Of a DNA stretch of 64,000 bases, positions 1 to 64,000 are shown piece by piece. Positions within the stretch are counted from its first letter, which is position 1; the number at the start of each line of letters is the position of its first letter. The DNA comes from Thioclava sediminum. Lineage in GTDB: Bacteria > Pseudomonadota > Alphaproteobacteria > Rhodobacterales > Rhodobacteraceae. The notes beneath the pieces were generated by a model. The model had not been told where the DNA came from and made no database searches. It was given only the letters and a program-made list of their open reading frames with translations. Where the stretch lies: contig NZ_MPZV01000001.1 of assembly GCF_002020355.1 (NCBI RefSeq), positions 310,001 to 374,000 of the forward strand, given 5' to 3'. Made by a program: the position numbers and the translations under genes.

Positions 1-228
1 GTAGGCGAACTCGTGGGCTCGTTCTACGATGCGCAGGGCAATTACATCGCCACCCCCACCACGGCGCGCTTCGGCTCGTTCCGGATCGAGCCCAAGCGCG
101 AGGCCCCGGTGATCGGCATCGCAGCCGGCCCATCGAAACTGGTCGCGATTCGTGCAGCCCTCGCAGGCGGGCTTCTCAACGGGCTCGTGACCGATGAGCC
201 GACGGCCCAGGCCCTGTTGGAAGACTGA
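1..228 (+). CDS. SorC/DeoR-type sugar-binding transcriptional regulator, C-terminal fragment (5' end outside window)
   Basis: The reading frame is open from base 1 and ends at TGA 226-228, leaving about 75 residues. The end, with a GLVTDEPTAQALL segment after IAAGPSKLVAIRAAL, matches the end of the phosphosugar-binding domain of SorC-family regulators; the DNA-binding part lies outside the window. It is on the same strand as the polyol operon and 137 bases upstream of it, so it is probably the local sorbitol/mannitol-responsive regulator (smoC-like). That role is inferred from position. Confidence 0.75.
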   Translation, partial: VGELVGSFYDAQGNYIATPTTARFGSFRIEPKREAPVIGIAAGPSKLVAIRAALAGGLLNGLVTDEPTAQALLED

Positions 229-290
229 CGCCGAAACAAGGCGTTACTGTCAGCGTTAACAATTAATCAAGACATCGCAGTAATTCTGGA

Positions 291-328
291 TTGACAGTTT
301 AGGTCGCGTTTGTGAATATTTTCTCACA
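291..328 (+). promoter_or_regulatory. Candidate promoter and operator of the polyol operon
   Basis: A perfect -35 TTGACA lies at 291-296; an AT-rich -10 region (GAATATT) follows after 17 bases. Overlapping the -10 side is an inverted repeat, TGTGA at 311-315 and TCACA at 324-328, separated by 8 bases. The half-sites resemble CRP half-sites but the spacing is 8, not 6, so a site for the adjacent SorC-type regulator is at least as likely. Low certainty on which protein binds. Confidence 0.4.
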
Positions 329-365
329 GTTTGGGCATATGCTCAAAACTCAAGGGAGGAAATCT

Positions 366-1685
366 ATGACTTACACGATCCGGGCGCTCATGGGCGCCTG
401 TGCTCTTGGCGCGCTTGCGACTGCCGCGGCTGCCGAGACCACCATCACCGTCGCAACCGTGAACAACGGCGACATGGTCCGCATGCAGGGCCTGATGGAC
501 GACTTCTACGCCGAGCATCCCGACATCAAAGTCGAATGGGTCACGCTGGAAGAGAACGTCCTGCGCCAGAAGGTCACCACCGACATCGCTACCAAGGGCG
601 GTCAGTTCGACGTGCTCACCATCGGCACCTACGAGGTTCCGATCTGGGGCAAGCAGGGCTGGCTCGTGCCGCTCGACGGCATGCCCGACAGCTATGACGT
701 GAACGACCTGCTGCCCGCGATCCGCTCGGGCCTGACGGTCGACGGCAAGCTCTATGCCGCGCCCTTCTACGGCGAAAGCTCCTTCGTGATGTATCGCAAG
801 GACCTGATGGAAAAGGCCGGGATGGAAATGCCCGAGAAGCCGACCTGGGCCGACATCGAAAAAGCCGCCAAGGCGATGACCGACAAGGACAACGAAGTCT
901 ACGGCATCTGTCTGCGCGGCAAGGCAGGCTGGGGCGAGAACATGGCCTTCCTGAGCGCCATGAACAACTCGATGGGCGGTCAGTGGTTCGACATGGACTG
1001 GAAACCGCAATTCGACGGCGAAGCGTGGAAAGAGACCCTGACCACCTATCTCGACCTGATGAACAACTACGGCCCGCCCGGTGCCTCGTCGAACGGCTTC
1101 AACGAGAACCTGGCGCTGTTCCAGCAGGGCAAGTGCGGCATGTGGATGGATGCGACCGTTGCAGCCTCCTTCGTGACCAACCCGCAGGACTCGACCGTGG
1201 CTGACAAGGTCGGCTTCGCGATGGCTCCGCACAAGGAAGGCGTCGACAAGAACGCGAACTGGCTCTGGGCGTGGTCGCTGGCGATCCCGGCTGGTACCCA
1301 GAAGGAAGACGCCGCCAAGACCTTCATCGAATGGGCGACCTCGAAGCACTACACCGAGCTCGTGGCGGAGAAAGAGGGCTGGGCGAACGTTCCCCCGGGC
1401 ACCCGTACCTCGCTCTACGACAACCCGAAGTATAAAGAAGCGGCCCCCTTCGCCGATCTGACCATCAAGTCGATCGACGCGGCTGACCCGCAGCATCCTT
1501 CGGTGAACGACGTGCCGTACACCGGCGTCCAGTTCGTCGCGATCCCCGAATTCCAGGCCCTCGGCACCGCTGTCGGCCAGCAGTTCTCGGCGGCTCTCGC
1601 AGGGCAAGTCTCGGCCGATCAGGCGCTGCAAAGCGCACAAAGCCTGACCGAGCGTGAGATGAAGAAGGCCGGTTACATCAAGTAA
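366..1685 (+). CDS. smoE: Polyol (sorbitol/mannitol) ABC transporter, periplasmic substrate-binding protein
   Basis: 439 residues. The start at 366 is preceded by GGGAGGA at a good distance and opens a clean signal peptide (hydrophobic core followed by AAAAETT); a start at 312 would add a poor extension. The mature part reads as a family 1 extracellular solute-binding protein (MalE/SmoE group). It captures polyol in the periplasm and hands it to the SmoFG permease. The sorbitol/mannitol specificity comes from the neighbours: two permeases, an ATPase, a sorbitol-type SDR and a mannitol 2-dehydrogenase, the order described for R. sphaeroides smo genes. Confidence 0.85.
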   Translation: MTYTIRALMGACALGALATAAAAETTITVATVNNGDMVRMQGLMDDFYAEHPDIKVEWVTLEENVLRQKVTTDIATKGGQFDVLTIGTYEVPIWGKQGWLVPLDGMPDSYDVNDLLPAIRSGLTVDGKLYAAPFYGESSFVMYRKDLMEKAGMEMPEKPTWADIEKAAKAMTDKDNEVYGICLRGKAGWGENMAFLSAMNNSMGGQWFDMDWKPQFDGEAWKETLTTYLDLMNNYGPPGASSNGFNENLALFQQGKCGMWMDATVAASFVTNPQDSTVADKVGFAMAPHKEGVDKNANWLWAWSLAIPAGTQKEDAAKTFIEWATSKHYTELVAEKEGWANVPPGTRTSLYDNPKYKEAAPFADLTIKSIDAADPQHPSVNDVPYTGVQFVAIPEFQALGTAVGQQFSAALAGQVSADQALQSAQSLTEREMKKAGYIK

Positions 1686-1703
1686 CCTGCCCCCTCCCTG
1701 GCC

Positions 1704-1744
1704 GGGGCGGTCATTTTGGGTCTGACCGCCCCGTGCCTCTTTTT
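1704..1744 (+). terminator. Hairpin after smoE, probable partial terminator
   Basis: A perfect 10-bp stem (GGGGCGGTCA 1704-1713, TGACCGCCCC 1723-1732, 9-base loop) is followed by a T-rich tract ending in TTTTT at 1740-1744. It lies inside the operon, 29 bases before smoF. This would cut read-through and keep the binding protein in excess over the membrane components, as known for other binding-protein transport operons. Confidence 0.7.
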
Positions 1745-1772
1745 GCAACTCCCGATAACCGGAGCCGGACCG

Positions 1773-2645
1773 ATGTCCACGCAAGCCTCGCGCTCTGCCG
1801 CGCGCCTTATGATTTCGCCATCCGTCATCTTGCTGTTTCTTTGGATGGCAGTGCCATTGGGCATGACGATCTGGTTCTCGTTCCAGCGCTACAACCTGTT
1901 GATGCCCGGTCAGGGCGGCTTCGTTGGCTGGGACAATTACTATTACTTTCTGACCGATCCCGCCTTCTTCACCGCGTTGATCAACACGCTGGTACTGGTG
2001 GGGGGCGTGCTTCTGATCACCGTCTTCGGTGGCATCCTGCTCGCGCTGCTGCTCGATCAGCCGATCTTCGGCCAAGGCATCGTGCGAGTCCTCGTGATCG
2101 CGCCCTTCTTCGTCATGCCGACCGTGTCCGCGCTGGTCTGGAAGAACATGCTCTATAATCCGGTGAACGGCATTTTTGCCTATCTCGCCAAGGCGATAGG
2201 GCTGCAACCTTACGACTTTCTCGCCCATGCGCCGATGCTCTCGATCACCATTATCGTGGCATGGCAGTGGCTACCCTTCGCGACGCTGATCCTGCTGACC
2301 GCGCTGCAATCGCTCGATAGCGAGCAGCTGGAGGCCGCCGAGATGGACGGCGCCGGTGCGCTGTCGCGGTTCTTCTACATCATGCTGCCGCACCTCGCGC
2401 GCGCCGCGACCGTCGTGATCCTCATTCAAACGATCTTCCTGCTGTCCACCTTCGCGGAAATCCTCGTGACCACGAATGGCGGCCCGGGCAACGCGTCCAC
2501 CACCCTCACCTACCTCGTCTATGTCCAGTCGCTGCTGCAATTCGACGTGGGCGGAGGCGCTGCGGGCGGTGTGGTCGCCGTGATCCTCGCAAATATTGTC
2601 GCGATCTTCCTGATGCGGATGATCGGCAAGAACCTGGAGGCGTAA
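1773..2645 (+). CDS. smoF: Polyol ABC transporter permease (MalF-type)
   Basis: 290 residues with about six membrane segments. The cytoplasmic EAA loop is visible as EAAEMDGAGALSRFF followed by the MLPHL stretch, which docks on the ATPase. The start at 1773 follows GGAGCCGGACCG; an upstream in-frame ATG at 1716 is rejected because the extra 19 residues are coded by the hairpin region. It pairs with SmoG to form the channel. smoG begins 4 bases after its stop. Confidence 0.85.
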   Translation: MSTQASRSAARLMISPSVILLFLWMAVPLGMTIWFSFQRYNLLMPGQGGFVGWDNYYYFLTDPAFFTALINTLVLVGGVLLITVFGGILLALLLDQPIFGQGIVRVLVIAPFFVMPTVSALVWKNMLYNPVNGIFAYLAKAIGLQPYDFLAHAPMLSITIIVAWQWLPFATLILLTALQSLDSEQLEAAEMDGAGALSRFFYIMLPHLARAATVVILIQTIFLLSTFAEILVTTNGGPGNASTTLTYLVYVQSLLQFDVGGGAAGGVVAVILANIVAIFLMRMIGKNLEA

Positions 2646-2649
2646 TCCA

Positions 2650-3480
2650 ATGGCGCGCAAAATCTCCAACCGCCGCCGCGTGATCATGACCGTGATCGCA
2701 TGGGCGCTGGCCTTCGTGATCTTCTTCCCGATCCTCTGGACGATCATCCTGTCGTTCAAGACCGAGGGCAACGCGATCAAGGCCCCGTGGGACGTGCTGA
2801 CCTCGGCCTGGACCTTTGATAGCTACCACGTCGTGCAGGAGCGCTCGAACTACTTCCGCCACTTCATGAACTCGGTGGTGATCTCGTTCGGCTCCACCCT
2901 GCTGGCGCTGGTGATCGCGATCCCCTCGGCTTGGGCCATGGCCTTCGTCCCGGGCAAGCGCACCAAGGACGTGCTGATGTGGATGCTGTCCACGAAGATG
3001 ATGCCCGCGGTGGGCGTGCTCGTCCCGATCTACCTGATGTTCCGCGACTGGGGCCTTCTGGATACGCGGACAGGTCTGGTCATCGTGCTGTGCCTGATGA
3101 ACCTGCCGATCGTGATCTGGATGCTCTTCACCTACTTCAAGGAAATCCCGAAGGACATCCTCGAAGCCGCACGCATGGACGGGGCGACGCTGGGGGGCGA
3201 AATCCTCTACGTGCTCACCCCGATGGCTGTGCCCGGTATCGCCTCGACGCTTCTGCTGAACGTGATCCTCGCCTGGAACGAAGCGTTCTGGACCCTGAAC
3301 CTGACGGCGGCGAAAGCCGCCCCCCTCACCGCTTTCATTGCCGCCTATTCCAGCCCCGAAGGGCTGTTCTACGCGAAACTCTCTGCCGCCTCGACGCTGG
3401 CTATCGCACCGATCCTGATCCTCGGCTGGTTCAGCCAGAAACAGTTGGTACGTGGCCTGACCTTCGGCGCCGTGAAATAA
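2650..3480 (+). CDS. smoG: Polyol ABC transporter permease (MalG-type)
   Basis: 276 residues. A hydrophobic N-terminal segment follows a short basic stretch, and the EAA motif is visible as EAARMDGATLGGEILYVLTP. It forms the second half of the inner-membrane channel with SmoF. It ends 12 bases before smoK with a GGAG in between. MalG-family proteins are usually 270-300 residues, so it is full length. Confidence 0.85.
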   Translation: MARKISNRRRVIMTVIAWALAFVIFFPILWTIILSFKTEGNAIKAPWDVLTSAWTFDSYHVVQERSNYFRHFMNSVVISFGSTLLALVIAIPSAWAMAFVPGKRTKDVLMWMLSTKMMPAVGVLVPIYLMFRDWGLLDTRTGLVIVLCLMNLPIVIWMLFTYFKEIPKDILEAARMDGATLGGEILYVLTPMAVPGIASTLLLNVILAWNEAFWTLNLTAAKAAPLTAFIAAYSSPEGLFYAKLSAASTLAIAPILILGWFSQKQLVRGLTFGAVK

Positions 3481-3492
3481 GGAGCTAAACCC

Positions 3493-4488
3493 ATGGGACA
3501 GATAACCCTCAAGGGCGTCCGCAAGGCCTTCGGCGATGTCGAGGTCATCCCGCCGCTCGATCTGGAAATCAACGATGGCGAGTTCGTCGTCTTCGTCGGC
3601 CCCTCGGGCTGCGGCAAATCCACCCTTCTGCGCCTGATCGCGGGCCTAGAAGATGTCTCCGGCGGTGAGATCGAGATCAACGGTCAACCTTCGGCCGAAC
3701 TTCCCCCCGCCAAGCGCGGTCTGGCGATGGTGTTCCAAAGCTACGCGCTCTACCCGCATATGTCGGTGCGCAAGAACATCGCCTTCCCGCTGAAGATGGC
3801 GAAGCTCGATCAGGCGGCGGCGAAGGAGAAGGTCGACAATGCCGCGCGCATTCTCAACCTCACCGATTATCTCGACCGCCGTCCCGGCCAGCTTTCGGGC
3901 GGTCAGCGTCAGCGTGTCGCGATCGGCCGCGCCATCGTGCGTGAACCGGCGGCGTTCCTGTTCGACGAACCGCTGTCGAACCTCGATGCGGCGCTGCGCG
4001 TGAACATGCGTCTTGAGATTTCCGAGCTGCACCAGAAGCTCAAGACCACGATGGTCTATGTGACGCACGATCAGGTCGAGGCAATGACCATGGCCGACAA
4101 GATCGTCGTGCTGCAGGCTGGCCGCATCGAACAGGTCGGCTCGCCGCTGGAACTCTATCGCACGCCGCGCAACAAGTTCGTCGCGGGCTTCATCGGCTCG
4201 CCCAAGATGAACTTCATCGAAGGCGACGAAGCCGCGAAATATGGCGCCGACAGCATCGGCATCCGCCCCGAACATATCGAGGTCTCCACCACGGAAGGCG
4301 CATGGAAAGGCACCGTCGGCGTCTCCGAGCATCTGGGATCGGACACCTTCCTGCATGTCGACACCGAGTATGGCCTCATCAACGTGCGCGGCGGCGGCGA
4401 AATCGGTCTGCACTCGGGCGACACGGTCTATCTGACGCCCGATCTGAGCCAGCTTCACAAATTCGACGCGCAAGGGCAGGCAATCTGA
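3493..4488 (+). CDS. smoK: Polyol ABC transporter ATPase (MalK/UgpC-type)
   Basis: 331 residues. Walker [10 protein letters not shown] is at 36-44, the signature [14 protein letters not shown] near 136, Walker B FLFDEP follows, and the H-loop is in YVTHDQ. The C-terminal third (from about residue 235) is the OB-fold/TOBE regulatory domain of MalK-type ATPases, with IGIRPEH. It powers SmoFG. The stop TGA shares one base with the start of the next gene, so translation is likely coupled. Confidence 0.9.
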
Positions 4489-5249
4489 TGCGACTGAGTG
4501 GCAAACGCGCCCTGATCACCGGGGCTGCCCGCGGGATCGGCCGCGCCTTCGCGGAGAAATATATCGCGGAAGGGGCCGAGGTCGTGATCGGCGATATCGA
4601 CATCGCGCGGGCCGAAGACACCGCAGCCGAGATCGGCGCGGTGGCGCTGAAACTCGACGTGACGGACCCGGCCAGCATCGACGCCGCGATGGAGGCGATG
4701 CGCGCCTCGGGCGGCATCGACATCCTGATCAACAACGCAGCGATCTTCACCGCCGCCCCGCTCGTGGAAATCACCCACGAAGACTACGCCCGCGTCTTCA
4801 AGATCAATGTCGAAGGCACGCTGTTCATGATGCAGGCGGCGGCGAAAGAGATGATCGCGCAGGCCCGTGGCGGCAAGATCATCAACATGGCGTCTCAGGC
4901 CGGACGGCGCGGCGAGGCGCTTGTGGCGGTCTATTGCGCCTCCAAGGCCGCCGTCATCAGCCTCACCCAATCGGCGGGTCTGAACCTGATCGAACACGGC
5001 ATCAACGTGAACGCGATCGCGCCCGGCGTGGTCGACGGAGAGCATTGGGACGGCGTCGACGCTTTCTTCGCGAAATACGAGAACAAACCCTTGGGCCAGA
5101 AGAAAAAAGAGGTGGGCGAAGCCGTCCCCTTTGGTCGCATGGGCACGGCTGCCGACCTGACCGGCATGGCCGTTTTCCTCGCCTCGGACGAGGCCGAATA
5201 CATCGTCGCCCAGACCTACAATGTCGACGGCGGAAACTGGATGAGCTGA
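4488..5249 (+). CDS. smoS: Sorbitol dehydrogenase, short-chain dehydrogenase/reductase
   Basis: 253 residues, classical SDR. The NAD-binding TGAARGIG is at 11-18, NNAA at 82-85, and the catalytic S136, Y149 and K153 are all in the expected spacing. It probably oxidises D-sorbitol to D-fructose (and possibly galactitol or iditol) with NAD+. The SDR fold alone does not fix the substrate; the assignment rests on being between a polyol transporter and mannitol dehydrogenase, as in R. sphaeroides smoS. Confidence 0.8.
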   Translation: MRLSGKRALITGAARGIGRAFAEKYIAEGAEVVIGDIDIARAEDTAAEIGAVALKLDVTDPASIDAAMEAMRASGGIDILINNAAIFTAAPLVEITHEDYARVFKINVEGTLFMMQAAAKEMIAQARGGKIINMASQAGRRGEALVAVYCASKAAVISLTQSAGLNLIEHGINVNAIAPGVVDGEHWDGVDAFFAKYENKPLGQKKKEVGEAVPFGRMGTAADLTGMAVFLASDEAEYIVAQTYNVDGGNWMS

Positions 5250-5250
5250 T

Positions 5251-6717
5251 ATGACACTTTCCAACGACACCCTCTCCGAGCTTCCCGCAGACGTTGCGCG
5301 CCCCGGTTACGACCGTGCCGCGCTCACCCCCGGCATCGTTCATATCGGCTGCGGCAATTTCCACCGGGCGCATCAGGCAGTCTATCTCGACGATCTGTTC
5401 GAGCTTGGCGAAGGCCATGACTGGGCGCTGATGGGCGCGGGCGTGCGCGCGGGCGATGCGACGATGCGCGAGGCGGTTCTGGCGCAGGACGGTCTGTATA
5501 GTGTGATCGAGCTGGACCCGGCGGCAAAATCGGCGCGCGTGATCGGCTCGATGGTTGGTTTCGCCGAGGTCGCCTCGGGCAATGCGCCGCTGATCGCCGC
5601 GATGTCGCAACCCACGATCCGGATCGTCTCGCTCACCGTGACCGAGGGCGGCTATTACATCGACCCGAAGACCGGGACGTTCAGCCCCACCCATCCCGAC
5701 ATTCAGGCCGATGCGGCCAACCCCGACGCCCCCGAGACCGCCTTCGGTGCGATCATTGCGGCGCTGAAGGCGCGCCGTGCCTCGGGCGTGCCGCCCTTCA
5801 CCGTGATGTGCTGCGACAACGTCCCCCATAACGGTCATGTCACGCGCGACGCGGTGTGCGGGCTGGCGGAACTCTCCGATCCGGAATTGAGCGCGTGGAT
5901 CAAGGCCAATGTCGCCTTCCCGAACTCGATGGTGGATCGGATCACCCCGGCCACCGGCCCGCGCGAGCGCGCATTGGCCCAAAGCTTCGGGATCGAAGAC
6001 GCCGCCCCCGTCACCTGCGAGCCTTTCCGCCAATGGGTGATGGAAGACAATTTCCCCGCAGGCCGCCCCGCGCTGGAGAAGGTCGGCGTGACCTTCACCG
6101 ATGCGGTCGACCGGTTCGAAACGATGAAAATCCGGATCCTCAACGGCGGGCACGCGATCATCGCCTATGCTGCCGGGCTGCACGACATCGAATACGCCCA
6201 TGAGGCGATGGCCGACGATCAGATCCGCGCCTATCTCGACAAGATCGAGACGACCGAGATCCTGCCCATCGTGCCGCCGGTGCCGGAGACAGATCTGAAC
6301 GATTACAAGCAGTTGATCCTCGACCGCTTCTCGAACCCGGAAGTGGCCGACACGATCCGCCGCCTGTGCCTCGATGGGTCAAACCGGCAGCCGAAGTTCA
6401 TCATCACCTCGATCAACGACTGCGTCGCGCAGGGTCGCGATTGCACCGGGCTGATCCTCGAGAGCGCGCTGTGGTGCCGCTATTGCTATGGCACCAGCGA
6501 GACCGGGGCGGAGATCGCGCCGAACGATCCGAACTGGGATCACCTCGTCGCGCAGTCGAAGCTGGCGAAGGAACGTCCCGCCGCGTGGCTGGAAATGTCG
6601 GAAATCTACGGCGATCTGGCCGAGAATGCCGAGGTCGTGGCGAAGTTCACCGCCCTTCTGAACGACGTCTGGGCGCGCGGCTCGGAGTCTGTGATCGCGG
6701 ATTATCTGGCGGGCTGA
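5251..6717 (+). CDS. mtlK: Mannitol 2-dehydrogenase
   Basis: 488 residues, the usual length of polyol-specific long-chain dehydrogenases. The N-terminal Rossmann part carries GCGNFHRAHQ. The catalytic residues are K293, N298 and H301 (KIRILNGGH), which match the K/N/H set of Pseudomonas mannitol 2-dehydrogenase. It oxidises mannitol to fructose with NAD+. It begins one base after the smoS stop and is the last gene of the operon; no fructokinase gene follows, so fructose phosphorylation must be coded elsewhere. Confidence 0.9.
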   Translation: MTLSNDTLSELPADVARPGYDRAALTPGIVHIGCGNFHRAHQAVYLDDLFELGEGHDWALMGAGVRAGDATMREAVLAQDGLYSVIELDPAAKSARVIGSMVGFAEVASGNAPLIAAMSQPTIRIVSLTVTEGGYYIDPKTGTFSPTHPDIQADAANPDAPETAFGAIIAALKARRASGVPPFTVMCCDNVPHNGHVTRDAVCGLAELSDPELSAWIKANVAFPNSMVDRITPATGPRERALAQSFGIEDAAPVTCEPFRQWVMEDNFPAGRPALEKVGVTFTDAVDRFETMKIRILNGGHAIIAYAAGLHDIEYAHEAMADDQIRAYLDKIETTEILPIVPPVPETDLNDYKQLILDRFSNPEVADTIRRLCLDGSNRQPKFIITSINDCVAQGRDCTGLILESALWCRYCYGTSETGAEIAPNDPNWDHLVAQSKLAKERPAAWLEMSEIYGDLAENAEVVAKFTALLNDVWARGSESVIADYLAG

Positions 6718-6746
6718 CGGCCCGCCCCCTTCCCTCCATGCTCCCC

Positions 6747-6767
6747 CCTTGCAAAACTCTCGCAAGG
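6747..6767. promoter_or_regulatory. Inverted repeat upstream of the valine operon
   Basis: CCTTGC (6747-6752) and GCAAGG (6762-6767) form an inverted repeat with 9 bases between, 78 bases before the acyl-CoA dehydrogenase start. It could be an operator for a catabolic repressor or a weak hairpin after mtlK. No T-run follows, which favours an operator. The binding protein cannot be named. Confidence 0.3.
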
Positions 6768-6844
6768 ATTCGAAATTAAACGGGTGTTCAATTCATCCGG
6801 TTGAGGTCGAGCCTTTGCCGAAAGTGAGCTCGGGGAGGAGTTTC

Positions 6845-7990
6845 ATGGACTACGCGCTCAGCGAGGAACAGCAGGCCATTTTCGATATGGCTTACGCCTT
6901 CGGGCAAGACGAGATCGCCCCCCATGCCGAGGCGTGGGAAGAGGCGGGCACGATCCCGAAAGAGCTCTGGCCGAAAGTGGCCGAGCTGGGTCTGGGCGGC
7001 ATTTACGTCTCCGAAGACTATGGCGGATCGGGCCTGTCGCGCCTCGATGCCACACTCGTCTTCGAGGCCCTGGCGATGTCCTGCCCCGCCGTGGGATCGT
7101 TCCTGTCGATCCACAACATGTGCGGCGGCATGATCGACAAGTTCGGCTCGGACGAGGACAAGGCGCGCTGGCTGCCCGATCTGGTCAGCATGAAGAAAGT
7201 CTTCTCCTACTGCCTGACCGAGCCGGGCTCGGGCTCCGACGCGGCGGCATTGCGCACCAAGGCCGAGCGTTCGAACGAGGGCTGGGTGCTCAACGGCACC
7301 AAGGCGTTCATCTCGGGCGGCGGCTATTCGGATGTCTACGTGACGATGGTCCGCACCGGCGATCCGGGGCCCAAGGGCATCTCCACCGTGGTCGTCGAGG
7401 ACGGCGCAAAGGGTCTCAGCTTCGGCGGGTTGGAGCGCAAAATGGGCTGGAAAGCCCAGCCGACCGCGCAGGTGCAATTCGACGATTGCCACATTCCGGC
7501 GGAGAATCTGCTGGGCGAAGAGGGCAAAGGTTTCAGTTATGCGATGGCAGGCCTCGATGGCGGGCGTCTCAACATCGCGGCCTCTGCCTTGGGCGGCGCG
7601 CAGGCGGCGCTGACCAAGACGCTGGCCTATATGGGCGAGCGCAAGGCCTTCGGCAAATCGCTCGACCAGTTTCAGGCGCTGCAATTCCGCCTCGCCGAGA
7701 TGGAGGTAAAACTCGAATCCGCGCGCACCTTCCTGCGTCAGGCCGCATGGAAGCTCGACAACAAGACCCATGATGCCACGAAGTTCTGCGCCATGGCTAA
7801 ACTCTATGTGACGGATGCCTCATTCGATGTGGCAAACCAATGCCTGCAATTGCATGGTGGTTACGGCTATCTTGCCGATTACGGGATCGAGAAGCTCGTA
7901 CGCGATTTGCGCGTGCACCAGATCCTTGAAGGCACGAATGAAATCATGCGGCTGATCGTCAGCCGCGCGATGCTGGCGGAGCGTGGATGA
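6845..7990 (+). CDS. Acyl-CoA dehydrogenase, probable isobutyryl-CoA dehydrogenase
   Basis: 381 residues. The start at 6845 has GGGGAGGAG just upstream; an in-frame ATG at 6749 is rejected. The first family signature is seen as YCLTEPGSGSDA, and the active-site glutamate is E362 in QILEGTNEI. It should convert isobutyryl-CoA to methacrylyl-CoA, passing electrons to ETF. The substrate is inferred from the two following genes, which carry out the next valine degradation steps; the intervening enoyl-CoA hydratase gene is not in the window. Confidence 0.8.
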   Translation: MDYALSEEQQAIFDMAYAFGQDEIAPHAEAWEEAGTIPKELWPKVAELGLGGIYVSEDYGGSGLSRLDATLVFEALAMSCPAVGSFLSIHNMCGGMIDKFGSDEDKARWLPDLVSMKKVFSYCLTEPGSGSDAAALRTKAERSNEGWVLNGTKAFISGGGYSDVYVTMVRTGDPGPKGISTVVVEDGAKGLSFGGLERKMGWKAQPTAQVQFDDCHIPAENLLGEEGKGFSYAMAGLDGGRLNIAASALGGAQAALTKTLAYMGERKAFGKSLDQFQALQFRLAEMEVKLESARTFLRQAAWKLDNKTHDATKFCAMAKLYVTDASFDVANQCLQLHGGYGYLADYGIEKLVRDLRVHQILEGTNEIMRLIVSRAMLAERG

Positions 7991-9033
7991 CCGAAGAAAC
8001 GATGATCGCACGAAAAGAAGGTCGCGCCGGACGGCTGACCTTCAATCGACCCAAGGCGCTCAACGCGCTCGATCACGACATGGCCATGGCGATCGAGGCG
8101 GCCCTTGATCGATGGCGCGACGACCCGGAGGTCGATCTTGTCGTGATCGACGCGGTGGGCGATCGCGCCTTCTGCTCGGGCGGCGACATTGCCGCCGTCT
8201 ACCGGGCCGGGATCGCGGGCGATTACGCGCCGGGGCGCGATTTCTGGCGCGACGAATACCGGATGAACGCCAAGATCGCGGAGTATCCCAAACCCATCGT
8301 CGCCTTCATGCAGGGTTTCGTCATGGGCGGCGGCGTCGGCGTCGGCGGTCATGCGAGCCATCGGATCGTGGGCGAGAGCACGCAGGTGGCGATGCCCGAA
8401 AGCGGGATCGGGCTGATCCCGGACGTGGGGGGCACGCTGCTACTGGCGCGCGCGCCGGGCCATGTGGGTGAATATCTCGGCCTGACCGGGGCGCGGATGA
8501 ACGCCACCGACGCGCTCTATGCGGGGTTCGCCGATATGTTCGTGCCCGAGGCCGATTGGGACGATCTGAAAACCCGACTCATCGAGACCGGCAATATCGA
8601 CATTCTGCCCCATCCGCGCACCTCGCCCGAGCCCGGCAAGCTGGAGAGCCTGCGCCCCGAGATCGACCGCATCTTCTGGGCCGAGAACCTCGCCGCGATC
8701 GTCGCCAAGCTCGAGACCTCGGGCAGCGAGTTCGCCGAGAAGACCTACAAGACGGTGCTGCGCAACTCCGCGCTCTCGATGGAAGCGACGCTGCGCCTGA
8801 TCCGAATGACCCGCGCCGAGAACACCATCCGCGCCGCCCTCACCCAAGAGTTCCGCTTTACCTGGCGTGCGGCGGAGCTAGGTGATTTTCTCGAGGGCGT
8901 GCGGGCGCAGATCATCGACAAGGATCGCAATCCGCAATGGAAATACGCTCTGGATGCGCTGCCGGAAGAGGCGGTCGCGCAGATGCTGGAGCCGCTCGGC
9001 CCCGAATGGGCCATCTGGGAGGAGACACCATGA
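7987..9033 (+). CDS. 3-hydroxyisobutyryl-CoA hydrolase (crotonase family)
   Basis: 348 residues. It has the crotonase core with the oxyanion-hole segment GGGVGVGGHAS and the hydrolase-type MPESGIGLIPDVGG motif, whose glutamate is catalytic in HIBCH. It is longer than a simple enoyl-CoA hydratase (about 260), which fits HIBCH. It releases free 3-hydroxyisobutyrate from its CoA ester. It overlaps the preceding gene by 4 bases (ATGA). Confidence 0.85.
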   Translation: MTEETMIARKEGRAGRLTFNRPKALNALDHDMAMAIEAALDRWRDDPEVDLVVIDAVGDRAFCSGGDIAAVYRAGIAGDYAPGRDFWRDEYRMNAKIAEYPKPIVAFMQGFVMGGGVGVGGHASHRIVGESTQVAMPESGIGLIPDVGGTLLLARAPGHVGEYLGLTGARMNATDALYAGFADMFVPEADWDDLKTRLIETGNIDILPHPRTSPEPGKLESLRPEIDRIFWAENLAAIVAKLETSGSEFAEKTYKTVLRNSALSMEATLRLIRMTRAENTIRAALTQEFRFTWRAAELGDFLEGVRAQIIDKDRNPQWKYALDALPEEAVAQMLEPLGPEWAIWEETP

Positions 9034-9902
9034 AAATCGCATTTATCGGGCTTGGAAACATGGGTGGGCCGATGGCGGCCAATCTGGTCGCCGCGGGGCA
9101 CAAAGTGATCGGCTTCGACCTCACCGCCCCGCCGCCCGAGGGCGTGGGTCAGGCGACGACCGCAGCCGCGGCGGCGCAGGAGGCCGAGGTCGTCATCACC
9201 ATGCTGCCCAATGGCCAGATCCTGCGCGACGTCGCCAAGGAAGTGATCCCGGCGATGCAGGAAGATGCGGTGCTGTGCGATTGCTCGACCGTCGACGTGG
9301 ATAGCGCGAAAGCGGTCGCGGCGATGGCGGCGGATCGCGGCCTCGGCTCTCTCGACGCGCCGGTCTCCGGTGGCGTGGGTGGCGCGACCAACGGCACGCT
9401 GACCTTCATGGTGGGCGGCGACGACAAGAGCTTCGAGATCGTGAAGCCCCTCTTCGACGTGATGGGCCAGAAAGCCGTGCATTGCGGTGAAGCGGGCGCC
9501 GGTCAGGCGGCGAAGATCTGCAACAACATGATCCTTGGCGTGACGATGATCGCGACCTGCGAAGCCTTCGCGCTCGCCGACAAGCTGGGCCTCGACCGCG
9601 AGAAGATGTTCGATGTGGTCTCGACCTCTTCGGGTCAGAGCTGGTCGATGAACACCTATTGCCCCGCGCCGGGCGTCGGGCCGCAATCGCCTGCCGACAA
9701 CGACTACAAGCCGGGCTTCGCGGCCGAGCTGATGCTCAAGGACCTGCGGCTGAGCCAGCAGGCTGCCGAGAGCGCCGATGCCGACACGCCGATGGGCAAG
9801 CTCGCATCCGCGCTCTACGCGGCTTTCGTGGAGGCCGAAGGCGGCAAGGGGCGCGATTTCTCGGCCATGCTGCCGCGGTTCGAAAAGCGCTCGCGCAGCT
9901 GA
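9030..9902 (+). CDS. mmsB: 3-hydroxyisobutyrate dehydrogenase
   Basis: 290 residues. The NAD-binding GLGNMGGPMA is at the N-terminus, the substrate site DAPVSGGVGGA is in the middle, and the catalytic lysine lies in GAGQAAKICNN. It oxidises 3-hydroxyisobutyrate to methylmalonate semialdehyde. The start overlaps the hydrolase stop by 4 bases, so the three genes form one valine catabolism operon. A methylmalonate-semialdehyde dehydrogenase gene is not seen here. Confidence 0.9.
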   Translation: MKIAFIGLGNMGGPMAANLVAAGHKVIGFDLTAPPPEGVGQATTAAAAAQEAEVVITMLPNGQILRDVAKEVIPAMQEDAVLCDCSTVDVDSAKAVAAMAADRGLGSLDAPVSGGVGGATNGTLTFMVGGDDKSFEIVKPLFDVMGQKAVHCGEAGAGQAAKICNNMILGVTMIATCEAFALADKLGLDREKMFDVVSTSSGQSWSMNTYCPAPGVGPQSPADNDYKPGFAAELMLKDLRLSQQAAESADADTPMGKLASALYAAFVEAEGGKGRDFSAMLPRFEKRSRS

Positions 9903-9929
9903 GCGGGGGCGCGTCACCGCGCCTCCCGC
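9903..9929 (+). terminator. GC hairpin directly after mmsB
   Basis: A strong GC stem (9903-9913 with 9918-9929, one bulge, TCAC loop) begins immediately after the stop codon. There is no clear T-run, so it may stabilise the 3' end or act only as a weak terminator. Confidence 0.4.
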
Positions 9930-10003
9930 AGTTAATCCTTGCCGCTTGAGCTTGCGTAACAGTATCAAGATCAAAGGAAACTGCGCCACCGAAAGGGCTT
10001 TGC

Positions 10004-10201
10004 ATGTTCAAAAACAATGTCGGCGGCATCGACCGCACTCTGCGCATCGTGATCGGGCTGGCCCTGATCATCGGCTTCTTCGTCACCCCACCCAGCCCCT
10101 ATCACTGGCTGTACTGGATCGGGTTGATCCCGCTTGCGACCGGGTTGCTGGGCACCTGCCCGCTTTATTCGATGCTGGGTGTCAATACCTGCAAGAAGTA
10201 A
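10004..10201 (+). CDS. DUF2892 small inner membrane protein
   Basis: 65 residues with two hydrophobic segments (about 15-30 and 35-50). The opening NNVGGIDRTLRIVIG and the GLLGTCPLYSMLG end are hallmarks of the DUF2892 family, found as stand-alone proteins and fused to rhodaneses (YgaP). Function unknown; the conserved cysteines near the end may be relevant. It is a single-gene unit closed by a clear terminator. Confidence 0.85.
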   Translation: MFKNNVGGIDRTLRIVIGLALIIGFFVTPPSPYHWLYWIGLIPLATGLLGTCPLYSMLGVNTCKK

Positions 10202-10236
10202 CCCCTACGACCTAAGTTCGCCCTCGGGCGAGCCGG

Positions 10237-10274
10237 ACCCCGCCGAAGGACCGTGTGTCTTCGGCGGGGTCTTG
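10237..10274 (+). terminator. Rho-independent terminator
   Basis: A 12-bp stem, ACCCCGCCGAAG (10237-10248) with CTTCGGCGGGGT (10259-10270), is followed by CTTGCTT. It ends the DUF2892 transcript. Confidence 0.8.
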
Positions 10275-10378
10275 CTTGTGAGAAGGTATGGTACGATTCC
10301 GCAATGGAACGGTTCGGCAGGTATGGTCATTTATGTCCCGAGATGCGCCCTGAGGCGCTTATGGAAAGGAGAGGTCAC

Positions 10379-10804
10379 ATGAAACGCCTGACCCAGCTTA
10401 CCCTCGCCGCCGCCCTCGGGGCGAGCCTTCTGCCCGGTGCGGCTCTTGCCGACGGGCATGGCCACGGCAAGTGGAAAAACGACCGCGGCCACGCGGAGCG
10501 CAATTACAAGGGCTGCCCGCCGGGGCTGGCCAAGAAGAACAATGGCTGCCGCCCGCCGGGCCTCGCCAAGAAGAGCTATCGCCATGACGACGAGCGTGAT
10601 GACGCATGGCGGGACGCCGACCACCGCTGGCGTCGCGGCGACCGGATCATTGGTGACTACGTCCTGATCCGCGACCCGAATCGCTACGGGTTAAACGACA
10701 ATCGGACCTACTGGCGTTCGAACGGATACGTCTATCAGGTCGACCGTCAGACCGGCGAGGTGCTCGCATTGATCGGACTCGCGCGTTCGATCCTCGGGAA
10801 CTGA
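10379..10804 (+). CDS. Exported RcnB-like protein, copy 1
   Basis: 141 residues. The start at 10379 is chosen for the AAAGGAGAGG site and the signal peptide ending near AALADG; an upstream in-frame start is rejected. After a His/Lys-rich stretch come two copies of a PPGLAKK motif (CPPGLAKK, then RPPGLAKK). The C-terminal part, TYWRSNGYVYQVDRQTGEV, is the RcnB-type domain. Periplasmic RcnB of E. coli helps nickel/cobalt homeostasis; a metal role here is only a guess based on the His-rich segment. Two diverged paralogues follow. Confidence 0.7.
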   Translation: MKRLTQLTLAAALGASLLPGAALADGHGHGKWKNDRGHAERNYKGCPPGLAKKNNGCRPPGLAKKSYRHDDERDDAWRDADHRWRRGDRIIGDYVLIRDPNRYGLNDNRTYWRSNGYVYQVDRQTGEVLALIGLARSILGN

Positions 10805-10850
10805 CCGCGCAAACGCAGAAACGACGTTCAAAATGACGTTACGAAAAGTG

Positions 10851-10879
10851 AAGACCCGCGCGTGTTTGCGCGGGTCTTT
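10851..10879 (+). terminator. Rho-independent terminator
   Basis: An 11-bp stem, AAGACCCGCGC (10851-10861) with GCGCGGGTCTT (10868-10878), runs into TTTC. It closes the first RcnB-like unit. Confidence 0.85.
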
Positions 10880-11048
10880 CATATTTTCTGAAACCACCAT
10901 TAGAATTTATTTAAGCATTTTCAGCGCCCTAGCAAAACCGCCGGCACACAATCGCACACAAACGCGTGCATAGCGGTAATGCGGAATCTGCAATGGACCT
11001 TTTCGCCGCAATGCGGCATTTGGTCCACCAAGACGAAAGGAAACGCGC

Positions 11049-11396
11049 ATGACTTATCTTCCCCGTATCGCGCTGATCGCGGTGATCGGTGCAGCCCTTA
11101 CCCCGATGGCAGCTCTCGCAGATGGTCCGATGAGCGCCGCAGGTTCGAAACTCGCTTCGAGCGTCTCGGTCGCAAACCAGGCAAATGCTGAAAAGCCCTC
11201 GGTTCGTAACGACCTTCTGTGGCAGGTTGGCCAGCAAATCACCGAGAGCCACGTTCGCCTCCGTCAGCCCGACGCATTCGGCCTGAAGGCTGACGCGACC
11301 TACTGGCGCTCGTTTGGCTACATCTATGAAGTCAGCCCCGAGAACGGCGAAGTGATCGCCCAGATCGGCAAAGCTTCGGACGTCGTCGGCTTCTGA
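11049..11396 (+). CDS. Exported RcnB-like protein, copy 2
   Basis: 115 residues with a signal peptide ending around MAALADG. It lacks the His-rich and PPGLAKK region of copy 1 but shares the C-terminal pattern: FGLKADATYWRSFGYIYEV, then GEVIAQIGKA, against YGLNDNRTYWRSNGYVYQV and GEVLALIGLA. AAAGGAAACGCGC precedes the ATG. Probably periplasmic. No cysteine in the mature part. It has its own terminator. Confidence 0.65.
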   Translation: MTYLPRIALIAVIGAALTPMAALADGPMSAAGSKLASSVSVANQANAEKPSVRNDLLWQVGQQITESHVRLRQPDAFGLKADATYWRSFGYIYEVSPENGEVIAQIGKASDVVGF

Positions 11397-11421
11397 GCCA
11401 CAGTCCAGACGGAAAGTTACG

Positions 11422-11450
11422 AACGGGCGGAACCACTCCGCCCGTTTTTT
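11422..11450 (+). terminator. Rho-independent terminator
   Basis: A 10-bp stem, AACGGGCGGA (11422-11431) with TCCGCCCGTT (11437-11446), is followed by a T-run to 11450. Confidence 0.9.
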
Positions 11451-11536
11451 CTTGTCCTCAAAAGCTTGGAGGACAGAAACATGCGCCGATTCTCAATTTC
11501 ATTGCCCGATGGTATCTGCGTGGCTAGGCTTTCGTG

Positions 11537-11977
11537 ATGAGGATCGTGACACGCCCGCTCGCCCTGATCGCGCTGTTCTGCGCCCTGCCCGCCCTCGCCT
11601 CCGCCGAAGGATCGGCGCAAGGGGTCCAAGTGATGCGCGGCGGCAAGATCGACATGGGCAGTGCCACAGCCGAGACCAAGACCGCTGCAAAAGCCGCGCC
11701 GGAGTGCAAGACGCTCACGACGGGGGACACGTTCTGCAAGGTCGCCACGACCAACGGAACGGCGCGCTGGGTGCTGCAAGGCCAGATGGAGCCCGACTTC
11801 AGCGTGGGCGACGACTTCCCGGTCTATCAGCACTCGATGATCCTGAACCTGCGCCGCTACGACCTGCCGATCGTGACGGGCGCCTGGCGCTACTACAGAG
11901 TACGCGGCGTGATCTACAAAGTGGGTGCGGAAGACCACAAGGTCATGGAAGTCATCGGGCGCACCGCGCAGCGCTGA
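11537..11977 (+). CDS. Exported protein with diverged RcnB-like end, copy 3
   Basis: 146 residues from ATG 11537 (a GTG directly before it, 11534, is also possible). The signal peptide ends near ALASAEG. The last 50 residues keep the pattern of copies 1 and 2 in weaker form: MILNLRRYDLP, AWRYYRVRGVIYKV, then EVIGRTA. It has two cysteines, C55 and C66 counting from the ATG, absent from copy 2. The relationship is inferred from the aligned aromatic residues and is less sure than for copies 1 and 2. It converges on uvrA. Confidence 0.55.
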   Translation: MRIVTRPLALIALFCALPALASAEGSAQGVQVMRGGKIDMGSATAETKTAAKAAPECKTLTTGDTFCKVATTNGTARWVLQGQMEPDFSVGDDFPVYQHSMILNLRRYDLPIVTGAWRYYRVRGVIYKVGAEDHKVMEVIGRTAQR

Positions 11978-12013
11978 GCCCGCGGTTACGGTCAAAGTCA
12001 TCGGCGCGGCGGA

Positions 12014-14875
<2,862 letters not shown>

Positions 14876-14939
14876 CCACGCCCCCTTTATCACCAGCCCT
14901 AGATAGGTGTTTCCGCGCGAGTCTCCAATCCAAATCTGC

Positions 14940-14954
14940 GAACGAAATGTGAAC
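14940..14954 (-). promoter_or_regulatory. LexA (SOS) box of uvrA
   Basis: On the minus strand the sequence reads GTTC-ACATTTC-GTTC, an exact match to the alphaproteobacterial LexA consensus GTTC-N7-GTTC. It is 65 bases before the uvrA start, so uvrA is most likely SOS-inducible. Confidence 0.85.
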
Positions 14955-15163
14955 TTTCTGCACTGCGCGCATGCGGGCCGCAATCCGCGCGCCGCCCGCC
15001 CGCCTCGCAGCACGATCAAAATCGTGGCAGATCGGCTTTAAATTCCATTTCTTGAATGTATTTTCACCCCGTTCCGCGCTAATACTCTTGAAAGCCTCCC
15101 GGCATTTGCCACATGAGGCGGGAAACGGATCTTTCGGGTCCAGCGAACGCAAGAGGTATTGAG

Positions 15164-15532
15164 ATGCTGAACTTCCTTCGTCCGTCCGGCGGTGGCCGCG
15201 TGGAAAAAATCTCGGCAAAAGACGCCGTTGCCAAGGCGAAAGCCGGCGAGCTGACCGTCGTCGACGTGCGCGAGGGCATGGAAGTCAAAAGCTCGGGCAA
15301 GGCCAAGGGCGCGCTGCATATCCCGCTCGCGACCATCCGCATGAAGGCCGATCCTTCGAGCCCCGAAAAGCATCCCGAGCTGGACACCGCGAAGCCGGTC
15401 GCCCTCTATTGCGCCTCGGGCGCGCGTTCGGCAGGTGCGGCGCAGATGCTCGCCCAACTGGGCTACGAGCATGTCTACAACATCGGCGGCCTGCATGACT
15501 GGCACGCTGGTGGTGGCGAGATCGAACGCTGA
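15164..15532 (+). CDS. Rhodanese-domain protein
   Basis: 122 residues, a single rhodanese domain. The active-site loop is YCASGARSA, giving a six-residue loop after the catalytic cysteine that suits sulfur transfer. The start at 15164 fits the domain boundary better than an in-frame ATG at 15113. No signal peptide, so cytoplasmic. Its physiological sulfur donor is unknown. It is transcribed away from uvrA and has its own terminator. Confidence 0.8.
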   Translation: MLNFLRPSGGGRVEKISAKDAVAKAKAGELTVVDVREGMEVKSSGKAKGALHIPLATIRMKADPSSPEKHPELDTAKPVALYCASGARSAGAAQMLAQLGYEHVYNIGGLHDWHAGGGEIER

Positions 15533-15557
15533 TCGCGCGCTGCATCGCATTATTTTG

Positions 15558-15584
15558 AAGGGGTCCCGCCGGGGCCCCTTTTGT
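15558..15584 (+). terminator. Rho-independent terminator
   Basis: AAGGGGTCCC (15558-15567) pairs with GGGGCCCCTT (15571-15580, one G-T pair) and is followed by TTGTTTT. Confidence 0.8.
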
Positions 15585-15663
15585 TTTGCGCGCCCCGCGG
15601 AATTGCGCGGGCGCGGCGCGTGCCTATATCGAGACCAGTTGTTTTCGCGTGGAGATGATCACG

Positions 15664-16605
15664 ATGGGATATGCCAAGACTGCGATGCTGATGGCGGCGA
15701 TGACGGCGCTGTTCATGGGGTTGGGCTACCTGATGGGGGGCGCGACCGGCATGGTGATCGCGCTGATCTTCGCCGCCGGGATGAATGTCTTTTCGTGGTG
15801 GAATTCGGACAAGATGGTGCTGCGGATGCATAACGCGCATCTGGTGGCGCCGGGCGACCGCGCGGGGCTGAATGCGCTGGTGGGCCAACTGGCGAAGAAT
15901 GCCGATCTGCCGATGCCCGCCGTCTACCTGATCGACACGCCGCAGCCCAACGCGTTCGCCACCGGCCGCAACCCCGAGAACGCCGCCGTGGCGGTGACCG
16001 CCGGGTTGATGCAGAGCCTGTCGCGCGAGGAGCTGTCGGGCGTGATCGCCCACGAGCTGGCCCATATCAAGCACCGCGACACCGCGATCATGACGGTTAC
16101 AGCGAGCTTCGCCGGTGCGATCTCGATGCTGGCGAATTTCGCCCTGTTCTTCGGCGGCTCGCGCGAGCGGATGGGGATCATGGGGACGCTGGCGATGATG
16201 TTCCTCGCCCCGATGGCGGCGGCGCTGGTGCAGATGGCGATCTCGCGCACCCGCGAATATGCGGCCGACAAGGAAGGCGCTGCGATCTGTGGCAATCCGC
16301 TCTGGCTCGCCTCGGCGCTGCAGCGGATCGAGGCGGGCGCGCGCCGGGTCGAGAATGTCGCCGCCGAGCGCAATCCCGCGACCGCGCATATGTTCATCAT
16401 CAACCCGCTGAGCGGGCATGGCGCGGATAACCTGTTCGCCACCCACCCCTCGACCGAGAACCGCGTGGCCGCCCTACGCCAGATGGTAGGCGGTACGGGT
16501 GAGCGTCGTGAGCGCGCAGCTCCCGCGCCTGAGGCGGGCGATTGGAGCGGCGCGCGCTCGATGCCGAAGGTGCGGCGGAAGGGCAAGAACGGGCCTTGGT
16601 CATAA
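15664..16605 (+). CDS. htpX: Membrane zinc metalloprotease HtpX
   Basis: 313 residues. Two membrane segments lie in the first 55 residues and two more near 140-190. The zinc motif HELAH is followed by IKHRD, and the third ligand region is [13 protein letters not shown]. HtpX degrades misfolded membrane proteins alongside FtsH. The start at 15664 has GGAG 9 bases upstream; a start at 15655 would place the GGAG directly against the codon. The C-terminal tail, about 40 residues rich in Arg/Glu/Ala, is likely disordered. Confidence 0.92.
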
Positions 16606-16611
16606 CCGGCA

Positions 16612-16762
16612 CGGGGCGACCAGCCCCGGGCCGCGCCCGACCTCCCCCCGGGAGGGCGCATTGGCGATGCCGCGCGGGCACATCCGACTTGCGGGCTTGC
16701 GGGATAAACCGCCCGACCACAGGCGACGCGCAGCGCCCACCCGAGGCTCGGGCGCGTCCCTT
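16612..16762. repeat. Dispersed ~150-bp intergenic repeat, copy A
   Basis: The segment starts CGGGGCGACCAGCCCCGGG and ends CCCGAGGCTCGGGCGCG. A second copy in the same orientation is at 57402-57554. The first ~58 bases differ only by one base insertion, the middle is diverged, and the last ~40 bases are again nearly the same. It contains several short palindromes. Here it lies between the 3' ends of htpX and lpdA. It carries no convincing gene. Confidence 0.85.
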
Positions 16763-16775
16763 ACCACCAAAACAA

Positions 16776-16801
16776 AAAGGCCGGGGTCTCCCCCGGCCTT
16801 T
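16776..16801 (-). terminator. Rho-independent terminator of lpdA
   Basis: AAAGGCCGGGG (16776-16786) pairs with CCCCGGCCTTT (16791-16801) around a TCTC loop. On the minus strand the stem is followed by TTGTTTT, as expected for lpdA, whose stop is at 16823. Confidence 0.85.
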
Positions 16802-16822
16802 CGTATTTCTCGGCACATCCGA

Positions 16823-18217
16823 TCAGAAGTGGATCGCGCGCCCGTAAGCGTCGAGCACCGACTCGTGCATCATCTCCGACAGGGTCGGGTGCGGGAAGAC
16901 GGTGTTCATCAGGTCTTCCTCGGTGGTCTCGAGCTGACGACCCACGACATAGCCCTGGATCAGCTCGGTCACTTCCGCGCCGACCATATGCGCGCCCAGC
17001 AATTCGCCGGTCTTCGCGTCGAACACGGTCTTCACCAGACCTTCGCTCTCGCCCAAGGCAATCGCCTTGCCGTTGCCGATGAAGGGAAAGCGGCCGACCT
17101 TGATGTCGTAGCCCGCCTCTTTCGCCTTCGCTTCGGTCATGCCGACCGAGGCGACCTGCGGCTGGCAATAGGTGCAGCCCGCGATCGAGCCCGGCTTGAC
17201 CGGATGGGCGTGCTTGCCCGCGATCAGCTCGGCCACCATCACGCCCTCATGGCTCGCCTTGTGCGCGAGCCACGGTGCGCCCGCGATATCGCCGATAGCA
17301 TAGAGCCCGTCGACGCCGGTGCGGCAGTATTCGTCGGTCACGACATGGGTGCGGTCGACCTTCACGCCCGCCTCTTCAAGGCCCAGATCCTCGACATTGC
17401 CGACGATGCCCACGGCGGAGATCACGGTATCGACCTCCAGCGTCTCGGTCTTGCCACCCTTGTCGAGCGTCGCGATGACCTTGTCGGCCTTGCGGTCGAG
17501 CTTGGTCACGGTGGTCTTCTCGCGGATCGTCATGCCCTGCTTCTCGAACTGCTTCTTGGCGAATTTCGAGATTTCCTCGTCTTCGACGGGCAGGACGCGA
17601 TCCATCACCTCGACGACGGTCGTCTCGGCGCCCAGCGTGTTGAAGAAGCTGGCAAATTCGATGCCGATCGCGCCAGAGCCGATGACCAGCAGCTTCTTCG
17701 GCTCGTGCGGCGGGTTGAGCGCGTGCTTGTAGGACCAGACGCGCTTGCCGTCGGCCTCGAGCCCCGGCAGGTTACGTGCCCGCGCGCCGGTGGCCAGCAC
17801 GATGTTCTTGGCGGTGAGTTCCTCGGTGCCCTTGTCGGTTTTCACCGAAACCTTGCCCTTGCCGGCAAGTTTCGCGGTGCCCATCACGACATCGACCTTG
17901 TTCTTCTTGAGAAGGTGGCCGACGCCGGAGGCGAGCTGCTTGGCCACCCCGCGCGAGCGTTTCACCACCGCGTCCAGGTCATAGCCGAACTTCTCGGCGC
18001 TGAGGCCGAAATCCTTCGCGCGCTCCATCAGGTGGAACACCTCGGCGGAGCGCAGCAGCGCCTTCGTGGGGATACAGCCCCAGTTGAGGCAGATGCCGCC
18101 CAGATGCTCGCGCTCTACGATCGCGACCTTGAGGCCCAGCTGTGCGCCCCGGATGGCGCTGACATAGCCCCCCGGCCCTGCCCCGATCACAATCATGTCG
18201 TAGCTTTTCGATGCCAT
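16823..18217 (-). CDS. lpdA: Dihydrolipoamide dehydrogenase (E3)
   Basis: 464 residues. FAD site GAGPGGY is near the N-terminus, the redox disulfide is C43/C48 in GGICLNWGCIPTK, the second nucleotide site is IGSGAIGIEFAS, and the active-site HPTLSE lies near the C-terminus with its H/E pair. It reoxidises dihydrolipoamide in the pyruvate, 2-oxoglutarate and branched-chain 2-oxoacid complexes. GGAGGGA precedes the start. No E1 or E2 gene is adjacent in the window, so the complex it serves cannot be read from context. Confidence 0.95.
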   Translation of the reverse strand: MASKSYDMIVIGAGPGGYVSAIRGAQLGLKVAIVEREHLGGICLNWGCIPTKALLRSAEVFHLMERAKDFGLSAEKFGYDLDAVVKRSRGVAKQLASGVGHLLKKNKVDVVMGTAKLAGKGKVSVKTDKGTEELTAKNIVLATGARARNLPGLEADGKRVWSYKHALNPPHEPKKLLVIGSGAIGIEFASFFNTLGAETTVVEVMDRVLPVEDEEISKFAKKQFEKQGMTIREKTTVTKLDRKADKVIATLDKGGKTETLEVDTVISAVGIVGNVEDLGLEEAGVKVDRTHVVTDEYCRTGVDGLYAIGDIAGAPWLAHKASHEGVMVAELIAGKHAHPVKPGSIAGCTYCQPQVASVGMTEAKAKEAGYDIKVGRFPFIGNGKAIALGESEGLVKTVFDAKTGELLGAHMVGAEVTELIQGYVVGRQLETTEEDLMNTVFPHPTLSEMMHESVLDAYGRAIHF

Positions 18218-18253
18218 GTCTTCCCTCCGGTCAGAAACTGGTTTGGCATTAAA

Positions 18254-18838
18254 CTATTTTACGGACAGCTTCAACTCATCCGCATCCGCAAGCGCTTTGC
18301 AGTAGCCGCCCTGTTCCATAAATGCCTGTTCCTCGGGCGTCGTTTCGCGATCTAGCGCGGAATTGCGCCAAGGGAAGCGCCCGAACCGTTCGATCACTGA
18401 ACGATGTGCGCGCGCATGGCGCAGGTTATCCTCCGAGCGCCATCGCTCGGCGAACAGCGACACAGCACGATCCTGATCCGCAAGTTCCTCGGAATGCATG
18501 AAAGGCAGGTAGAAGAATTGCTGCAGCGGCGGGCCGATCTGCAGGTCGAACCCTTCGGCAATCGCGCGATCGGCATGGCGGCGCGCCATTGGGTCGGTCT
18601 GAAAGGCGCGCGGGTCTTCGCGAAACATGTTGCGCGGGAACTGATCGAGCAGCAACAAAAGCGCCAGCGCGCCCTCGGCGTTACGCTCCCATTCGCTCAG
18701 CGCGCCTTGCGCGCCCACCTGCCAGAGCGGCGCATAGCGACGCCGGATCGCGGCGTCGATCTGCTCGCTCGACTGATACCAGTATTTCTCGCCGACCTCG
18801 ATACGCCAGAAGCGTATAATCTCGTTGATGCGATCCAT
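18254..18838 (-). CDS. DUF924 family protein
   Basis: 194 residues. It has the DUF924 marks: a long helical protein with LLLDQFPRNMFR, then AFQTDPMARR, and ERFGRFPWRNSALDR near the end. Members are cytoplasmic, all-helical, of unknown function. It lies upstream of lpdA on the same strand, with 36 bases between them, so the two could be co-transcribed. Confidence 0.85.
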   Translation of the reverse strand: MDRINEIIRFWRIEVGEKYWYQSSEQIDAAIRRRYAPLWQVGAQGALSEWERNAEGALALLLLLDQFPRNMFREDPRAFQTDPMARRHADRAIAEGFDLQIGPPLQQFFYLPFMHSEELADQDRAVSLFAERWRSEDNLRHARAHRSVIERFGRFPWRNSALDRETTPEEQAFMEQGGYCKALADADELKLSVK

Positions 18839-18925
18839 GGTAACGGCCCTCCCCTGCCGTGCCTGCCCCGCCTGATCTTCAGATCATGGTAGGGCAAGCG
18901 CAGGGGCAGGCAAAGGGGGCTTGCG

Positions 18926-20239
18926 TCAGCCGGTGGTCTCGGTGCGCTTGTCGGCCTCGGACGGCTCTTCCGCCTCGGCCTCGGCTTCCGCTTCGGCTTC
19001 CGCCTCCGCTTCCTCCTGAGCGACTTCGAGACGGGCCTCGACCGCGACCGCCGTCGCCGTCGGCGAAAGCAGCGTGTAGGAGCCGGTCTCGTCCGCCGAA
19101 GGCGCTTCGCGGCGCGTCATCCGCCACGCGGCATAGCCCGCGATCCCGGCACAGAGCACCCCGATATAGAGGAAAAACCCGCCCGGTCCCATGACGCTCA
19201 TGAGCCAACCGGTCACCAGCGGCCCCGCCACCGCACCAAGCCCGTTGATGAACATCAGCCCCGCCGAAGCGGACGCCATATCGGAATAATCGAGATAGTC
19301 ATTCGTATAGGCGATCAGCAGCGAATAGAGCGGGTTGGCCACACCGCCGATCAGCGCAGCCCCGATCAGCAGCACCCAGAAGGGCGGGTTCGTCGCGAAG
19401 ATCGCGAAGGTCACTACCGCACCTACAAGCGCCGCGCCCATGATCACGCGGCGCCGGTCCATCCGATCCGAAGCCCAGCCAATCGGATATTGCAGGAAGA
19501 GGCCGCCCACATAGATCGCCGCCACGAAGGCCGAAATCTGCTTCACGTTGAGCCCTTCAGCGGTGCCCCAGACCGAGGCCATGCCGAACATCGCCGAGAT
19601 GATGCCGCCCAGCAGGAAGATCCCCACCATACCCAGCGGCGAGGCTTCCCAGAGCCGCTTGAAGGTCATGCGCTGGATCGTCTCGAAGCTGGGTGCGGGC
19701 GAGGCCGCGAGCAGGATCGGCGTGAAGGACAGCGACACCAGCACCGAGGGGATCACGAAGAGGAGATAGCCCGCCGGATCGCCCACGTTCAGCAGCGCCT
19801 GCGCCGTCACGATGCCGAACATCTGCATGATCATGTAGAGCGACAGCGCCTGCCCGCGCGTCTCGTTGGTCGAGCCCGCGTTCAGCCAGCTTTCCGCCGT
19901 GATATACACGCCCGAGAAGGAGAAGCCGATCAGCACGCGCAACGCCACCCAGGAGGGCCAGTTCGGGAAGGCGGCATAAAGGACGAGGATCGCCGAGATC
20001 AGTGAGCCGAGCGCCGCGAAGACCCGCACGTGACCGACGCGCGCGATCATCTCCGGCACCATGCGCGACCCGAACAGGAAGCCCGCGAAATAGGCCGACA
20101 TGACGAGCGACATGTAGAAAGTGTCGATACCCTCGATCTTGCCGCGGATACCAAGCAGCGTGCCCTGCATCCCGTTGCCGACCATCAAGAGCATGATGCC
20201 CAGCAATAGCGGCCATGTCTGGCGCAGCACTAACAACAT
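18926..20239 (-). CDS. MFS transporter (YcaD-like) with acidic Ala-Glu tail
   Basis: 437 residues, about 12 membrane segments up to residue 385. Loop motifs FGSRMVPEMIARVGHVRVF and GWASDRMDRRRVIMGA are the expected MFS A-type motifs. Closest in style to the YcaD group, whose substrates are unknown. The last 45 residues include an alternating Glu-Ala run of about eight repeats (coded at about 18967-19020) and are cytoplasmic. GGGAGT precedes the start. Confidence 0.85.
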   Translation of the reverse strand: MLLVLRQTWPLLLGIMLLMVGNGMQGTLLGIRGKIEGIDTFYMSLVMSAYFAGFLFGSRMVPEMIARVGHVRVFAALGSLISAILVLYAAFPNWPSWVALRVLIGFSFSGVYITAESWLNAGSTNETRGQALSLYMIMQMFGIVTAQALLNVGDPAGYLLFVIPSVLVSLSFTPILLAASPAPSFETIQRMTFKRLWEASPLGMVGIFLLGGIISAMFGMASVWGTAEGLNVKQISAFVAAIYVGGLFLQYPIGWASDRMDRRRVIMGAALVGAVVTFAIFATNPPFWVLLIGAALIGGVANPLYSLLIAYTNDYLDYSDMASASAGLMFINGLGAVAGPLVTGWLMSVMGPGGFFLYIGVLCAGIAGYAAWRMTRREAPSADETGSYTLLSPTATAVAVEARLEVAQEEAEAEAEAEAEAEAEEPSEADKRTETTG

Positions 20240-20327
20240 GTCTTGGACTCCCGGGGACTGATTTGGATTGCGTCGTGTCGCGGCATCTAGTCCGCAGCGG
20301 AGACATTTCCAAGCCCTGAAAGCGACT

Positions 20328-21389
20328 CTACGGAATTAGAAGCGACGCATCGCCGTAAGAGAAGAAACGATAGCCCGTCTTAACCGCATGATCGTAAATT
20401 TCGCGTATACGGTCCTGGCCCATCAAAGCCGAGACCAGCATCAGCAGCGTCGATTTCGGCAGGTGGAAATTCGTCATCAGCGCATCGGTGATGCGAAACT
20501 CGAAGCCGGGATAGATGAAGATGTCGGTGGCGTCGCGGAAAGGCACGATATGGCCTTTCGCGCCACCCTCGGCGCGCGCGGCGCTCTCGATCAGGCGCAG
20601 CGCGGTGGTGCCCACGGGAATGACGCGGCCGCCCGCCTGTTTGGTCGCGTTGATCTCGGCCGCCGCCTGTTCGCTCACCTCGCCCCATTCGGCATGCATC
20701 TTGTGGGTGGTGACGTCCTCGACCTTCACCGGCAGGAAGGTGCCCGCGCCGACATGGAGCGTGACTTCGGTGAACTCCACGCCCTTGGCGGCCAACGCCT
20801 CCAGCAGCTCGCGGGTGAAATGCAGGCTGGCGGTCGGAGCCGCGACCGCGCCGGAATGGCGCGCGAAGACGGTCTGGTAATCGCGCTTGTCCTCGTCATC
20901 GGGGGCACGCAGCGCCGCGATATAGGGCGGCAGCGGCATCGCGCCCGCCTCGGCCAGCGCCGCGTCGAAATCCTCGCCCGACAGATTGAAGCTGAGCCGC
21001 AGCTGGCCGTTCTCGATAGCCTCGACCCTGGCCGAGAGCGCGTCGGAGAAGACGATCTCCTCGCCCTCCTTCACCTTGCGCAAAGGCTTGGCCAGCGCCG
21101 ACCATTCGCCGCCCGGTGCGGGTTCCAGAAGCGTCACCTCGACCTTCGCGACCACCTCGCCCTGCGCGCTTTGCCGGGTCCGGGTGCCTGCCAGCCGCGC
21201 CGGGATCACCTTGGTGTTGTTGAGCACCAGCCGGTCGCCGGGGCGGAAGATGTCGATCAGATCGCGCACATGGCGGTCGTGGATCGCATCGCCCTCGGCC
21301 AGCAGCAGCCGCGCCGCATCGCGCGGGCGCGCAGGCCGCGTCGCAATCAGCCCCTCGGGGAGCTCGAAATCGAAATCGTCTAGCTTCAT
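20328..21389 (-). CDS. queA: S-adenosylmethionine:tRNA ribosyltransferase-isomerase
   Basis: 353 residues, the usual QueA length. It begins [18 protein letters not shown] and contains [12 protein letters not shown] and the [15 protein letters not shown] stretch typical of the family. QueA adds the epoxycyclopentane ring from SAM to 7-aminomethyl-7-deazaguanine in tRNA in queuosine synthesis. tgt, the preceding enzyme of the pathway, is also in the window (41993-43120) but not adjacent. It starts 8 bases after the upstream AsmA-like gene. Confidence 0.95.
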
Positions 21390-21397
21390 CGTCAGCC

Positions 21398-24300
21398 TTA
21401 TTCGCTCAGCACCTTGGGCGGCCCCGCCCGGAACAACTCGCGCAGACCGCCCGGCGCGAGCACCGAGAGCGGGTTGATCGAAACCTTCGGCGCATCGGAG
21501 CTTCCGCGCAGCGAGTAGTTGAACCCGAAAAGCCCCTCGCCTTGCTTGGAGATGACCTGACCGATCCCGTTCACGAGATAGAAAGGCGAGATCACGCCCT
21601 TCATGTTCAGTGTCTTCGATTGCGGGTAATAGTTGCCCGTCATCGTCACCCCCATAGAGGCCCCCACGGCGGCGCCCCGTGTGACACTCACCCCGTTGGG
21701 CGTCAAGCGGAAGGCTCCATCGACCGAGCTGAACAGGATGGCATCGCCGCTGAGCTGCTCCAGCAGACCGACGCCCGAGGCCGCCGACAGGAGCGAGGCC
21801 AGAACCGGCGCGTCCTTCACCCGCAGGTTTGCGACCGTGAGCTTGCCGTCATAGCTTTTCTGTCCCAGTGGCGTCAGCACCAGCGCGCCCTGCCCGCCGC
21901 GGGCCTTGGTGAAGATCCCGGTCGCCGCCAGCGCGCGGCCTGCGTCGCGGGTTTGCGCGCGCACCGAGACGCGCCCGCCTGCCGCCGGGATCACCGTGCC
22001 GTCGATCGGCGCGCTGCCGTTCAACTGCCCCTGGAACCGGCCCGAGAGACCGCCCCGCGTGTTGAAATCGCCCCGGAAGCCCGTCAGCGCGATGCCATCC
22101 GTGATCTGCACCCGGTCGAGCGACGCGCTGATCGCCGTGCCGGCACCGCCCGCGCTAGCACCCGCACCACCGCCCAAATCCGCCTTAGCGAGGTCCAGCC
22201 TGCCCGAGGTGACATTCACTTTCGGCGGGCGCGCCTTGCCCTGACCGATCAGATCGACGCTGCCGGAGAACCAGTTGCCGACGCTCAGGCTCGAGAACCG
22301 CGCCCGGTTCAGCCCGCCGCCCTTGTTCAAGGTGATGTCGCCCTGCGTCTTCAGCCCCGCAGCACTCAGCGACAGGCTGTCGACCTGCGGCGGAGCGCCA
22401 AGCGTGCCGGACATTTTCAGATCGCCCGCACTGCCCGGCGCTTTGCTCCAGCCGATTTCCGGGATCGACAGGCGGATCCCCTGCAACGCGCTCGCGAAGG
22501 TGAACCGCGTCGGTTGATCCTTGCGCAAATCAAGCGCGATACGGCCCTTACCCGAACCGCGCACCATGCCGTTGGGCAGCGCGATCCCCAGCCGTTCGAG
22601 CCCATCGGGGCTGACATCGACCGTGCCCGCGACCTCAGAACGCCCCTTGTTCTCGGGCCCGAATTTCTGCGTCCAGGCGGCATCGAACCCGACACCGGAC
22701 AGAGTGCCCTTGCCCGAGATCGTCATCCCTTGGGGATCGGCCTTCAGCGTCAACAAATCGGACCGCAGCGACCGGTCGGGAACCAGCGTGTCGCTTTTCA
22801 CCTCGGTCAGCCGGGCGGTCACGTCGAAATCGATCTCATCCTGCGGCACATTGGGCTTCAGCGGCAAGCGGATCACCGAGCGCGCCTCGGCCCAGCCCTG
22901 CGCCACATCGGTGCTCATGCCCGCCTTGCTGAGGAATTCGAATGGCGGCTGATCGAGCAGCGACAGGGCCGCCGGGATCGGCGAGCGCGTCATCAGCGTG
23001 ACCTTCGCCGGAGCGGGCTTGATGCGGATATCGGGCACGATGAGCGACGAGCCCGTCACCTCGATGCGCCCGCCCGACGGCGCGGTCACATGCCCCTCCT
23101 CGACCTTGAGCGCCTGCCGCGTGTCGATGATCGTGGCAAAACCTCGGCCCTGCTGCACGGGCGGCAGGGTCTTGATGATCCGCACATCCGCGCCTCGGAA
23201 CTCATAGCCGAGCGCCAGTTTAGGCTGCGCGCCCGGCACCAGCCGCAGCGCCACGCGGGCATTGCGCAACTGGCCCGTGGTCACGTTCTTCTCAAGCCAT
23301 TCGCGGGTCTTCGGCACGACCGCCGGCGGCCAGAGCGCGAGCAGCTTGGTCTGGTCGATCTGGTCGATCCCGGCATCGAGCGCGACTTTCCAGCCGTCCT
23401 TTTCCGCGCTGACCTTGCCGCTCGCCGAGATCGTCGTGTCGCCCTGGTCGTTGAGTTCCAGCTGGCCGATATCGATGCGGAACGGATCGAGGTTCAGCCG
23501 GAAATCGACCGCGCCTTGTGCGAATTGCACCGGGCTCTCGAACAGGCCCGCCGGATCGAGCTGCAGATCAGAAATCGCGATCTGGCCGACGATCTTCTGC
23601 GGCACCCCGCCTTCGAGATCGCGCAGATAGGTGTGGCCCGCCGCTTTCAGGCGCAGCGCCCGGCTGTTGAGCGAAAGCGTCGAGACCTCGACGCGCTGCC
23701 GTTTCGGATCGTAGTTGAGATAAAGCTTGCCGTTCTCGATCGGGATCGGGTTCACGCCCTCATTGGGCCGGATCGCGCCGCGCCCGATCTCGAGCATCGC
23801 GTTCATCCCGGTCAGCTCGCCCTTGTCGTTGAGCCCCGAACGCAGTGCCCCTGAGATCGGCGCATCGAGCACGCCGAGCGCCGCGAGCGCCGGGGCCTGA
23901 ACCGCCAGATCGCGCGCCGGAAGCGCAGTCACCGCGGCCCCGAAACTGGCTTCACGGCTGGCTTTCTGCGTGGTCATCGACAGCGCGACCTGCGCCGGTT
24001 TCGTCTGCCCGCTGCCCAGATCGAACCCCAGCGCGACCGAGATTTCACTGTCGCTTTGAGTCAGCTTGAAGCGGCCATCGGTGACCTTCCAGAGCCGGTC
24101 GAGCCGCTCGTCCATCAGCCGGATTTGCAGGTCTTCCGCGCTGATCTGCTGCAGCCGGGACAGCGCCGGAACCTCAAGAGTTTTTTCAAAGGTCTCAATG
24201 AGATCGGAAGCGTTGTTCAAGTCGATATTGGCGAAGCGATTGCCGCCACCGAAATCGAGATCCAGATTGCCGTCGGGCAGACGATGCAGCGACAGGCTCG

Positions 24301-24793
24301 CCCCGCGCAGCCGAAACGAGCGCGGCTCTATCCGCCCGCGCAGCAAAGGCTCCGCCCAGAGCGTCATGCGCAATTCCGGCAGGACCGCGATCGGCAGACC
24401 CGAGGGCCGCTCCAGCCGCACCGTGTTCAGTCGGATCCGGGGGCGGATGCCGTCGTCGATGTAAAGATCGATCCCGCCGGACAGCCGGACCCGCATCTGG
24501 CCTTGCAAGGCGTCATTTGCGCGGGTCTCGATGCGCGCGACGATCCATTGCGGCACGGCGACCGCGCGATGCGTGATGACAAGAAAGGCGCCGGCAGCCA
24601 CGCCCCCAAGAAACAGGAAGCTGAGAACAAGAAGCAGACCGGTGCGGGCACGGCGGCCACGGCTCACCGGCGTCTCTGTCCCGGGCTGGGTCTCGGCTTC
24701 GGATTTGGGCGTCTCGGCATCGCTCAACGACGCATCGCTCGCCCTCTCGGGCGTGCCGGACGTTTCGCGACTATCGGGACGCTGTCTCTCCAT
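21398..24793 (-). CDS. AsmA-like/DUF3971 envelope protein
   Basis: 1131 residues. A cytoplasmic, acidic N-terminus of about 48 residues is followed by one membrane helix (about 49-75), then a very long periplasmic part rich in beta-strand patterns. Repeated stretches such as [18 protein letters not shown] and the C-terminal [14 protein letters not shown] are typical of the YhdP/AsmA group. Such proteins are bridge-like and are implicated in phospholipid movement to the outer membrane. A role in lipid transport here is inferred from the family only. queA follows 8 bases after its stop. Confidence 0.75.
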
Positions 24794-24972
24794 ACCGTTC
24801 GTCTTGCGCCCTTTGGATCGGGGCTTTTTCTCCCTCGGCGGCGGCGCGTGCCGACCCCGTCTCTTATGCCGGGCCCACCGCGCGCGGTCTTGCCCGGGTC
24901 TCCTGCCTCGTGGTTAAGTCTCGCGCAACCGGGCGTGGAAAGTAAGCCCCGAAACTGCAAGGAGGTTCCCCA

Positions 24973-25476
24973 ATGATCGAGACAGGCGAAAAAGCGCCGG
25001 AGTTCACCCTTCCCGCTACGGGCGGCAAGAGCTTCGAAACGCTCGGAAATCCGATCACGGAAGACGGCAATCTGACACTGTCGGCCTTTGCCGGCCGTCG
25101 GGTCGTGCTGTATTTCTACCCCAAGGACAACACGCCCGGCTGCACCACCGAGGCGCTCGATTTCACCCGGCTCGCCCCGGATTTCGCCGAGGCCGGCGTC
25201 GTCGTCATCGGCATTTCGAAAGACAGCCTGAAGAAGCACGAGAATTTCTGCGCCAAGCATGATCTGGGCATCTATCTCGCCTCGGATGATGGTGGCGAGA
25301 CCTGCGAAAGCTATGGCGTCTGGGCCGAAAAATCGATGTATGGCAAAACCTTCTGGGGCATTGTTCGCGCGACTTTCCTGATCGGCGCGGACGGCAACGT
25401 CGCGCGGGTTTGGCCGAAAGTGAAAGTCAAAGGCCACGCCGAAGAGGTGCTCGAAGCCGCCCGCGACCTGGGCTGA
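24973..25476 (+). CDS. Thiol peroxidase, PrxQ/BCP-type peroxiredoxin
   Basis: 167 residues. The peroxidatic cysteine is C57 in DNTPGCTTEAL. The cysteine five positions later found in E. coli BCP is replaced by L62, but C93 lies 36 residues downstream, the spacing of the resolving cysteine of Xylella PrxQ (C47/C83). So it is probably an atypical 2-Cys enzyme with its resolving cysteine in helix 3. It reduces H2O2 and lipid hydroperoxides using thioredoxin. AAGGAGG precedes the start. Confidence 0.9.
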   Translation: MIETGEKAPEFTLPATGGKSFETLGNPITEDGNLTLSAFAGRRVVLYFYPKDNTPGCTTEALDFTRLAPDFAEAGVVVIGISKDSLKKHENFCAKHDLGIYLASDDGGETCESYGVWAEKSMYGKTFWGIVRATFLIGADGNVARVWPKVKVKGHAEEVLEAARDLG

Positions 25477-25840
25477 GCCGCCCCTCGGGCGCAGCGCCCC
25501 GCATGGCACCCCGGCGGGCGACAGATTTCGCGCCGCGGGGGCGTCGTGCGGCGCGCGCCCATCGGCAAGTGCGGATCACACCAACGTGACGCCCAGATGA
25601 CCAGCTGGGACGAAACCGCCGGGCCACCCTCCCTTTTGGGCAGAAAACCGCTCATACCGCGCGCGCGAGGGAACCGTGACCAAATGCGAGGGGGAAAGAG
25701 GTTGCCCGGACCTGCCCCCCTTGGTAATCCCATTGCTCAAGGGCGGAGGACTTATCCACAAGCAGGACGGGTGCGCCGCCGCAAGTGACGTGCGGCCCCG
25801 TGGCCGCGCTTGATCCGCAACAAACACAGGACCGACCGGC
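25477..25840. other. Intergenic region without a gene; contains one perfect DnaA box (25752-25760)
   Basis: This 364-base stretch has no convincing ORF; the only long one (25546-25788) has no good ribosome site and an odd composition. It contains one exact DnaA box, TTATCCACA, at 25752-25760, 81 bases before the M23 peptidase start. A single box is not an origin; it could make the downstream genes respond to DnaA, or be chance. The rest is GC-rich with short palindromes. Confidence 0.45.
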
Positions 25841-27157
25841 TTGCCTAGACGCATTCTCGACCGCCTGAACACCCGTCTCGAGCGCATCCTGCCCGAACAG
25901 CGGCTGTTTCTGAAATCAGACAGCGCCACGCGGTTCGTCCGACTGCGCCCCCTCACCCAAGCGAGTGTACTGGCGATCGGCGCAGGCGTGTTCGTGTGGT
26001 CGATGGCCGCAACCTCGATGCTCTTCATCGACGGGATTTCCTCCGGCGGGGCCGAGCAGAACGACAAGGTTGCGAAACTCGCCTTCGAGCGTCGCCTCGA
26101 CGCGCTCTCGCAAGAGCGCGACGCCCGCGCCGCCGAAGCCCTTGCCGCACAGGACCGTTTCCAGACCGCCCTCGAGCAGGTCTCGAAGATGCAATCCACG
26201 CTGCTCGCCTCGGAAGAGCGCAAGCGCGAGCTGGAAACCGGGATCGGCGTGATCCAGGCCACCCTGCGCCGCACCATGGACGAGCGCGACACCGCCCGGC
26301 TCGCGTTGGCCAAGGCCGAGGGCAAAGGCCCAGACGCGGGTCCGACGCCGATCGCCCGCGCCGAGGACATGGAAAAGACGGTCGATATGCTGTCCACCGC
26401 GCTCGGCGAGACCGCGAAGGAACGCGACACGGCGAATGCCGATGCCAAGACCGCGCAGCTGCAGATGGACAAGATCGCCCTGCAGAAGCGTCTCCTCGAA
26501 CAGCGCAACGACGAAATCTTCACCACGCTCGAAGGGGCGGTGAAAATCTCGATGGAGCCGCTCGACAAGGTCTTCAAACAGGCCGGCATGGACCCCGATC
26601 ACGTCCTCAAGGAAATCAAACGGGGCTATTCGGGCACCGGCGGGCCGCTCTCGCCGATCTCGCTCTCGACCAAGGGCACGGCCGATCTCGATGGCGACAC
26701 CGCGCGCGCCGAGAACATCCTGCGCAAGCTCGACGAGATGAACATGTATCGCATCGCCGTCGACAAGCTGCCCTTCTCGATGCCCGTGAAGGCGCATTTC
26801 CGCTTCTCGTCGCCCTTCGGCTGGCGCTGGGGCCGGATGCATGAGGGCGTCGATATGGCCGCCCCGATCGGCACCAAGGTCTATGCTCCTGCCGATGGCG
26901 TCGTGATCGCCGCCGAGCACGAGCGTGGCTACGGCAATATCGTCAAGATCCGCCACGAGTTCGGCATCACCACCCGCTACGGCCACCTCAACAAATTCCA
27001 CGTGAAAGTCGGGCAAAAAGTGTCGCAAGGCGAGTGGATTGCTGATATGGGCAATACCGGACACTCCACGGGACCGCATCTGCACTACGAGATCCGGCTC
27101 GGAGGCAAGCCAATTAACCCGATGACCTTCATCAAGGCTGGTAAGAATGTTTTCTAA
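25841..27157 (+). CDS. M23 family (LytM-type) peptidoglycan endopeptidase
   Basis: 438 residues from a TTG start at 25841; an in-frame TGA at 25811 and the lack of any ATG before the membrane segment leave little choice. One membrane helix (about 38-62) precedes a coiled coil to about 190. The C-terminal peptidase domain has the zinc motif H334-x3-D338 and H413-L-H415, so it should be active. It acts in the periplasm on peptide crosslinks. It overlaps the bactofilin gene by 11 bases; M23 peptidase-bactofilin pairs are known to shape cells in several bacteria. Confidence 0.88.
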   Translation: MPRRILDRLNTRLERILPEQRLFLKSDSATRFVRLRPLTQASVLAIGAGVFVWSMAATSMLFIDGISSGGAEQNDKVAKLAFERRLDALSQERDARAAEALAAQDRFQTALEQVSKMQSTLLASEERKRELETGIGVIQATLRRTMDERDTARLALAKAEGKGPDAGPTPIARAEDMEKTVDMLSTALGETAKERDTANADAKTAQLQMDKIALQKRLLEQRNDEIFTTLEGAVKISMEPLDKVFKQAGMDPDHVLKEIKRGYSGTGGPLSPISLSTKGTADLDGDTARAENILRKLDEMNMYRIAVDKLPFSMPVKAHFRFSSPFGWRWGRMHEGVDMAAPIGTKVYAPADGVVIAAEHERGYGNIVKIRHEFGITTRYGHLNKFHVKVGQKVSQGEWIADMGNTGHSTGPHLHYEIRLGGKPINPMTFIKAGKNVF

Positions 27158-27692
27158 ATCGAAAATCCATGAACCGGGCCCCAAGGCCGACGGCGACAAG
27201 CCCAAAACCGGTGAGAGCTCGACCACTCCGAGCCGCCCGACGTCCAGCTCGAGCGACTACACGCCGAGCGCCGCGCCGCGCTCGAAGCCCGCACCCTCGG
27301 TTCTCTCCTCGGATCTGACCATCACCGGCAACGTCAAGACGACCGGCGACATCCAGATCGAAGGCACCGTCGAAGGCGACATCCGCGCCCATCTGCTGAC
27401 CGTCGGCGAAAGCGCCACGATCAAGGGTGAGATCATGGCGGACGACGTCGTGGTCAACGGCCGCGTCGTGGGCCGTGTGCGCGGCCTGAAGGTGCGCCTG
27501 ACCTCGACCGCGCGCGTCGAAGGCGACATCATCCACAAGACCATCGCCATCGAAAGCGGTGCGCATTTCGAAGGTTCGGTGCAGCGTCAGGACGACCCGC
27601 TGCAAACTGGTCAGGGCACGCGGAAACTCGCGCCCCCGGCCTCCGAGACCGCCGCCGCAGCGCCGGCGCCGACGGGGTCGGAACAGAAATAA
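27147..27692 (+). CDS. Bactofilin
   Basis: 181 residues. A disordered Ser/Pro/Lys-rich head (about 1-50) is followed by the bactofilin beta-helix (about 55-145), with repeats such as GDIQIEGTVEGDIRA and VVVNGRVVGRVRG, and a Pro/Ala-rich tail. Bactofilins polymerise without nucleotide and place peptidoglycan enzymes. The overlap with the M23 gene indicates coupled translation and a joint role in local cell wall remodelling. A GC stem and T-rich stretch at 27716-27745 probably ends the transcript. Confidence 0.92.
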   Translation: MFSKSKIHEPGPKADGDKPKTGESSTTPSRPTSSSSDYTPSAAPRSKPAPSVLSSDLTITGNVKTTGDIQIEGTVEGDIRAHLLTVGESATIKGEIMADDVVVNGRVVGRVRGLKVRLTSTARVEGDIIHKTIAIESGAHFEGSVQRQDDPLQTGQGTRKLAPPASETAAAAPAPTGSEQK

Positions 27693-27775
27693 AATCAGGC
27701 GATAGCCAGAGCAGGAGGGGCGGCCGATCGGGTCGCCCTTTTATTTTGCGCCGGTACATGCGGCGAGGCGGGCAA

Positions 27776-27909
27776 CAGGGGCGCTGCCCCTCTTCGCATC
27801 CGCGAATTCACCCCGGGATATTTCGACCAAGCCGAAAACACGGGATATTCTTTCGGCTTGGCGGAAATATCCCGGGGGGCGCGCGCAGCGCGGGGGGCAG
27901 AGCCCCCCT
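27776..27909. repeat. Symmetric CCCGGGATATTT element, full copy 1 (with terminator hairpin)
   Basis: The order is: CAGGGGCGCTGCCCC, CCCCGGGATATTT (27811-27823), a hairpin (27827-27837 with 27851-27861), AAATATCCCGGGG (27865-27877), a GCGC-rich part, then GGGGGGCAGAGCCCCCC to about 27908. The whole forms a long imperfect inverted repeat. Here it fills the gap between the converging bactofilin and dctM genes (27693-28011), which holds no gene. Other copies: 41124-41260 (full) and 58073-58120 (half). Confidence 0.85.
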
Positions 27910-28011
27910 AGACCTACCCTCATAGAAAAGCGCGCCGCGTGGGAGTGCCACGGGCGCGCCAGGTCAGAATGGCGGGGCAATCGGGCCGGGTCGGCCCCTG
28001 CCCCGCGCGGT

Positions 28012-29400
28012 TTATTTCACGACCGTCTCCGGCCCCATCGCCATCGTCGGCAGCCAAGTCGACAGGAATGGCACATAGGTGACCAGGATCAGGAAGACGA
28101 AGAGCACGGCGAGGAAGGGCGCGGCCGCTTTCACGACCCGCATGATCGGCATCCCCGCCACCCCGGAAGTCACGAACAGGTTTAGCCCCACCGGTGGCGT
28201 GATCATCCCGATCTCCATGTTCACCACCATAATGATGCCGAGATGGATCGGATCGACGCCCAGCTCGATCGCGATCGGGAAGACCAGCGGCGCGACGATC
28301 AGGATCAGGCCCGAGGGTTCCATGAACTGGCCGCCGATCAGCAGGATGATGTTGACGATCACGAGGAACATGATCTTGCCCAGACCCGCACCAAGCAAGG
28401 CCTCGGTGATCTTCTGCGGGATCTGCTCGTCGGTCAGGACGTGCTTCAGGATCAGCGCATTGGCGATGATGAACATCAGCGTGATGGTCAGCTTGCCCGC
28501 CTCGAACAGCGTATCGCGCGTGCCCCTGTGCCAGATCGCGGTGAAGATCGCCTGCGGCTTCTTCAGAAGCGAGGTTTTCTGCTCGCCCTCGTCGAGCGGG
28601 CCCATGTCGCGATAGATGAAGTTCGCGACGAACCACGCATAGACGGCGGCGACGGCAGCGGCCTCGGTGGGGGTGAAGATGCCGCCGGTGATGCCGGGAA
28701 TGCCGTAGAGGCCGACCATGATGATCGCGATCAGCATCAGGCCCCAGAACGCGTCGACGAAGCTTGCGGCGACTTCGCCCCAGCCTTGCCACTCGCCTTT
28801 CGGCAGGTTGCGCTTGATCGCGAAGAACAGGATCGTGGCCATCAGCATCACGCCCGCCAGAAGGCCCGGAATGACGCCCGCGAGGAACATCCGGCCCACC
28901 GATACGTCGGTCGCCGAAGCATAGACCACCATCACGATCGACGGCGGGATCAGGATGCCGAGCGTGCCCGCGTTACAGATCACGCCAGCGGCGAAATCCT
29001 TCGAGTAGCCCACCTGCCGCATCGCCGCGATGACGATGGAGCCGATGGCGACCACGGTCGCGGGCGACGAGCCCGAAAGCGCGGCGAACAGCATACAGGC
29101 GAAGACGCCCGCGATGGCCAGACCGCCCGGCAGGTGGCCCACCACGGCGATGGCGAAGCGGATGATGCGCTGCGCCACCCCGCCCGTCGACATGAAGCTC
29201 GAGGCGAGGATGAAGAACGGGATCGCCAGCAGCGTCGCGTGGTTGTCCATCGCGTCGTAGAGCGACTGGGCGATGGAGGCGAGCGAGGCGTCCGAGAAGA
29301 TCAGCAGGAACAGCGTCGACGCGAGACCCAGAGAGACCGCGATCGGCACGCCGATCAGCATGAAGCCGATCACCATCACGAAAAGGAACAGGATATCCAT
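28012..29400 (-). CDS. dctM: TRAP transporter large permease (DctM)
   Basis: 462 residues, about 12-13 membrane segments, full family length (430-470). The family stretches GASPATVVAIGSI-like (SGSSPATVVAIGSIV), ICNAGTLGILIPPSIVM and FMEPSGLILIVAPLVFP are visible. It is the Na+-coupled membrane subunit that imports dicarboxylates delivered by DctP. It begins 3 bases after the dctQ stop. Confidence 0.92.
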   Translation of the reverse strand: MDILFLFVMVIGFMLIGVPIAVSLGLASTLFLLIFSDASLASIAQSLYDAMDNHATLLAIPFFILASSFMSTGGVAQRIIRFAIAVVGHLPGGLAIAGVFACMLFAALSGSSPATVVAIGSIVIAAMRQVGYSKDFAAGVICNAGTLGILIPPSIVMVVYASATDVSVGRMFLAGVIPGLLAGVMLMATILFFAIKRNLPKGEWQGWGEVAASFVDAFWGLMLIAIIMVGLYGIPGITGGIFTPTEAAAVAAVYAWFVANFIYRDMGPLDEGEQKTSLLKKPQAIFTAIWHRGTRDTLFEAGKLTITLMFIIANALILKHVLTDEQIPQKITEALLGAGLGKIMFLVIVNIILLIGGQFMEPSGLILIVAPLVFPIAIELGVDPIHLGIIMVVNMEIGMITPPVGLNLFVTSGVAGMPIMRVVKAAAPFLAVLFVFLILVTYVPFLSTWLPTMAMGPETVVK

Positions 29401-29403
29401 GCC

Positions 29404-30087
29404 TCAGTCACCCTTGTTGATATGGGCCACGTCGGCCACTTGGTCTTCGGCTTCGTGGCTCACGATCAGCGCCGCGCGGCTGCCCACGGCGACCCCGATT
29501 GCCGCCTGCACGAAGCGGATCAGCAGAAGCGTCACGCCGATCGGCAGGATCAGGTAAGGGATGAAGCGCGGCAGTTTGTCATAGGCCTCGCCCATGTTGA
29601 ACCGATCCCCCAGCCAGACGGCGAGCCAATGCGCGATCGGCACCTGATCGGTCTCGTAGAAGGCGCGATCGCGGGTGTCCTGAAAGCCCGTCGGGAACCA
29701 GCGGCCCGAGGTCTGATCGAAGCCCGCGAAGGGGGCCCAGTAATCCCATGCGCCTTTCAGCAGCAGCACCGCGTAGAGAATGCACAGGCCCGCCGCGACG
29801 AGGCTCATGGCCTTACGCGGCCCTGGGCGCAGCATGTTGATGATCGCGTCGACGCCGAGATGCGCGGTCACTTTCACCGCGTAGCTCATGCCCAGCAGAA
29901 CCAGCCAGGCGAAGAGGATCAACGTCGTCTCCAGCCCCCAGATCAGCGAGGAGTTGAAGACGTAGCGCAGCACGACATTGACGAAGGTGATCACGGTCAT
30001 CGTGCCGAGGATCAACGCAATCAGCGTCTCCTCCAGATGATGGATCGCCCGCGAAAACCCGTTGCGCGGCTCATAGCGCTGGCTCAT
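29404..30087 (-). CDS. dctQ: TRAP transporter small permease (DctQ)
   Basis: 227 residues with four membrane segments (about 25-45, 55-75, 95-115, 175-200). The LEETLIALILGTMTVITFVN start and LFAWLVLLGMSYAVK stretch are typical. A larger than usual loop (about 115-170) lies between segments 3 and 4, as in DctQ of the long type. It forms the membrane complex with DctM. Confidence 0.9.
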   Translation of the reverse strand: MSQRYEPRNGFSRAIHHLEETLIALILGTMTVITFVNVVLRYVFNSSLIWGLETTLILFAWLVLLGMSYAVKVTAHLGVDAIINMLRPGPRKAMSLVAAGLCILYAVLLLKGAWDYWAPFAGFDQTSGRWFPTGFQDTRDRAFYETDQVPIAHWLAVWLGDRFNMGEAYDKLPRFIPYLILPIGVTLLLIRFVQAAIGVAVGSRAALIVSHEAEDQVADVAHINKGD

Positions 30088-30121
30088 GGCTCACTCCGGT
30101 CTGAGGTCGAGAGTTGAAAGT

Positions 30122-30155
30122 GGCGCGCGCGGATATGTGGGGGGCCGCGCGCGCC
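30122..30155 (-). promoter_or_regulatory. Intra-operon hairpin between dctP and dctQ
   Basis: A perfect 11-bp stem (30122-30132 with 30145-30155) lies in the 112-base gap after dctP. There is no T-run after it on the minus strand, so it more likely protects the 3' end of a dctP message than stops transcription. The effect would be more binding protein than membrane subunits. Confidence 0.55.
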
Positions 30156-30199
30156 GTGAGATCGGGCAACGAGTGGGGGTCGTCGCCCGTCCGTTCGGA

Positions 30200-31210
30200 T
30201 CAGTGCTTGGCGTTGATCGCCTGCGCTGCGTCGATGTTTTCCTGACCGACGTCATCCTTGAACTGGTCCCAGACCGGCTTCATCGCATCGACCCATTGCT
30301 GGCGCTGCTCGGGCGTCAGTTCGCGGATGGTCGCACCGGCATCGAGGATCGCCTGACGGTTCTCTTCGTTCACCTGATTGATCGCGGCGTTACGCTCTTT
30401 GGTGACCCCGTCGAGGATCGACTTGATCTGGTCGCGCATTGCCGGGTCGAGGCTGTCCCACCAGTCGACCGAGGTCACGACCATGTAGTCGAGCAGGCCG
30501 TGGTTGGTCTCGGTGATACCGTCCTGAACTTCGTAGAACTTCTGACCGTAGATGTTCGACCAGGTGTTTTCCTGCCCGTCGACAACGCCGGTCTGCAGCG
30601 CGCCATAGACTTCCGAGAAGGCCATCGGCTGCGGCGACGCGTCGAGCGCTTCCATCTGCGCGATCAGCACGTCGGAGGGCTGCACGCGGAACTTCAGACC
30701 CTTGGCGTCGCCCGGCACGAGCAGCGGCTTGTTGGCCGAAAACTGCTTGAGGCCGTTATGCCAGAAGTCGAGGCCCAGCAGACCACGACGCACCATCGCC
30801 TCTTTCATATTCTGACCGATGTCGGAATTCTGGAATTCGTCTACGGCGTCCATGTTCTTGAACATGAAGGGCAGATCGAAGATGCGGTATTTTTTGGTGA
30901 AGGTCTCGAATTTCGAGAGGCTCGGCGCGGCCATCTGCACGTCGCCCTGCAGCATCGCCTCGAGCACCTGGTCATCGTTGTAGAGGGTCGAGTTCGGGTA
31001 GACCTCGACGCAGGCCTTGCCGTCCATCTCTTCGTTCACGCGCTTGGCGAACAGCGCAGCCGCGATCCCTTTCGGGTGCTTGTCGGTATTGGTGACGTGG
31101 CTGAACTTGATGACCATCTCGCCTTCGTCGCAGCCCGTCGGATCGGCCATTGCGACCGAAGCCGAAGCCATGAGGGCGAGCGCCGAAACGGCGGCGGTAA
31201 ATTTCTTCAT
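30200..31210 (-). CDS. dctP: TRAP transporter C4-dicarboxylate-binding protein (DctP)
   Basis: 336 residues with a signal peptide ending at VAMADP. The ligand arginine region is GLKFRVQPSDV, followed by QPMAFSEVYGALQTGVVDGQEN, the core signature of DctP-type binding proteins. GGGAGGAC precedes the start. It binds succinate, malate or fumarate in the periplasm. Specificity is inferred from family and from the DctB-like sensor next to it. Confidence 0.88.
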   Translation of the reverse strand: MKKFTAAVSALALMASASVAMADPTGCDEGEMVIKFSHVTNTDKHPKGIAAALFAKRVNEEMDGKACVEVYPNSTLYNDDQVLEAMLQGDVQMAAPSLSKFETFTKKYRIFDLPFMFKNMDAVDEFQNSDIGQNMKEAMVRRGLLGLDFWHNGLKQFSANKPLLVPGDAKGLKFRVQPSDVLIAQMEALDASPQPMAFSEVYGALQTGVVDGQENTWSNIYGQKFYEVQDGITETNHGLLDYMVVTSVDWWDSLDPAMRDQIKSILDGVTKERNAAINQVNEENRQAILDAGATIRELTPEQRQQWVDAMKPVWDQFKDDVGQENIDAAQAINAKH

Positions 31211-31318
31211 AATGTCCTCCCGGAATTCATGTCACGCCGGTCCTCCCCGGCATTGGGGTCAGCAGAAAGCCGCCGAGAGATCCGATCAACTGTTTCGTGA
31301 AACTCTTGTGAAAAAGTC

Positions 31319-31394
31319 ATTATCTGTTCGAAATCAGGATCTTAGGAGGAACGCTTCATTAGGACGCGCGGAGGTGTGTGCGAAATCCCGCACA
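31319..31394 (-). promoter_or_regulatory. Candidate dctP promoter and operator
   Basis: A perfect inverted repeat TGTGCG-N6-CGCACA is at 31377-31394, and on the minus strand a -10-like GATAAT is at 31324-31319, about 109 bases before dctP. No GG-N10-GC (-24/-12) sigma-54 element was found in the gap. The operator could serve the DctD-like regulator coded just upstream. Confidence 0.4.
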
Positions 31395-31429
31395 GATAGA
31401 TGCGGCGTCGTGCGAATCCTCGCCCGCCG

Positions 31430-32656
31430 CTAGTCGCGATACTCCTCGGGGCGCAGCCCGTGGCGCGCGAGCTTGTCGTAGAAGGTTTTGCGCGGCAGTT
31501 TCAGCGCGGATGCCGCTTCGGTCGCATTGCCGCCCGCGCGGGTCAGCGCCTCGGCCAGCAGCGACTTCTCGACGGCGGCCATACGCTCGGACAGGCCCAG
31601 CTCCTCGGGCGGCTCCCCCGCCTCAAGGCCCATCGCGAAGCGCATCGCCTCGGACATCAGCGCGCGGGCGTTGCCGGGCCAGTCACGCGCCATCAGCTGC
31701 GCGGTCATCTCGGGCGGGATTTCGGGGGCGCGCAGATTGGCCTGTTCGCAGGCAGTAGCGACGTAATGGCGAAAGAGCGCGGGAATATCCTCGGGGCGCT
31801 CCGACAGCGAGGGAATGCGCACCTTCAACGCCTCGAGCCGCCAGTAGAGATCGGGGTGGAAGCGCCCGGCCCGCGCCTCGCCCGGCAGGTCGCGATAGGT
31901 GCCCGCGATGAGGCGCGTAGCGGGCCGCGTCTCCAGCAATTCGATCAGCGCGAACTGTGCGGGGCGCGGCAGATCGGCCACCTCGTCGAGATACAGCGTG
32001 CCGCCCTCGGCCTGCGCGAAGCCTGCCTCCAGCGCCGCGACGTCGAGGCCCGCCGCCGCGAGCTTCACGAAGGGACGCCGTGCATTGGTGGACAGCAGAT
32101 GGATCACCTCGGCGAGCTTAGAATTTCCCGCACCCGGCGCGCCGGTGATCAGCACCTCGGCGCCCGAGCGCGCGGCGCGACGGGCGGCTTCGCGCAAGCC
32201 CTCGGCCACCGGAGAGCTACCGACCAAAATCCGCGCCGCCGCATCGCCGCGCTTGCCCGCAGCCCGCGAGAACCGCGCCTCCATCACCCGCGCGCGGGTC
32301 TCCAGCGCCTTCTCAACAACGGCCAGCAAGTCTTTCCCTGTGCAGGGTTTTTCCAGAAAATCGAAAGCGCCCGCCGCCATCGCACGCACCGCCATGGGCA
32401 CATCGGCCTCACCGGTCAGCAGGACCACGGGCAGTTCCGCATCGGCCTTCTGCACGAGGTCCAGCAGCGCGAACCCGTCCTTGCCCGGCATGCGGATATC
32501 GGTGACCACGATCCCTTCGAACTCGGTCGAGATATGGTCCTTCGCCTCGATATAGCTGCCCGCGAGCGTCGGCTTCAGCCCCGCCAGTTCCAGCGTCTGG
32601 CCCAGCGCCTCGCGCACCGCGCGGTCGTCATCGACAAAGAGAACCCGGCGCATCAT
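31430..32656 (-). CDS. dctD: DctD-like NtrC-family response regulator lacking GAFTGA and the Walker A lysine
   Basis: 408 residues. The receiver domain (1-120) has D9/D10, phosphorylation site D53, T81 and K103. The AAA+ domain (about 143-340) keeps Walker B GGTLYLDE (218-225) and GRFHPDLYWRL. However, Walker A reads GAPGAGNS (172-179) with N178 in place of lysine, and about 19 residues holding the GAFTGA loop are missing between 195 and 218. A Fis-type HTH ends the protein. It therefore probably controls dctPQM through the ordinary sigma factor, as known for R. capsulatus NtrC and HupR, which also lack GAFTGA. It overlaps the kinase gene by 4 bases. Confidence 0.85.
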   Translation of the reverse strand: MMRRVLFVDDDRAVREALGQTLELAGLKPTLAGSYIEAKDHISTEFEGIVVTDIRMPGKDGFALLDLVQKADAELPVVLLTGEADVPMAVRAMAAGAFDFLEKPCTGKDLLAVVEKALETRARVMEARFSRAAGKRGDAAARILVGSSPVAEGLREAARRAARSGAEVLITGAPGAGNSKLAEVIHLLSTNARRPFVKLAAAGLDVAALEAGFAQAEGGTLYLDEVADLPRPAQFALIELLETRPATRLIAGTYRDLPGEARAGRFHPDLYWRLEALKVRIPSLSERPEDIPALFRHYVATACEQANLRAPEIPPEMTAQLMARDWPGNARALMSEAMRFAMGLEAGEPPEELGLSERMAAVEKSLLAEALTRAGGNATEAASALKLPRKTFYDKLARHGLRPEEYRD

Positions 32657-34401
32657 GTCTCCACCTCGATCGGTTTGGGTTGGGCCGTGGCTTCGCGCAA
32701 CTCGATGGTGAAACGCGCGCCGCCGCCGGGCACGTTCTCGCCCCGCAGGGTGCCGCCGAACCCTTGCACCAGCCCGTAAGAGATCGAGAGGCCGAGGCCA
32801 AGCCCCTCCGCCGATCCCGCCTCCTTGGTCGAGTAGAACGGATCGAAGATGCGGTCCGGATCGGCAATGCCCGGCCCGGTGTCGCGCAGGCTCAGGCGGA
32901 TCATGCCATCCGCGCGCGCCATGCGGATCGTCAGGCGGCGCTCGGGCTGGCCTTCCATCGCCTCGATCGCGTTCGAGATCAGGTTGATGACGACCTGACT
33001 CAGCCGCACCTCGCCACCCATCACGATGGCGGGGAAGTCGGGGCGCTGCCAGTCCACGGTGACGCCCGCGCGCCGCAGTCGTTCGTCGAGCATCTCCAGC
33101 GCGCTTTCCACCACCGCCGCCAGCCCGACGCGGGTCGCGGGTTCGCTTTCCTGCCGCGCGAATGCGCGCAGGTTGCGGATGATGCGCGCCATGCGATGCG
33201 CCATCGCCCCGATCTTGCCCAGCGTCTCACCCGCTTCTTCGGTCCGACCGCGATCGAGCAGCAGTTCGGCATTCTCGGCATAAGACGAGATCGCCATCAG
33301 CGGCTGGTTCAACTCGTGACTGATCCCCGCCGACATCTGCCCCAGCGCCGACAGCTTGCCCGCCTGCACCAGCTCGGCCTGCGTGCGGCGCAATTCCTCG
33401 TTCGCGGTCGACAGCTCCGCCGTGCGCTCCGCCACGCGAGCCTCGAGCGCGGCATTGGCCTCGGAGAGCGCCTGCCTGCGCTCCCACAGGGCGAACATCA
33501 CCGCCCCTACGGCGAGGAACCCGGCCGCGGTCGAAAGCGCCGCAAGCCGCGCCGCGCGCAACACCGGGTCGGCGGCAGCGAGCGCATGGCCCTCCATCTC
33601 GATCACCGGCAAGGCGCGCGAGACGTCCAGTGCGGGACCGGAAAGCGAGCCATCTCCCGACACCAGACGATGACCCGCAAGGTTGCGTTCGCGCAGGTGC
33701 AGCACCCCGGCGAGCGACCCCGCCGGATAGGTCGCGGGATCGGGCTTTGCACCGGGCTCGGACAGCAGCACCAGATCGGTGCGGTTGGTCAGGAAACTCA
33801 CGCCGCTATCATCGGTGAACCAGACCGGCACCGGGTTGCCGCGCCCCTCGGCCTCGACATCCTCGGCGTTCAGCCGCAGCAGAACGATCCCCGCAACATT
33901 GCCGCCGGAGGCAAAGACCGGGGCTGCGAAGACGAACAGCCGATCGCCGGTATCGGGATCCACGAAATGCTCGGAGCCGGTTGCACCCTGCGCCGCCCGC
34001 GAAAGCGCCCGGTTCATTGTGACCCGGTCAGGGCTATCCGCCGGGCCTGCGAGCACAGTGCCGCCCGGCGCGATCAGCCAGATGTCGCGCGCGCCCGCAT
34101 GATCAGCCAGACGTTGCAGCGTCAGGCTCACCGCCGCATCGCGCCATGTGCCGACCTCCTTCCCCCCTTCGGCGAACCGCGCCGCCAGCGCCACGACGTC
34201 GGGATGATCGGCCGCCAGCACCGCCACCTCGCGAAACTGCAACAGCGCGGCCACCAGACGATCCGAGGCCAGCCGCAGGTCGGATTGCCCCTGCGCTTCG
34301 ATCCGCGCCAGACCCTCGCGTGCCGAGACCCGCCACACCCCGATAGAGGCGGCGAGCGTCAGCGCGATCCAGATCAGCAATATGGCGACACGGCCCAGCA
34401 T
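32653..34401 (-). CDS. dctB: DctB-like C4-dicarboxylate sensor histidine kinase
   Basis: 582 residues from ATG 34401, chosen for the GGGAGAG site and because the N-terminal membrane helix follows directly; an in-frame ATG at 34449 is less likely. A periplasmic sensor part lies between membrane helices at about 5-22 and 290-310, then a coiled coil. The phosphorylated histidine is H362 in GISHELNQPL; N, G1 (DTGPGIAD), F and G2 (GLGLGLSIS) boxes are all present. It should sense external dicarboxylates and phosphorylate the DctD-like regulator. Confidence 0.88.
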   Translation of the reverse strand: MLGRVAILLIWIALTLAASIGVWRVSAREGLARIEAQGQSDLRLASDRLVAALLQFREVAVLAADHPDVVALAARFAEGGKEVGTWRDAAVSLTLQRLADHAGARDIWLIAPGGTVLAGPADSPDRVTMNRALSRAAQGATGSEHFVDPDTGDRLFVFAAPVFASGGNVAGIVLLRLNAEDVEAEGRGNPVPVWFTDDSGVSFLTNRTDLVLLSEPGAKPDPATYPAGSLAGVLHLRERNLAGHRLVSGDGSLSGPALDVSRALPVIEMEGHALAAADPVLRAARLAALSTAAGFLAVGAVMFALWERRQALSEANAALEARVAERTAELSTANEELRRTQAELVQAGKLSALGQMSAGISHELNQPLMAISSYAENAELLLDRGRTEEAGETLGKIGAMAHRMARIIRNLRAFARQESEPATRVGLAAVVESALEMLDERLRRAGVTVDWQRPDFPAIVMGGEVRLSQVVINLISNAIEAMEGQPERRLTIRMARADGMIRLSLRDTGPGIADPDRIFDPFYSTKEAGSAEGLGLGLSISYGLVQGFGGTLRGENVPGGGARFTIELREATAQPKPIEVET

Positions 34402-34522
34402 CAGCACTCTCCCGCCCCTTTCCTTGCGGCCTACCGCGCGGCAATGCAAGGCGGAGCGTTCGCTTGGTCTTGCATCCCCGGGCGCGTTGCGGCCAATCTG
34501 GCCCCGAGTAACCGGAGCGCCG

Positions 34523-35713
34523 ATGCAGACCCTTTCCCAATCCCCGCTCGATCCCGATTTCGTCCAGAACCCCTACCCGTTCTATGATCGGGTGCGGCAG
34601 GGCGGCCCCTTCGTGCAATGGCCCGAATACGGGTTTCGCGTCACCGCGCGCGCTGCAATCGTCGGCGCGGCGCTGCGGGACCGACGCTTGGGGCGCGAGG
34701 CCCCGCCCGAGCAGGCGGTGGACATCCCCAAGCACCTCGAACCCTTCTACGCCATCGAGCGCCATTCGATGTTGGAACTGGAAGCCCCGACGCATACCCG
34801 GCTGCGCAAGCTGGTGACGAAGGCCTTCACCCCGCGCCGGATCGCAGGGATGCAAGACGAGATCACGGCGCTCTGTCACCGGCTGATCGACGATCTGCCC
34901 GAGGACGGCTGCGACCTGTTAGAGCATTTCGCCAAGCCCCTGCCGGTGATCGTGATCGCACGGCTTCTGGGCGTGCCCGAAAGCGACGCGGACAAGCTCT
35001 TGGCGTGGTCGAACGCGATGGTGCAGATGTATCAGGCGCGCCGAGATATCAGCCTCGAGGAAGACGCGGCACAGGCTTCAGCGGACTTCGCGGCCTATCT
35101 GGGCGATCTGATCGAGACCCGCCGCAAAGCGCCCGGGGAAGATCTGATCTCGGAGCTGATCGCGGTCGAGGAAGAAGGCACCCATCTGACCCGCGACGAG
35201 CTGGTCTCCACCGTGATCCTGCTCCTGAACGCGGGCCATGAGGCGACCGTCCACCAGATCGGCAACAGCGTGAAAACCCTGATCGAGCAGACCGTCGCAC
35301 CGCATTGGCTGGAGCCCGCGCGGATCGACGGCACGATCGAGGAGCTACTGCGCTTCGATCCGCCGCTGCATCTGTTTACGCGCTGGCTCTATGAGGACAT
35401 GGAGTTTCAGGGACAGGTGCTGCGCAAGGGAGAGCGGATCGGGCTGTTGCTCGCCGGTGCGAACCGCGATCCGTCGGCTTGGGACGATGCGAGCGTCTTC
35501 GACCCGTCGCGCCCCGTGCGCACCAATTTCGGCTTCGGCGCGGGGGCGCACTTCTGCATCGGTGCGCCGCTGGCGCGGCTGGAACTGAAACTCGCCCTGC
35601 CGATGCTGATGGAGCGGCTACAGGGGCTCGATCTGCCGCGCCGCCCCTATTACGCGGATCTCTATCACTTCCACGGGCTGGAGAAGCTGCAGGTCACCTA
35701 TACCAAGCGCTGA
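34523..35713 (+). CDS. Cytochrome P450
   Basis: 396 residues, soluble bacterial type. The I-helix oxygen-activation motif is AGHEAT, the K-helix ExxR is EELLR, and the haem loop FGFGAGAHFCIGAPLAR has C345 as haem ligand. The start at 34523 follows CCGGAGCGCCG. There is no ferredoxin or ferredoxin reductase next to it; fpr at 40298 belongs to another unit. The substrate cannot be read from sequence. Confidence 0.9.
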   Translation: MQTLSQSPLDPDFVQNPYPFYDRVRQGGPFVQWPEYGFRVTARAAIVGAALRDRRLGREAPPEQAVDIPKHLEPFYAIERHSMLELEAPTHTRLRKLVTKAFTPRRIAGMQDEITALCHRLIDDLPEDGCDLLEHFAKPLPVIVIARLLGVPESDADKLLAWSNAMVQMYQARRDISLEEDAAQASADFAAYLGDLIETRRKAPGEDLISELIAVEEEGTHLTRDELVSTVILLLNAGHEATVHQIGNSVKTLIEQTVAPHWLEPARIDGTIEELLRFDPPLHLFTRWLYEDMEFQGQVLRKGERIGLLLAGANRDPSAWDDASVFDPSRPVRTNFGFGAGAHFCIGAPLARLELKLALPMLMERLQGLDLPRRPYYADLYHFHGLEKLQVTYTKR

Positions 35714-35717
35714 GCCT

Positions 35718-36179
35718 TCAAAGCGGCAGCGCGGTGGTGGATTTCAGCTCCTCCATCGACAGAAGCGCGGTCACGTTGTGGATTTTCACTTCCGAGATCA
35801 GCGCCTGATAGAAGCGGTCATAGGCACGCGCATTCTCGACCCGCACTTTCAGGATGTAATCGATATCACCCGCGAGACGGTGCGCCTCCATCACCTCGGG
35901 GCGCGCGCGCAGGGTGGCGAGGAACTTGTCCTGCCACTCGGCCTCATGCTCGGAGGTGCGGATCAGCACGAAGAAGCAGGCATCGAAGCCAAGCGCCTCG
36001 GGATCGAGGATCGCGGTCTGCTTTCCGATCACCCCCGCCGCGCGCAATTTACGAATCCGGTTCCAGACCGGGGTCTTGGAAGACCCTGTTTTCCGCGCGA
36101 TTTCGTCGAGCGACTGGCTCGCATCGTCCTGAAGCTCCGCAAGGATTTTCCGATCCAGCTCGTCGATCTGCACCGCCAT
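35718..36179 (-). CDS. Lrp/AsnC family transcriptional regulator
   Basis: 153 residues. It begins IDELDRKILAELQDDASQS, then the HTH (SLDEIARKTGSSKTPVWNRIRKL), and a RAM ligand domain with AHRLAGDIDYILKV. It is transcribed away from cobA and the sulfur genes with a 141-base shared control region, so it probably controls them; an amino acid such as cysteine or methionine may be the effector. That is inferred from position. Confidence 0.88.
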   Translation of the reverse strand: MAVQIDELDRKILAELQDDASQSLDEIARKTGSSKTPVWNRIRKLRAAGVIGKQTAILDPEALGFDACFFVLIRTSEHEAEWQDKFLATLRARPEVMEAHRLAGDIDYILKVRVENARAYDRFYQALISEVKIHNVTALLSMEELKSTTALPL

Positions 36180-36226
36180 TCCGATTTCCCTCCGCTTGTT
36201 AGGAGATTGTCACTCCCTCCAAATCC

Positions 36227-36290
36227 ATAAGGAACGAACGTCCTTATTGGCAAGGGCATATAGCCAAAAACCAGAACAATTTCCTATATT
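36227..36290. promoter_or_regulatory. Palindromes in the Lrp-cobA divergent promoter
   Basis: A perfect inverted repeat ATAAGGA-N7-TCCTTAT occupies 36227-36247, and TTGGC-N11-GCCAA occupies 36247-36267. A -10-like TATATT for cobA is at 36285-36290. These are suitable sites for the divergently coded Lrp-type regulator. Confidence 0.45.
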
Positions 36291-36320
36291 CACACTCAAG
36301 ACGCAGACGAGGAGCGTGAC

Positions 36321-37073
36321 ATGGAAACTCTCGAAACTCAGACCCAGGTGACCCTTGCTGGCGCCGGTCCGGGCGATCCGGACCTGCTGACCGTGGCGGT
36401 GCTGCGCGAGATGATGTGCGCCGACGTGATCCTGCACGACACGCTGGTGAGCGCCGAGGTGCTCGCGCTCGCGGGGCCGCAGGCACAGCTGATCGAGACC
36501 GGCAAGACCGGTTTCGGCCCCTCGATGAAGCAAGGCGACATCTCGTCCCTGATCGTCCGCCTCGCGCAGGAAGGCCAGCGGGTGCTGCGCCTGAAATCTG
36601 GCGATCCGGGCGTGTTCGGTCGGCTGGGCGAGGAACTGGACGCGCTCGACGCGGCCGGGATCGCCTATCGCGTGCTGCCGGGCATCACCGCAGCTTCTGC
36701 CGCCGCTGCATCGCTCGGCCAAAGCCTGACCGAGCGCGGCCGCAATCGCGAGCTGCGCCTGCTCACCGGGCATGACGCAGACGGGCTGGCCGAACAGGAT
36801 TGGTCGGCGCTGGCCCGTCCCGGCGCGGTCGCTGCGATCTATATGGGCAAGCGTGCTGCGCGCTACGTGCAAGGACGCCTGATGATGCACGGCGCCTCCC
36901 CCGCGACCCCCGCCTGTGTGGTCGAGAACGCCTCGCGCGCCGATCAGGTGATCCGCCCCGCGACGCTCGCCACCCTGCCCACCGTTACCGCCGAGGCCAA
37001 AGGCCCCGCCGTGATCCTTCTCGGGCTCGCTCCGCGCGACGCCCGCACCGCCCTCAAGGAGGCCGTGCTATGA
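36321..37073 (+). CDS. cobA: Uroporphyrinogen-III C-methyltransferase
   Basis: 250 residues, single-domain SUMT. GAGPGDPDLLTV at the start, LKSGDPGVFGRLGEE and the VLPGITAASAAAA stretch are family signatures. It uses two SAM molecules to make precorrin-2, here most likely for sirohaem, the cofactor of the CysI protein coded downstream. No CysG-type oxidase/ferrochelatase is fused or adjacent. GAGGAGCGTGAC precedes the start. Confidence 0.92.
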   Translation: METLETQTQVTLAGAGPGDPDLLTVAVLREMMCADVILHDTLVSAEVLALAGPQAQLIETGKTGFGPSMKQGDISSLIVRLAQEGQRVLRLKSGDPGVFGRLGEELDALDAAGIAYRVLPGITAASAAAASLGQSLTERGRNRELRLLTGHDADGLAEQDWSALARPGAVAAIYMGKRAARYVQGRLMMHGASPATPACVVENASRADQVIRPATLATLPTVTAEAKGPAVILLGLAPRDARTALKEAVL

Positions 37074-37357
37074 GCAAGAAATTCAACCCCGGCGTGATCA
37101 GTGCCAATGACCTGCGCGAAGGCCATGTCGTCTACATGAACGATGCGGGCCAATGGGTGCTGCGCCTGAAAGACGCTGCCTTCCTCGACGATCCGGTGAT
37201 CGCGGACATGTGGCTCGATCTGGCCAATGCTCAGCCTGAGAAAGTCGTGGGCGCCTATCTCGCGCCTGCCACGCTCGGTCCTGACGGCCCCGAGCCCGCG
37301 CATTTCCGCGAGGCCTTCCGCGCCTCCGGCCCTTCCATCGAGCTACCCGGGAGCTGA
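37070..37357 (+). CDS. DUF2849 protein of the sulfite reductase operon
   Basis: 95 residues, overlapping cobA by 4 bases (ATGA) and ending 3 bases before cysI. The start NPGVISANDLREGHVVYM is the DUF2849 pattern. Members are almost always next to cysI in alphaproteobacteria, but their function is not established. No membrane segment, signal or cysteine is present. Confidence 0.8.
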   Translation: MSKKFNPGVISANDLREGHVVYMNDAGQWVLRLKDAAFLDDPVIADMWLDLANAQPEKVVGAYLAPATLGPDGPEPAHFREAFRASGPSIELPGS

Positions 37358-37360
37358 TCC

Positions 37361-39028
37361 ATGTTCCAACCCAGCGATTTCGACCGCGCCGCCGTCCGCG
37401 CGCGCGCCGAGCAGTTTCGCCATCAGGTCGCGCGCCGCCTCGACGGCAGCCTGACCGAGGACGAGTTCAAGCCGCTGCGCCTGATGAACGGCCTCTATCT
37501 GCAGCTGCACGCGTATATGCTGCGCGTGGCGATCCCCTATGGCACGATCGAGGCCCGGCAAATGCGCCAGCTCGCCAAGATCGCCGATGCCTGGGATCGC
37601 GGATACGGGCACTTCACCACGCGCCAGAACATCCAGTTCAACTGGCCGAAACTTATCGATGTGCCGGATATGATCGACGCGCTCGCCGATGTGGGCATGC
37701 ACGCGATCCAGACCTCGGGCAACGCGATCCGCAACACGACGACGGATGCCTTCGCGGGTGCCGCCGCCGACGAGATCGCCGATCCCCGCCCTTACGCGGA
37801 ACTGATCCGTCAATGGTCCACCGACCATCCGGAATTCCAGTTCCTGCCGCGCAAGTTCAAGATCGCGATCAACGGCGCCGAGGCCGACCGCGCCGCGATC
37901 CGCGCCCATGACGTGGGTCTGCAGCTGGTCGAGCGTGATGGAGAGATCGGTTTCCAGGTCTTCGTGGGCGGCGGTCTCGGCCGCACCCCGATGATCGGCA
38001 AGGAAATCCGCAGCTTCCTGCCCGCGGCTGATCTGCTGCCCTATCTGGAATCGATCGTGGCGGCGTGGAACCTCGCCGGACGGCGCGACAACAAATACAA
38101 GGCGCGCATCAAGATCACCGTGCACGAGCTTGGAATCGATACGTTTTCCGAGATGGTCGAAGCCGAGTTCCTGGCCCGGCGCGCGGCCTTTAGAGGCGCG
38201 GACCAAGCGATCCTCGCCGATCTCAAGGCGCAATTCGCCCCGCCCGCGCTGCCTGCGCGGGAGAGCGAGAGCTTCGAGACCGCGCTCAGTGTCGATGCGC
38301 TTCTGCGTGACTGGGCCGCGCGCTCGGTCTCGCCCCATCACAACCCCGACTACGGGGTCGTCACGGTCAGCCTGAAGGATCACGGCGCGCCTCCGGGCGA
38401 TGCCACGTCCGACCAGATGCGCCTTCTGGCGGAGCTTGCCGAACGCTACGGCCAGTCGGAGCTGCGCATCAGCCACGAGCAGAACGTGATCCTGCCGCAT
38501 ATCGCGAAGGCCGATCTTCCCGCGCTGTTCGAGGCTCTGCGCAAGGGCGGCCTCGCCACGGCGAATATCGGGCTGACCTCGGATATCATCGCCTGCCCCG
38601 GCATGGATTACTGCGCGCTGGCCACGGCCCGCTCGATCCCGCTGGCGCAACAGATCGCGACCCATTTCCGCGATCTCGGGCTGGAGCAGGAGATCGGTGC
38701 GCTCAAGATCAAGATCTCGGGCTGCATCAACGCCTGCGGCCACCACCATCTGGGCCATATCGGCATCCTCGGTCTCGACCGTGCGGGCGTGGAGAACTAC
38801 CAGATCACGCTTGGCGGCGACGCGACCGAGACGATGGCGCTTGGCGAACGTGCCGGCCCCGGCTTCGCCTATACGGAGGTGATCCCTGCGCTGGAGCGTC
38901 TCCTGCGCGCCTATCTCGAGCTGCGTGAAAGCGCCACCGAGAGCTTCCTCGACGCGCTGCGCCGCCTTGGCCCGGACCCGTTCAAGGAAGCGCTCTATGC
39001 AGAGGCTCAACGCCATGCCGCTCAGTGA
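37361..39028 (+). CDS. cysI: Sulfite (or nitrite) reductase, sirohaem/4Fe-4S hemoprotein
   Basis: 555 residues. The two ferredoxin-like halves each have a Nir/Sir half-domain: GYGHFTTRQNIQFNW in the first, and the cluster ligands CPGMDYC and ISGCINACGHH in the second, giving four cysteines for the 4Fe-4S/sirohaem centre. It reduces sulfite to sulfide. The neighbours cobA, cysH and fpr favour sulfite over nitrite. It overlaps cysH by 14 bases. Confidence 0.9.
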   Translation: MFQPSDFDRAAVRARAEQFRHQVARRLDGSLTEDEFKPLRLMNGLYLQLHAYMLRVAIPYGTIEARQMRQLAKIADAWDRGYGHFTTRQNIQFNWPKLIDVPDMIDALADVGMHAIQTSGNAIRNTTTDAFAGAAADEIADPRPYAELIRQWSTDHPEFQFLPRKFKIAINGAEADRAAIRAHDVGLQLVERDGEIGFQVFVGGGLGRTPMIGKEIRSFLPAADLLPYLESIVAAWNLAGRRDNKYKARIKITVHELGIDTFSEMVEAEFLARRAAFRGADQAILADLKAQFAPPALPARESESFETALSVDALLRDWAARSVSPHHNPDYGVVTVSLKDHGAPPGDATSDQMRLLAELAERYGQSELRISHEQNVILPHIAKADLPALFEALRKGGLATANIGLTSDIIACPGMDYCALATARSIPLAQQIATHFRDLGLEQEIGALKIKISGCINACGHHHLGHIGILGLDRAGVENYQITLGGDATETMALGERAGPGFAYTEVIPALERLLRAYLELRESATESFLDALRRLGPDPFKEALYAEAQRHAAQ

Positions 39029-39785
39029 TGGAACGGATATCGCCCCCCGCGTCGCCGGGCTGAACGAACGCTACCGCCACCACGCCGCAACCGCGGTGAT
39101 GGAGCGGGCGTTGCGGGACCCCGATGTGGGCAATGTCGCGCTGGTTTCGTCCTTCGGGGCGGAATCGGTGGTGTTGCTGCATATGGTCTCGGTGATCGCG
39201 CCCGGCACGCCGGTGCTGTTCATCGACACGCAGATGCTGTTTCCCGAGACGCTCGCCTATCAGCGCGACGTCGCAAACAAGCTGGGCCTGACCAATGTGC
39301 AGGTGATCCAGGCCGATGAGGCCGCGATCGCCCGCGACGACCCGGACGGCACGCTGCACCAGTACAGCACCGACGCCTGCTGCACCCTGCGCAAGACGGT
39401 GCCGCTGGAAAATGCGCTGTCGGGCTATGACGCGTGGATCACCGGGCGCAAACGCTTTCAGGGCGGCCAGCGCGCTGCGCTCGATTTCTTCGAGATCGAG
39501 ACCGACAGCCGGATGAAGATCAACCCGCTCGCCCATTGGGACAAGCAGGACGTGCAGGATTACATGGTCGAGAACCGCCTGCCGCGCCATCCGCTCGTGG
39601 CACAGGGCTATCCCTCGATCGGCTGTGCGCCCTGCACCTCGCCGGTCAAACCGGGCGAAGATGAACGCGCGGGCCGCTGGCGCGGCGCCGCCAAGACCGA
39701 ATGCGGCATCCACTTCATCGGCGGCAAGGCCGTCCGTGTGAACAGTGAAGGCCAAGTGATTGAGAACAAGGAGAATGTGGCATGA
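39015..39785 (+). CDS. cysH: Assimilatory APS reductase (CysH)
   Basis: 256 residues from ATG 39015 (an in-frame ATG at 38997 is also possible). The paired cysteines DACCTLRK and GCAPCTSP are the 4Fe-4S ligands that mark adenylylsulfate (APS) reductases rather than PAPS reductases, and ECGIHFI carries the catalytic cysteine. It reduces APS to sulfite with thioredoxin, feeding CysI. Confidence 0.9.
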   Translation: MPLSDGTDIAPRVAGLNERYRHHAATAVMERALRDPDVGNVALVSSFGAESVVLLHMVSVIAPGTPVLFIDTQMLFPETLAYQRDVANKLGLTNVQVIQADEAAIARDDPDGTLHQYSTDACCTLRKTVPLENALSGYDAWITGRKRFQGGQRAALDFFEIETDSRMKINPLAHWDKQDVQDYMVENRLPRHPLVAQGYPSIGCAPCTSPVKPGEDERAGRWRGAAKTECGIHFIGGKAVRVNSEGQVIENKENVA

Positions 39786-40153
39786 GCGTGATCGTTCGCG
39801 ACGACGGCTTCCACAATGACGACTTCACCGGGGCGAGCCTCGACATCGCGCCGGAGACCGATGCGGGCTACCTGCCTGCGCTGATCGAAGGCGCCGAGAT
39901 GATCCGCGTCCTGTTCCCGACCTTCTCGGACGGGCGCGGCTTCTCGCTGGCGCGCCGCATCCGCGCGCTCGGCTATACCGGGCGTCTGCGCGCGGCGGGC
40001 CCGCTGATCGCGGATCAATATGCGATGGCGCGGCGCGTGGGCTTCGACGAGGTCGAGATTCCGCCGGAACTGGCCGAGCGCCAGCCGCAAGCGCAATGGC
40101 TCTTCCGCGCCGACTGGGCCGCGCATGACTACCGCGCGCGGCTCGCCGGCTGA
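39782..40153 (+). CDS. DUF934 protein of the sulfite reductase operon
   Basis: 123 residues, overlapping cysH by 4 bases. FPTFSDGRGFSLARRIRALGYTGRLRA is the family core: residues around this segment are the conserved DUF934 pattern. The family sits next to cysI/cysH across proteobacteria and is thought to help sulfite reductase, but no activity is established. Confidence 0.82.
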   Translation: MSVIVRDDGFHNDDFTGASLDIAPETDAGYLPALIEGAEMIRVLFPTFSDGRGFSLARRIRALGYTGRLRAAGPLIADQYAMARRVGFDEVEIPPELAERQPQAQWLFRADWAAHDYRARLAG

Positions 40154-40201
40154 GGCTTTCACCCGTCCGCGATATCCGATAGACCATAACGAAACCGGCA
40201 A

Positions 40202-40215
40202 TTGAGCCAGATCAA
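40202..40215 (+). promoter_or_regulatory. Candidate FNR-type (FnrL) box upstream of fpr
   Basis: TTGAG-CCAG-ATCAA differs from the FNR consensus TTGAT-N4-ATCAA at one position. It lies 83 bases before the fpr start, with a -10-like TATATT at 40249-40254. Oxygen control of fpr is therefore possible. Confidence 0.45.
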
Positions 40216-40297
40216 GGGCCAGCGCTCACGCAAGCTGTATCCGATCTGTATATTTGCCAGACCGAGGCGCCTGCCCCGGCCCGAGAGAGATGTGACA

Positions 40298-41116
40298 ATG
40301 AACGAGAGCGCCGTGACCGACATCCCCAAGGTGAAGACCCTGCCCGACGCGCAGACCGTGACCGAAGTGACCCATTGGACGGACCGGCTGTTTTCCTTCC
40401 GCGTGAGCCGCCCGCAGTCCCTGCGTTTCCGCTCGGGCGAGTTCGTGATGATCGGGCTGATGGGCGACAATGGCAAACCGCTGCTGCGCGCTTATTCCAT
40501 CGCCTCGCCCAACTGGGACGAGGAGCTGGAATTCTACTCGATCAAAGTGCCCGACGGGCCGCTGACCTCGAAGCTGCAGCATATCAATGTGGGCGACCAG
40601 ATCATCCTGCGCCCCAAGCCCGTGGGCACGCTGGTCCATGACGCGCTGCTGCCGGGTAAGCGGGTGTGGTTCCTCGCCACCGGCACCGGCATCGCACCGT
40701 TCGCCTCGCTGATGCGCGACCCCGAGACCTACGACAAGTTCGACGAGGTCATCATGATGCATACCTGCCGGACGGTCGAGGAACTAGAATATGGCCGCCA
40801 GTTGGTCGAGAACCTGATCAACGATCCGCTGATCGGCGAGATGGTGGACGGCAAGCTGAAATACTACCCGACCACGACCCGCGAGGAATTCCATCACATG
40901 GGTCGGATCACCGACAATCTCGAGAACGGCAAGGTGTTCAAGGATCTCGGCCTCGAGCCGATGAACCCCGAGACCGACCGCGCGATGGTCTGCGGCTCGC
41001 TCGCCTTCAACAAGGACGTGATGGCGGTGCTCGAAGGGTTCGGGCTGCGCGAGGGCGCGAATTCCGAGCCGCGCGAATATGTGGTCGAGAAGGCCTTCGT
41101 CGGCGACGGCATCTGA
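40298..41116 (+). CDS. fpr: Ferredoxin/flavodoxin-NADP+ reductase
   Basis: 272 residues from ATG 40298. The FAD motif RAYSIASPNWDEELEFYS and the NADP region LATGTGIAPFASLMRDP are clear, and the C-terminal VEKAFVGDGI is the tail seen in Rhodobacter FPR proteins. It moves electrons between NADPH and ferredoxin or flavodoxin; here it may supply the adjacent sulfite reductase. It stands 144 bases after DUF934 and has its own control region. Confidence 0.92.
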   Translation: MNESAVTDIPKVKTLPDAQTVTEVTHWTDRLFSFRVSRPQSLRFRSGEFVMIGLMGDNGKPLLRAYSIASPNWDEELEFYSIKVPDGPLTSKLQHINVGDQIILRPKPVGTLVHDALLPGKRVWFLATGTGIAPFASLMRDPETYDKFDEVIMMHTCRTVEELEYGRQLVENLINDPLIGEMVDGKLKYYPTTTREEFHHMGRITDNLENGKVFKDLGLEPMNPETDRAMVCGSLAFNKDVMAVLEGFGLREGANSEPREYVVEKAFVGDGI

Positions 41117-41123
41117 TCTGGCT

Positions 41124-41260
41124 CAGGGGGCGCTGCCCCCTCGGGCTTCGCCCTCACCCCCGGGATATTTCTCAAGAGCGAAGATGGGCGTCTGTCCTGT
41201 CTTCGCTCTTTTCAAATATCCCGGGGGGCGCGCGGCAGCGCGCGGGGGCAGAGCCCCCTT
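41124..41260. repeat. Symmetric CCCGGGATATTT element, full copy 2 (with terminator hairpin)
   Basis: It has the same order as copy 1: CAGGGGGCGCTGCCCCC, CCCCGGGATATTT, a hairpin AAGAGCGAAGA (41174-41184) with TCTTCGCTCTT (41200-41210) followed by T's, AAATATCCCGGGG, a GCGC stretch, and GGGGGCAGAGCCCCC. It starts 7 bases after the fpr stop, so the central hairpin probably serves as the fpr terminator. The loop and stem differ from copy 1 while the arms are conserved. Confidence 0.85.
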
Positions 41261-41322
41261 GTGACCCAGCGTTTTTTCCGCCGCGACTTGGGAGTTCGCC
41301 TCATCGTTGCTATCTTGAAGGC

Positions 41323-41985
41323 ATGACCGAGGGGATCACCACGATGACGCGCCACCAATTGAGCCATAGCTTTCGCGAACATGTCGCCGATGGCGTCGTC
41401 CATGTGCTGGGCGTCGTTTTCGCCGTGGCAGGCGTCAGCGCGCTGATCGTCTGGGCGTCGTTGGCGGCACCGGCCGGGCGGGTTTGGCCGCTCGCGGTCT
41501 ATTCCGTGGGGCTGATCGCCTCTTTCTCGCTCTCGGCGGCCTATAACCTCACCCTGCATGCACCGACGCGCGCGGTGCTCCGGCGCTTCGACCACGCCGC
41601 GATTTATCTTCTGATTGCCGGCACTTACACGCCGATGGCGCTGATCGGCCTCGGCGGCGTCGCAGGCTGGGCGCTGACCGCGACGGTCTGGGCGCTTGCC
41701 ACCTTCGGCATCGTAATGAAGCTCGGCTTCTTTCACCGCTCGGAGCGCACTGGGTTCTGGCTCTATCTGGCGATGGGCTGGCTCGGGATGATCGCGATGT
41801 GGCCGCTGATCGTGGCCCTGCCCCTGCCCGCGCTGATCCTGCTGGTCGTGGGCGGACTGACCTATACTGTCGGCGTGATCTTCTACCAGACCGAGCGCAT
41901 CCCCTTTTCGCGCGCGATCTGGCACGGCCATGTGCTGGCCGCGGCCGCGACGCATTACGCGGCCGTCATCGTGATCTCGCACTGA
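41323..41985 (+). CDS. Haemolysin III-like (PAQR/YqfA family) membrane protein
   Basis: 220 residues with seven membrane segments. The zinc-binding pattern of the family is seen as SAAYNLTLH early, FDHAAIYLLIAGTYTP in the middle, and a final IWHGHVLAAAATHY with conserved histidines. Bacterial members affect membrane fluidity or fatty acid balance; haemolysis is not a proven role. A very long in-frame upstream extension (from 40666) overlaps fpr in another frame and is rejected. ATG 41344 is an alternative start. Confidence 0.85.
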   Translation: MTEGITTMTRHQLSHSFREHVADGVVHVLGVVFAVAGVSALIVWASLAAPAGRVWPLAVYSVGLIASFSLSAAYNLTLHAPTRAVLRRFDHAAIYLLIAGTYTPMALIGLGGVAGWALTATVWALATFGIVMKLGFFHRSERTGFWLYLAMGWLGMIAMWPLIVALPLPALILLVVGGLTYTVGVIFYQTERIPFSRAIWHGHVLAAAATHYAAVIVISH

Positions 41986-41992
41986 GCGGGGT

Positions 41993-43120
41993 TCAGAGCG
42001 GTTCGATATCGCCCATCGCGCGGGTCTCGTGGAATTCCGAGACGAAGCGCGCCAGCGCCCCCTCGTCGATCGCCGCGCGCAGGCCCGCCATCAGCTCCTG
42101 ATAGTAATGCAGGTTGTGCCAGGTCAGCAGCATCCCCGAGATCATCTCGCCGGAGCGGAAGACGTGGTGCAGATAGGCGCGCGAATAATTCGAGCAGGCC
42201 GGGCACGTGCAGGCCTCGTCCAGCGGGCGCGGATCATCGGCGTGGCGGGCGTTCTTGATGTTCACCTGACCGCGGCGGGTCCAGGCCTGACCCGTGCGCC
42301 CCGAGCGCGATGGCAGCACGCAATCCATCATGTCGATGCCGCGCTCGACTGCACCGACGATATCGTCGGGCTTGCCGACGCCCATCAGGTAGCGCGGCTT
42401 GTCCTGCGGCAGCATGCCCGGCGCATAGTCGAGCACGCCGAACATCGCCTCTTGCCCCTCGCCCACGGCGAGGCCGCCGACCGCAAAGCCCTCGAAGCCG
42501 ATTTCCTTGAGTTTCTCGGCACTTTCCTCGCGAAGTTCACGTGTCACCCCGCCCTGCTGGATGCCAAACAGCGCATGGCCCGGACGGTCGCCGAAGGCAT
42601 CGCGCGAGCGTTGCGCCCACCGCATCGAGAGGCGCATGGACTTGGCCACTTCTTCCTCGGTCGCGGGCAGCGCCGGGCACTCGTCGAAGCACATCACGAT
42701 ATCCGAACCCAAAAGCTTCTGGATCTCCATCGAGCGTTCGGGCGAAAGCACATGTTTCGAGCCGTCGACATGGGAGGCAAAGGTCACGCCGTCCTCGGTC
42801 AGCTTGCGCAGAGACGCGAGGCTCATCACCTGAAACCCGCCCGAGTCGGTCAGGATCGGCTTCTCCCAGTTCATGAACTTGTGGAGCCCGCCCAGACGCG
42901 CCACCCGCTCCGCCCCGGGGCGCAGCATCAGGTGGTAGGTATTGCCCAGCAGAATATCCGCGCCGGTCGCGGCTACCGATTCCGGCATCATCGCCTTCAC
43001 GGTCGCGGCGGTGCCCACGGGCATGAAGGCCGGCGTGCGGATCTCGCCGCGGGGCGTCGAGATCGTCCCGGTGCGCGCAGCACCATCGGTAGCCTTGAGG
43101 GTGAAGCTGAACTTGGTCAT
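41993..43120 (-). CDS. tgt: tRNA-guanine transglycosylase
   Basis: 375 residues from ATG 43120 (GGAG upstream; an in-frame start at 43195 is rejected). Substrate and active-site stretches [13 protein letters not shown] and [13 protein letters not shown] carry the two aspartates. Zinc ligands are CTCPAC followed by a histidine (AYLHH). It exchanges G34 for preQ1 in GU(N) tRNAs, the step before QueA. It converges on the haemolysin III-like gene with only 7 bases between. Confidence 0.95.
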
Positions 43121-43244
43121 CTGGGGGCTCTCCTTCGGCCCGGCTGATAGCCCCAAAGCGCCGCGAAGGGAAGGCCACGTGGGGCGCAAGGGCATGGACC
43201 GGAATCGCTTTTTGGCCTTACGCTAGGGCAAAAGGAGGCTCGCC

Positions 43245-44060
43245 ATGTTTCGTTCCATCCTTCTAACCCTCTGCGCCACGCTCGCGCCGTTCGCCGCGGC
43301 TGCGCAAAACCAGCGCATCAGCCATTGTATCGCGATTGCCGATGCCGCGCCGGGGATTGAGTATCTGCACAAGGCAAGCTGGTCCGACCCGGTGCCGGAG
43401 CAATCGGTGCGGTTGCATTACATCGACCATTCGATGGTTCTGTTGCAGACTGAGGGCGGGCTATCGGTCGTCACCGATTTCAACGGCTGGACCGGCGGGG
43501 CGCGCTTTGCCCCTGATTACGTCACGATGAACCACGCCCATTCTAGCCACATGACCGATATGATCCCCGAAGGCACGGTGGCCCTGAAAGGCTGGTCGGA
43601 TCAGTTCGGCGTCGCCGCCGAGCACCACCTGGACCTCGGCGAGATGCTGATCCGCAATGTGCCCACCGCAATCCGCAGCTTCGGCGGGGTCGAGGAGAAC
43701 GGCAACTCGATCTTCGTCTTCGAGGTGGCGGGGCTCTGCATCGGCCATCTGGGCCATCTGCATCACGAGCCCGACCCCGCGCAATATGCGGCGCTGGGGC
43801 GGCTCGATGTGGTGATGGCGGCGGTGGATGGCTCGATGACGGTCGATCAGCCGACGATGATCCGCATCCTGAACCGGCTGCGCTCGCGCATCGTGATCCC
43901 GGTCCATTGGTTCGGAGAACCGACCCTGCAGAGTTTTCTCGACGGGATGGAAGGCGTCTTCGCGGTCGAGCGACCCGGCGTGAGCGAAGTGATCGTCTCG
44001 CTCAGGACCCTGCCGCGCGAGCCGACCGTGATGGTGCTGGAGCCGGAGCGACTGCAATAA
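43245..44060 (+). CDS. Exported metallo-beta-lactamase-fold protein
   Basis: 271 residues with a signal peptide ending at AAAAQN, so periplasmic or lipid-free exported. The fold is suggested by LHYIDHSMVLLQ, TDFNGW, the HAHSSHMTD histidine cluster, GHLGHLHHEP and IPVHWFGEP. This arrangement is closest to the UlaG-like/Lactamase_B_3 group. The first metal motif is HAHSSHMTD rather than HxHxDH. Substrate unknown. Confidence 0.75.
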   Translation: MFRSILLTLCATLAPFAAAAQNQRISHCIAIADAAPGIEYLHKASWSDPVPEQSVRLHYIDHSMVLLQTEGGLSVVTDFNGWTGGARFAPDYVTMNHAHSSHMTDMIPEGTVALKGWSDQFGVAAEHHLDLGEMLIRNVPTAIRSFGGVEENGNSIFVFEVAGLCIGHLGHLHHEPDPAQYAALGRLDVVMAAVDGSMTVDQPTMIRILNRLRSRIVIPVHWFGEPTLQSFLDGMEGVFAVERPGVSEVIVSLRTLPREPTVMVLEPERLQ

Positions 44061-44067
44061 GCTCCTC

Positions 44068-44526
44068 TCAACTCTCCGCCTTCTTCTCCCAGCGGCCGCC
44101 CTCTTCCGACCAGTAGATCGCTTTCGCGCCCGCGCCGGTCAGGGTCTTCCACTGCCCGCGCGCATGTTGCACCGCCTGCGGGTCGTTTCCGTCGAACAGA
44201 ATCCAGACGCGTTTATGGGCGTCGGTTTCCTCCGCCGCGACCTCGGCGCCGTCGACGGCCATCATCGCCTCGCGTCCGTCGCCTGCGGGCGCGGTGCCCA
44301 GCAGGATCGGCTGCAGCGCGTCATGCGGCCCGCCTGCGAGCCCGTGCGGCAGGAAGCTCGCCTCGTTTCCCATCAGCCAGAGCCTCTGGTCGAGCCAGTC
44401 GAGCCGCGCGGAATCGGTCCCGCGCAATTCCACCTTCCAACCCTGCTCCACCGCCCGGGAGGCGAGGTTCAGCACCACCTCCTCGAGGCTGGAGCGGGTC
44501 AGATGGTAGAAATTGACCTGCCCCAT
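44068..44526 (-). CDS. holC: DNA polymerase III chi subunit
   Basis: 152 residues. It begins GQVNFYHLTRSSLEEVV and has RLDWLDQRLWL and RVWILFDGNDP, the HolC pattern. Chi links the clamp loader to SSB. The start lies one base after the pepA stop; a pepA-holC pair is common in proteobacteria. Confidence 0.9.
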   Translation of the reverse strand: MGQVNFYHLTRSSLEEVVLNLASRAVEQGWKVELRGTDSARLDWLDQRLWLMGNEASFLPHGLAGGPHDALQPILLGTAPAGDGREAMMAVDGAEVAAEETDAHKRVWILFDGNDPQAVQHARGQWKTLTGAGAKAIYWSEEGGRWEKKAES

Positions 44527-44527
44527 C

Positions 44528-45997
44528 TCAGGCTTCGAACTTGTCGCGGATCAGACGGTCGAGCATGCGCACGCCCCAGCCGGTCGGCCCTTTCGGCGCC
44601 AGGGTGGTCTCACCCGGCGGAAGCGCCACGCCCGCGATGTCGATATGGCACCACGGCACCTCGTCCTTTACGAAGCGCTTCAGGAAAGCGGCCGCGGTGA
44701 TCGCGCCGCCCCAACGGTTGCCGACATTGCGCATATCGGCCAGCCGAGATTTCAGCGCCTTGTCATAGGCGGGCTGCAGCGGCATGTGCCACGCGCCCTC
44801 CCCCTCGGTCTTCGCCGCTTTAAGAATGTCGGCTACGAACTTGTCATCATTGGCGAAAAGACCCGCGTTCTCGTGGCCGAGGGCGACGATCACCGCGCCG
44901 GTCAGCGTGGCGAGGTTGACCATCGCCTTGGGCTGGAACCGGTCCTGCGCATACCAGAGCACATCCGCCAGAACGAGGCGGCCTTCGGCATCGGTATTGA
45001 TCACTTCGATCGTGTCACCCTTCATCGAGGTCACGATATCGCCGGGGCGTTGCGCGCGCCCGTCGGGCATGTTCTCGACGAGACCGACGAGGCCCACGAC
45101 ATTCGCCTTGGCCTTGCGCAGCGCCAGCGTCCGCATCACGCCCGAGACGACGCCTGCGCCGCCCATATCCATCGTCATCTCTTCCATGCCCGCGCCGGGC
45201 TTGAGCGAGATGCCGCCCGCGTCGAACACGACGCCCTTGCCGACGAGCGCGAAGGGCGCCTCGCCCTCCTCGCCGCCCTTCCACTGCATCACGACCAGCT
45301 TGGAGGGCATTTCAGAGCCCATGCCGACGCCCAGAAGCGCGCCCATGCCGAGCTTCTTCATATCCGCTTCTTCGAGGATTTCGACATCGAGGCCCAGCTC
45401 CTGCATCGCGGCGAGGCGGGCGGCGAAATCGTCGGTGGTCAGGATGTTGGCGGGCTCGTTGACCAGATCGCGGGTGAAGAACACGCCCTCGGCCAGTGCT
45501 GCATGCGGGGCCGCGGCGGCGGCGACCTCTTCGGGCTTGTCGACCATGATCGTCACCGGCCCGTAGGCCTTCTTGTCCTCGCCGGTGTGATAGTCGAAGC
45601 GATAGGCGCGCAGCGCGAGGCCCAGCGACAGATCGGCGGCGCGCGGATGGTTCTGCGCCACCACGAGCGCGCCCGCCTCGCCCAGTTTCGCGCCGATCGC
45701 GGCCCCTGCCTTGCGGGCCTCGTCGGCGCTGGCCTTGCGGTCGAGCCGCACCAGCTGCACCGCTTCGGCGGCGATCGCGGCGGGCCAGCTCAGCTCCATC
45801 GCCTCGCCCGCGCCCAAGCCTGCGAAGGCTTCCGAGTCCACCGCGCGCTTGATCGCGCCCTTCATCGCCCGATCCAGCTTGCGCCCGGCCTGACCCAGCT
45901 TGCCGTCACCGCCCACGACCAGCGCGATCCGCCCGCTTTGGGTGGCGAAGACCTCCGGATCGGTTTCCTTGAAGGCGATAGCAACAGGTTGGGTCAT
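44528..45997 (-). CDS. pepA: Leucyl aminopeptidase
   Basis: 489 residues, M17 family. The catalytic, metal-binding motif NTDAEGRLVLADVL is present, as are VGKGVVFDAGGISLKPG and the DMGGAG metal ligands. It removes N-terminal residues from peptides in the cytoplasm. It is transcribed away from lptF with about 180 bases in between. Confidence 0.95.
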   Translation of the reverse strand: MTQPVAIAFKETDPEVFATQSGRIALVVGGDGKLGQAGRKLDRAMKGAIKRAVDSEAFAGLGAGEAMELSWPAAIAAEAVQLVRLDRKASADEARKAGAAIGAKLGEAGALVVAQNHPRAADLSLGLALRAYRFDYHTGEDKKAYGPVTIMVDKPEEVAAAAAPHAALAEGVFFTRDLVNEPANILTTDDFAARLAAMQELGLDVEILEEADMKKLGMGALLGVGMGSEMPSKLVVMQWKGGEEGEAPFALVGKGVVFDAGGISLKPGAGMEEMTMDMGGAGVVSGVMRTLALRKAKANVVGLVGLVENMPDGRAQRPGDIVTSMKGDTIEVINTDAEGRLVLADVLWYAQDRFQPKAMVNLATLTGAVIVALGHENAGLFANDDKFVADILKAAKTEGEGAWHMPLQPAYDKALKSRLADMRNVGNRWGGAITAAAFLKRFVKDEVPWCHIDIAGVALPPGETTLAPKGPTGWGVRMLDRLIRDKFEA

Positions 45998-46177
45998 ATG
46001 GGGCTCTCCGCAGATGGGACCGTCGCGCGCGTCGGCGGCGCTCGGTCGCGATTGGCATCAAATTGCGCGCGAGCCTAGCCCTGCCTCCGGAAAATGAAAA
46101 GCACCCCCGCTGTGCCCTTCCCTCACTTCGCCCGACAGGCTAGAGAAAGGGAAATATTCGGGGGTATTGAGAGGGTC

Positions 46178-47323
46178 GTGACGCAACTGGACAGATATGT
46201 TTTGTCCAAATTGATGGCGCTGTTCGGGTTTTTCGCGCTCGTGCTGGTCTCCGTCTATTGGGTCAACCGGGCTGTGATCATGTTCGACAGCCTGATTTCG
46301 GACGGCCAGACCGCAACGGTGGTGCTGGAATTCACCGCGTTGACCTTGCCTTACGTCATCCGCATCGTCCTGCCGGTCGCCGCCTTCGCCGCCACGATCT
46401 ACGCGTTCAACCGGCTCGATCAGGACAGCGAATTGGTGGTGATGCGCGCCACCGGCACCTCGAACTGGCGGCTGGCGCGTCCGGTGCTGGTCTTCGGGCT
46501 GATCGCCTCGGTGATGATGGCTTTGCTGGTGAATTTCCTCGTCCCCGCCGCGAAGGCCCGGCTGGCCGAGCGCCAGCAGGAGGTCGCGCAGAACCTGACC
46601 GCGAAATTCCTCACCGAAGGCACGTTCCAGCATCCCGCGCCGGGCATCTCGATCTATATCCGGCGCATTTCCGATCTGGGGGAGTTGCAGGATATCTTCG
46701 TCTCCGACAGCCGCTCGGCGCAGACGAGCACGGTCTATACCGCCGACAAGGGCGTGATCGTGAAGACCGAGACGGGGCCGAAACTGATCATGTTCTCGGG
46801 CATGGCCCAGACGCTGCGCAAACCCTCGGACCGCCTGTCGGTCACGCGGTTCAGCAATTTCACCTATGATATCGGCTCTTTCCTGAAGGCCGGGAAAGCG
46901 CGGGCACCGAAGATCGACGAGATGACGACGCCGCGCCTCGCCGCGATGATGGCCGGGACCGGTCTGGATGCGACACCGGGTGCGGAGAGCGCCAAGGCCG
47001 CCCGCGACGCGCTGCGGCTGGAGCTTGCCCGGCGGATCACGCAGCCCCTTCTGGCGCCGATCGCGGCGCTGATCGGCTTCTCGGCGCTGATGATGGGCAC
47101 GTTTTCACGCTTTGGCATGTGGCGACAGATGTCGCTCGCCATTGGCGGGCTGATCGTCGTGCAGGTGCTGCAAAACGCCGCCGAGACCAGTTCCGGGCGC
47201 GACCCCTCGCTCTGGCCGAGCCTGATTGCGCCGACGCTGGGCGGGATCGTGATGGTGCTGTTCATGCTGTGGTGGTCGGGGCGTCCGCGCCGTATCCGGC
47301 CCAAGCGGGAGGCTGCCGCATGA
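46178..47323 (+). CDS. lptF: LPS export ABC transporter permease LptF
   Basis: 381 residues from GTG 46178 (GAGAGG upstream), which places LDRYVLSKLMALFGFFALV at the expected N-terminus; an in-frame ATG at 46094 would add 28 unrelated residues. Three N-terminal membrane segments, a periplasmic beta-jellyroll (about 130-270) and three C-terminal segments are seen. With LptG and LptB it extracts LPS from the inner membrane. Confidence 0.92.
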   Translation: MTQLDRYVLSKLMALFGFFALVLVSVYWVNRAVIMFDSLISDGQTATVVLEFTALTLPYVIRIVLPVAAFAATIYAFNRLDQDSELVVMRATGTSNWRLARPVLVFGLIASVMMALLVNFLVPAAKARLAERQQEVAQNLTAKFLTEGTFQHPAPGISIYIRRISDLGELQDIFVSDSRSAQTSTVYTADKGVIVKTETGPKLIMFSGMAQTLRKPSDRLSVTRFSNFTYDIGSFLKAGKARAPKIDEMTTPRLAAMMAGTGLDATPGAESAKAARDALRLELARRITQPLLAPIAALIGFSALMMGTFSRFGMWRQMSLAIGGLIVVQVLQNAAETSSGRDPSLWPSLIAPTLGGIVMVLFMLWWSGRPRRIRPKREAAA

Positions 47324-48438
47324 CGCTTGCCCTCTATCTTGCGAAACGGTTCCTCCGCAGCTTTCTGATCGTCGCGGCGAGCTTCTGGGGCATCCTGTTC
47401 CTGATCGACGTGGTCGAGGAAATCCGCCGCTTCTCCGATCAGGGGCTGAGCCTGCTGCAGCTCTCGGTGCTCTCTGCGCTCAACATCCCCGAGACGATTT
47501 ACACCATCCTGCCGCTGATTGTGATGCTGTCGGCGGTGGCGCTGTTCGTCGCACTGGCGCGCAGTTCGGAACTGGTGGTTATCCGGGCGGCGGGCCGGTC
47601 CGCGCTGCGGATGCTGGCAGCCCCGATCGCGGCGGCGCTGGTGATTGGTCTACTGGCGCTGCTGGTCGGCAACCCGCTCGTCTCCGCCACCTCGAAGCGC
47701 TACGAGACGCTCGTCGATCACTACACGTCCGATGGCGGCTCGACCGTCTCGATCGGGCGTGAAGGCGTGTGGATGCGGCAAAGCGCGGGCCTTGCCTCGG
47801 ACGGCAAGTCGCTGGCGCAGGCGGTGATCCATGCCGAGCGCGCCAATGGCGATGCCACGACTCTGCATGGCGTGACCTTCCTGATCTTCGACCCTAATCG
47901 CGGCCCGGTGCGCCGGATCGACGCGAAGACCGCGACGCTGGTGCCGGGCGCATGGCAGTTGCAGGACGTGAAGGACTGGCCGCTGGGCGAATCCACCAAC
48001 CCAGAGCGCGACGCCACAACCCAAGACAGCCTCTCGCTGCCCTCGGACCTGACGGTCGCCAGCATCCGCGACAGCTTCGGCAAGCCCTCTGCGGTGCCGA
48101 TCTGGCAATTGCCGAGCTTCATCGCCTCGCTCGAGGATGCGGGCTTCTCGGCGCGGCGCCATATCGTGTGGTTCCAGATGGAGCTGGCGCTGCCGGTGCT
48201 GCTGGCCGCGATGGTGCTGATCGCTGCCAGCTTCACGATGGATCATGTGCGCTTTGGGGGCATCGGCGCGAAGGTTCTTTTGGCGCTGGCCGCCGGTCTG
48301 GGCTTGTTCTTCCTGCGCAATATCGCGCAAGTTCTGGGCGATAACGGACAGATTCCCGTTCTGCTCGCGGCCTGGGCGCCGCCGGTGATCGGGTTGATGC
48401 TGCCGCTGGCGCGGCTACTGCACCGGGAGGATGGGTGA
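47320..48438 (+). CDS. lptG: LPS export ABC transporter permease LptG
   Basis: 372 residues, overlapping lptF by 4 bases. It has the same six-segment layout with a central periplasmic domain, and an N-terminal LYLAKRFLRSFLIV with the family GILFLIDVVEEIRRF stretch. It pairs with LptF. The stop shares one base with the start of lptD, which supports coupled synthesis of inner and outer membrane parts of the LPS bridge. Confidence 0.92.
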   Translation: MTLALYLAKRFLRSFLIVAASFWGILFLIDVVEEIRRFSDQGLSLLQLSVLSALNIPETIYTILPLIVMLSAVALFVALARSSELVVIRAAGRSALRMLAAPIAAALVIGLLALLVGNPLVSATSKRYETLVDHYTSDGGSTVSIGREGVWMRQSAGLASDGKSLAQAVIHAERANGDATTLHGVTFLIFDPNRGPVRRIDAKTATLVPGAWQLQDVKDWPLGESTNPERDATTQDSLSLPSDLTVASIRDSFGKPSAVPIWQLPSFIASLEDAGFSARRHIVWFQMELALPVLLAAMVLIAASFTMDHVRFGGIGAKVLLALAAGLGLFFLRNIAQVLGDNGQIPVLLAAWAPPVIGLMLPLARLLHREDG

Positions 48439-50663
48439 TGCGGCGGCAATTCGGCGCTTTGGCAGGACGGGCGAGCGCCTTGGCGCTGATCGTCGCGCTT
48501 GGCGTGGCGGGACCGCAGACGGTGCGCGCACAAGACGCCACCGCGACAGCCTCCACCACGACACAGGACGCGGCGATCCCCTCTTCGGACGAACTGGCGA
48601 CGCTGCTGGCCGACCGGGTCTCGATCCGCAATCAGAACGAGCTGGTCGCAGAGGGCAATGTCGAGGTCTTCTACAAGTCGAACCGGCTTTCGGCCAAGCG
48701 CGTGGTCTATGACCAGAAGGCGGACAAGCTCTACCTCGAAGGTCCGATCCGGCTGGTGCAGCCCGGCCAGTCGCAGGCGGTGATCCTCGCCTCGCAGGCG
48801 GAGCTGTCCTCTGATTTGCAGAACGGCATCCTGCTCAGCGCCCGCATGGTCATGGCGCGCGAATTGCAGCTCGCCGCCGCCCGGATCGAGCGGCGCGACG
48901 GCGCGATCACGATCATGAACAAGGTCGTAGCCTCGTCCTGCGAGGTCTGCCGGACCAATCCGACGCCGCTTTGGGAAATCCGCGCGAGCCGCGTCGTGCA
49001 TAACGCGACCACGCGGCAGATCGTCTTCGAGGATGCCCAGTTCCGCGCGGCGGGCGTGCCGATCGCCTATCTGCCGCGGCTGCGGTTACCCGCGCCGGGT
49101 GTGCGGCGGATGACGGGCTTCCTCGCCCCGCAATTCCGCACCACGAGCGGCCTCGGACCGGGGCTTCTGGTGCCCTATTTCATCGCGCTCGGGCCCAGCC
49201 GCGACCTGACGGTGACGCCCTATGTCGCGACCTCGCGCACCGAGACGCTGAACCTGCGTTACCGGCAGGCCTTCAACTGGGGCAAGATGGAATGGTCGGG
49301 CGCGCTCAGCAATGACGACATTCGCAGCGGCACGCGCGGCTATCTCTTCGGCGACCTCGAGGCGCAGCTGCCCCGCGAATTCCGCCTGACCGCGCAGCTT
49401 CGGCTGGTCAGCGACGACAGCTACCTGCTCAATTACGGGCTCGGCGACGACGATCGGCTGTGGTCGGGTGTCGAGCTCGAACGGGTACGTCGCGACGAGA
49501 TGATCTGGACCCGCGTCGGCAATATTCACTCGCTGCGCGCGGATGAGAACAACTCCACCGAACCGATGCTGAGTGGCACCGGCGAGTGGATCCGCACCTT
49601 CCGCCCCGCTGGGATCGGCGGACAGGGCAGCCTGCGGTTTTCCACCTTGGCGACGCGGCGCGCTTCGAGTTCGACGCTCGATCTCAACGGCGACGGACGC
49701 CCCGACGGGCGCGACATGGTGCGTGGCTCGCTCACCGCCGATTGGCGGCGCAACTGGCTGTTCGGGCCGGGTATGCTGGGCTCGCTCGAGGCGCAATTCG
49801 CGGGCGACATCATCGAGACCAACCAGGATCCCGCCTTCAGCGACACGATCCTGCGCGGCCAACCCACCGTCGCCGCGGAAATCCGCTGGCCCTGGGTGAA
49901 GACGAGCGGGCGCGCCGCCTATGTGATCGAGCCGGTGGCGCAGATCGTCTGGGCGCCCGATCATCTGGCCGACGCCCCGAACGAGGACAGCCAGCTGCCC
50001 GAATTCGACGGCGGCAACCTGTTCTCGCTGACCCGCTATCCGGGCGAGGATGCGCGCGAGACCGGCCTGCGCGCCAATGTCGGGCTCGGCTGGACGCGCT
50101 ATGACAGCTCCGGCTGGTCGCTGGGCGTCGCGGCGGGCCGCGTCTTCCGCCAGCGCGATCTGAGCCAGTTCTCGCAGGGCACGGGGCTGTCGGGGACGAA
50201 ATCCGACTGGCTCCTCGCAACCCATCTGGCCACCGCGAACGGGCTGACGCTGTCGAACCGCGCGCTGTTCGACGATAACTTCTCCGTGTCGCGCGACGAG
50301 TTGCGGCTGTCGCGGGCCGGCGACGACTTCAACGTCTCGGCAGGATATCTCTGGCTCGAGAAAAACCCCGCCGAAGGGCGCGACGACAACATGTCGGAAC
50401 TGATGCTCGACACGGGATGGCGTTGGGGCAACGGCTGGTCGGGCACGCTCAGCACACGTTACGATTTCACCGCCGAGCGCGCCGCGCGCGCCAAGCTCGG
50501 CCTGCGCTACCAGACCGAATGCATCGCGGTTGATCTTTCCCTCTCGCGCCGCTTCACGTCATCCACTAGTGTAGCCCCGGAGACCGATTTCGGCCTTTCC
50601 GTCCAACTCGTCGGCTTCGGCGCGAGTGGCGGTGCGCCCGCGCGGCGAACCTGCGGAGGGTGA
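48438..50663 (+). CDS. lptD: LPS-assembly outer membrane protein LptD
   Basis: 741 residues. The signal peptide ends near TVRAQD, followed by the OstA-type jellyroll (about 55-170) with VSIRNQNELVAEGNVEVFY, then a large beta-barrel ending at the C-terminus. Only a few cysteines are present (CEVC, ECIA and the last CGG), so the disulfide pattern differs from E. coli. It inserts LPS in the outer leaflet with LptE. Confidence 0.92.
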   Translation: MRRQFGALAGRASALALIVALGVAGPQTVRAQDATATASTTTQDAAIPSSDELATLLADRVSIRNQNELVAEGNVEVFYKSNRLSAKRVVYDQKADKLYLEGPIRLVQPGQSQAVILASQAELSSDLQNGILLSARMVMARELQLAAARIERRDGAITIMNKVVASSCEVCRTNPTPLWEIRASRVVHNATTRQIVFEDAQFRAAGVPIAYLPRLRLPAPGVRRMTGFLAPQFRTTSGLGPGLLVPYFIALGPSRDLTVTPYVATSRTETLNLRYRQAFNWGKMEWSGALSNDDIRSGTRGYLFGDLEAQLPREFRLTAQLRLVSDDSYLLNYGLGDDDRLWSGVELERVRRDEMIWTRVGNIHSLRADENNSTEPMLSGTGEWIRTFRPAGIGGQGSLRFSTLATRRASSSTLDLNGDGRPDGRDMVRGSLTADWRRNWLFGPGMLGSLEAQFAGDIIETNQDPAFSDTILRGQPTVAAEIRWPWVKTSGRAAYVIEPVAQIVWAPDHLADAPNEDSQLPEFDGGNLFSLTRYPGEDARETGLRANVGLGWTRYDSSGWSLGVAAGRVFRQRDLSQFSQGTGLSGTKSDWLLATHLATANGLTLSNRALFDDNFSVSRDELRLSRAGDDFNVSAGYLWLEKNPAEGRDDNMSELMLDTGWRWGNGWSGTLSTRYDFTAERAARAKLGLRYQTECIAVDLSLSRRFTSSTSVAPETDFGLSVQLVGFGASGGAPARRTCGG

Positions 50664-50755
50664 GGCTGAGGATCGCAAAGCGGCCCAGCGGGCCCAGAGG
50701 ATCAACGAGGCCCAAAGGGCCAAGACTGAACGAGACGAAACGGACAGGCACGCTC

Positions 50756-51985
50756 ATGACGATGATGACCCGACTGCTCACCCTTCTGGCGCTGATGCTC
50801 GCCCTGCCTTTCGCCGCAGGGACGGCGCAGGCGCAATCGGGCGGCAGCTTCGCGCCCGTCGTTACCGTCAACGGGATGGGCGTGACCGAATACGAGATCA
50901 GCCAGCGCCAGCGCTTCATGCAGCTGCTCAATGCCGGCTCGAACTCCCGTGAGGATGCCGAGAAGGCGCTGATCGAAGATCGCCTGCGCGTCTGGGCCGG
51001 CAATCGCATCGGCATCAAGCTCGACGAAGCCGCGATCCAGCAGGGCATGGACGAATTCGCGGGCCGCGCGAACATGACTGGCGAGCAATTCGTGCAGGCG
51101 CTGCAGAAAGAAGGCGTCGATCCGAACACCTTCCGCAACTTCACCGAGGCCGGTCTCGTCTGGCGTCAGGTGGTCCGGGCGCGGTTCGGGCCGCAGGTGA
51201 ACATCACGAAAGCGGACATCGACCGCGCGATGAAGCCCGAAAGCCAGACCGGCAAGGGCGTGAAAGTGCTGATCTCCGAGGCGATCGTGCCCGCCCCGCC
51301 GGGCCGCGAGCGCGCGGCAATGGGTCAGGCGCGCCAACTGTCGGCCGCGCAGGGCGAAGGCGCCTTCGCAGCACTCGCCCGTCAATATTCGGCCGCTCCC
51401 TCGCGGGATCGCGGCGGGCGTCTGGACTGGATGCCGATCGACAAGCTGCCGCCGCAACTGCGCGGCGTGGTGCTCAAGCTCAAACCCGGCACGGCGACCC
51501 AGCCGATCGAACTCAAGGGCGCGGTCGCGGTCTTCATGCTGCGCGCGATCGGTGACGGCGACGCGCCGTCGGGCCCGCAGACGCTGAGCTACATGACCTT
51601 CGCGATCGGCCAGACCGGCTCGCAGCAATCGGCCAAGATCCAGAGCCAAGTGGCCGCGGCGCGCCAATGCAACCAGCTCTACACGATCGGCAAGGGCTTC
51701 CCGGCAAGCGCGCTCACCATGCATGAGGACGTGGCGCAGGCGCAGGTGCCGACCAATGTCGGGCTCGCGCTGTCGCATCTCGACGTGGGCGAAAGCGAAG
51801 TGATCCCGCAGGGCGCAAACGATCTTCTGGTGATGCTCTGCGATCGCAAAGTGGCCCCCGAGGGCGACCAGTCGGCCCCCGACCGCGATCAGGTCCGCGC
51901 GGCGCTGGAGAGCAAGGCGCTCGAAGCCTATGCCAACGGCTACATGGCCGATCTGGAAGCCGACGCGGTGATCGTGCGCAAATGA
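50756..51985 (+). CDS. surA: SurA-like periplasmic peptidyl-prolyl isomerase/chaperone
   Basis: 409 residues from ATG 50756, the first start that opens the signal peptide (cleavage near AQAQSGG). The N-terminal SurA helical domain begins PVVTVNGMGVTEYEI, and one parvulin domain (about 170-285) has the SAAPSRDRGGRLDWMP pattern. It escorts outer membrane proteins such as LptD, which is coded just before it. A GTG at 50660 overlapping lptD is possible but less likely. Confidence 0.85.
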   Translation: MTMMTRLLTLLALMLALPFAAGTAQAQSGGSFAPVVTVNGMGVTEYEISQRQRFMQLLNAGSNSREDAEKALIEDRLRVWAGNRIGIKLDEAAIQQGMDEFAGRANMTGEQFVQALQKEGVDPNTFRNFTEAGLVWRQVVRARFGPQVNITKADIDRAMKPESQTGKGVKVLISEAIVPAPPGRERAAMGQARQLSAAQGEGAFAALARQYSAAPSRDRGGRLDWMPIDKLPPQLRGVVLKLKPGTATQPIELKGAVAVFMLRAIGDGDAPSGPQTLSYMTFAIGQTGSQQSAKIQSQVAAARQCNQLYTIGKGFPASALTMHEDVAQAQVPTNVGLALSHLDVGESEVIPQGANDLLVMLCDRKVAPEGDQSAPDRDQVRAALESKALEAYANGYMADLEADAVIVRK

Positions 51986-53004
51986 GCGCCCAGCCGACCG
52001 ATCGCACCGCGGCCCGTGCGCCCGACCGCCCCGTGATCCTCAGCTGCGGCGATCCCTCGGGGGTGGGCCCCGAGATCGCCGCCCGCGCCTGGGAGCATTG
52101 CGGCGCGAAGCTGCCCTTCGTCTGGATCGGCGATCCTGCGCATCTGCCGCGCGGCACCAAGATCCGCGAGATCGACCGGCCCGCCGATGCGCTGCGCCAT
52201 GCCAGCGCCGGGCTGCCGGTGCTGCCCCATCAATTCCCCGCCGCCGCCCTGCCGGGCGAGCCGGACCCGGCCAATGCGAAAGCCGTCATCGACGTGATCG
52301 CGCGCGGCGTCGATCTGGTGATGCGCGGCGAAGGCACCGGGCTGACCACCGCCCCGATCAACAAGAAAGCGCTGAAGGACGGGGCAAAGTTCACCTTTCC
52401 CGGCCACACCGAATATCTGGCCCATCTGGCGGGGGTCGAGCGGGTGGTGATGATGCTCGCCTCGTCGCGGGTCGACCCGCCGCTGCGCGTGGTGCCCGCC
52501 ACGATCCATGTCGCGCTCTCCGAAGTACCGAAACTCCTGACCCCGCAGCTTCTGCGCGAGACGGTGCGGATCACCTATGAAGGGCTGCGGCGCGATTTCG
52601 GCTTCTCTGCCCCGCGGATCGCCGTGGCGGGGCTGAACCCGCATGCGGGCGAAGGCGGCGCGATGGGCTCCGAGGAAGGCGACTGGATCGCCGACACGCT
52701 CGACGGTCTGCGCGAAGAGGGCTACGCGGTAGCGGGCCCGATGCCAGCCGATACGATGTTTCACGCCCGCGCCCGTCAGACCTACGACGCGGCGATCTGC
52801 GCCTATCACGATCAGGCGCTGATCCCGATAAAGACGCTCGATTTCGACGGCGGGGTGAATATCACGCTCGGCCTGCCCTTCGTGCGGACCTCGCCGGATC
52901 ACGGCACCGCCTATGACATCGCGGGCCAAGGCCGCGCCAACCCCGCCTCGCTGATCGCGGCGCTGGAGATGGCGGCCCGGATGGGAGCCGCGCGTCATGA
53001 CTGA
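51982..53004 (+). CDS. pdxA: 4-hydroxythreonine-4-phosphate dehydrogenase
   Basis: 340 residues. GDPSGVGPEIAA at the start, TTAPINKKAL, PGHTEYLA, LNPHAGEGG and YHDQALIPIK are the PdxA signatures with the zinc histidines. It oxidises 4-phosphohydroxy-threonine in pyridoxal phosphate synthesis. It overlaps surA by 4 bases; surA-pdxA-rsmA is the classical order. Confidence 0.95.
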   Translation: MSAQPTDRTAARAPDRPVILSCGDPSGVGPEIAARAWEHCGAKLPFVWIGDPAHLPRGTKIREIDRPADALRHASAGLPVLPHQFPAAALPGEPDPANAKAVIDVIARGVDLVMRGEGTGLTTAPINKKALKDGAKFTFPGHTEYLAHLAGVERVVMMLASSRVDPPLRVVPATIHVALSEVPKLLTPQLLRETVRITYEGLRRDFGFSAPRIAVAGLNPHAGEGGAMGSEEGDWIADTLDGLREEGYAVAGPMPADTMFHARARQTYDAAICAYHDQALIPIKTLDFDGGVNITLGLPFVRTSPDHGTAYDIAGQGRANPASLIAALEMAARMGAARHD

Positions 53005-53013
53005 GGCTGCGTG

Positions 53014-53859
53014 ATGGCGACGATCGACGGGCTGCCGCCGCTGCGCGAGGTTCTGCAGACGCATGACCTCGTCGCAAAGAAGAGCCTCGGGCAGAACTTC
53101 CTGCTGGACCTGAACCTGACAGCGAAGATCGCGCGCTCTGCGGGCGATCTGACGGGCTCGGACGTGTTGGAGGTCGGCCCCGGCCCCGGCGGTCTGACCC
53201 GCGGGCTTCTGGCCGAAGGGGCGCGCAAGGTGCTCGCGATCGAGAAGGACACGCGCTGCCTGCCCGCTCTGGCCGAGATCGCCGAGGCCTATCCGGGGCG
53301 GCTCGAAGTGATCAATGGCGATGCGCTGCAGATCGACCCGCTCGCGCATCTGACGCCGCCGATCAAGATCGCCGCGAACCTGCCTTACAACGTGGGCACC
53401 GAATTGCTGGTGCGCTGGCTGACGCCGAAAGACTGGCCGCCCTTCTGGGAAAGCCTGACGCTGATGTTCCAGCGCGAGGTGGCCGAGCGGATCGTGGCCA
53501 AACCGGGCAGCAAACATTACGGGCGGCTCGCGATCCTCGCACAATGGCGTGCCGAGGCGAAGATCGTGATGAGCCTGCCGCCCGAGGCCTTCACGCCCGC
53601 GCCGAAGGTGCATTCCGCGGTGGTGCATCTGCGCGCCCTGCCCGAGCCGCGCTATCCCGCCGATGCGGCGACGCTCAGCCGCGTCGTGGCCGCGGGTTTC
53701 AACCAACGCCGCAAGATGCTGCGCGCCTCGCTGAAGGGCGTGGCCCCAGATATCGAGGCGAAGCTGGAGCAGGCCGGGATCGCGCCGACCGAACGCGCCG
53801 AACGCGTGACGCTTGAGCAGTTCTGTCGGCTTGCACGCATCGTCGCGGGTCAGGAATGA
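53014..53859 (+). CDS. rsmA: 16S rRNA A1518/A1519 dimethyltransferase
   Basis: 281 residues from ATG 53014 (GTG 53011 also in frame). [11 protein letters not shown], the SAM motif [14 protein letters not shown], and the catalytic [11 protein letters not shown] are all seen. It makes the two dimethyladenosines near the 3' end of 16S rRNA (KsgA). It starts 10 bases after pdxA and overlaps the GNAT gene by 4 bases. Confidence 0.95.
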
Positions 53860-54305
53860 TCCGCCCGGCGCGCGAGGAGGACCTGCCGCGCATCGCCGAG
53901 ATCGCCGAGGCGGCCTTCTCCCGCTACATTCCCCGGATCGGACGCCCGCCCGCGCCGATGCTGGCCGATCATGCCGCCGAGCTGCCGCATCTCTGGGTCT
54001 GCGAGGGAACGAGCGGGGTCGCGGGCTATATCGGGCTCTTTGCGGATGACGGCGCGCCGCCCCGGTTGCAGATCGAGCCCGTCGCCGTCGACCCGGCCGC
54101 GCAGGGCCAGGGGATCGGGCGGCATTTGATGGCGTTCGCCGAGGCGCGCGCCCGCGAGATCGGCGCGGAAAAGCTGTGGCTTTTCGCCAATGCCGCGATG
54201 GAGGAGAGCCGCGCGGTCTATGCGCGGCTCGGTTTTATCGAGCGCGACCGCCGGATGGATGGCGGCTATGACCGGGTGTTTCTGGACAAAGACCTGACCG
54301 CCTGA
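53856..54305 (+). CDS. GNAT family N-acetyltransferase
   Basis: 149 residues. [20 protein letters not shown] at the start and the acetyl-CoA loop [20 protein letters not shown] are typical; the end [20 protein letters not shown] supports the RimI-like/GNAT fold. Substrate unknown. It is the last gene of the lpt-surA-pdxA-rsmA run. Confidence 0.88.
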
Positions 54306-54329
54306 GCGCCGCCCCTGCCCCATCATGCA

Positions 54330-54358
54330 AAAAGGCCCGCCGATCCGGCGGGCCTTTT
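54330..54358. terminator. Bidirectional rho-independent terminator
   Basis: A 13-bp perfect stem, AAAAGGCCCGCCG (54330-54342) with CGGCGGGCCTTTT (54346-54358), lies between the converging GNAT and DUF4167 genes. A or T runs on both sides allow it to work in both directions. Confidence 0.92.
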
Positions 54359-54378
54359 GCTATCTCTTGTCCGAGGCT

Positions 54379-55143
54379 TTACTCGCCAGACGCTTTGGGC
54401 AGCTCGGCGCTCGCCTCTGCCTTTTCAGCCTTGTCGGCTTTCGGGGCACGCGGCTTGCGCGGGGCGCGCGGACGCTTGGGCTTTTCGGCCTTTTCCGCTT
54501 TCTCGGCCTTCTCAGGCTGTTCCGCGGCTTTCGGCGCCTCTTCACTGCTGCGGCTTTCCGGCGTCTCGACGAGGGTGGAATCCTCTTCGAGCTCCAGCTG
54601 CGGCATCGGCGGCATCATCTCGGGGCTTTCGGCGCGCTTGTTGCGACCGGAGGATTTCGCCTCGCTGCGCTCTTCGCGACGCTCGGACGTATTGTTGTCC
54701 TGAGCTTCACCCTTCGACTGGGCCTCGTTCTGGCCGTCGTCCTGCTGAGCGTGGTTCTGGCCGTTGTTCTGGCCGCCCTGCTGACCGTTACCGCCTTGGT
54801 TCTGACCACCGTTATTCTGGCCACCATTGTTCTGGTTGCCATTGTTCTGGTTGTTTTGCTGGCGCTGCTGGTTGCGGGCCTCTTGCTCGCGAGCCTGTTC
54901 TTTCTGCGCCTCGCCCAGCATTCGCGTGTAATGCTCTGCGTGCTGCAGGAAGTTTTGTTCGGCCACGCGATCGTTGCCGAGCTGCGCATCGCGCGCAAGC
55001 TGAAGATATTTGTCGATGATCTGCTGCGGCGTACCGCGCACCTTGCCTTCGGGGCCGGAGCTGTCGAAGACGCGGTTAACGATATTGCCCATCGACCGTT
55101 GACGGTTCGACTTATTGCGCGAACGGGATTTCGAAGATCTCAT
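54379..55143 (-). CDS. DUF4167 domain protein with Asn/Gln/Gly-rich repeat
   Basis: 254 residues. The N-terminal 75 residues form the DUF4167 domain (RSMGNIVNRVFDSSGPEGKVRGT, then helical). About 95-145 is almost entirely N, Q and G in short repeats such as NNGGQNNGGQNQGG. The rest is acidic then a Lys/Pro/Ala repeat (EKAEKAEKAEKPKRPRAPRK). All of it after residue 85 is likely disordered. Function unknown; the basic tail may bind nucleic acid. It follows prmC at a 270-base distance, a pairing common in this order. Confidence 0.85.
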   Translation of the reverse strand: MRSSKSRSRNKSNRQRSMGNIVNRVFDSSGPEGKVRGTPQQIIDKYLQLARDAQLGNDRVAEQNFLQHAEHYTRMLGEAQKEQAREQEARNQQRQQNNQNNGNQNNGGQNNGGQNQGGNGQQGGQNNGQNHAQQDDGQNEAQSKGEAQDNNTSERREERSEAKSSGRNKRAESPEMMPPMPQLELEEDSTLVETPESRSSEEAPKAAEQPEKAEKAEKAEKPKRPRAPRKPRAPKADKAEKAEASAELPKASGE

Positions 55144-55413
55144 GGCTTTCGTTTTCTTGGCCCGTTGTCACGGGCTTTTCGGAAATGGCCGCTAATGCGT
55201 GGCCTGCGGGCTGAACTGTCACGCTGGGCATACTTGCCCGGTTTCGTTCCTAACACCCGCGCTGTGAAGCTGAGCCGTGCGGTGGATCAATATCCGCCCT
55301 GCACAGGCTTGACTAAACATGCGGGGGGCCACCTTTCAAGTCAGAAAATCGGTCAAATCCGCGATTTCCGCCGATTCGCGGGGTTTTCCCCAAGTTTTTG
55401 CGCGATTTCGCGC

Positions 55414-56271
55414 TCAGGAAGCGCCGCAATCCGCCGTATCCCCGGATTTATGCGCCAAAACGACGCGGTCGCGCCCATCGAGATCCTGGCGCGTCTCGAT
55501 CCGCTCGAAACCTTGGGCCGCGAAGAGGTCACTGACCGCCTGCGCCTGTGTCGGGCCGATCTCCACCGCGAGACGCCCGCCTGCGAGCAACCGCGCCCCT
55601 GCCCCGCGTGCAATCGCACGATAGGCGTCGAGCCCATCGCCGCCGGGGGTCAGCGCCGAGAGCGGCTCCCAGTCGCGCACATCCTGCGAGAGCCCCGCCA
55701 TCTCGTCTTGGGCGATATAGGGCGGGTTCGAAACGATCAGATCGTAGCGCCCCGGCACATTGGCAAACCAGTCTGAAATCAGGAACTTGGCGCGTTTGGC
55801 CACACCGAGCGCCTCGGCGTTGCTTTTCGCGACCTCCAGCGCGGCGTCCGACAGATCGGTCCCCGTGCCCGCCGCGAAGGGCATGGATTTCAGCAGGGAA
55901 ATCAGGATGCAGCCGGTGCCCGTGCCAAGGTCCAGCGCGTGGACGAAGGGCCGCTCCAGCGCCACCTCGACCAGCAATTCCGTCTCCGGGCGCGGGTCGA
56001 GCGTGTCGCGGGTGACGCGGAATTCGTGCCCCCAGAAGAGGCGCTTGCCGGTGATCTGGGCGACGGGCTGACGCGCTTCGCGAGCAGTCAGCGCCACCTC
56101 GAACCGGGCGGCTGCGTCCTCTGGCAGCGGGTCTTGCAGCGCGAGCGTCAGCCGATCGGGCGCGATCTGCAGCGCATGGGCCAAGAGTCTGCGCGCATCG
56201 GTCTGCGCGCCCTCGATCCCGGCCTCGCGCAGACGACGGGTGGCGGCGACCAGCGCGTCCTGCGCCCTCAC
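55414..56271 (-). CDS. prmC: Release factor glutamine methyltransferase
   Basis: 285 residues. The N-terminal helical domain is followed by the SAM-binding fold with [15 protein letters not shown] and the catalytic NPPYI. It methylates the GGQ glutamine of RF1 and RF2. It overlaps prfA by 4 bases, so modifier and target are co-translated. Confidence 0.95.
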
Positions 56272-57323
56272 GCCTCCATCTCCGCGAGCTTGGCCGCCTG
56301 ATCGTCGGCGATCAGCGCGTCGACCACCTCGTCGATCTCGCCTTCCATAACCTTATCAAGGGAATAGAGCGTAAGATTGATCCGATGATCGGTCAGCCGC
56401 CCTTGCGGGAAATTATAGGTTCGGATGCGCTCCGAGCGGTCGCCGGAGCCCACCTGCGACTTGCGCGTCTCGGCTCGTTCCGAGGCCGCGCGGTCGCGTT
56501 CGGCCTCGAACAGCCGCGCGCGCAGCACCGCCATCGCATTGGCGCGGTTCTGGTGCTGGGATTTCTCCGACGAGGTCACGACGATCCCGGTCGGGATATG
56601 GGTGATGCGCACCGCCGAGTCCGTGGTGTTGACGTGCTGGCCGCCCGCGCCGGAGGCCCGCATCGTGTCGATCCGGATGTCATTGGCGGGAATGTCGATA
56701 TCGACCGCCTCGACCTCGGGCAGAACGGCCACGGTCGCGGCCGAGGTGTGGATGCGCCCGCCTGCCTCGGTTTCCGGCACGCGCTGCACGCGGTGGACGC
56801 CGGACTCGTATTTCAGCCGCGCAAAGACACCTTCGCCCTCGATCCGGGCCACGGCTTCCTTGACGCCGCCCAGCTCGGTCTCGGTCAGCTCCATCATCTC
56901 GAACCGCCAGCCGTGTTTCTCGGCGTATTTCTGATACATCCGCAGCAGGTTGCCCGCGAAAAGCGCCGCTTCCTCGCCGCCCGTGCCGGGACGGATTTCC
57001 AGAATGGCAGGCCGCGCGTCGGCGGCGTCCTTGGGCAGAAGCGCCACGCGCAAAGCCTGCTCCATCTCGGGTATGCGGGATTTGAGGCGCGGCAATTCCT
57101 CTTCGGCCAGATCGCGCATTTCCGGATCGCTCAGCCAGCCTTCCGCCTCGTCCAGATCGGCACGGGCCTGACGCCAGGCCTCGATCTGGGTCACGACCGG
57201 CTTCAATTCGGAATATTCGCGGCTGATTTCGGCGATCTTGGCGGGCTCCGCACCAGCGTTGAGCAGCGCCTCGAGGTACTCGAAGCGCGCGAGGATCTGG
57301 TCGAGTTTCTCTTCGGGCAACAT
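56268..57323 (-). CDS. prfA: Peptide chain release factor 1
   Basis: 351 residues from ATG 57323, where homologues start ([19 protein letters not shown]). [15 protein letters not shown] carries the catalytic GGQ. The frame is open upstream to 57563, but that extension is coded by repeat copy B and is rejected. It reads UAA and UAG. Confidence 0.96.
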
Positions 57324-57401
57324 GGGATCGGTTTGGCGCGAAGCGTGCGGGGCGTCAAGGCAGGAGCGTTGGGAGGTGCGCGCCGCTTCCTCCCTTCGGT
57401 C

Positions 57402-57554
57402 CGGGGCGACCAGCCCCGGGCCGCGCCCGACCCTCCCCCCGGGAGGGCGCATTGGCGATGTCGTCGCAGGCTCAAGCGTCCGCCGAGCTTGCAAGATAAA
57501 GCGCCCGGCCACAGGCGACGCCACGCGCCCACCCGAGGCTCGGGCGCGCCCCTT
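57402..57554. repeat. Dispersed ~150-bp intergenic repeat, copy B
   Basis: It matches 16612-16762 in the same orientation. Here it lies between the divergent prfA and SufT-like genes (gap 57324-57701), 78 bases upstream of prfA. In both copies a minus-strand frame reads [10 protein letters not shown] then ASPV and GRFI, giving false N-terminal extensions. The remaining part of the gap (57555-57701) has an inverted repeat CCTATC (57632-57637) with GATAGG (57663-57668) and no gene. Confidence 0.85.
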
Positions 57555-57701
57555 CTCAACCAACGTGTCGTCATAGACGCCAGGTCATCACATATCAGCA
57601 GACAGACCACGCCTCCCTTTACGGCTCGGGTCCTATCACCTAGATAAACAGTCGAGTAATTCGATAGGCGCCCGCGCCCCCCGCCGATGAAAGAGGCTTC
57701 C

Positions 57702-58067
57702 ATGACCGCCACGCCCGAAGAGCCGCTTGAAGGCACCCCGCTGATCAAGCCCTCGACGACCGATCACCCGCTCTACGAAAGTGTCGTGGAAGCGTGCCGC
57801 ACCGTCTATGACCCGGAAATCCCGGTGAACATCTACGATCTCGGCCTCGTCTACACGATCGAGATCAGCCCCGAGAATGACGCGAAGGTGATCATGACGC
57901 TCACCGCGCCGGGCTGCCCCGTCGCGGGCGAGATGCCGGGCTGGGTTCACGATGCCGTGGCCTGCGTCGGCGGACTGCGCGATGTCGATGTCGAGATGAC
58001 CTTCGATCCGCAATGGGGCATGGACATGATGTCGGACGAGGCACGGCTGGAACTGGGCTTCATGTGA
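57702..58067 (+). CDS. sufT: SufT/MIP18-like (DUF59) Fe-S assembly factor
   Basis: 121 residues from ATG 57702 (AAAGAGG upstream). The DUF59 core is seen as TVYDPEIPVNIYDLGLVYTI, LTAPGCPVAGEMPGWV and the VEMTFDPQWGMDMMSDEAR end. The cysteine in TAPGCP is the conserved one. It helps maturation of Fe-S proteins. It usually closes a suf operon; here the rest of the operon is not in the window, though an A-type carrier lies 2.7 kb downstream. Confidence 0.85.
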   Translation: MTATPEEPLEGTPLIKPSTTDHPLYESVVEACRTVYDPEIPVNIYDLGLVYTIEISPENDAKVIMTLTAPGCPVAGEMPGWVHDAVACVGGLRDVDVEMTFDPQWGMDMMSDEARLELGFM

Positions 58068-58072
58068 GGTCC

Positions 58073-58120
58073 GGAGGGGGCTCTGCCCCCGCACCCTGCG
58101 GGTGCCCCCCGGGATATTTC
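58073..58120. repeat. CCCGGGATATTT element, half copy 3
   Basis: GGAGGGGGCTCTGCCCCCGC followed by a GC stretch and CCCCGGGATATTT (58107-58119) corresponds to one arm of the elements at 27776 and 41124, in the reverse order of their right arm. The opposite arm is missing. It starts 5 bases after the SufT-like stop. Confidence 0.75.
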
Positions 58121-58130
58121 GACCAAGAGG

Positions 58131-58155
58131 AAGGGAGCCACGCGGCTCCCTTTTT
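58131..58155 (+). terminator. Rho-independent terminator of the SufT-like gene
   Basis: AAGGGAGCC (58131-58139) pairs with GGCTCCCTT (58144-58152), followed by TTTGTTT. It lies directly after half copy 3, where full elements have their central hairpin. Confidence 0.9.
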
Positions 58156-58265
58156 GTTTCCTCGCATTTGCGCACAGGGGCGTTGCGCGTAGCTCACCTT
58201 GCCCATCGCGCTGCAAGACCCATCTCATGCTGCCGAATGTCAAACCCGATGAGAGGCCCGACTAG

Positions 58266-59348
58266 ATGACCGACATGGCTGATACGCTATTCTCCCCCAC
58301 GAAGCTCGGCGCGATCGAGATCGCCAACCGTTTCGTGATGGCACCGCTGACCCGCAACCGCGCGCCCGATCTGCATCCGACCGACATGACGGTGGAATAT
58401 TACCGCCAGCGCGCAGGCGCGGGGCTTATCATCACCGAAGGCACGCAGATCTCGCCGATGGGTCAGGGCTACGCCTGGACGCCGGGCATCTATAACGACG
58501 CGCAGGTCGCGGGCTGGAAGAAGGTCACCGAGGCCGTGCATGGCGCGGGCGGCAAGATTGTCGCGCAGATCTGGCATGTCGGCCGGATCTCAGTGCCGCA
58601 GCTTCTGGATGGGCGCGATCCGGTTGGTCCCTCGGCGATCTCGGCGGAGGCGAAAACCTTCGACGGTGAAGGTTTCGTCGCGACCACCACGCCCCATGCG
58701 CTGACGGTCGAAGAGATTGCCGCCACGGTCGAGGATTACCGCAACGCGGCGCGCAACGCGAAAGCAGCGGGCTTCGATGGCGTCGAGATCCATGCCGCGA
58801 ATGGCTACCTGATCGACCAGTTCCTGCGCGACACTTCGAACAAGCGCGAGGACGCCTATGGCGGCGCGATCGAGAACCGCACCCGCTTCCTGCGCGAAGT
58901 CGTGGACGCGGTGACCGAAATCCTCGGCGCCGAGCGCGTGGGCATCCGCCTCTCGCCGTGGTCGAACGCGAATAACGTCGGCATCGACAGCAACACGGCG
59001 GAGTTGTTCGGCGCGGCGGTCGAGTTCCTCAACACCAAGCCGATGGCCTATGTCCACTTCGTGGAAGGCCAGACCGGCGGTCCGCGCGAATGGCCCGAGG
59101 ACGGGATCGAGACGCTGCGCGCGAAGTCGAAAGCGCCCTATATCGCGAATAACGGCTACGACAAGGCGATGGCCGAAGCGGCGCTGAAAGAGGGCGCGGC
59201 GGCAGTGGCCTTCGGCAAACTGTTCATCGCGAACCCGGACCTGCCGACGCGCTTCGAGAAGGACGCGCCGCTCAACGAGCCGAACCCGGACACGTTCTAC
59301 GGCGGCGGCGCTGAGGGCTATACGGATTATCCGTTCCTCGATGAATGA
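58266..59348 (+). CDS. Old yellow enzyme family alkene reductase (NemA-type)
   Basis: 360 residues from ATG 58266 (GAGAGG 9 bases upstream). The TIM-barrel FMN protein shows FVMAPLTRNRA, the active-site pair in HAANGYLIDQFLRD, and NRTRFLREVVDAV. Such enzymes reduce activated C=C bonds, N-ethylmaleimide or nitro esters with NADPH. It is 198 bases after the SufT-like gene and ends 1 base before the first operator of the SatD unit. Confidence 0.9.
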   Translation: MTDMADTLFSPTKLGAIEIANRFVMAPLTRNRAPDLHPTDMTVEYYRQRAGAGLIITEGTQISPMGQGYAWTPGIYNDAQVAGWKKVTEAVHGAGGKIVAQIWHVGRISVPQLLDGRDPVGPSAISAEAKTFDGEGFVATTTPHALTVEEIAATVEDYRNAARNAKAAGFDGVEIHAANGYLIDQFLRDTSNKREDAYGGAIENRTRFLREVVDAVTEILGAERVGIRLSPWSNANNVGIDSNTAELFGAAVEFLNTKPMAYVHFVEGQTGGPREWPEDGIETLRAKSKAPYIANNGYDKAMAEAALKEGAAAVAFGKLFIANPDLPTRFEKDAPLNEPNPDTFYGGGAEGYTDYPFLDE

Positions 59349-59349
59349 C

Positions 59350-59427
59350 GCAGGCTATTTGGCCTGCTAAATAGTGATTGCAGGCATTTTTACTTGCATA
59401 TAGCCATGCGCAGGCATTATAACCTGC
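59350..59427 (+). promoter_or_regulatory. Three phased 18-bp palindromes (operator array) over the satD-like promoter
   Basis: GCAGGC-N6-GCCTGC at 59350-59367, GCAGGC-N6-ACTTGC at 59380-59397 and GCAGGC-N6-ACCTGC at 59410-59427. The centres are exactly 30 bases apart. The second overlaps the -35 (TTGCAT 59394-59399) and the third covers the -10 (TATAAC 59418-59423, 18-base spacer). The predicted start of the RNA falls on the A of the ATG at 59430. This suits repression by the gene's own HTH product. Confidence 0.7.
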
Positions 59428-59429
59428 GC

Positions 59430-60035
59430 ATGGCTTATTTTTGTGTCCTCACCGGCGATATCGTCGCCTCGACCCGGCTCTCGGCCTCCGAGCTGAGCGC
59501 GGCGCTCGATGCGATTGAGGGGGCGGCGGAAGCGTTGTCTCCGCTTCTGCGGGAAAGTCACTTTGCCCGAAATCGCGGGGATGGGTGGCAGTTCGCGATA
59601 CCCAGTCCCCGCCTTCAGGCTAGGCTCGCGCTGCTGATCCGGGCCGAGCTGCGCACCTTGGGCGAGGCATTCGCGACCCGGATCGCGATTGCCGAGGGCG
59701 ACGGCACACTGCCGCCCGATGGCGACCTGAACGGGGCATCGGGGCCGGTCTTCACTGCCTCGGGGCAACTACTCGATAGCTTGGAGGGGCCGCGCATCGC
59801 CCATGCGGCGGGGGGGGCGCTTGGCGCGGCACTGCGGCTGTTCGATCACATCTCGGAGGAATGGACGCCGGCGCAGGCGCGCGCGATTGCGCCGATGCTG
59901 CGCATCAAACCTCCGACCCAGACCGCCGCCGCATCGGAGATAGGCATCACACGGCAATCGCTGGCACAGGCCTTGGCAAGCGCGGCTTACCCGGCCATCG
60001 TGGAGGCTCTAGCGATGATCGAGGAGACCCCATGA
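59430..60035 (+). CDS. SatD-like regulator: cyclase-like N-terminal domain plus HTH
   Basis: 201 residues from ATG 59430, with no ribosome site but a -10 just upstream, so probably a leaderless message. It starts AYFCVLTGDIVASTRLSA, the SatD-family opening. D10 (GDIVAST) and D51 (NRGDGWQF) are 41 residues apart, resembling the two metal-binding aspartates of class III nucleotide cyclases (about 44 apart). The end holds an HTH-like segment (ASEIGITRQSLAQALASA, about 165-185). Function unproven; a nucleotide-sensing autorepressor is my inference. It overlaps the DUF3307 gene by 4 bases. Confidence 0.7.
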   Translation: MAYFCVLTGDIVASTRLSASELSAALDAIEGAAEALSPLLRESHFARNRGDGWQFAIPSPRLQARLALLIRAELRTLGEAFATRIAIAEGDGTLPPDGDLNGASGPVFTASGQLLDSLEGPRIAHAAGGALGAALRLFDHISEEWTPAQARAIAPMLRIKPPTQTAAASEIGITRQSLAQALASAAYPAIVEALAMIEETP

Positions 60036-60775
60036 TCGAGACTTTCGCGGCGCTTCTCTTCGCCCATGCCTTCACCGATTTCGCGTTTCAAAGCAGCGAC
60101 ATGGCGGCAAAGAAGGCCGGGCGAGAATGGGCTGCGCTGGCCGCCCATATCGCAATCCTTGCGGGACTGACGCTGCTGGTAGGGCTGCAGCTGAGCTGGG
60201 CGCTGATCGGGGTGCTGGCACTCGTCGCCCTCAGCCATCTGGTGATCGACATCGCCAAGAGCTTCGCGCCGCGCGAACAGGCCCTCGCCGCCTTCCTCGG
60301 CGATCAAGCGGCACATCTGGCTGCGACCGCGCTCATCGCGAGCCTCTTCCCGACGTTCTGGGCCAACTCGCTCTGGGCGAACCTCTCTTGGCTCCCCGGC
60401 GCCCTGACGCTCGCGACGGGGCTCCTGATCACCACCCGCGCGGGCGGTTTCGCGGTGGGGATGCTGATGGCGCAATATGAAAACGATGCCCCGCCCGAAG
60501 GCCTGCCGCAGGGCGGGCGGATGATCGGGCTTCTCGAACGTGGGCTGATCTTTCTGCTGGTACTCGCCGGTCAGCCCTCCGGCATCGGTTTCCTTATCGC
60601 GGCAAAATCGATCCTGCGCTTCGAAGCGGTCTCCAAGGACGGGGCGAATCCGAAATCCGAATATGTGATCATCGGCACGCTGGCCTCTTTCGGCTGGGCG
60701 CTCGCCGCCTCTTACGCCACGCTCGCGCTGTTGGGACAGCTTCCGCCCCTTGGAATCCTGCCCGTCCCCGACTAA
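60032..60775 (+). CDS. DUF3307 multi-spanning membrane protein
   Basis: 247 residues with six to seven membrane segments. The N-terminal FAHAFTDFAFQSSDMAAKK and the C-terminal RGLIFLLVLAGQPSGIGFLI, KSEYVIIGTLASFGWA are the family marks. It carries conserved histidines in membrane regions (HAFTD, HLVID). Members are regularly coded next to SatD-like proteins; their function is unknown. Co-translated with the SatD-like protein through a 4-base overlap. Confidence 0.8.
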   Translation: MIETFAALLFAHAFTDFAFQSSDMAAKKAGREWAALAAHIAILAGLTLLVGLQLSWALIGVLALVALSHLVIDIAKSFAPREQALAAFLGDQAAHLAATALIASLFPTFWANSLWANLSWLPGALTLATGLLITTRAGGFAVGMLMAQYENDAPPEGLPQGGRMIGLLERGLIFLLVLAGQPSGIGFLIAAKSILRFEAVSKDGANPKSEYVIIGTLASFGWALAASYATLALLGQLPPLGILPVPD

Positions 60776-60800
60776 ATTACTCGGTGAAGGAGAGCCCCCC

Positions 60801-61172
60801 ATGTTCAACGTCCCCGGACAAGATCCCGTCACCCTGACCGACGCCGCCGTCGCGCAGATTGCCAAGCTGATGTCGCGCGAGGATGCGGCTGGCTTCCGCA
60901 TCGGCGTGAAGAAAGGGGGCTGCGCGGGCATGGAATACACGATGGAGGTCGCGGCCGAGGCCGGGCCGATGGATATCGTCGTGGAAAAGGGCCCCGCCCG
61001 TGTGCTGATCGCGCCGATGGCGCAGATGTTCATGCTGGGCACCGAGATCGACTACGAGACCGGCCTTCTGGAATCGGGCTTCAAGTTCCGCAATCCGAAC
61101 GTGGTCGACGAATGCGGCTGCGGCGAGTCGATCAAGTTCGCCGATATGGAAGCCCCCCAAAGCAACGGCTAA
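60801..61172 (+). CDS. sufA: A-type Fe-S carrier (HesB/IscA/SufA family)
   Basis: 123 residues from ATG 60801 (GAAGGAGA upstream; an in-frame start at 60750 is rejected). The three conserved cysteines are in GGCAGM and ECGCGES. It holds and passes Fe-S clusters to target proteins. Its closeness to the SufT-like gene suggests both belong to the same pathway. It could equally be called iscA. Confidence 0.9.
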   Translation: MFNVPGQDPVTLTDAAVAQIAKLMSREDAAGFRIGVKKGGCAGMEYTMEVAAEAGPMDIVVEKGPARVLIAPMAQMFMLGTEIDYETGLLESGFKFRNPNVVDECGCGESIKFADMEAPQSNG

Positions 61173-61260
61173 GTCGCCTCCCCGCGCCAATTTGCCCTTT
61201 GCGAGCCTGCGCCCCCTGCCCTAATGTCAGGCCCAACGACATCAGGGAGAATAATCGCAC

Positions 61261-62004
61261 ATGCGCAAGAAACTGGCCGCCGGCAATTGGAAGATGAACG
61301 GGCTCAAGAGCAATCTGGGCGAGGTCTCGGCGCTGACCCAAGCGCACCCGTCGCCCGCCTGTGACGTGCTCCTGTGCCCGCCCGCGACGCTGATCGGCGC
61401 GATGGCCGAGGCGGCAGGCGGCAAGCTCGCGGTCGGCGGGCAGGATTGCCACATGAACGAGAGCGGCGCGCATACGGGCGACATCTCGGCGCAGATGATT
61501 GCAGATGCGGGCGGCTCTTACGTCATCGTCGGCCATTCCGAGCGTCGCGCGGACCACCACGAAAGCGATCTGATCGTGCGCGCCAAGGCCGAGGCGGCGA
61601 TTGGCGCAGGTCTGATCGCGGTGATCTGCGTGGGCGAGACAGAGGCGCAGCGCGACGGCGAGCAGACGCTCGACGTGATCGGCGAACAGCTTGCGGGCTC
61701 GGTGCCCGATGGCGCGACCGCTGCCAATTGCGTGATCGCCTATGAACCCGTCTGGGCGATCGGCACGGGCCGCACGCCGACGCTGGAGCAGATCGCCGAG
61801 GTGCATGACTTCATGCGCAACACGCTGGTCGCGCGCTTCGCCGACGAGGGCAACGGGATGCGTCTGCTCTATGGCGGGTCGGTCAAACCCTCCAATGCCG
61901 AGGAGATTTTCGCGACTTCCAACGTCGATGGCGCGCTGGTGGGCGGGGCCTCGCTCAAGGCCAGCGATTTCGGCGCGATCATCGCGGCACTGGACGCAAG
62001 CTGA
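61261..62004 (+). CDS. tpiA: Triose-phosphate isomerase
   Basis: 247 residues. GNWKMNG holds the active-site lysine, IVGHSERR the histidine and [14 protein letters not shown] the glutamate; the phosphate loop [10 protein letters not shown] is near the end. It interconverts dihydroxyacetone phosphate and glyceraldehyde 3-phosphate. It is separated from the next gene by a hairpin. Confidence 0.97.
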
Positions 62005-62043
62005 GCCAAGTCCCGCTCCGGCCCACGGAGGCCGCAGACACAA

Positions 62044-62075
62044 GGGCCGCGCCGCTTTTCAACGCCGCGCGGCCC
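62044..62075 (+). terminator. GC hairpin between tpiA and prfB
   Basis: GGGCCGCGC (62044-62052) pairs perfectly with GCGCGGCCC (62067-62075). It has no T-run, so it may act with Rho or stabilise the tpiA message. Confidence 0.45.
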
Positions 62076-62154
62076 ACGCAATTTCCCCCGCGCCGCCTTG
62101 CGGGCGCCGCCCCGATCTCGTATCACGCGGGCCAAGCTTTCAAGAGGATGACAG

Positions 62155-63279
62155 ATGCGCGCCGAGACGCAGAACACCGTCGAACAGATCCGCAAGTCCC
62201 TGACCTTGCTGGGCCAGCGGATGGACCTCGAGACCGCGCCGCACCGGATCGAGGAATTCAACGCGATGATCGAAGACCCCACCCTGTGGGACGATCAGGC
62301 GCGCGCGCAGAAACTGATGCGCGACCGGCAGCAACTGATGGATAAGTTCGAGACCTATAACCGGATCAAGCAGGATCTGGAGGACAATGTCGAACTGATC
62401 GAGATGGGCGAGATGGAAGACGACGAGGAAGTCGTCTCCGAGGCCGAGGCCTCGCTGGCCGCGCTGAAAGAGACCGCCGCGTCGAAGGAGCTGGAAGCCC
62501 TGCTCGACGGTGAGGCGGATGCGAATGACACCTTCCTCGAAATCAACGCGGGCGCGGGTGGCACGGAGGCCTGCGACTGGGCCTCGATGCTGCAGCGGAT
62601 GTATGTCCGCTGGGCCGAGAAACGCGGCTACGAGGTCGAGCTGCAATCGGAAGAACCGGGCGCCGAGGCCGGGATCAAATCCTGCGCCTACAAGATTTCC
62701 GGGCCCAACGCCTATGGCTGGCTGAAATCGGAATCGGGCGTGCATCGCCTCGTGCGGATCTCGCCCTTCGGCAAGGGCACGCGCGAAACCTCGTTTGCGT
62801 CGGTCTGGGTCTATCCGGTGGTCGACGACAATATCGAGATCGAGGTGAACCCCGCCGATATCCGCATCGACACGTTCCGCTCCTCGGGCGCGGGCGGTCA
62901 GCACGTCAACACGACCGACTCGGCGGTGCGGATCACTCACCATCCGACCGGGATCGTGGTCACCTCGTCGGAGAAGTCGCAGCACCAGAACCGCGATATC
63001 GCGATGAAGGCGCTGAAATCGCGCCTCTATCAGATGGAGCTGGAAAAGCGCACCGCGGCGATCAACGAGGCCCACGAGAACAAGGGCTCGGCCGGCTGGG
63101 GCAACCAGATCCGGTCTTACGTTCTGCAGCCCTACCAGATGGTGAAGGACCTGCGCACGCAACACGAGACCTCGGATACGCAGGGCGTGCTCGACGGCGA
63201 TCTCGACGGGTTCATGGCGGCGACGCTGGCGCTCGGGCTCGAAGGCAAATCCCGCGCCGACGCGCAGGCGGAGAGCTGA
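62155..63279 (+). CDS. prfB: Peptide chain release factor 2
   Basis: 374 residues in one open frame. SPFGKGTRETSF (stop codon recognition SPF) and [15 protein letters not shown] (GGQ) identify RF2. There is no in-frame TGA near codons 20-30, so the programmed +1 frameshift that regulates prfB in many bacteria is absent. The start follows AAGAGGATGACAG. Confidence 0.96.
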   Translation: MRAETQNTVEQIRKSLTLLGQRMDLETAPHRIEEFNAMIEDPTLWDDQARAQKLMRDRQQLMDKFETYNRIKQDLEDNVELIEMGEMEDDEEVVSEAEASLAALKETAASKELEALLDGEADANDTFLEINAGAGGTEACDWASMLQRMYVRWAEKRGYEVELQSEEPGAEAGIKSCAYKISGPNAYGWLKSESGVHRLVRISPFGKGTRETSFASVWVYPVVDDNIEIEVNPADIRIDTFRSSGAGGQHVNTTDSAVRITHHPTGIVVTSSEKSQHQNRDIAMKALKSRLYQMELEKRTAAINEAHENKGSAGWGNQIRSYVLQPYQMVKDLRTQHETSDTQGVLDGDLDGFMAATLALGLEGKSRADAQAES

Positions 63280-63285
63280 TCGCGA

Positions 63286-63831
63286 ATGGCGGCGCGGGTT
63301 TATATTACCGGCGCCGCGGGTTCGGGCACATCTTCGCTGGGGGAACGTCTGGCAGCGCGGCTGGGCGTCACCCATCTCGACACAGATCAGTTCTACTGGG
63401 CCGAGAGCGACCCGCCCTACACCGTCAAGCGCCGCCCCGCTGAACGACTGGCGCTGATGGAGGCGGCGAAGGAGCCCGAAGGCTGGGTGATCTCCGGCTC
63501 GCTCGACGGCTGGGGGGAGCCCGCAATCGCAGGCGCCGACCTGATCGTCTTTCTCACAGCCCCCACACCGATCCGCCTTGCGCGCCTGCGCAAGCGCGAG
63601 GCGGCGCGCTTCGGCACGCGCATCCGCAAGGGCGGCGACATGGAGGCCAATCACGGCTCCTTCCTGACCTGGGCTGCGGGCTATGACGATCCTTATTTCT
63701 CGGGGCGCTCGCTCAGCCGCCATCACGAATGGCTGGCGGGCCGGTCCGAGCCGGTGCTGGAACTGTCGGGCACACGACCGCTCGACGAGCTGCTGGCCGA
63801 GTGCGTTTCCGCGCTCGGAATGAAACCCTGA
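63286..63831 (+). CDS. Adenylate kinase-like P-loop protein with altered Walker A
   Basis: 181 residues. The N-terminal VYITGAAGSGTSSLGERLAARLG looks like a nucleotide kinase P-loop, but a threonine (GSGTSS) replaces the usual lysine (GSGKSS). The lid-like arginine-rich part RLARLRKREAARFG is present. It is probably a small nucleotide or metabolite kinase-like protein. It starts 6 bases after prfB and may be co-transcribed. Function unknown. Confidence 0.75.
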   Translation: MAARVYITGAAGSGTSSLGERLAARLGVTHLDTDQFYWAESDPPYTVKRRPAERLALMEAAKEPEGWVISGSLDGWGEPAIAGADLIVFLTAPTPIRLARLRKREAARFGTRIRKGGDMEANHGSFLTWAAGYDDPYFSGRSLSRHHEWLAGRSEPVLELSGTRPLDELLAECVSALGMKP

Positions 63832-63867
63832 ACGGTTTTGGCGCGTATCCTCTCCAGTAGCGAGAGG

Positions 63868-64000
63868 ATGAGCATCGTGGACTTCAAGGACAAACGCATC
63901 TGGATCATGGGCGCGAGCTCGGGCATCGGGCAGGCGCTGGCGCGCGAACTGGCCGCGCGCGGGGCGCGGCTGGTGCTGTCGGCCCGCTCGGTCGAGCCGC
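63868..64000 (+). CDS. Short-chain dehydrogenase/reductase, N-terminal fragment (3' end outside window)
   Basis: 44 complete codons are visible. The start at 63868 follows CGAGAGG. The Rossmann motif reads [12 protein letters not shown], typical of classical SDR proteins. The rest, including the catalytic residues, lies outside the window, so substrate cannot be judged. Confidence 0.8.

Follow-up and report, generated by a model that had tools for sequence, protein, structure and literature searches.

The window, a stretch of 64,000 nucleotides of the Thioclava sediminum genome, contains two overlapping genes on the forward strand. The first (59430..60035) encodes a SatD-like protein of 201 residues, P0001, with a predicted class III cyclase-fold sensor domain and a C-terminal helix-turn-helix (HTH). 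The second (60032..60775) encodes a DUF3307 protein of 247 residues, P0002, which is probably located in the membrane; its reading frame overlaps that of the satD-like gene by ATGA. The ATG at 59430 is the start common to close homologues of the satD-like gene. Among named contigs, the closest of these is found in Thioclava sp. JE_KL1, with 91% identity. Neighbors of the pair in the window include an FeS_assembly_P gene (57687-58067) and an Fe-S_biosyn gene (60801-61172).

Three 18-bp palindromes are located directly upstream of the satD-like gene. Site 1 (59350..59367) is a perfect dyad, GCAGGC-N6-GCCTGC. Counted against this sequence, site 2 (59380..59397, GCAGGC-N6-ACTTGC) has two mismatches and site 3 (59410..59427, GCAGGC-N6-ACCTGC) has one. 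The sequence-only reading had placed their centers at 59358.5, 59388.5 and 59418.5, with both steps 30 bp, and a re-reading of the coordinates gave the same values. The gap between the end of site 3 and the ATG is 2 nt. Single palindromes of this kind are unremarkable in the window, where 89 matches with up to 3 mismatches are found and 97.65 are expected. The array is what is special. We scanned the 4.13-Mb genome for a pattern of two sites separated by 12 bp, allowing up to 3 mismatches. The pattern is present at the window locus, with 0 mismatches for both neighboring pairs, and at one other place, on contig C4, with 3 mismatches. The reversed pattern, used as a control, has 0 matches in the same genome.

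The last two sites overlap a probable promoter. The putative -35 hexamer TTGCAT (59394..59399, forward strand), read from the sequence, starts in the right arm of site 2 and extends beyond it. The putative -10 hexamer TATAAC (59418..59423, forward strand) lies inside site 3, in its spacer. The 18-nt spacing between them places the expected +1 at about 59430. A strict scan for sigma-70 consensus elements found no promoter at the locus, so this assignment rests on comparison between homologues. The TTG of the right arm recurs in many homologues from the same family. Across 81 same-family arrays, TA is present at spacer positions 3-4 in 50/81 last sites vs 10/149 other sites. In 61/81, the nearest in-frame start codon downstream of the last site begins at most 4 nt from the site end. 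These arrays lend support to two suggestions made from the window alone, that the last two sites cover the -35 and -10 and that the promoter is leaderless. Both are likely, the latter as a leaderless or nearly leaderless start. Site 3 also forms the center of a 13-bp perfect dyad (59402..59435) that includes the ATG and is followed by TATTTTTGTG, a terminator-like arrangement with a T-rich stretch directly after the dyad. The dyad is partly retained in a Thioclava-type locus, L039. Together with TATTTTTGTG it may terminate the upstream flavin oxidoreductase gene.

The AF2 model of P0001 has a mean pLDDT of 96.0. Its best Foldseek match is the adenylyl cyclase Ma1120 (E 6.2e-5); 25 matches reach E 0.001 or better, and the 50 matches listed are all cyclases or cyclase-domain proteins. 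A profile of 42 sequences matches Ma1120 at E 0.0011 over profile positions 4-96. Over positions 150-200 it matches zinc-transport regulators with an HTH at E 0.0026, which we take to be of the MarR type. The sensor, initially called unknown, can on these profile and model matches be named a class III cyclase-fold domain. Class III cyclases use a transition-state Asn and Arg in catalysis. Of the 138 SatD-like homologues, 137 have the metal-binding aspartate D10 and 137 have D51. Position 109, aligned by eye with the catalytic Asn, is V in 50, T in 36, I in 17 and E in 14 of the 138, and R is found in 83 at position 113, the by-eye counterpart of the Arg. The domain appears to keep both metal aspartates and, in this by-eye alignment, to lack the catalytic Asn, and its cyclase activity is doubtful. 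P0001 is similar to Ma1120 in its predicted fold and both metal aspartates, but differs in the fusion to an HTH and probably in the residue that stands in place of the catalytic Asn.

The name SatD expresses a distant relationship. PF16264, the Pfam family of SatD (cut-off 29 bits), does not match P0001 up to E 1, and membership by PF16264 alone was rejected. The family matched none of 96 genomes of the class, but none of the 14 controls either. Distant homology through intermediates is supported. PF16264 matches 6 of 56 members of our profile A2 at E 0.01 or better. Profile A2 finds haloarchaeal SatD proteins at about 1e-19. One of these, and an actinobacterial homologue that the profile also finds, match PF16264 at 8.5e-32 and 9.8e-18, respectively.

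P0002 matches PF11750 with 70.9 bits (E 1.3e-19; Pfam cut-off 23 bits), and PF11750 matches all 54 aligned DUF3307 neighbors at E 0.01 or better. The AF2 model of P0002 has a mean pLDDT of 94.4 and is all-helical; no PDB fold match was found at E 0.001. The DUF3307 protein is probably all-helical and located in the membrane. Residues invariant in the 54 sequences include H12, Q20, H69, D91, Q92, E169, R170 and K192. P0002 also matches the phage family phrog_2470. A phage origin was considered and rejected, since P0002 and the DUF3307 protein of plasmid pEC34A have no match among annotated phages. Profiles A2 and A3 found one viral contig each. Many Rhodobacteraceae genomes for which the searches gave no satD-like gene have a shorter DUF3307 type, with frames of about 130-200 residues.

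The two genes are closely linked. A protein search found satD-like homologues in 38 of 198 family genomes, and comparison of coordinates showed a PF11750 match adjoining the satD-like gene in 36 of these 38. With profile A2, 130 of 394 family genomes gave a match. Homologues are present in 85 of them (E 1.1e-11 or better); the other 45, at E 2.6e-8 or weaker, were left out and are mostly large cyclase-domain or HTH-only proteins, judged by the listed frames. For an order of another class of the phylum, 48 of 247 genomes matched and 41 were kept as homologues (E 5.3e-39 or better). This order is probably in the Gammaproteobacteria, because its half-sites resemble those of Vibrio and Pseudoalteromonas plasmid copies. 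A further set of 398 genomes gave 24 matches, of which 21 were kept. These genome sets, further searches and fetched records make up 138 loci, with each genome represented once. L044 was left out because its contig, judged by length, is that of L010, and L053, L054 and L057 were left out as repeats. An iterated profile detects a DUF3307-like frame beside satD in 135 of the 138; L073, L171 and L178 are doubtful. G721, a genome of the same genus as that of the window, has no satD-like match.

Copies of the pair are also found on plasmids. Direct search with P0001 found none. Search with P0002 gave 21 records, and the 20 listed include Pseudomonadota, Bacteroidota, Actinomycetota, Fusobacteriota and haloarchaea. 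Two tiny plasmids from E. coli (L194, pEC34A, 3,770 bp) and Klebsiella (L199, 4,424 bp) carry satD-like and DUF3307 genes besides Rop and a few small genes. A megablast search with the pEC34A cassette against 5,426 complete E. coli genomes gave no match. On a Sphingomonas insulae plasmid (L185, 1242-4101), the pair is beside an annotated Pycsar effector, with a cyclase-domain gene further on. A haloarchaeal satD (L198, 2968-4051) is preceded by a perfect ACAACC array; its next gene is annotated as hypothetical and not as DUF3307.

We analyzed spacing without restriction in the 138 upstream regions, using matching palindrome pairs at distances of 14-60. The best distance is 28-30 in 91.4 regions with ties shared, compared to 8.2 in resampled sequences, and 56-60 in a further 28.2, compared to 11.8. 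The resampled controls are first-order (dinucleotide) Markov resamples and not exact shuffles. We then defined an array as matching 6-N6-6 palindromes at 28-30-bp steps. With a minimum score of 7, 124 of 138 loci have an array, whereas the controls have one in 2 of 138 cases (resampled sequences) and 11 of 275 (flanking windows). When the minimum is raised to 12, 101 loci still have an array and no resampled sequence or flanking window does. The palindromes and their spacing are conserved upstream of orthologous pairs, a check that the sequence-only reading had itself proposed.

The length of the step is lineage-specific. Three sites at 30/30 are found in all seven Thioclava-type loci (L009, L010 and L039-L043), where the exact 30-bp spacing first described for the window holds. 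Over all lineages, steps of 28, 29 and 30 are found. In same-family arrays the last step is most often 29 (52 of 81), in the other arrays 28 (36 of 43); all steps counted here are restricted to 28-30 by the construction of the arrays. Further upstream, the second and third steps vary about as little as the first, which suggests that the spacing is set by the protein and not by the promoter. In L134 (1169-1448), nine near-identical GTAACA-type palindromes follow each other at 29-bp steps upstream of satD, with a doubtful tenth at 30. The idea of binding on one face of the DNA is not supported. At 10.5 bp per turn, 28-30 bp correspond to 2.67, 2.76 and 2.86 turns; as these are not whole turns, each dimer would be turned by about -120 to -51 degrees relative to the one before it.

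Fourteen loci have no array upstream of satD. The array is located before DUF3307 in L031, L058, L142 and L166, and further upstream in L130. In the remaining 9 of 138, no array at the set threshold was found upstream, between the genes or further upstream. The flanks of the 124 loci, 396,871 bp in all, contain eight segments outside the upstream region with an array scoring at least 12. Seven of these are directly before DUF3307, with the same or a similar half-site, and one is a longer upstream array. Same-motif sites inside the satD-DUF3307 gap, or immediately before it, were counted too if at least 9 of their 12 arm bases agreed. Where an upstream array is present and the genes are at least 27 bp apart (31 loci), there are two gap sites in 12, one in 6 and none in 13; among 88 loci with overlapping genes or a short gap, one gap site is found in 3. 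Flank arrays and gap sites confined to the regions before satD and DUF3307 indicate that, within the DNA examined, the sites mark the satD promoter and, given room, the predicted DUF3307 promoter.

The half-site varies by lineage: GCAGGC, GCAAGC, TCAAGC, GCAACC, GTAACC, TTAGCC and ATACGC are found. Its register was set by a rule that prefers A at base 3 and C or T at base 6 (A tolerated) and makes no use of the protein. This rule kept TTACTT for L110 and L118 despite a possible GTAACY reading, and both were counted as exceptions. The predicted recognition helix, residues 175-184 (R175, Q176, S177 ... Q180 in P0001; 59952..59981, forward strand), was taken from DSSP of the AF2 model. To compare the two we dropped L168 and L170, which lack the HTH, and thinned 122 arrays to 108 with less than 80% identity. 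Arg and Gln read G and A, respectively, in classical side chain-base contacts. At residue 175, R is paired with G at base 1 in 77 cases and with T in 3, Q with A in 7 and with G in 3, and other residues with T in 18. The rule Arg-G, Gln-A, others-T is kept in 102 of 108 pairs, a count never reached in 20,000 trials of random pairing, a control that ignores kinship. At residue 176, Q is paired with C at base 2 in 73 cases and with A in 3; other residues are paired with T in 25, A in 3 and G in 4. At residue 180, K or R is paired with C at base 5 in 29 cases and with another base in 4; other residues are paired with C in 1 and another base in 74.

Mutual information was calculated over the proteins. 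With all sequences, residue 175 leads for base 1, 177 for base 4 and 180 for base 5; for base 2, the sensor residue 53 is above 176 (z 29.8 vs 28.1). Within the family, residues 175, 176, 177 and 173 lead for bases 1, 2, 4 and 5, respectively. Sensor residues 141, 49 and 84 are also high, and 84 is second for base 5. Bases 3 and 6 hardly vary or show no covariation. A tree built from the sensor part without the HTH was used to find independent contrasts, comparing 65 columns per base, with letter sets (notably K/R at 180) picked after the mutual information result had been viewed. The most consistent column is 175 for base 1, 176 for base 2 and 180 for base 5. For base 4 it is 175 and not 177. 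Supported independent contrasts for bases 1, 2 and 5 number 4, 2 and 3 pairs, too few for any sign test to reach 0.05; on average 3.7, 1.9 and 2.3 are in the expected direction and 0.0 (rounded) in the opposite one.

Copies collected later, from plasmids, viral contigs, haloarchaea and an actinomycete, extend the comparison. Strong N6 arrays (score at least 22) are found in L183 (residue 175 Q, ACAGCC), L184 (Q, ACACCC), L187 (T, TTAGCC), L189 (R, GTAACC), L191 and L196 (both K, TTCGCC), L193 (R, GCAAGG) and L198 (Q, ACAACC). The base-1 rule holds in 7 of 7, with L191 and L196 taken once and L187 and L189 resembling lineages already among the 138. The base-2 rule holds in 6 of 7, the exception being L184. 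L194 and L199 (K with T, N5 spacer) agree with the base-1 rule. Exceptions to it are L145 and L186, in which Arg175 is paired with T, and two loci with an N5 spacer, L197 (again Arg with T) and L195 (Q, mixed bases); L058 (Lys with A) and GTATA-type sites with Gln also depart from it. No clear 28-30 array was found in L185, L188, L190 and L192, 4 of the 17 plasmid or viral loci. The covariation of helix and operator makes the SatD-like protein the most likely binder, as had been suggested. Together with the conserved arrays, it strongly supports, from comparison of sequences, that the protein regulates its own operon, though independent contrasts are few and exceptions exist.

We propose that a dimer of the SatD-like protein binds each 18-bp palindrome through its C-terminal HTH and that dimers on adjacent sites, at the 28-30-bp spacing, line up side by side on the array. 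Binding in the window would shut off transcription of satD and DUF3307, since the last two sites lie over the probable -35 and -10. The cyclase-fold domain would sense a nucleotide or related ligand, free the array and so switch on the DUF3307 protein. The repressor oligomer would hold a possibly harmful membrane effector in check until the ligand appears. Computation shows the array with its conservation and its near absence elsewhere in the genome, the covariation of helix and bases, the domain folds and the linkage of the genes; we infer physical binding, repression rather than activation, oligomerization, the ligand and the harm from uncontrolled DUF3307. Position over the promoter, confinement of the sites to two promoters and the helix code support autoregulation, and we consider it very likely that the SatD-like protein controls its operon in this way, by dimers on each palindrome, side-by-side assembly, repression and release by ligand.

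A different, global regulator, for example one responding to iron-sulfur or iron status, could in principle bind the array and leave the SatD-like protein as a bystander or cofactor. The surroundings fit this to some extent. A sufT-like C-terminus (LELGFM-stop) is located at most 420 bp upstream in 74 of 91 same-family loci, and an Fe-S_biosyn gene follows the pair in the window. However, plasmid, viral-contig and haloarchaeal copies of satD with no annotated suf gene nearby have arrays in front of them as well, the array sequence tracks the SatD recognition helix, and the window genome otherwise has just the one 3-mismatch match to the array. We regard a global regulator as highly improbable. 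That the SatD-like protein instead activates the pair, or acts as a dual regulator, would suit long upstream arrays such as that of L134 and the lack of a consensus promoter in the strict scan. Such a role is unlikely, as the last site, close to the start codon and with the -10-like TA in its spacer in most same-family arrays, should block polymerase at this position. The spacing may also be thought to reflect promoter geometry, with the -35 in one site and the -10 in the next, and not contact between proteins. The overlap of the last two sites with probable promoter elements in the same family agrees with this. The second and third steps upstream nevertheless stay at 28-30 bp, the pair scan placed no restriction on the best distance, and loci with longer leaders (by eye) as well as archaeal loci keep 28-30 bp, which makes geometry alone very unlikely as the source of the spacing.

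A further reading is compatible with self-regulation and adds a purpose to it. The pair may be a toxin-antitoxin-like or defense module, in which DUF3307 is a harmful effector and the SatD-like protein its gatekeeper. The operon has two genes with the regulator first (135/138) and predicted operators at its own promoter (124/138). Its distribution is patchy, as seen in the 38 of 198 genomes and the same-genus genome without it. The 3,770-bp plasmids with the pair otherwise carry Rop, MobA and one small ORF, and in Sphingomonas insulae a Pycsar effector and a cyclase-domain gene are close by. The essentiality of satD in S. pyogenes, as reported in PMC11323703, is what would be expected of an antitoxin or repressor. 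Against this reading, most same-family copies are found at one conserved place, and P0001 and P0002 have no PADLOC match up to E 1. Ten neighborhoods from another class (125 ORFs) show no consistent partner. Forty-three PADLOC families match these ORFs at E 1e-10; among the 25 listed, many do so by way of helicase models to which 2 ORFs match, and models such as mREase_IV, mad2, PDC-S15 and PDC-S36 have a single ORF each. A defense island as a general rule was rejected, as none is found in the 10 neighborhoods. We consider a toxin-antitoxin or defense role possible, with the balance somewhat against it. Similarly tentative is the broader idea that the pair is a mobile module of bacteria and haloarchaea, in which a degenerate cyclase-HTH protein would polymerize on a 28-30-bp operator ladder and keep the effector silent until a nucleotide signal, such as in phage infection or stress, with a co-evolved Arg-G, Gln-A, others-T code.

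Pycsar consists of a cyclase and a membrane effector. With autoregulated toxin-antitoxin operons and Pycsar the pair shares a two-gene layout, in which a probable membrane protein accompanies a regulator or sensor. It resembles them further in its predicted operators at its own promoter and its presence on small plasmids. It differs in combining a cyclase-like domain and an HTH in one protein and in having no PADLOC match for P0001 and P0002; its toxic or defensive role is hypothetical. PMC3466318 concerns LuxR regulators in Actinobacteria, part of which have cyclase homology domains, and also mentions the helix-turn-helix; unlike the SatD-like protein, these are LuxR-type. In the literature, SatD is described as related to acid tolerance or, by annotation, as a DNA-binding protein, the word also occurs in PMC5786311, and in one paper DUF3307 is an ORF label of a jumbo phage. 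PMC11323703 reports S. pyogenes satD, present in 178 of 249 genomes, as the single accessory gene in the top quarter of essentiality scores. This fits a repressor of something harmful; other causes are possible. Among the open-license PMC papers listed by our searches, none was found to describe operators or autoregulation of SatD/DUF3307.

For a widespread pair of uncharacterized genes, our analysis proposes a regulator and its target, together with the architecture of the operators and the fold of the sensor. It offers a possible rationale for satD being essential though accessory, as reported in PMC11323703. The lineages provide a natural series of operator specificities, apparently read by one helix, which would allow recognition to be tested residue by residue.
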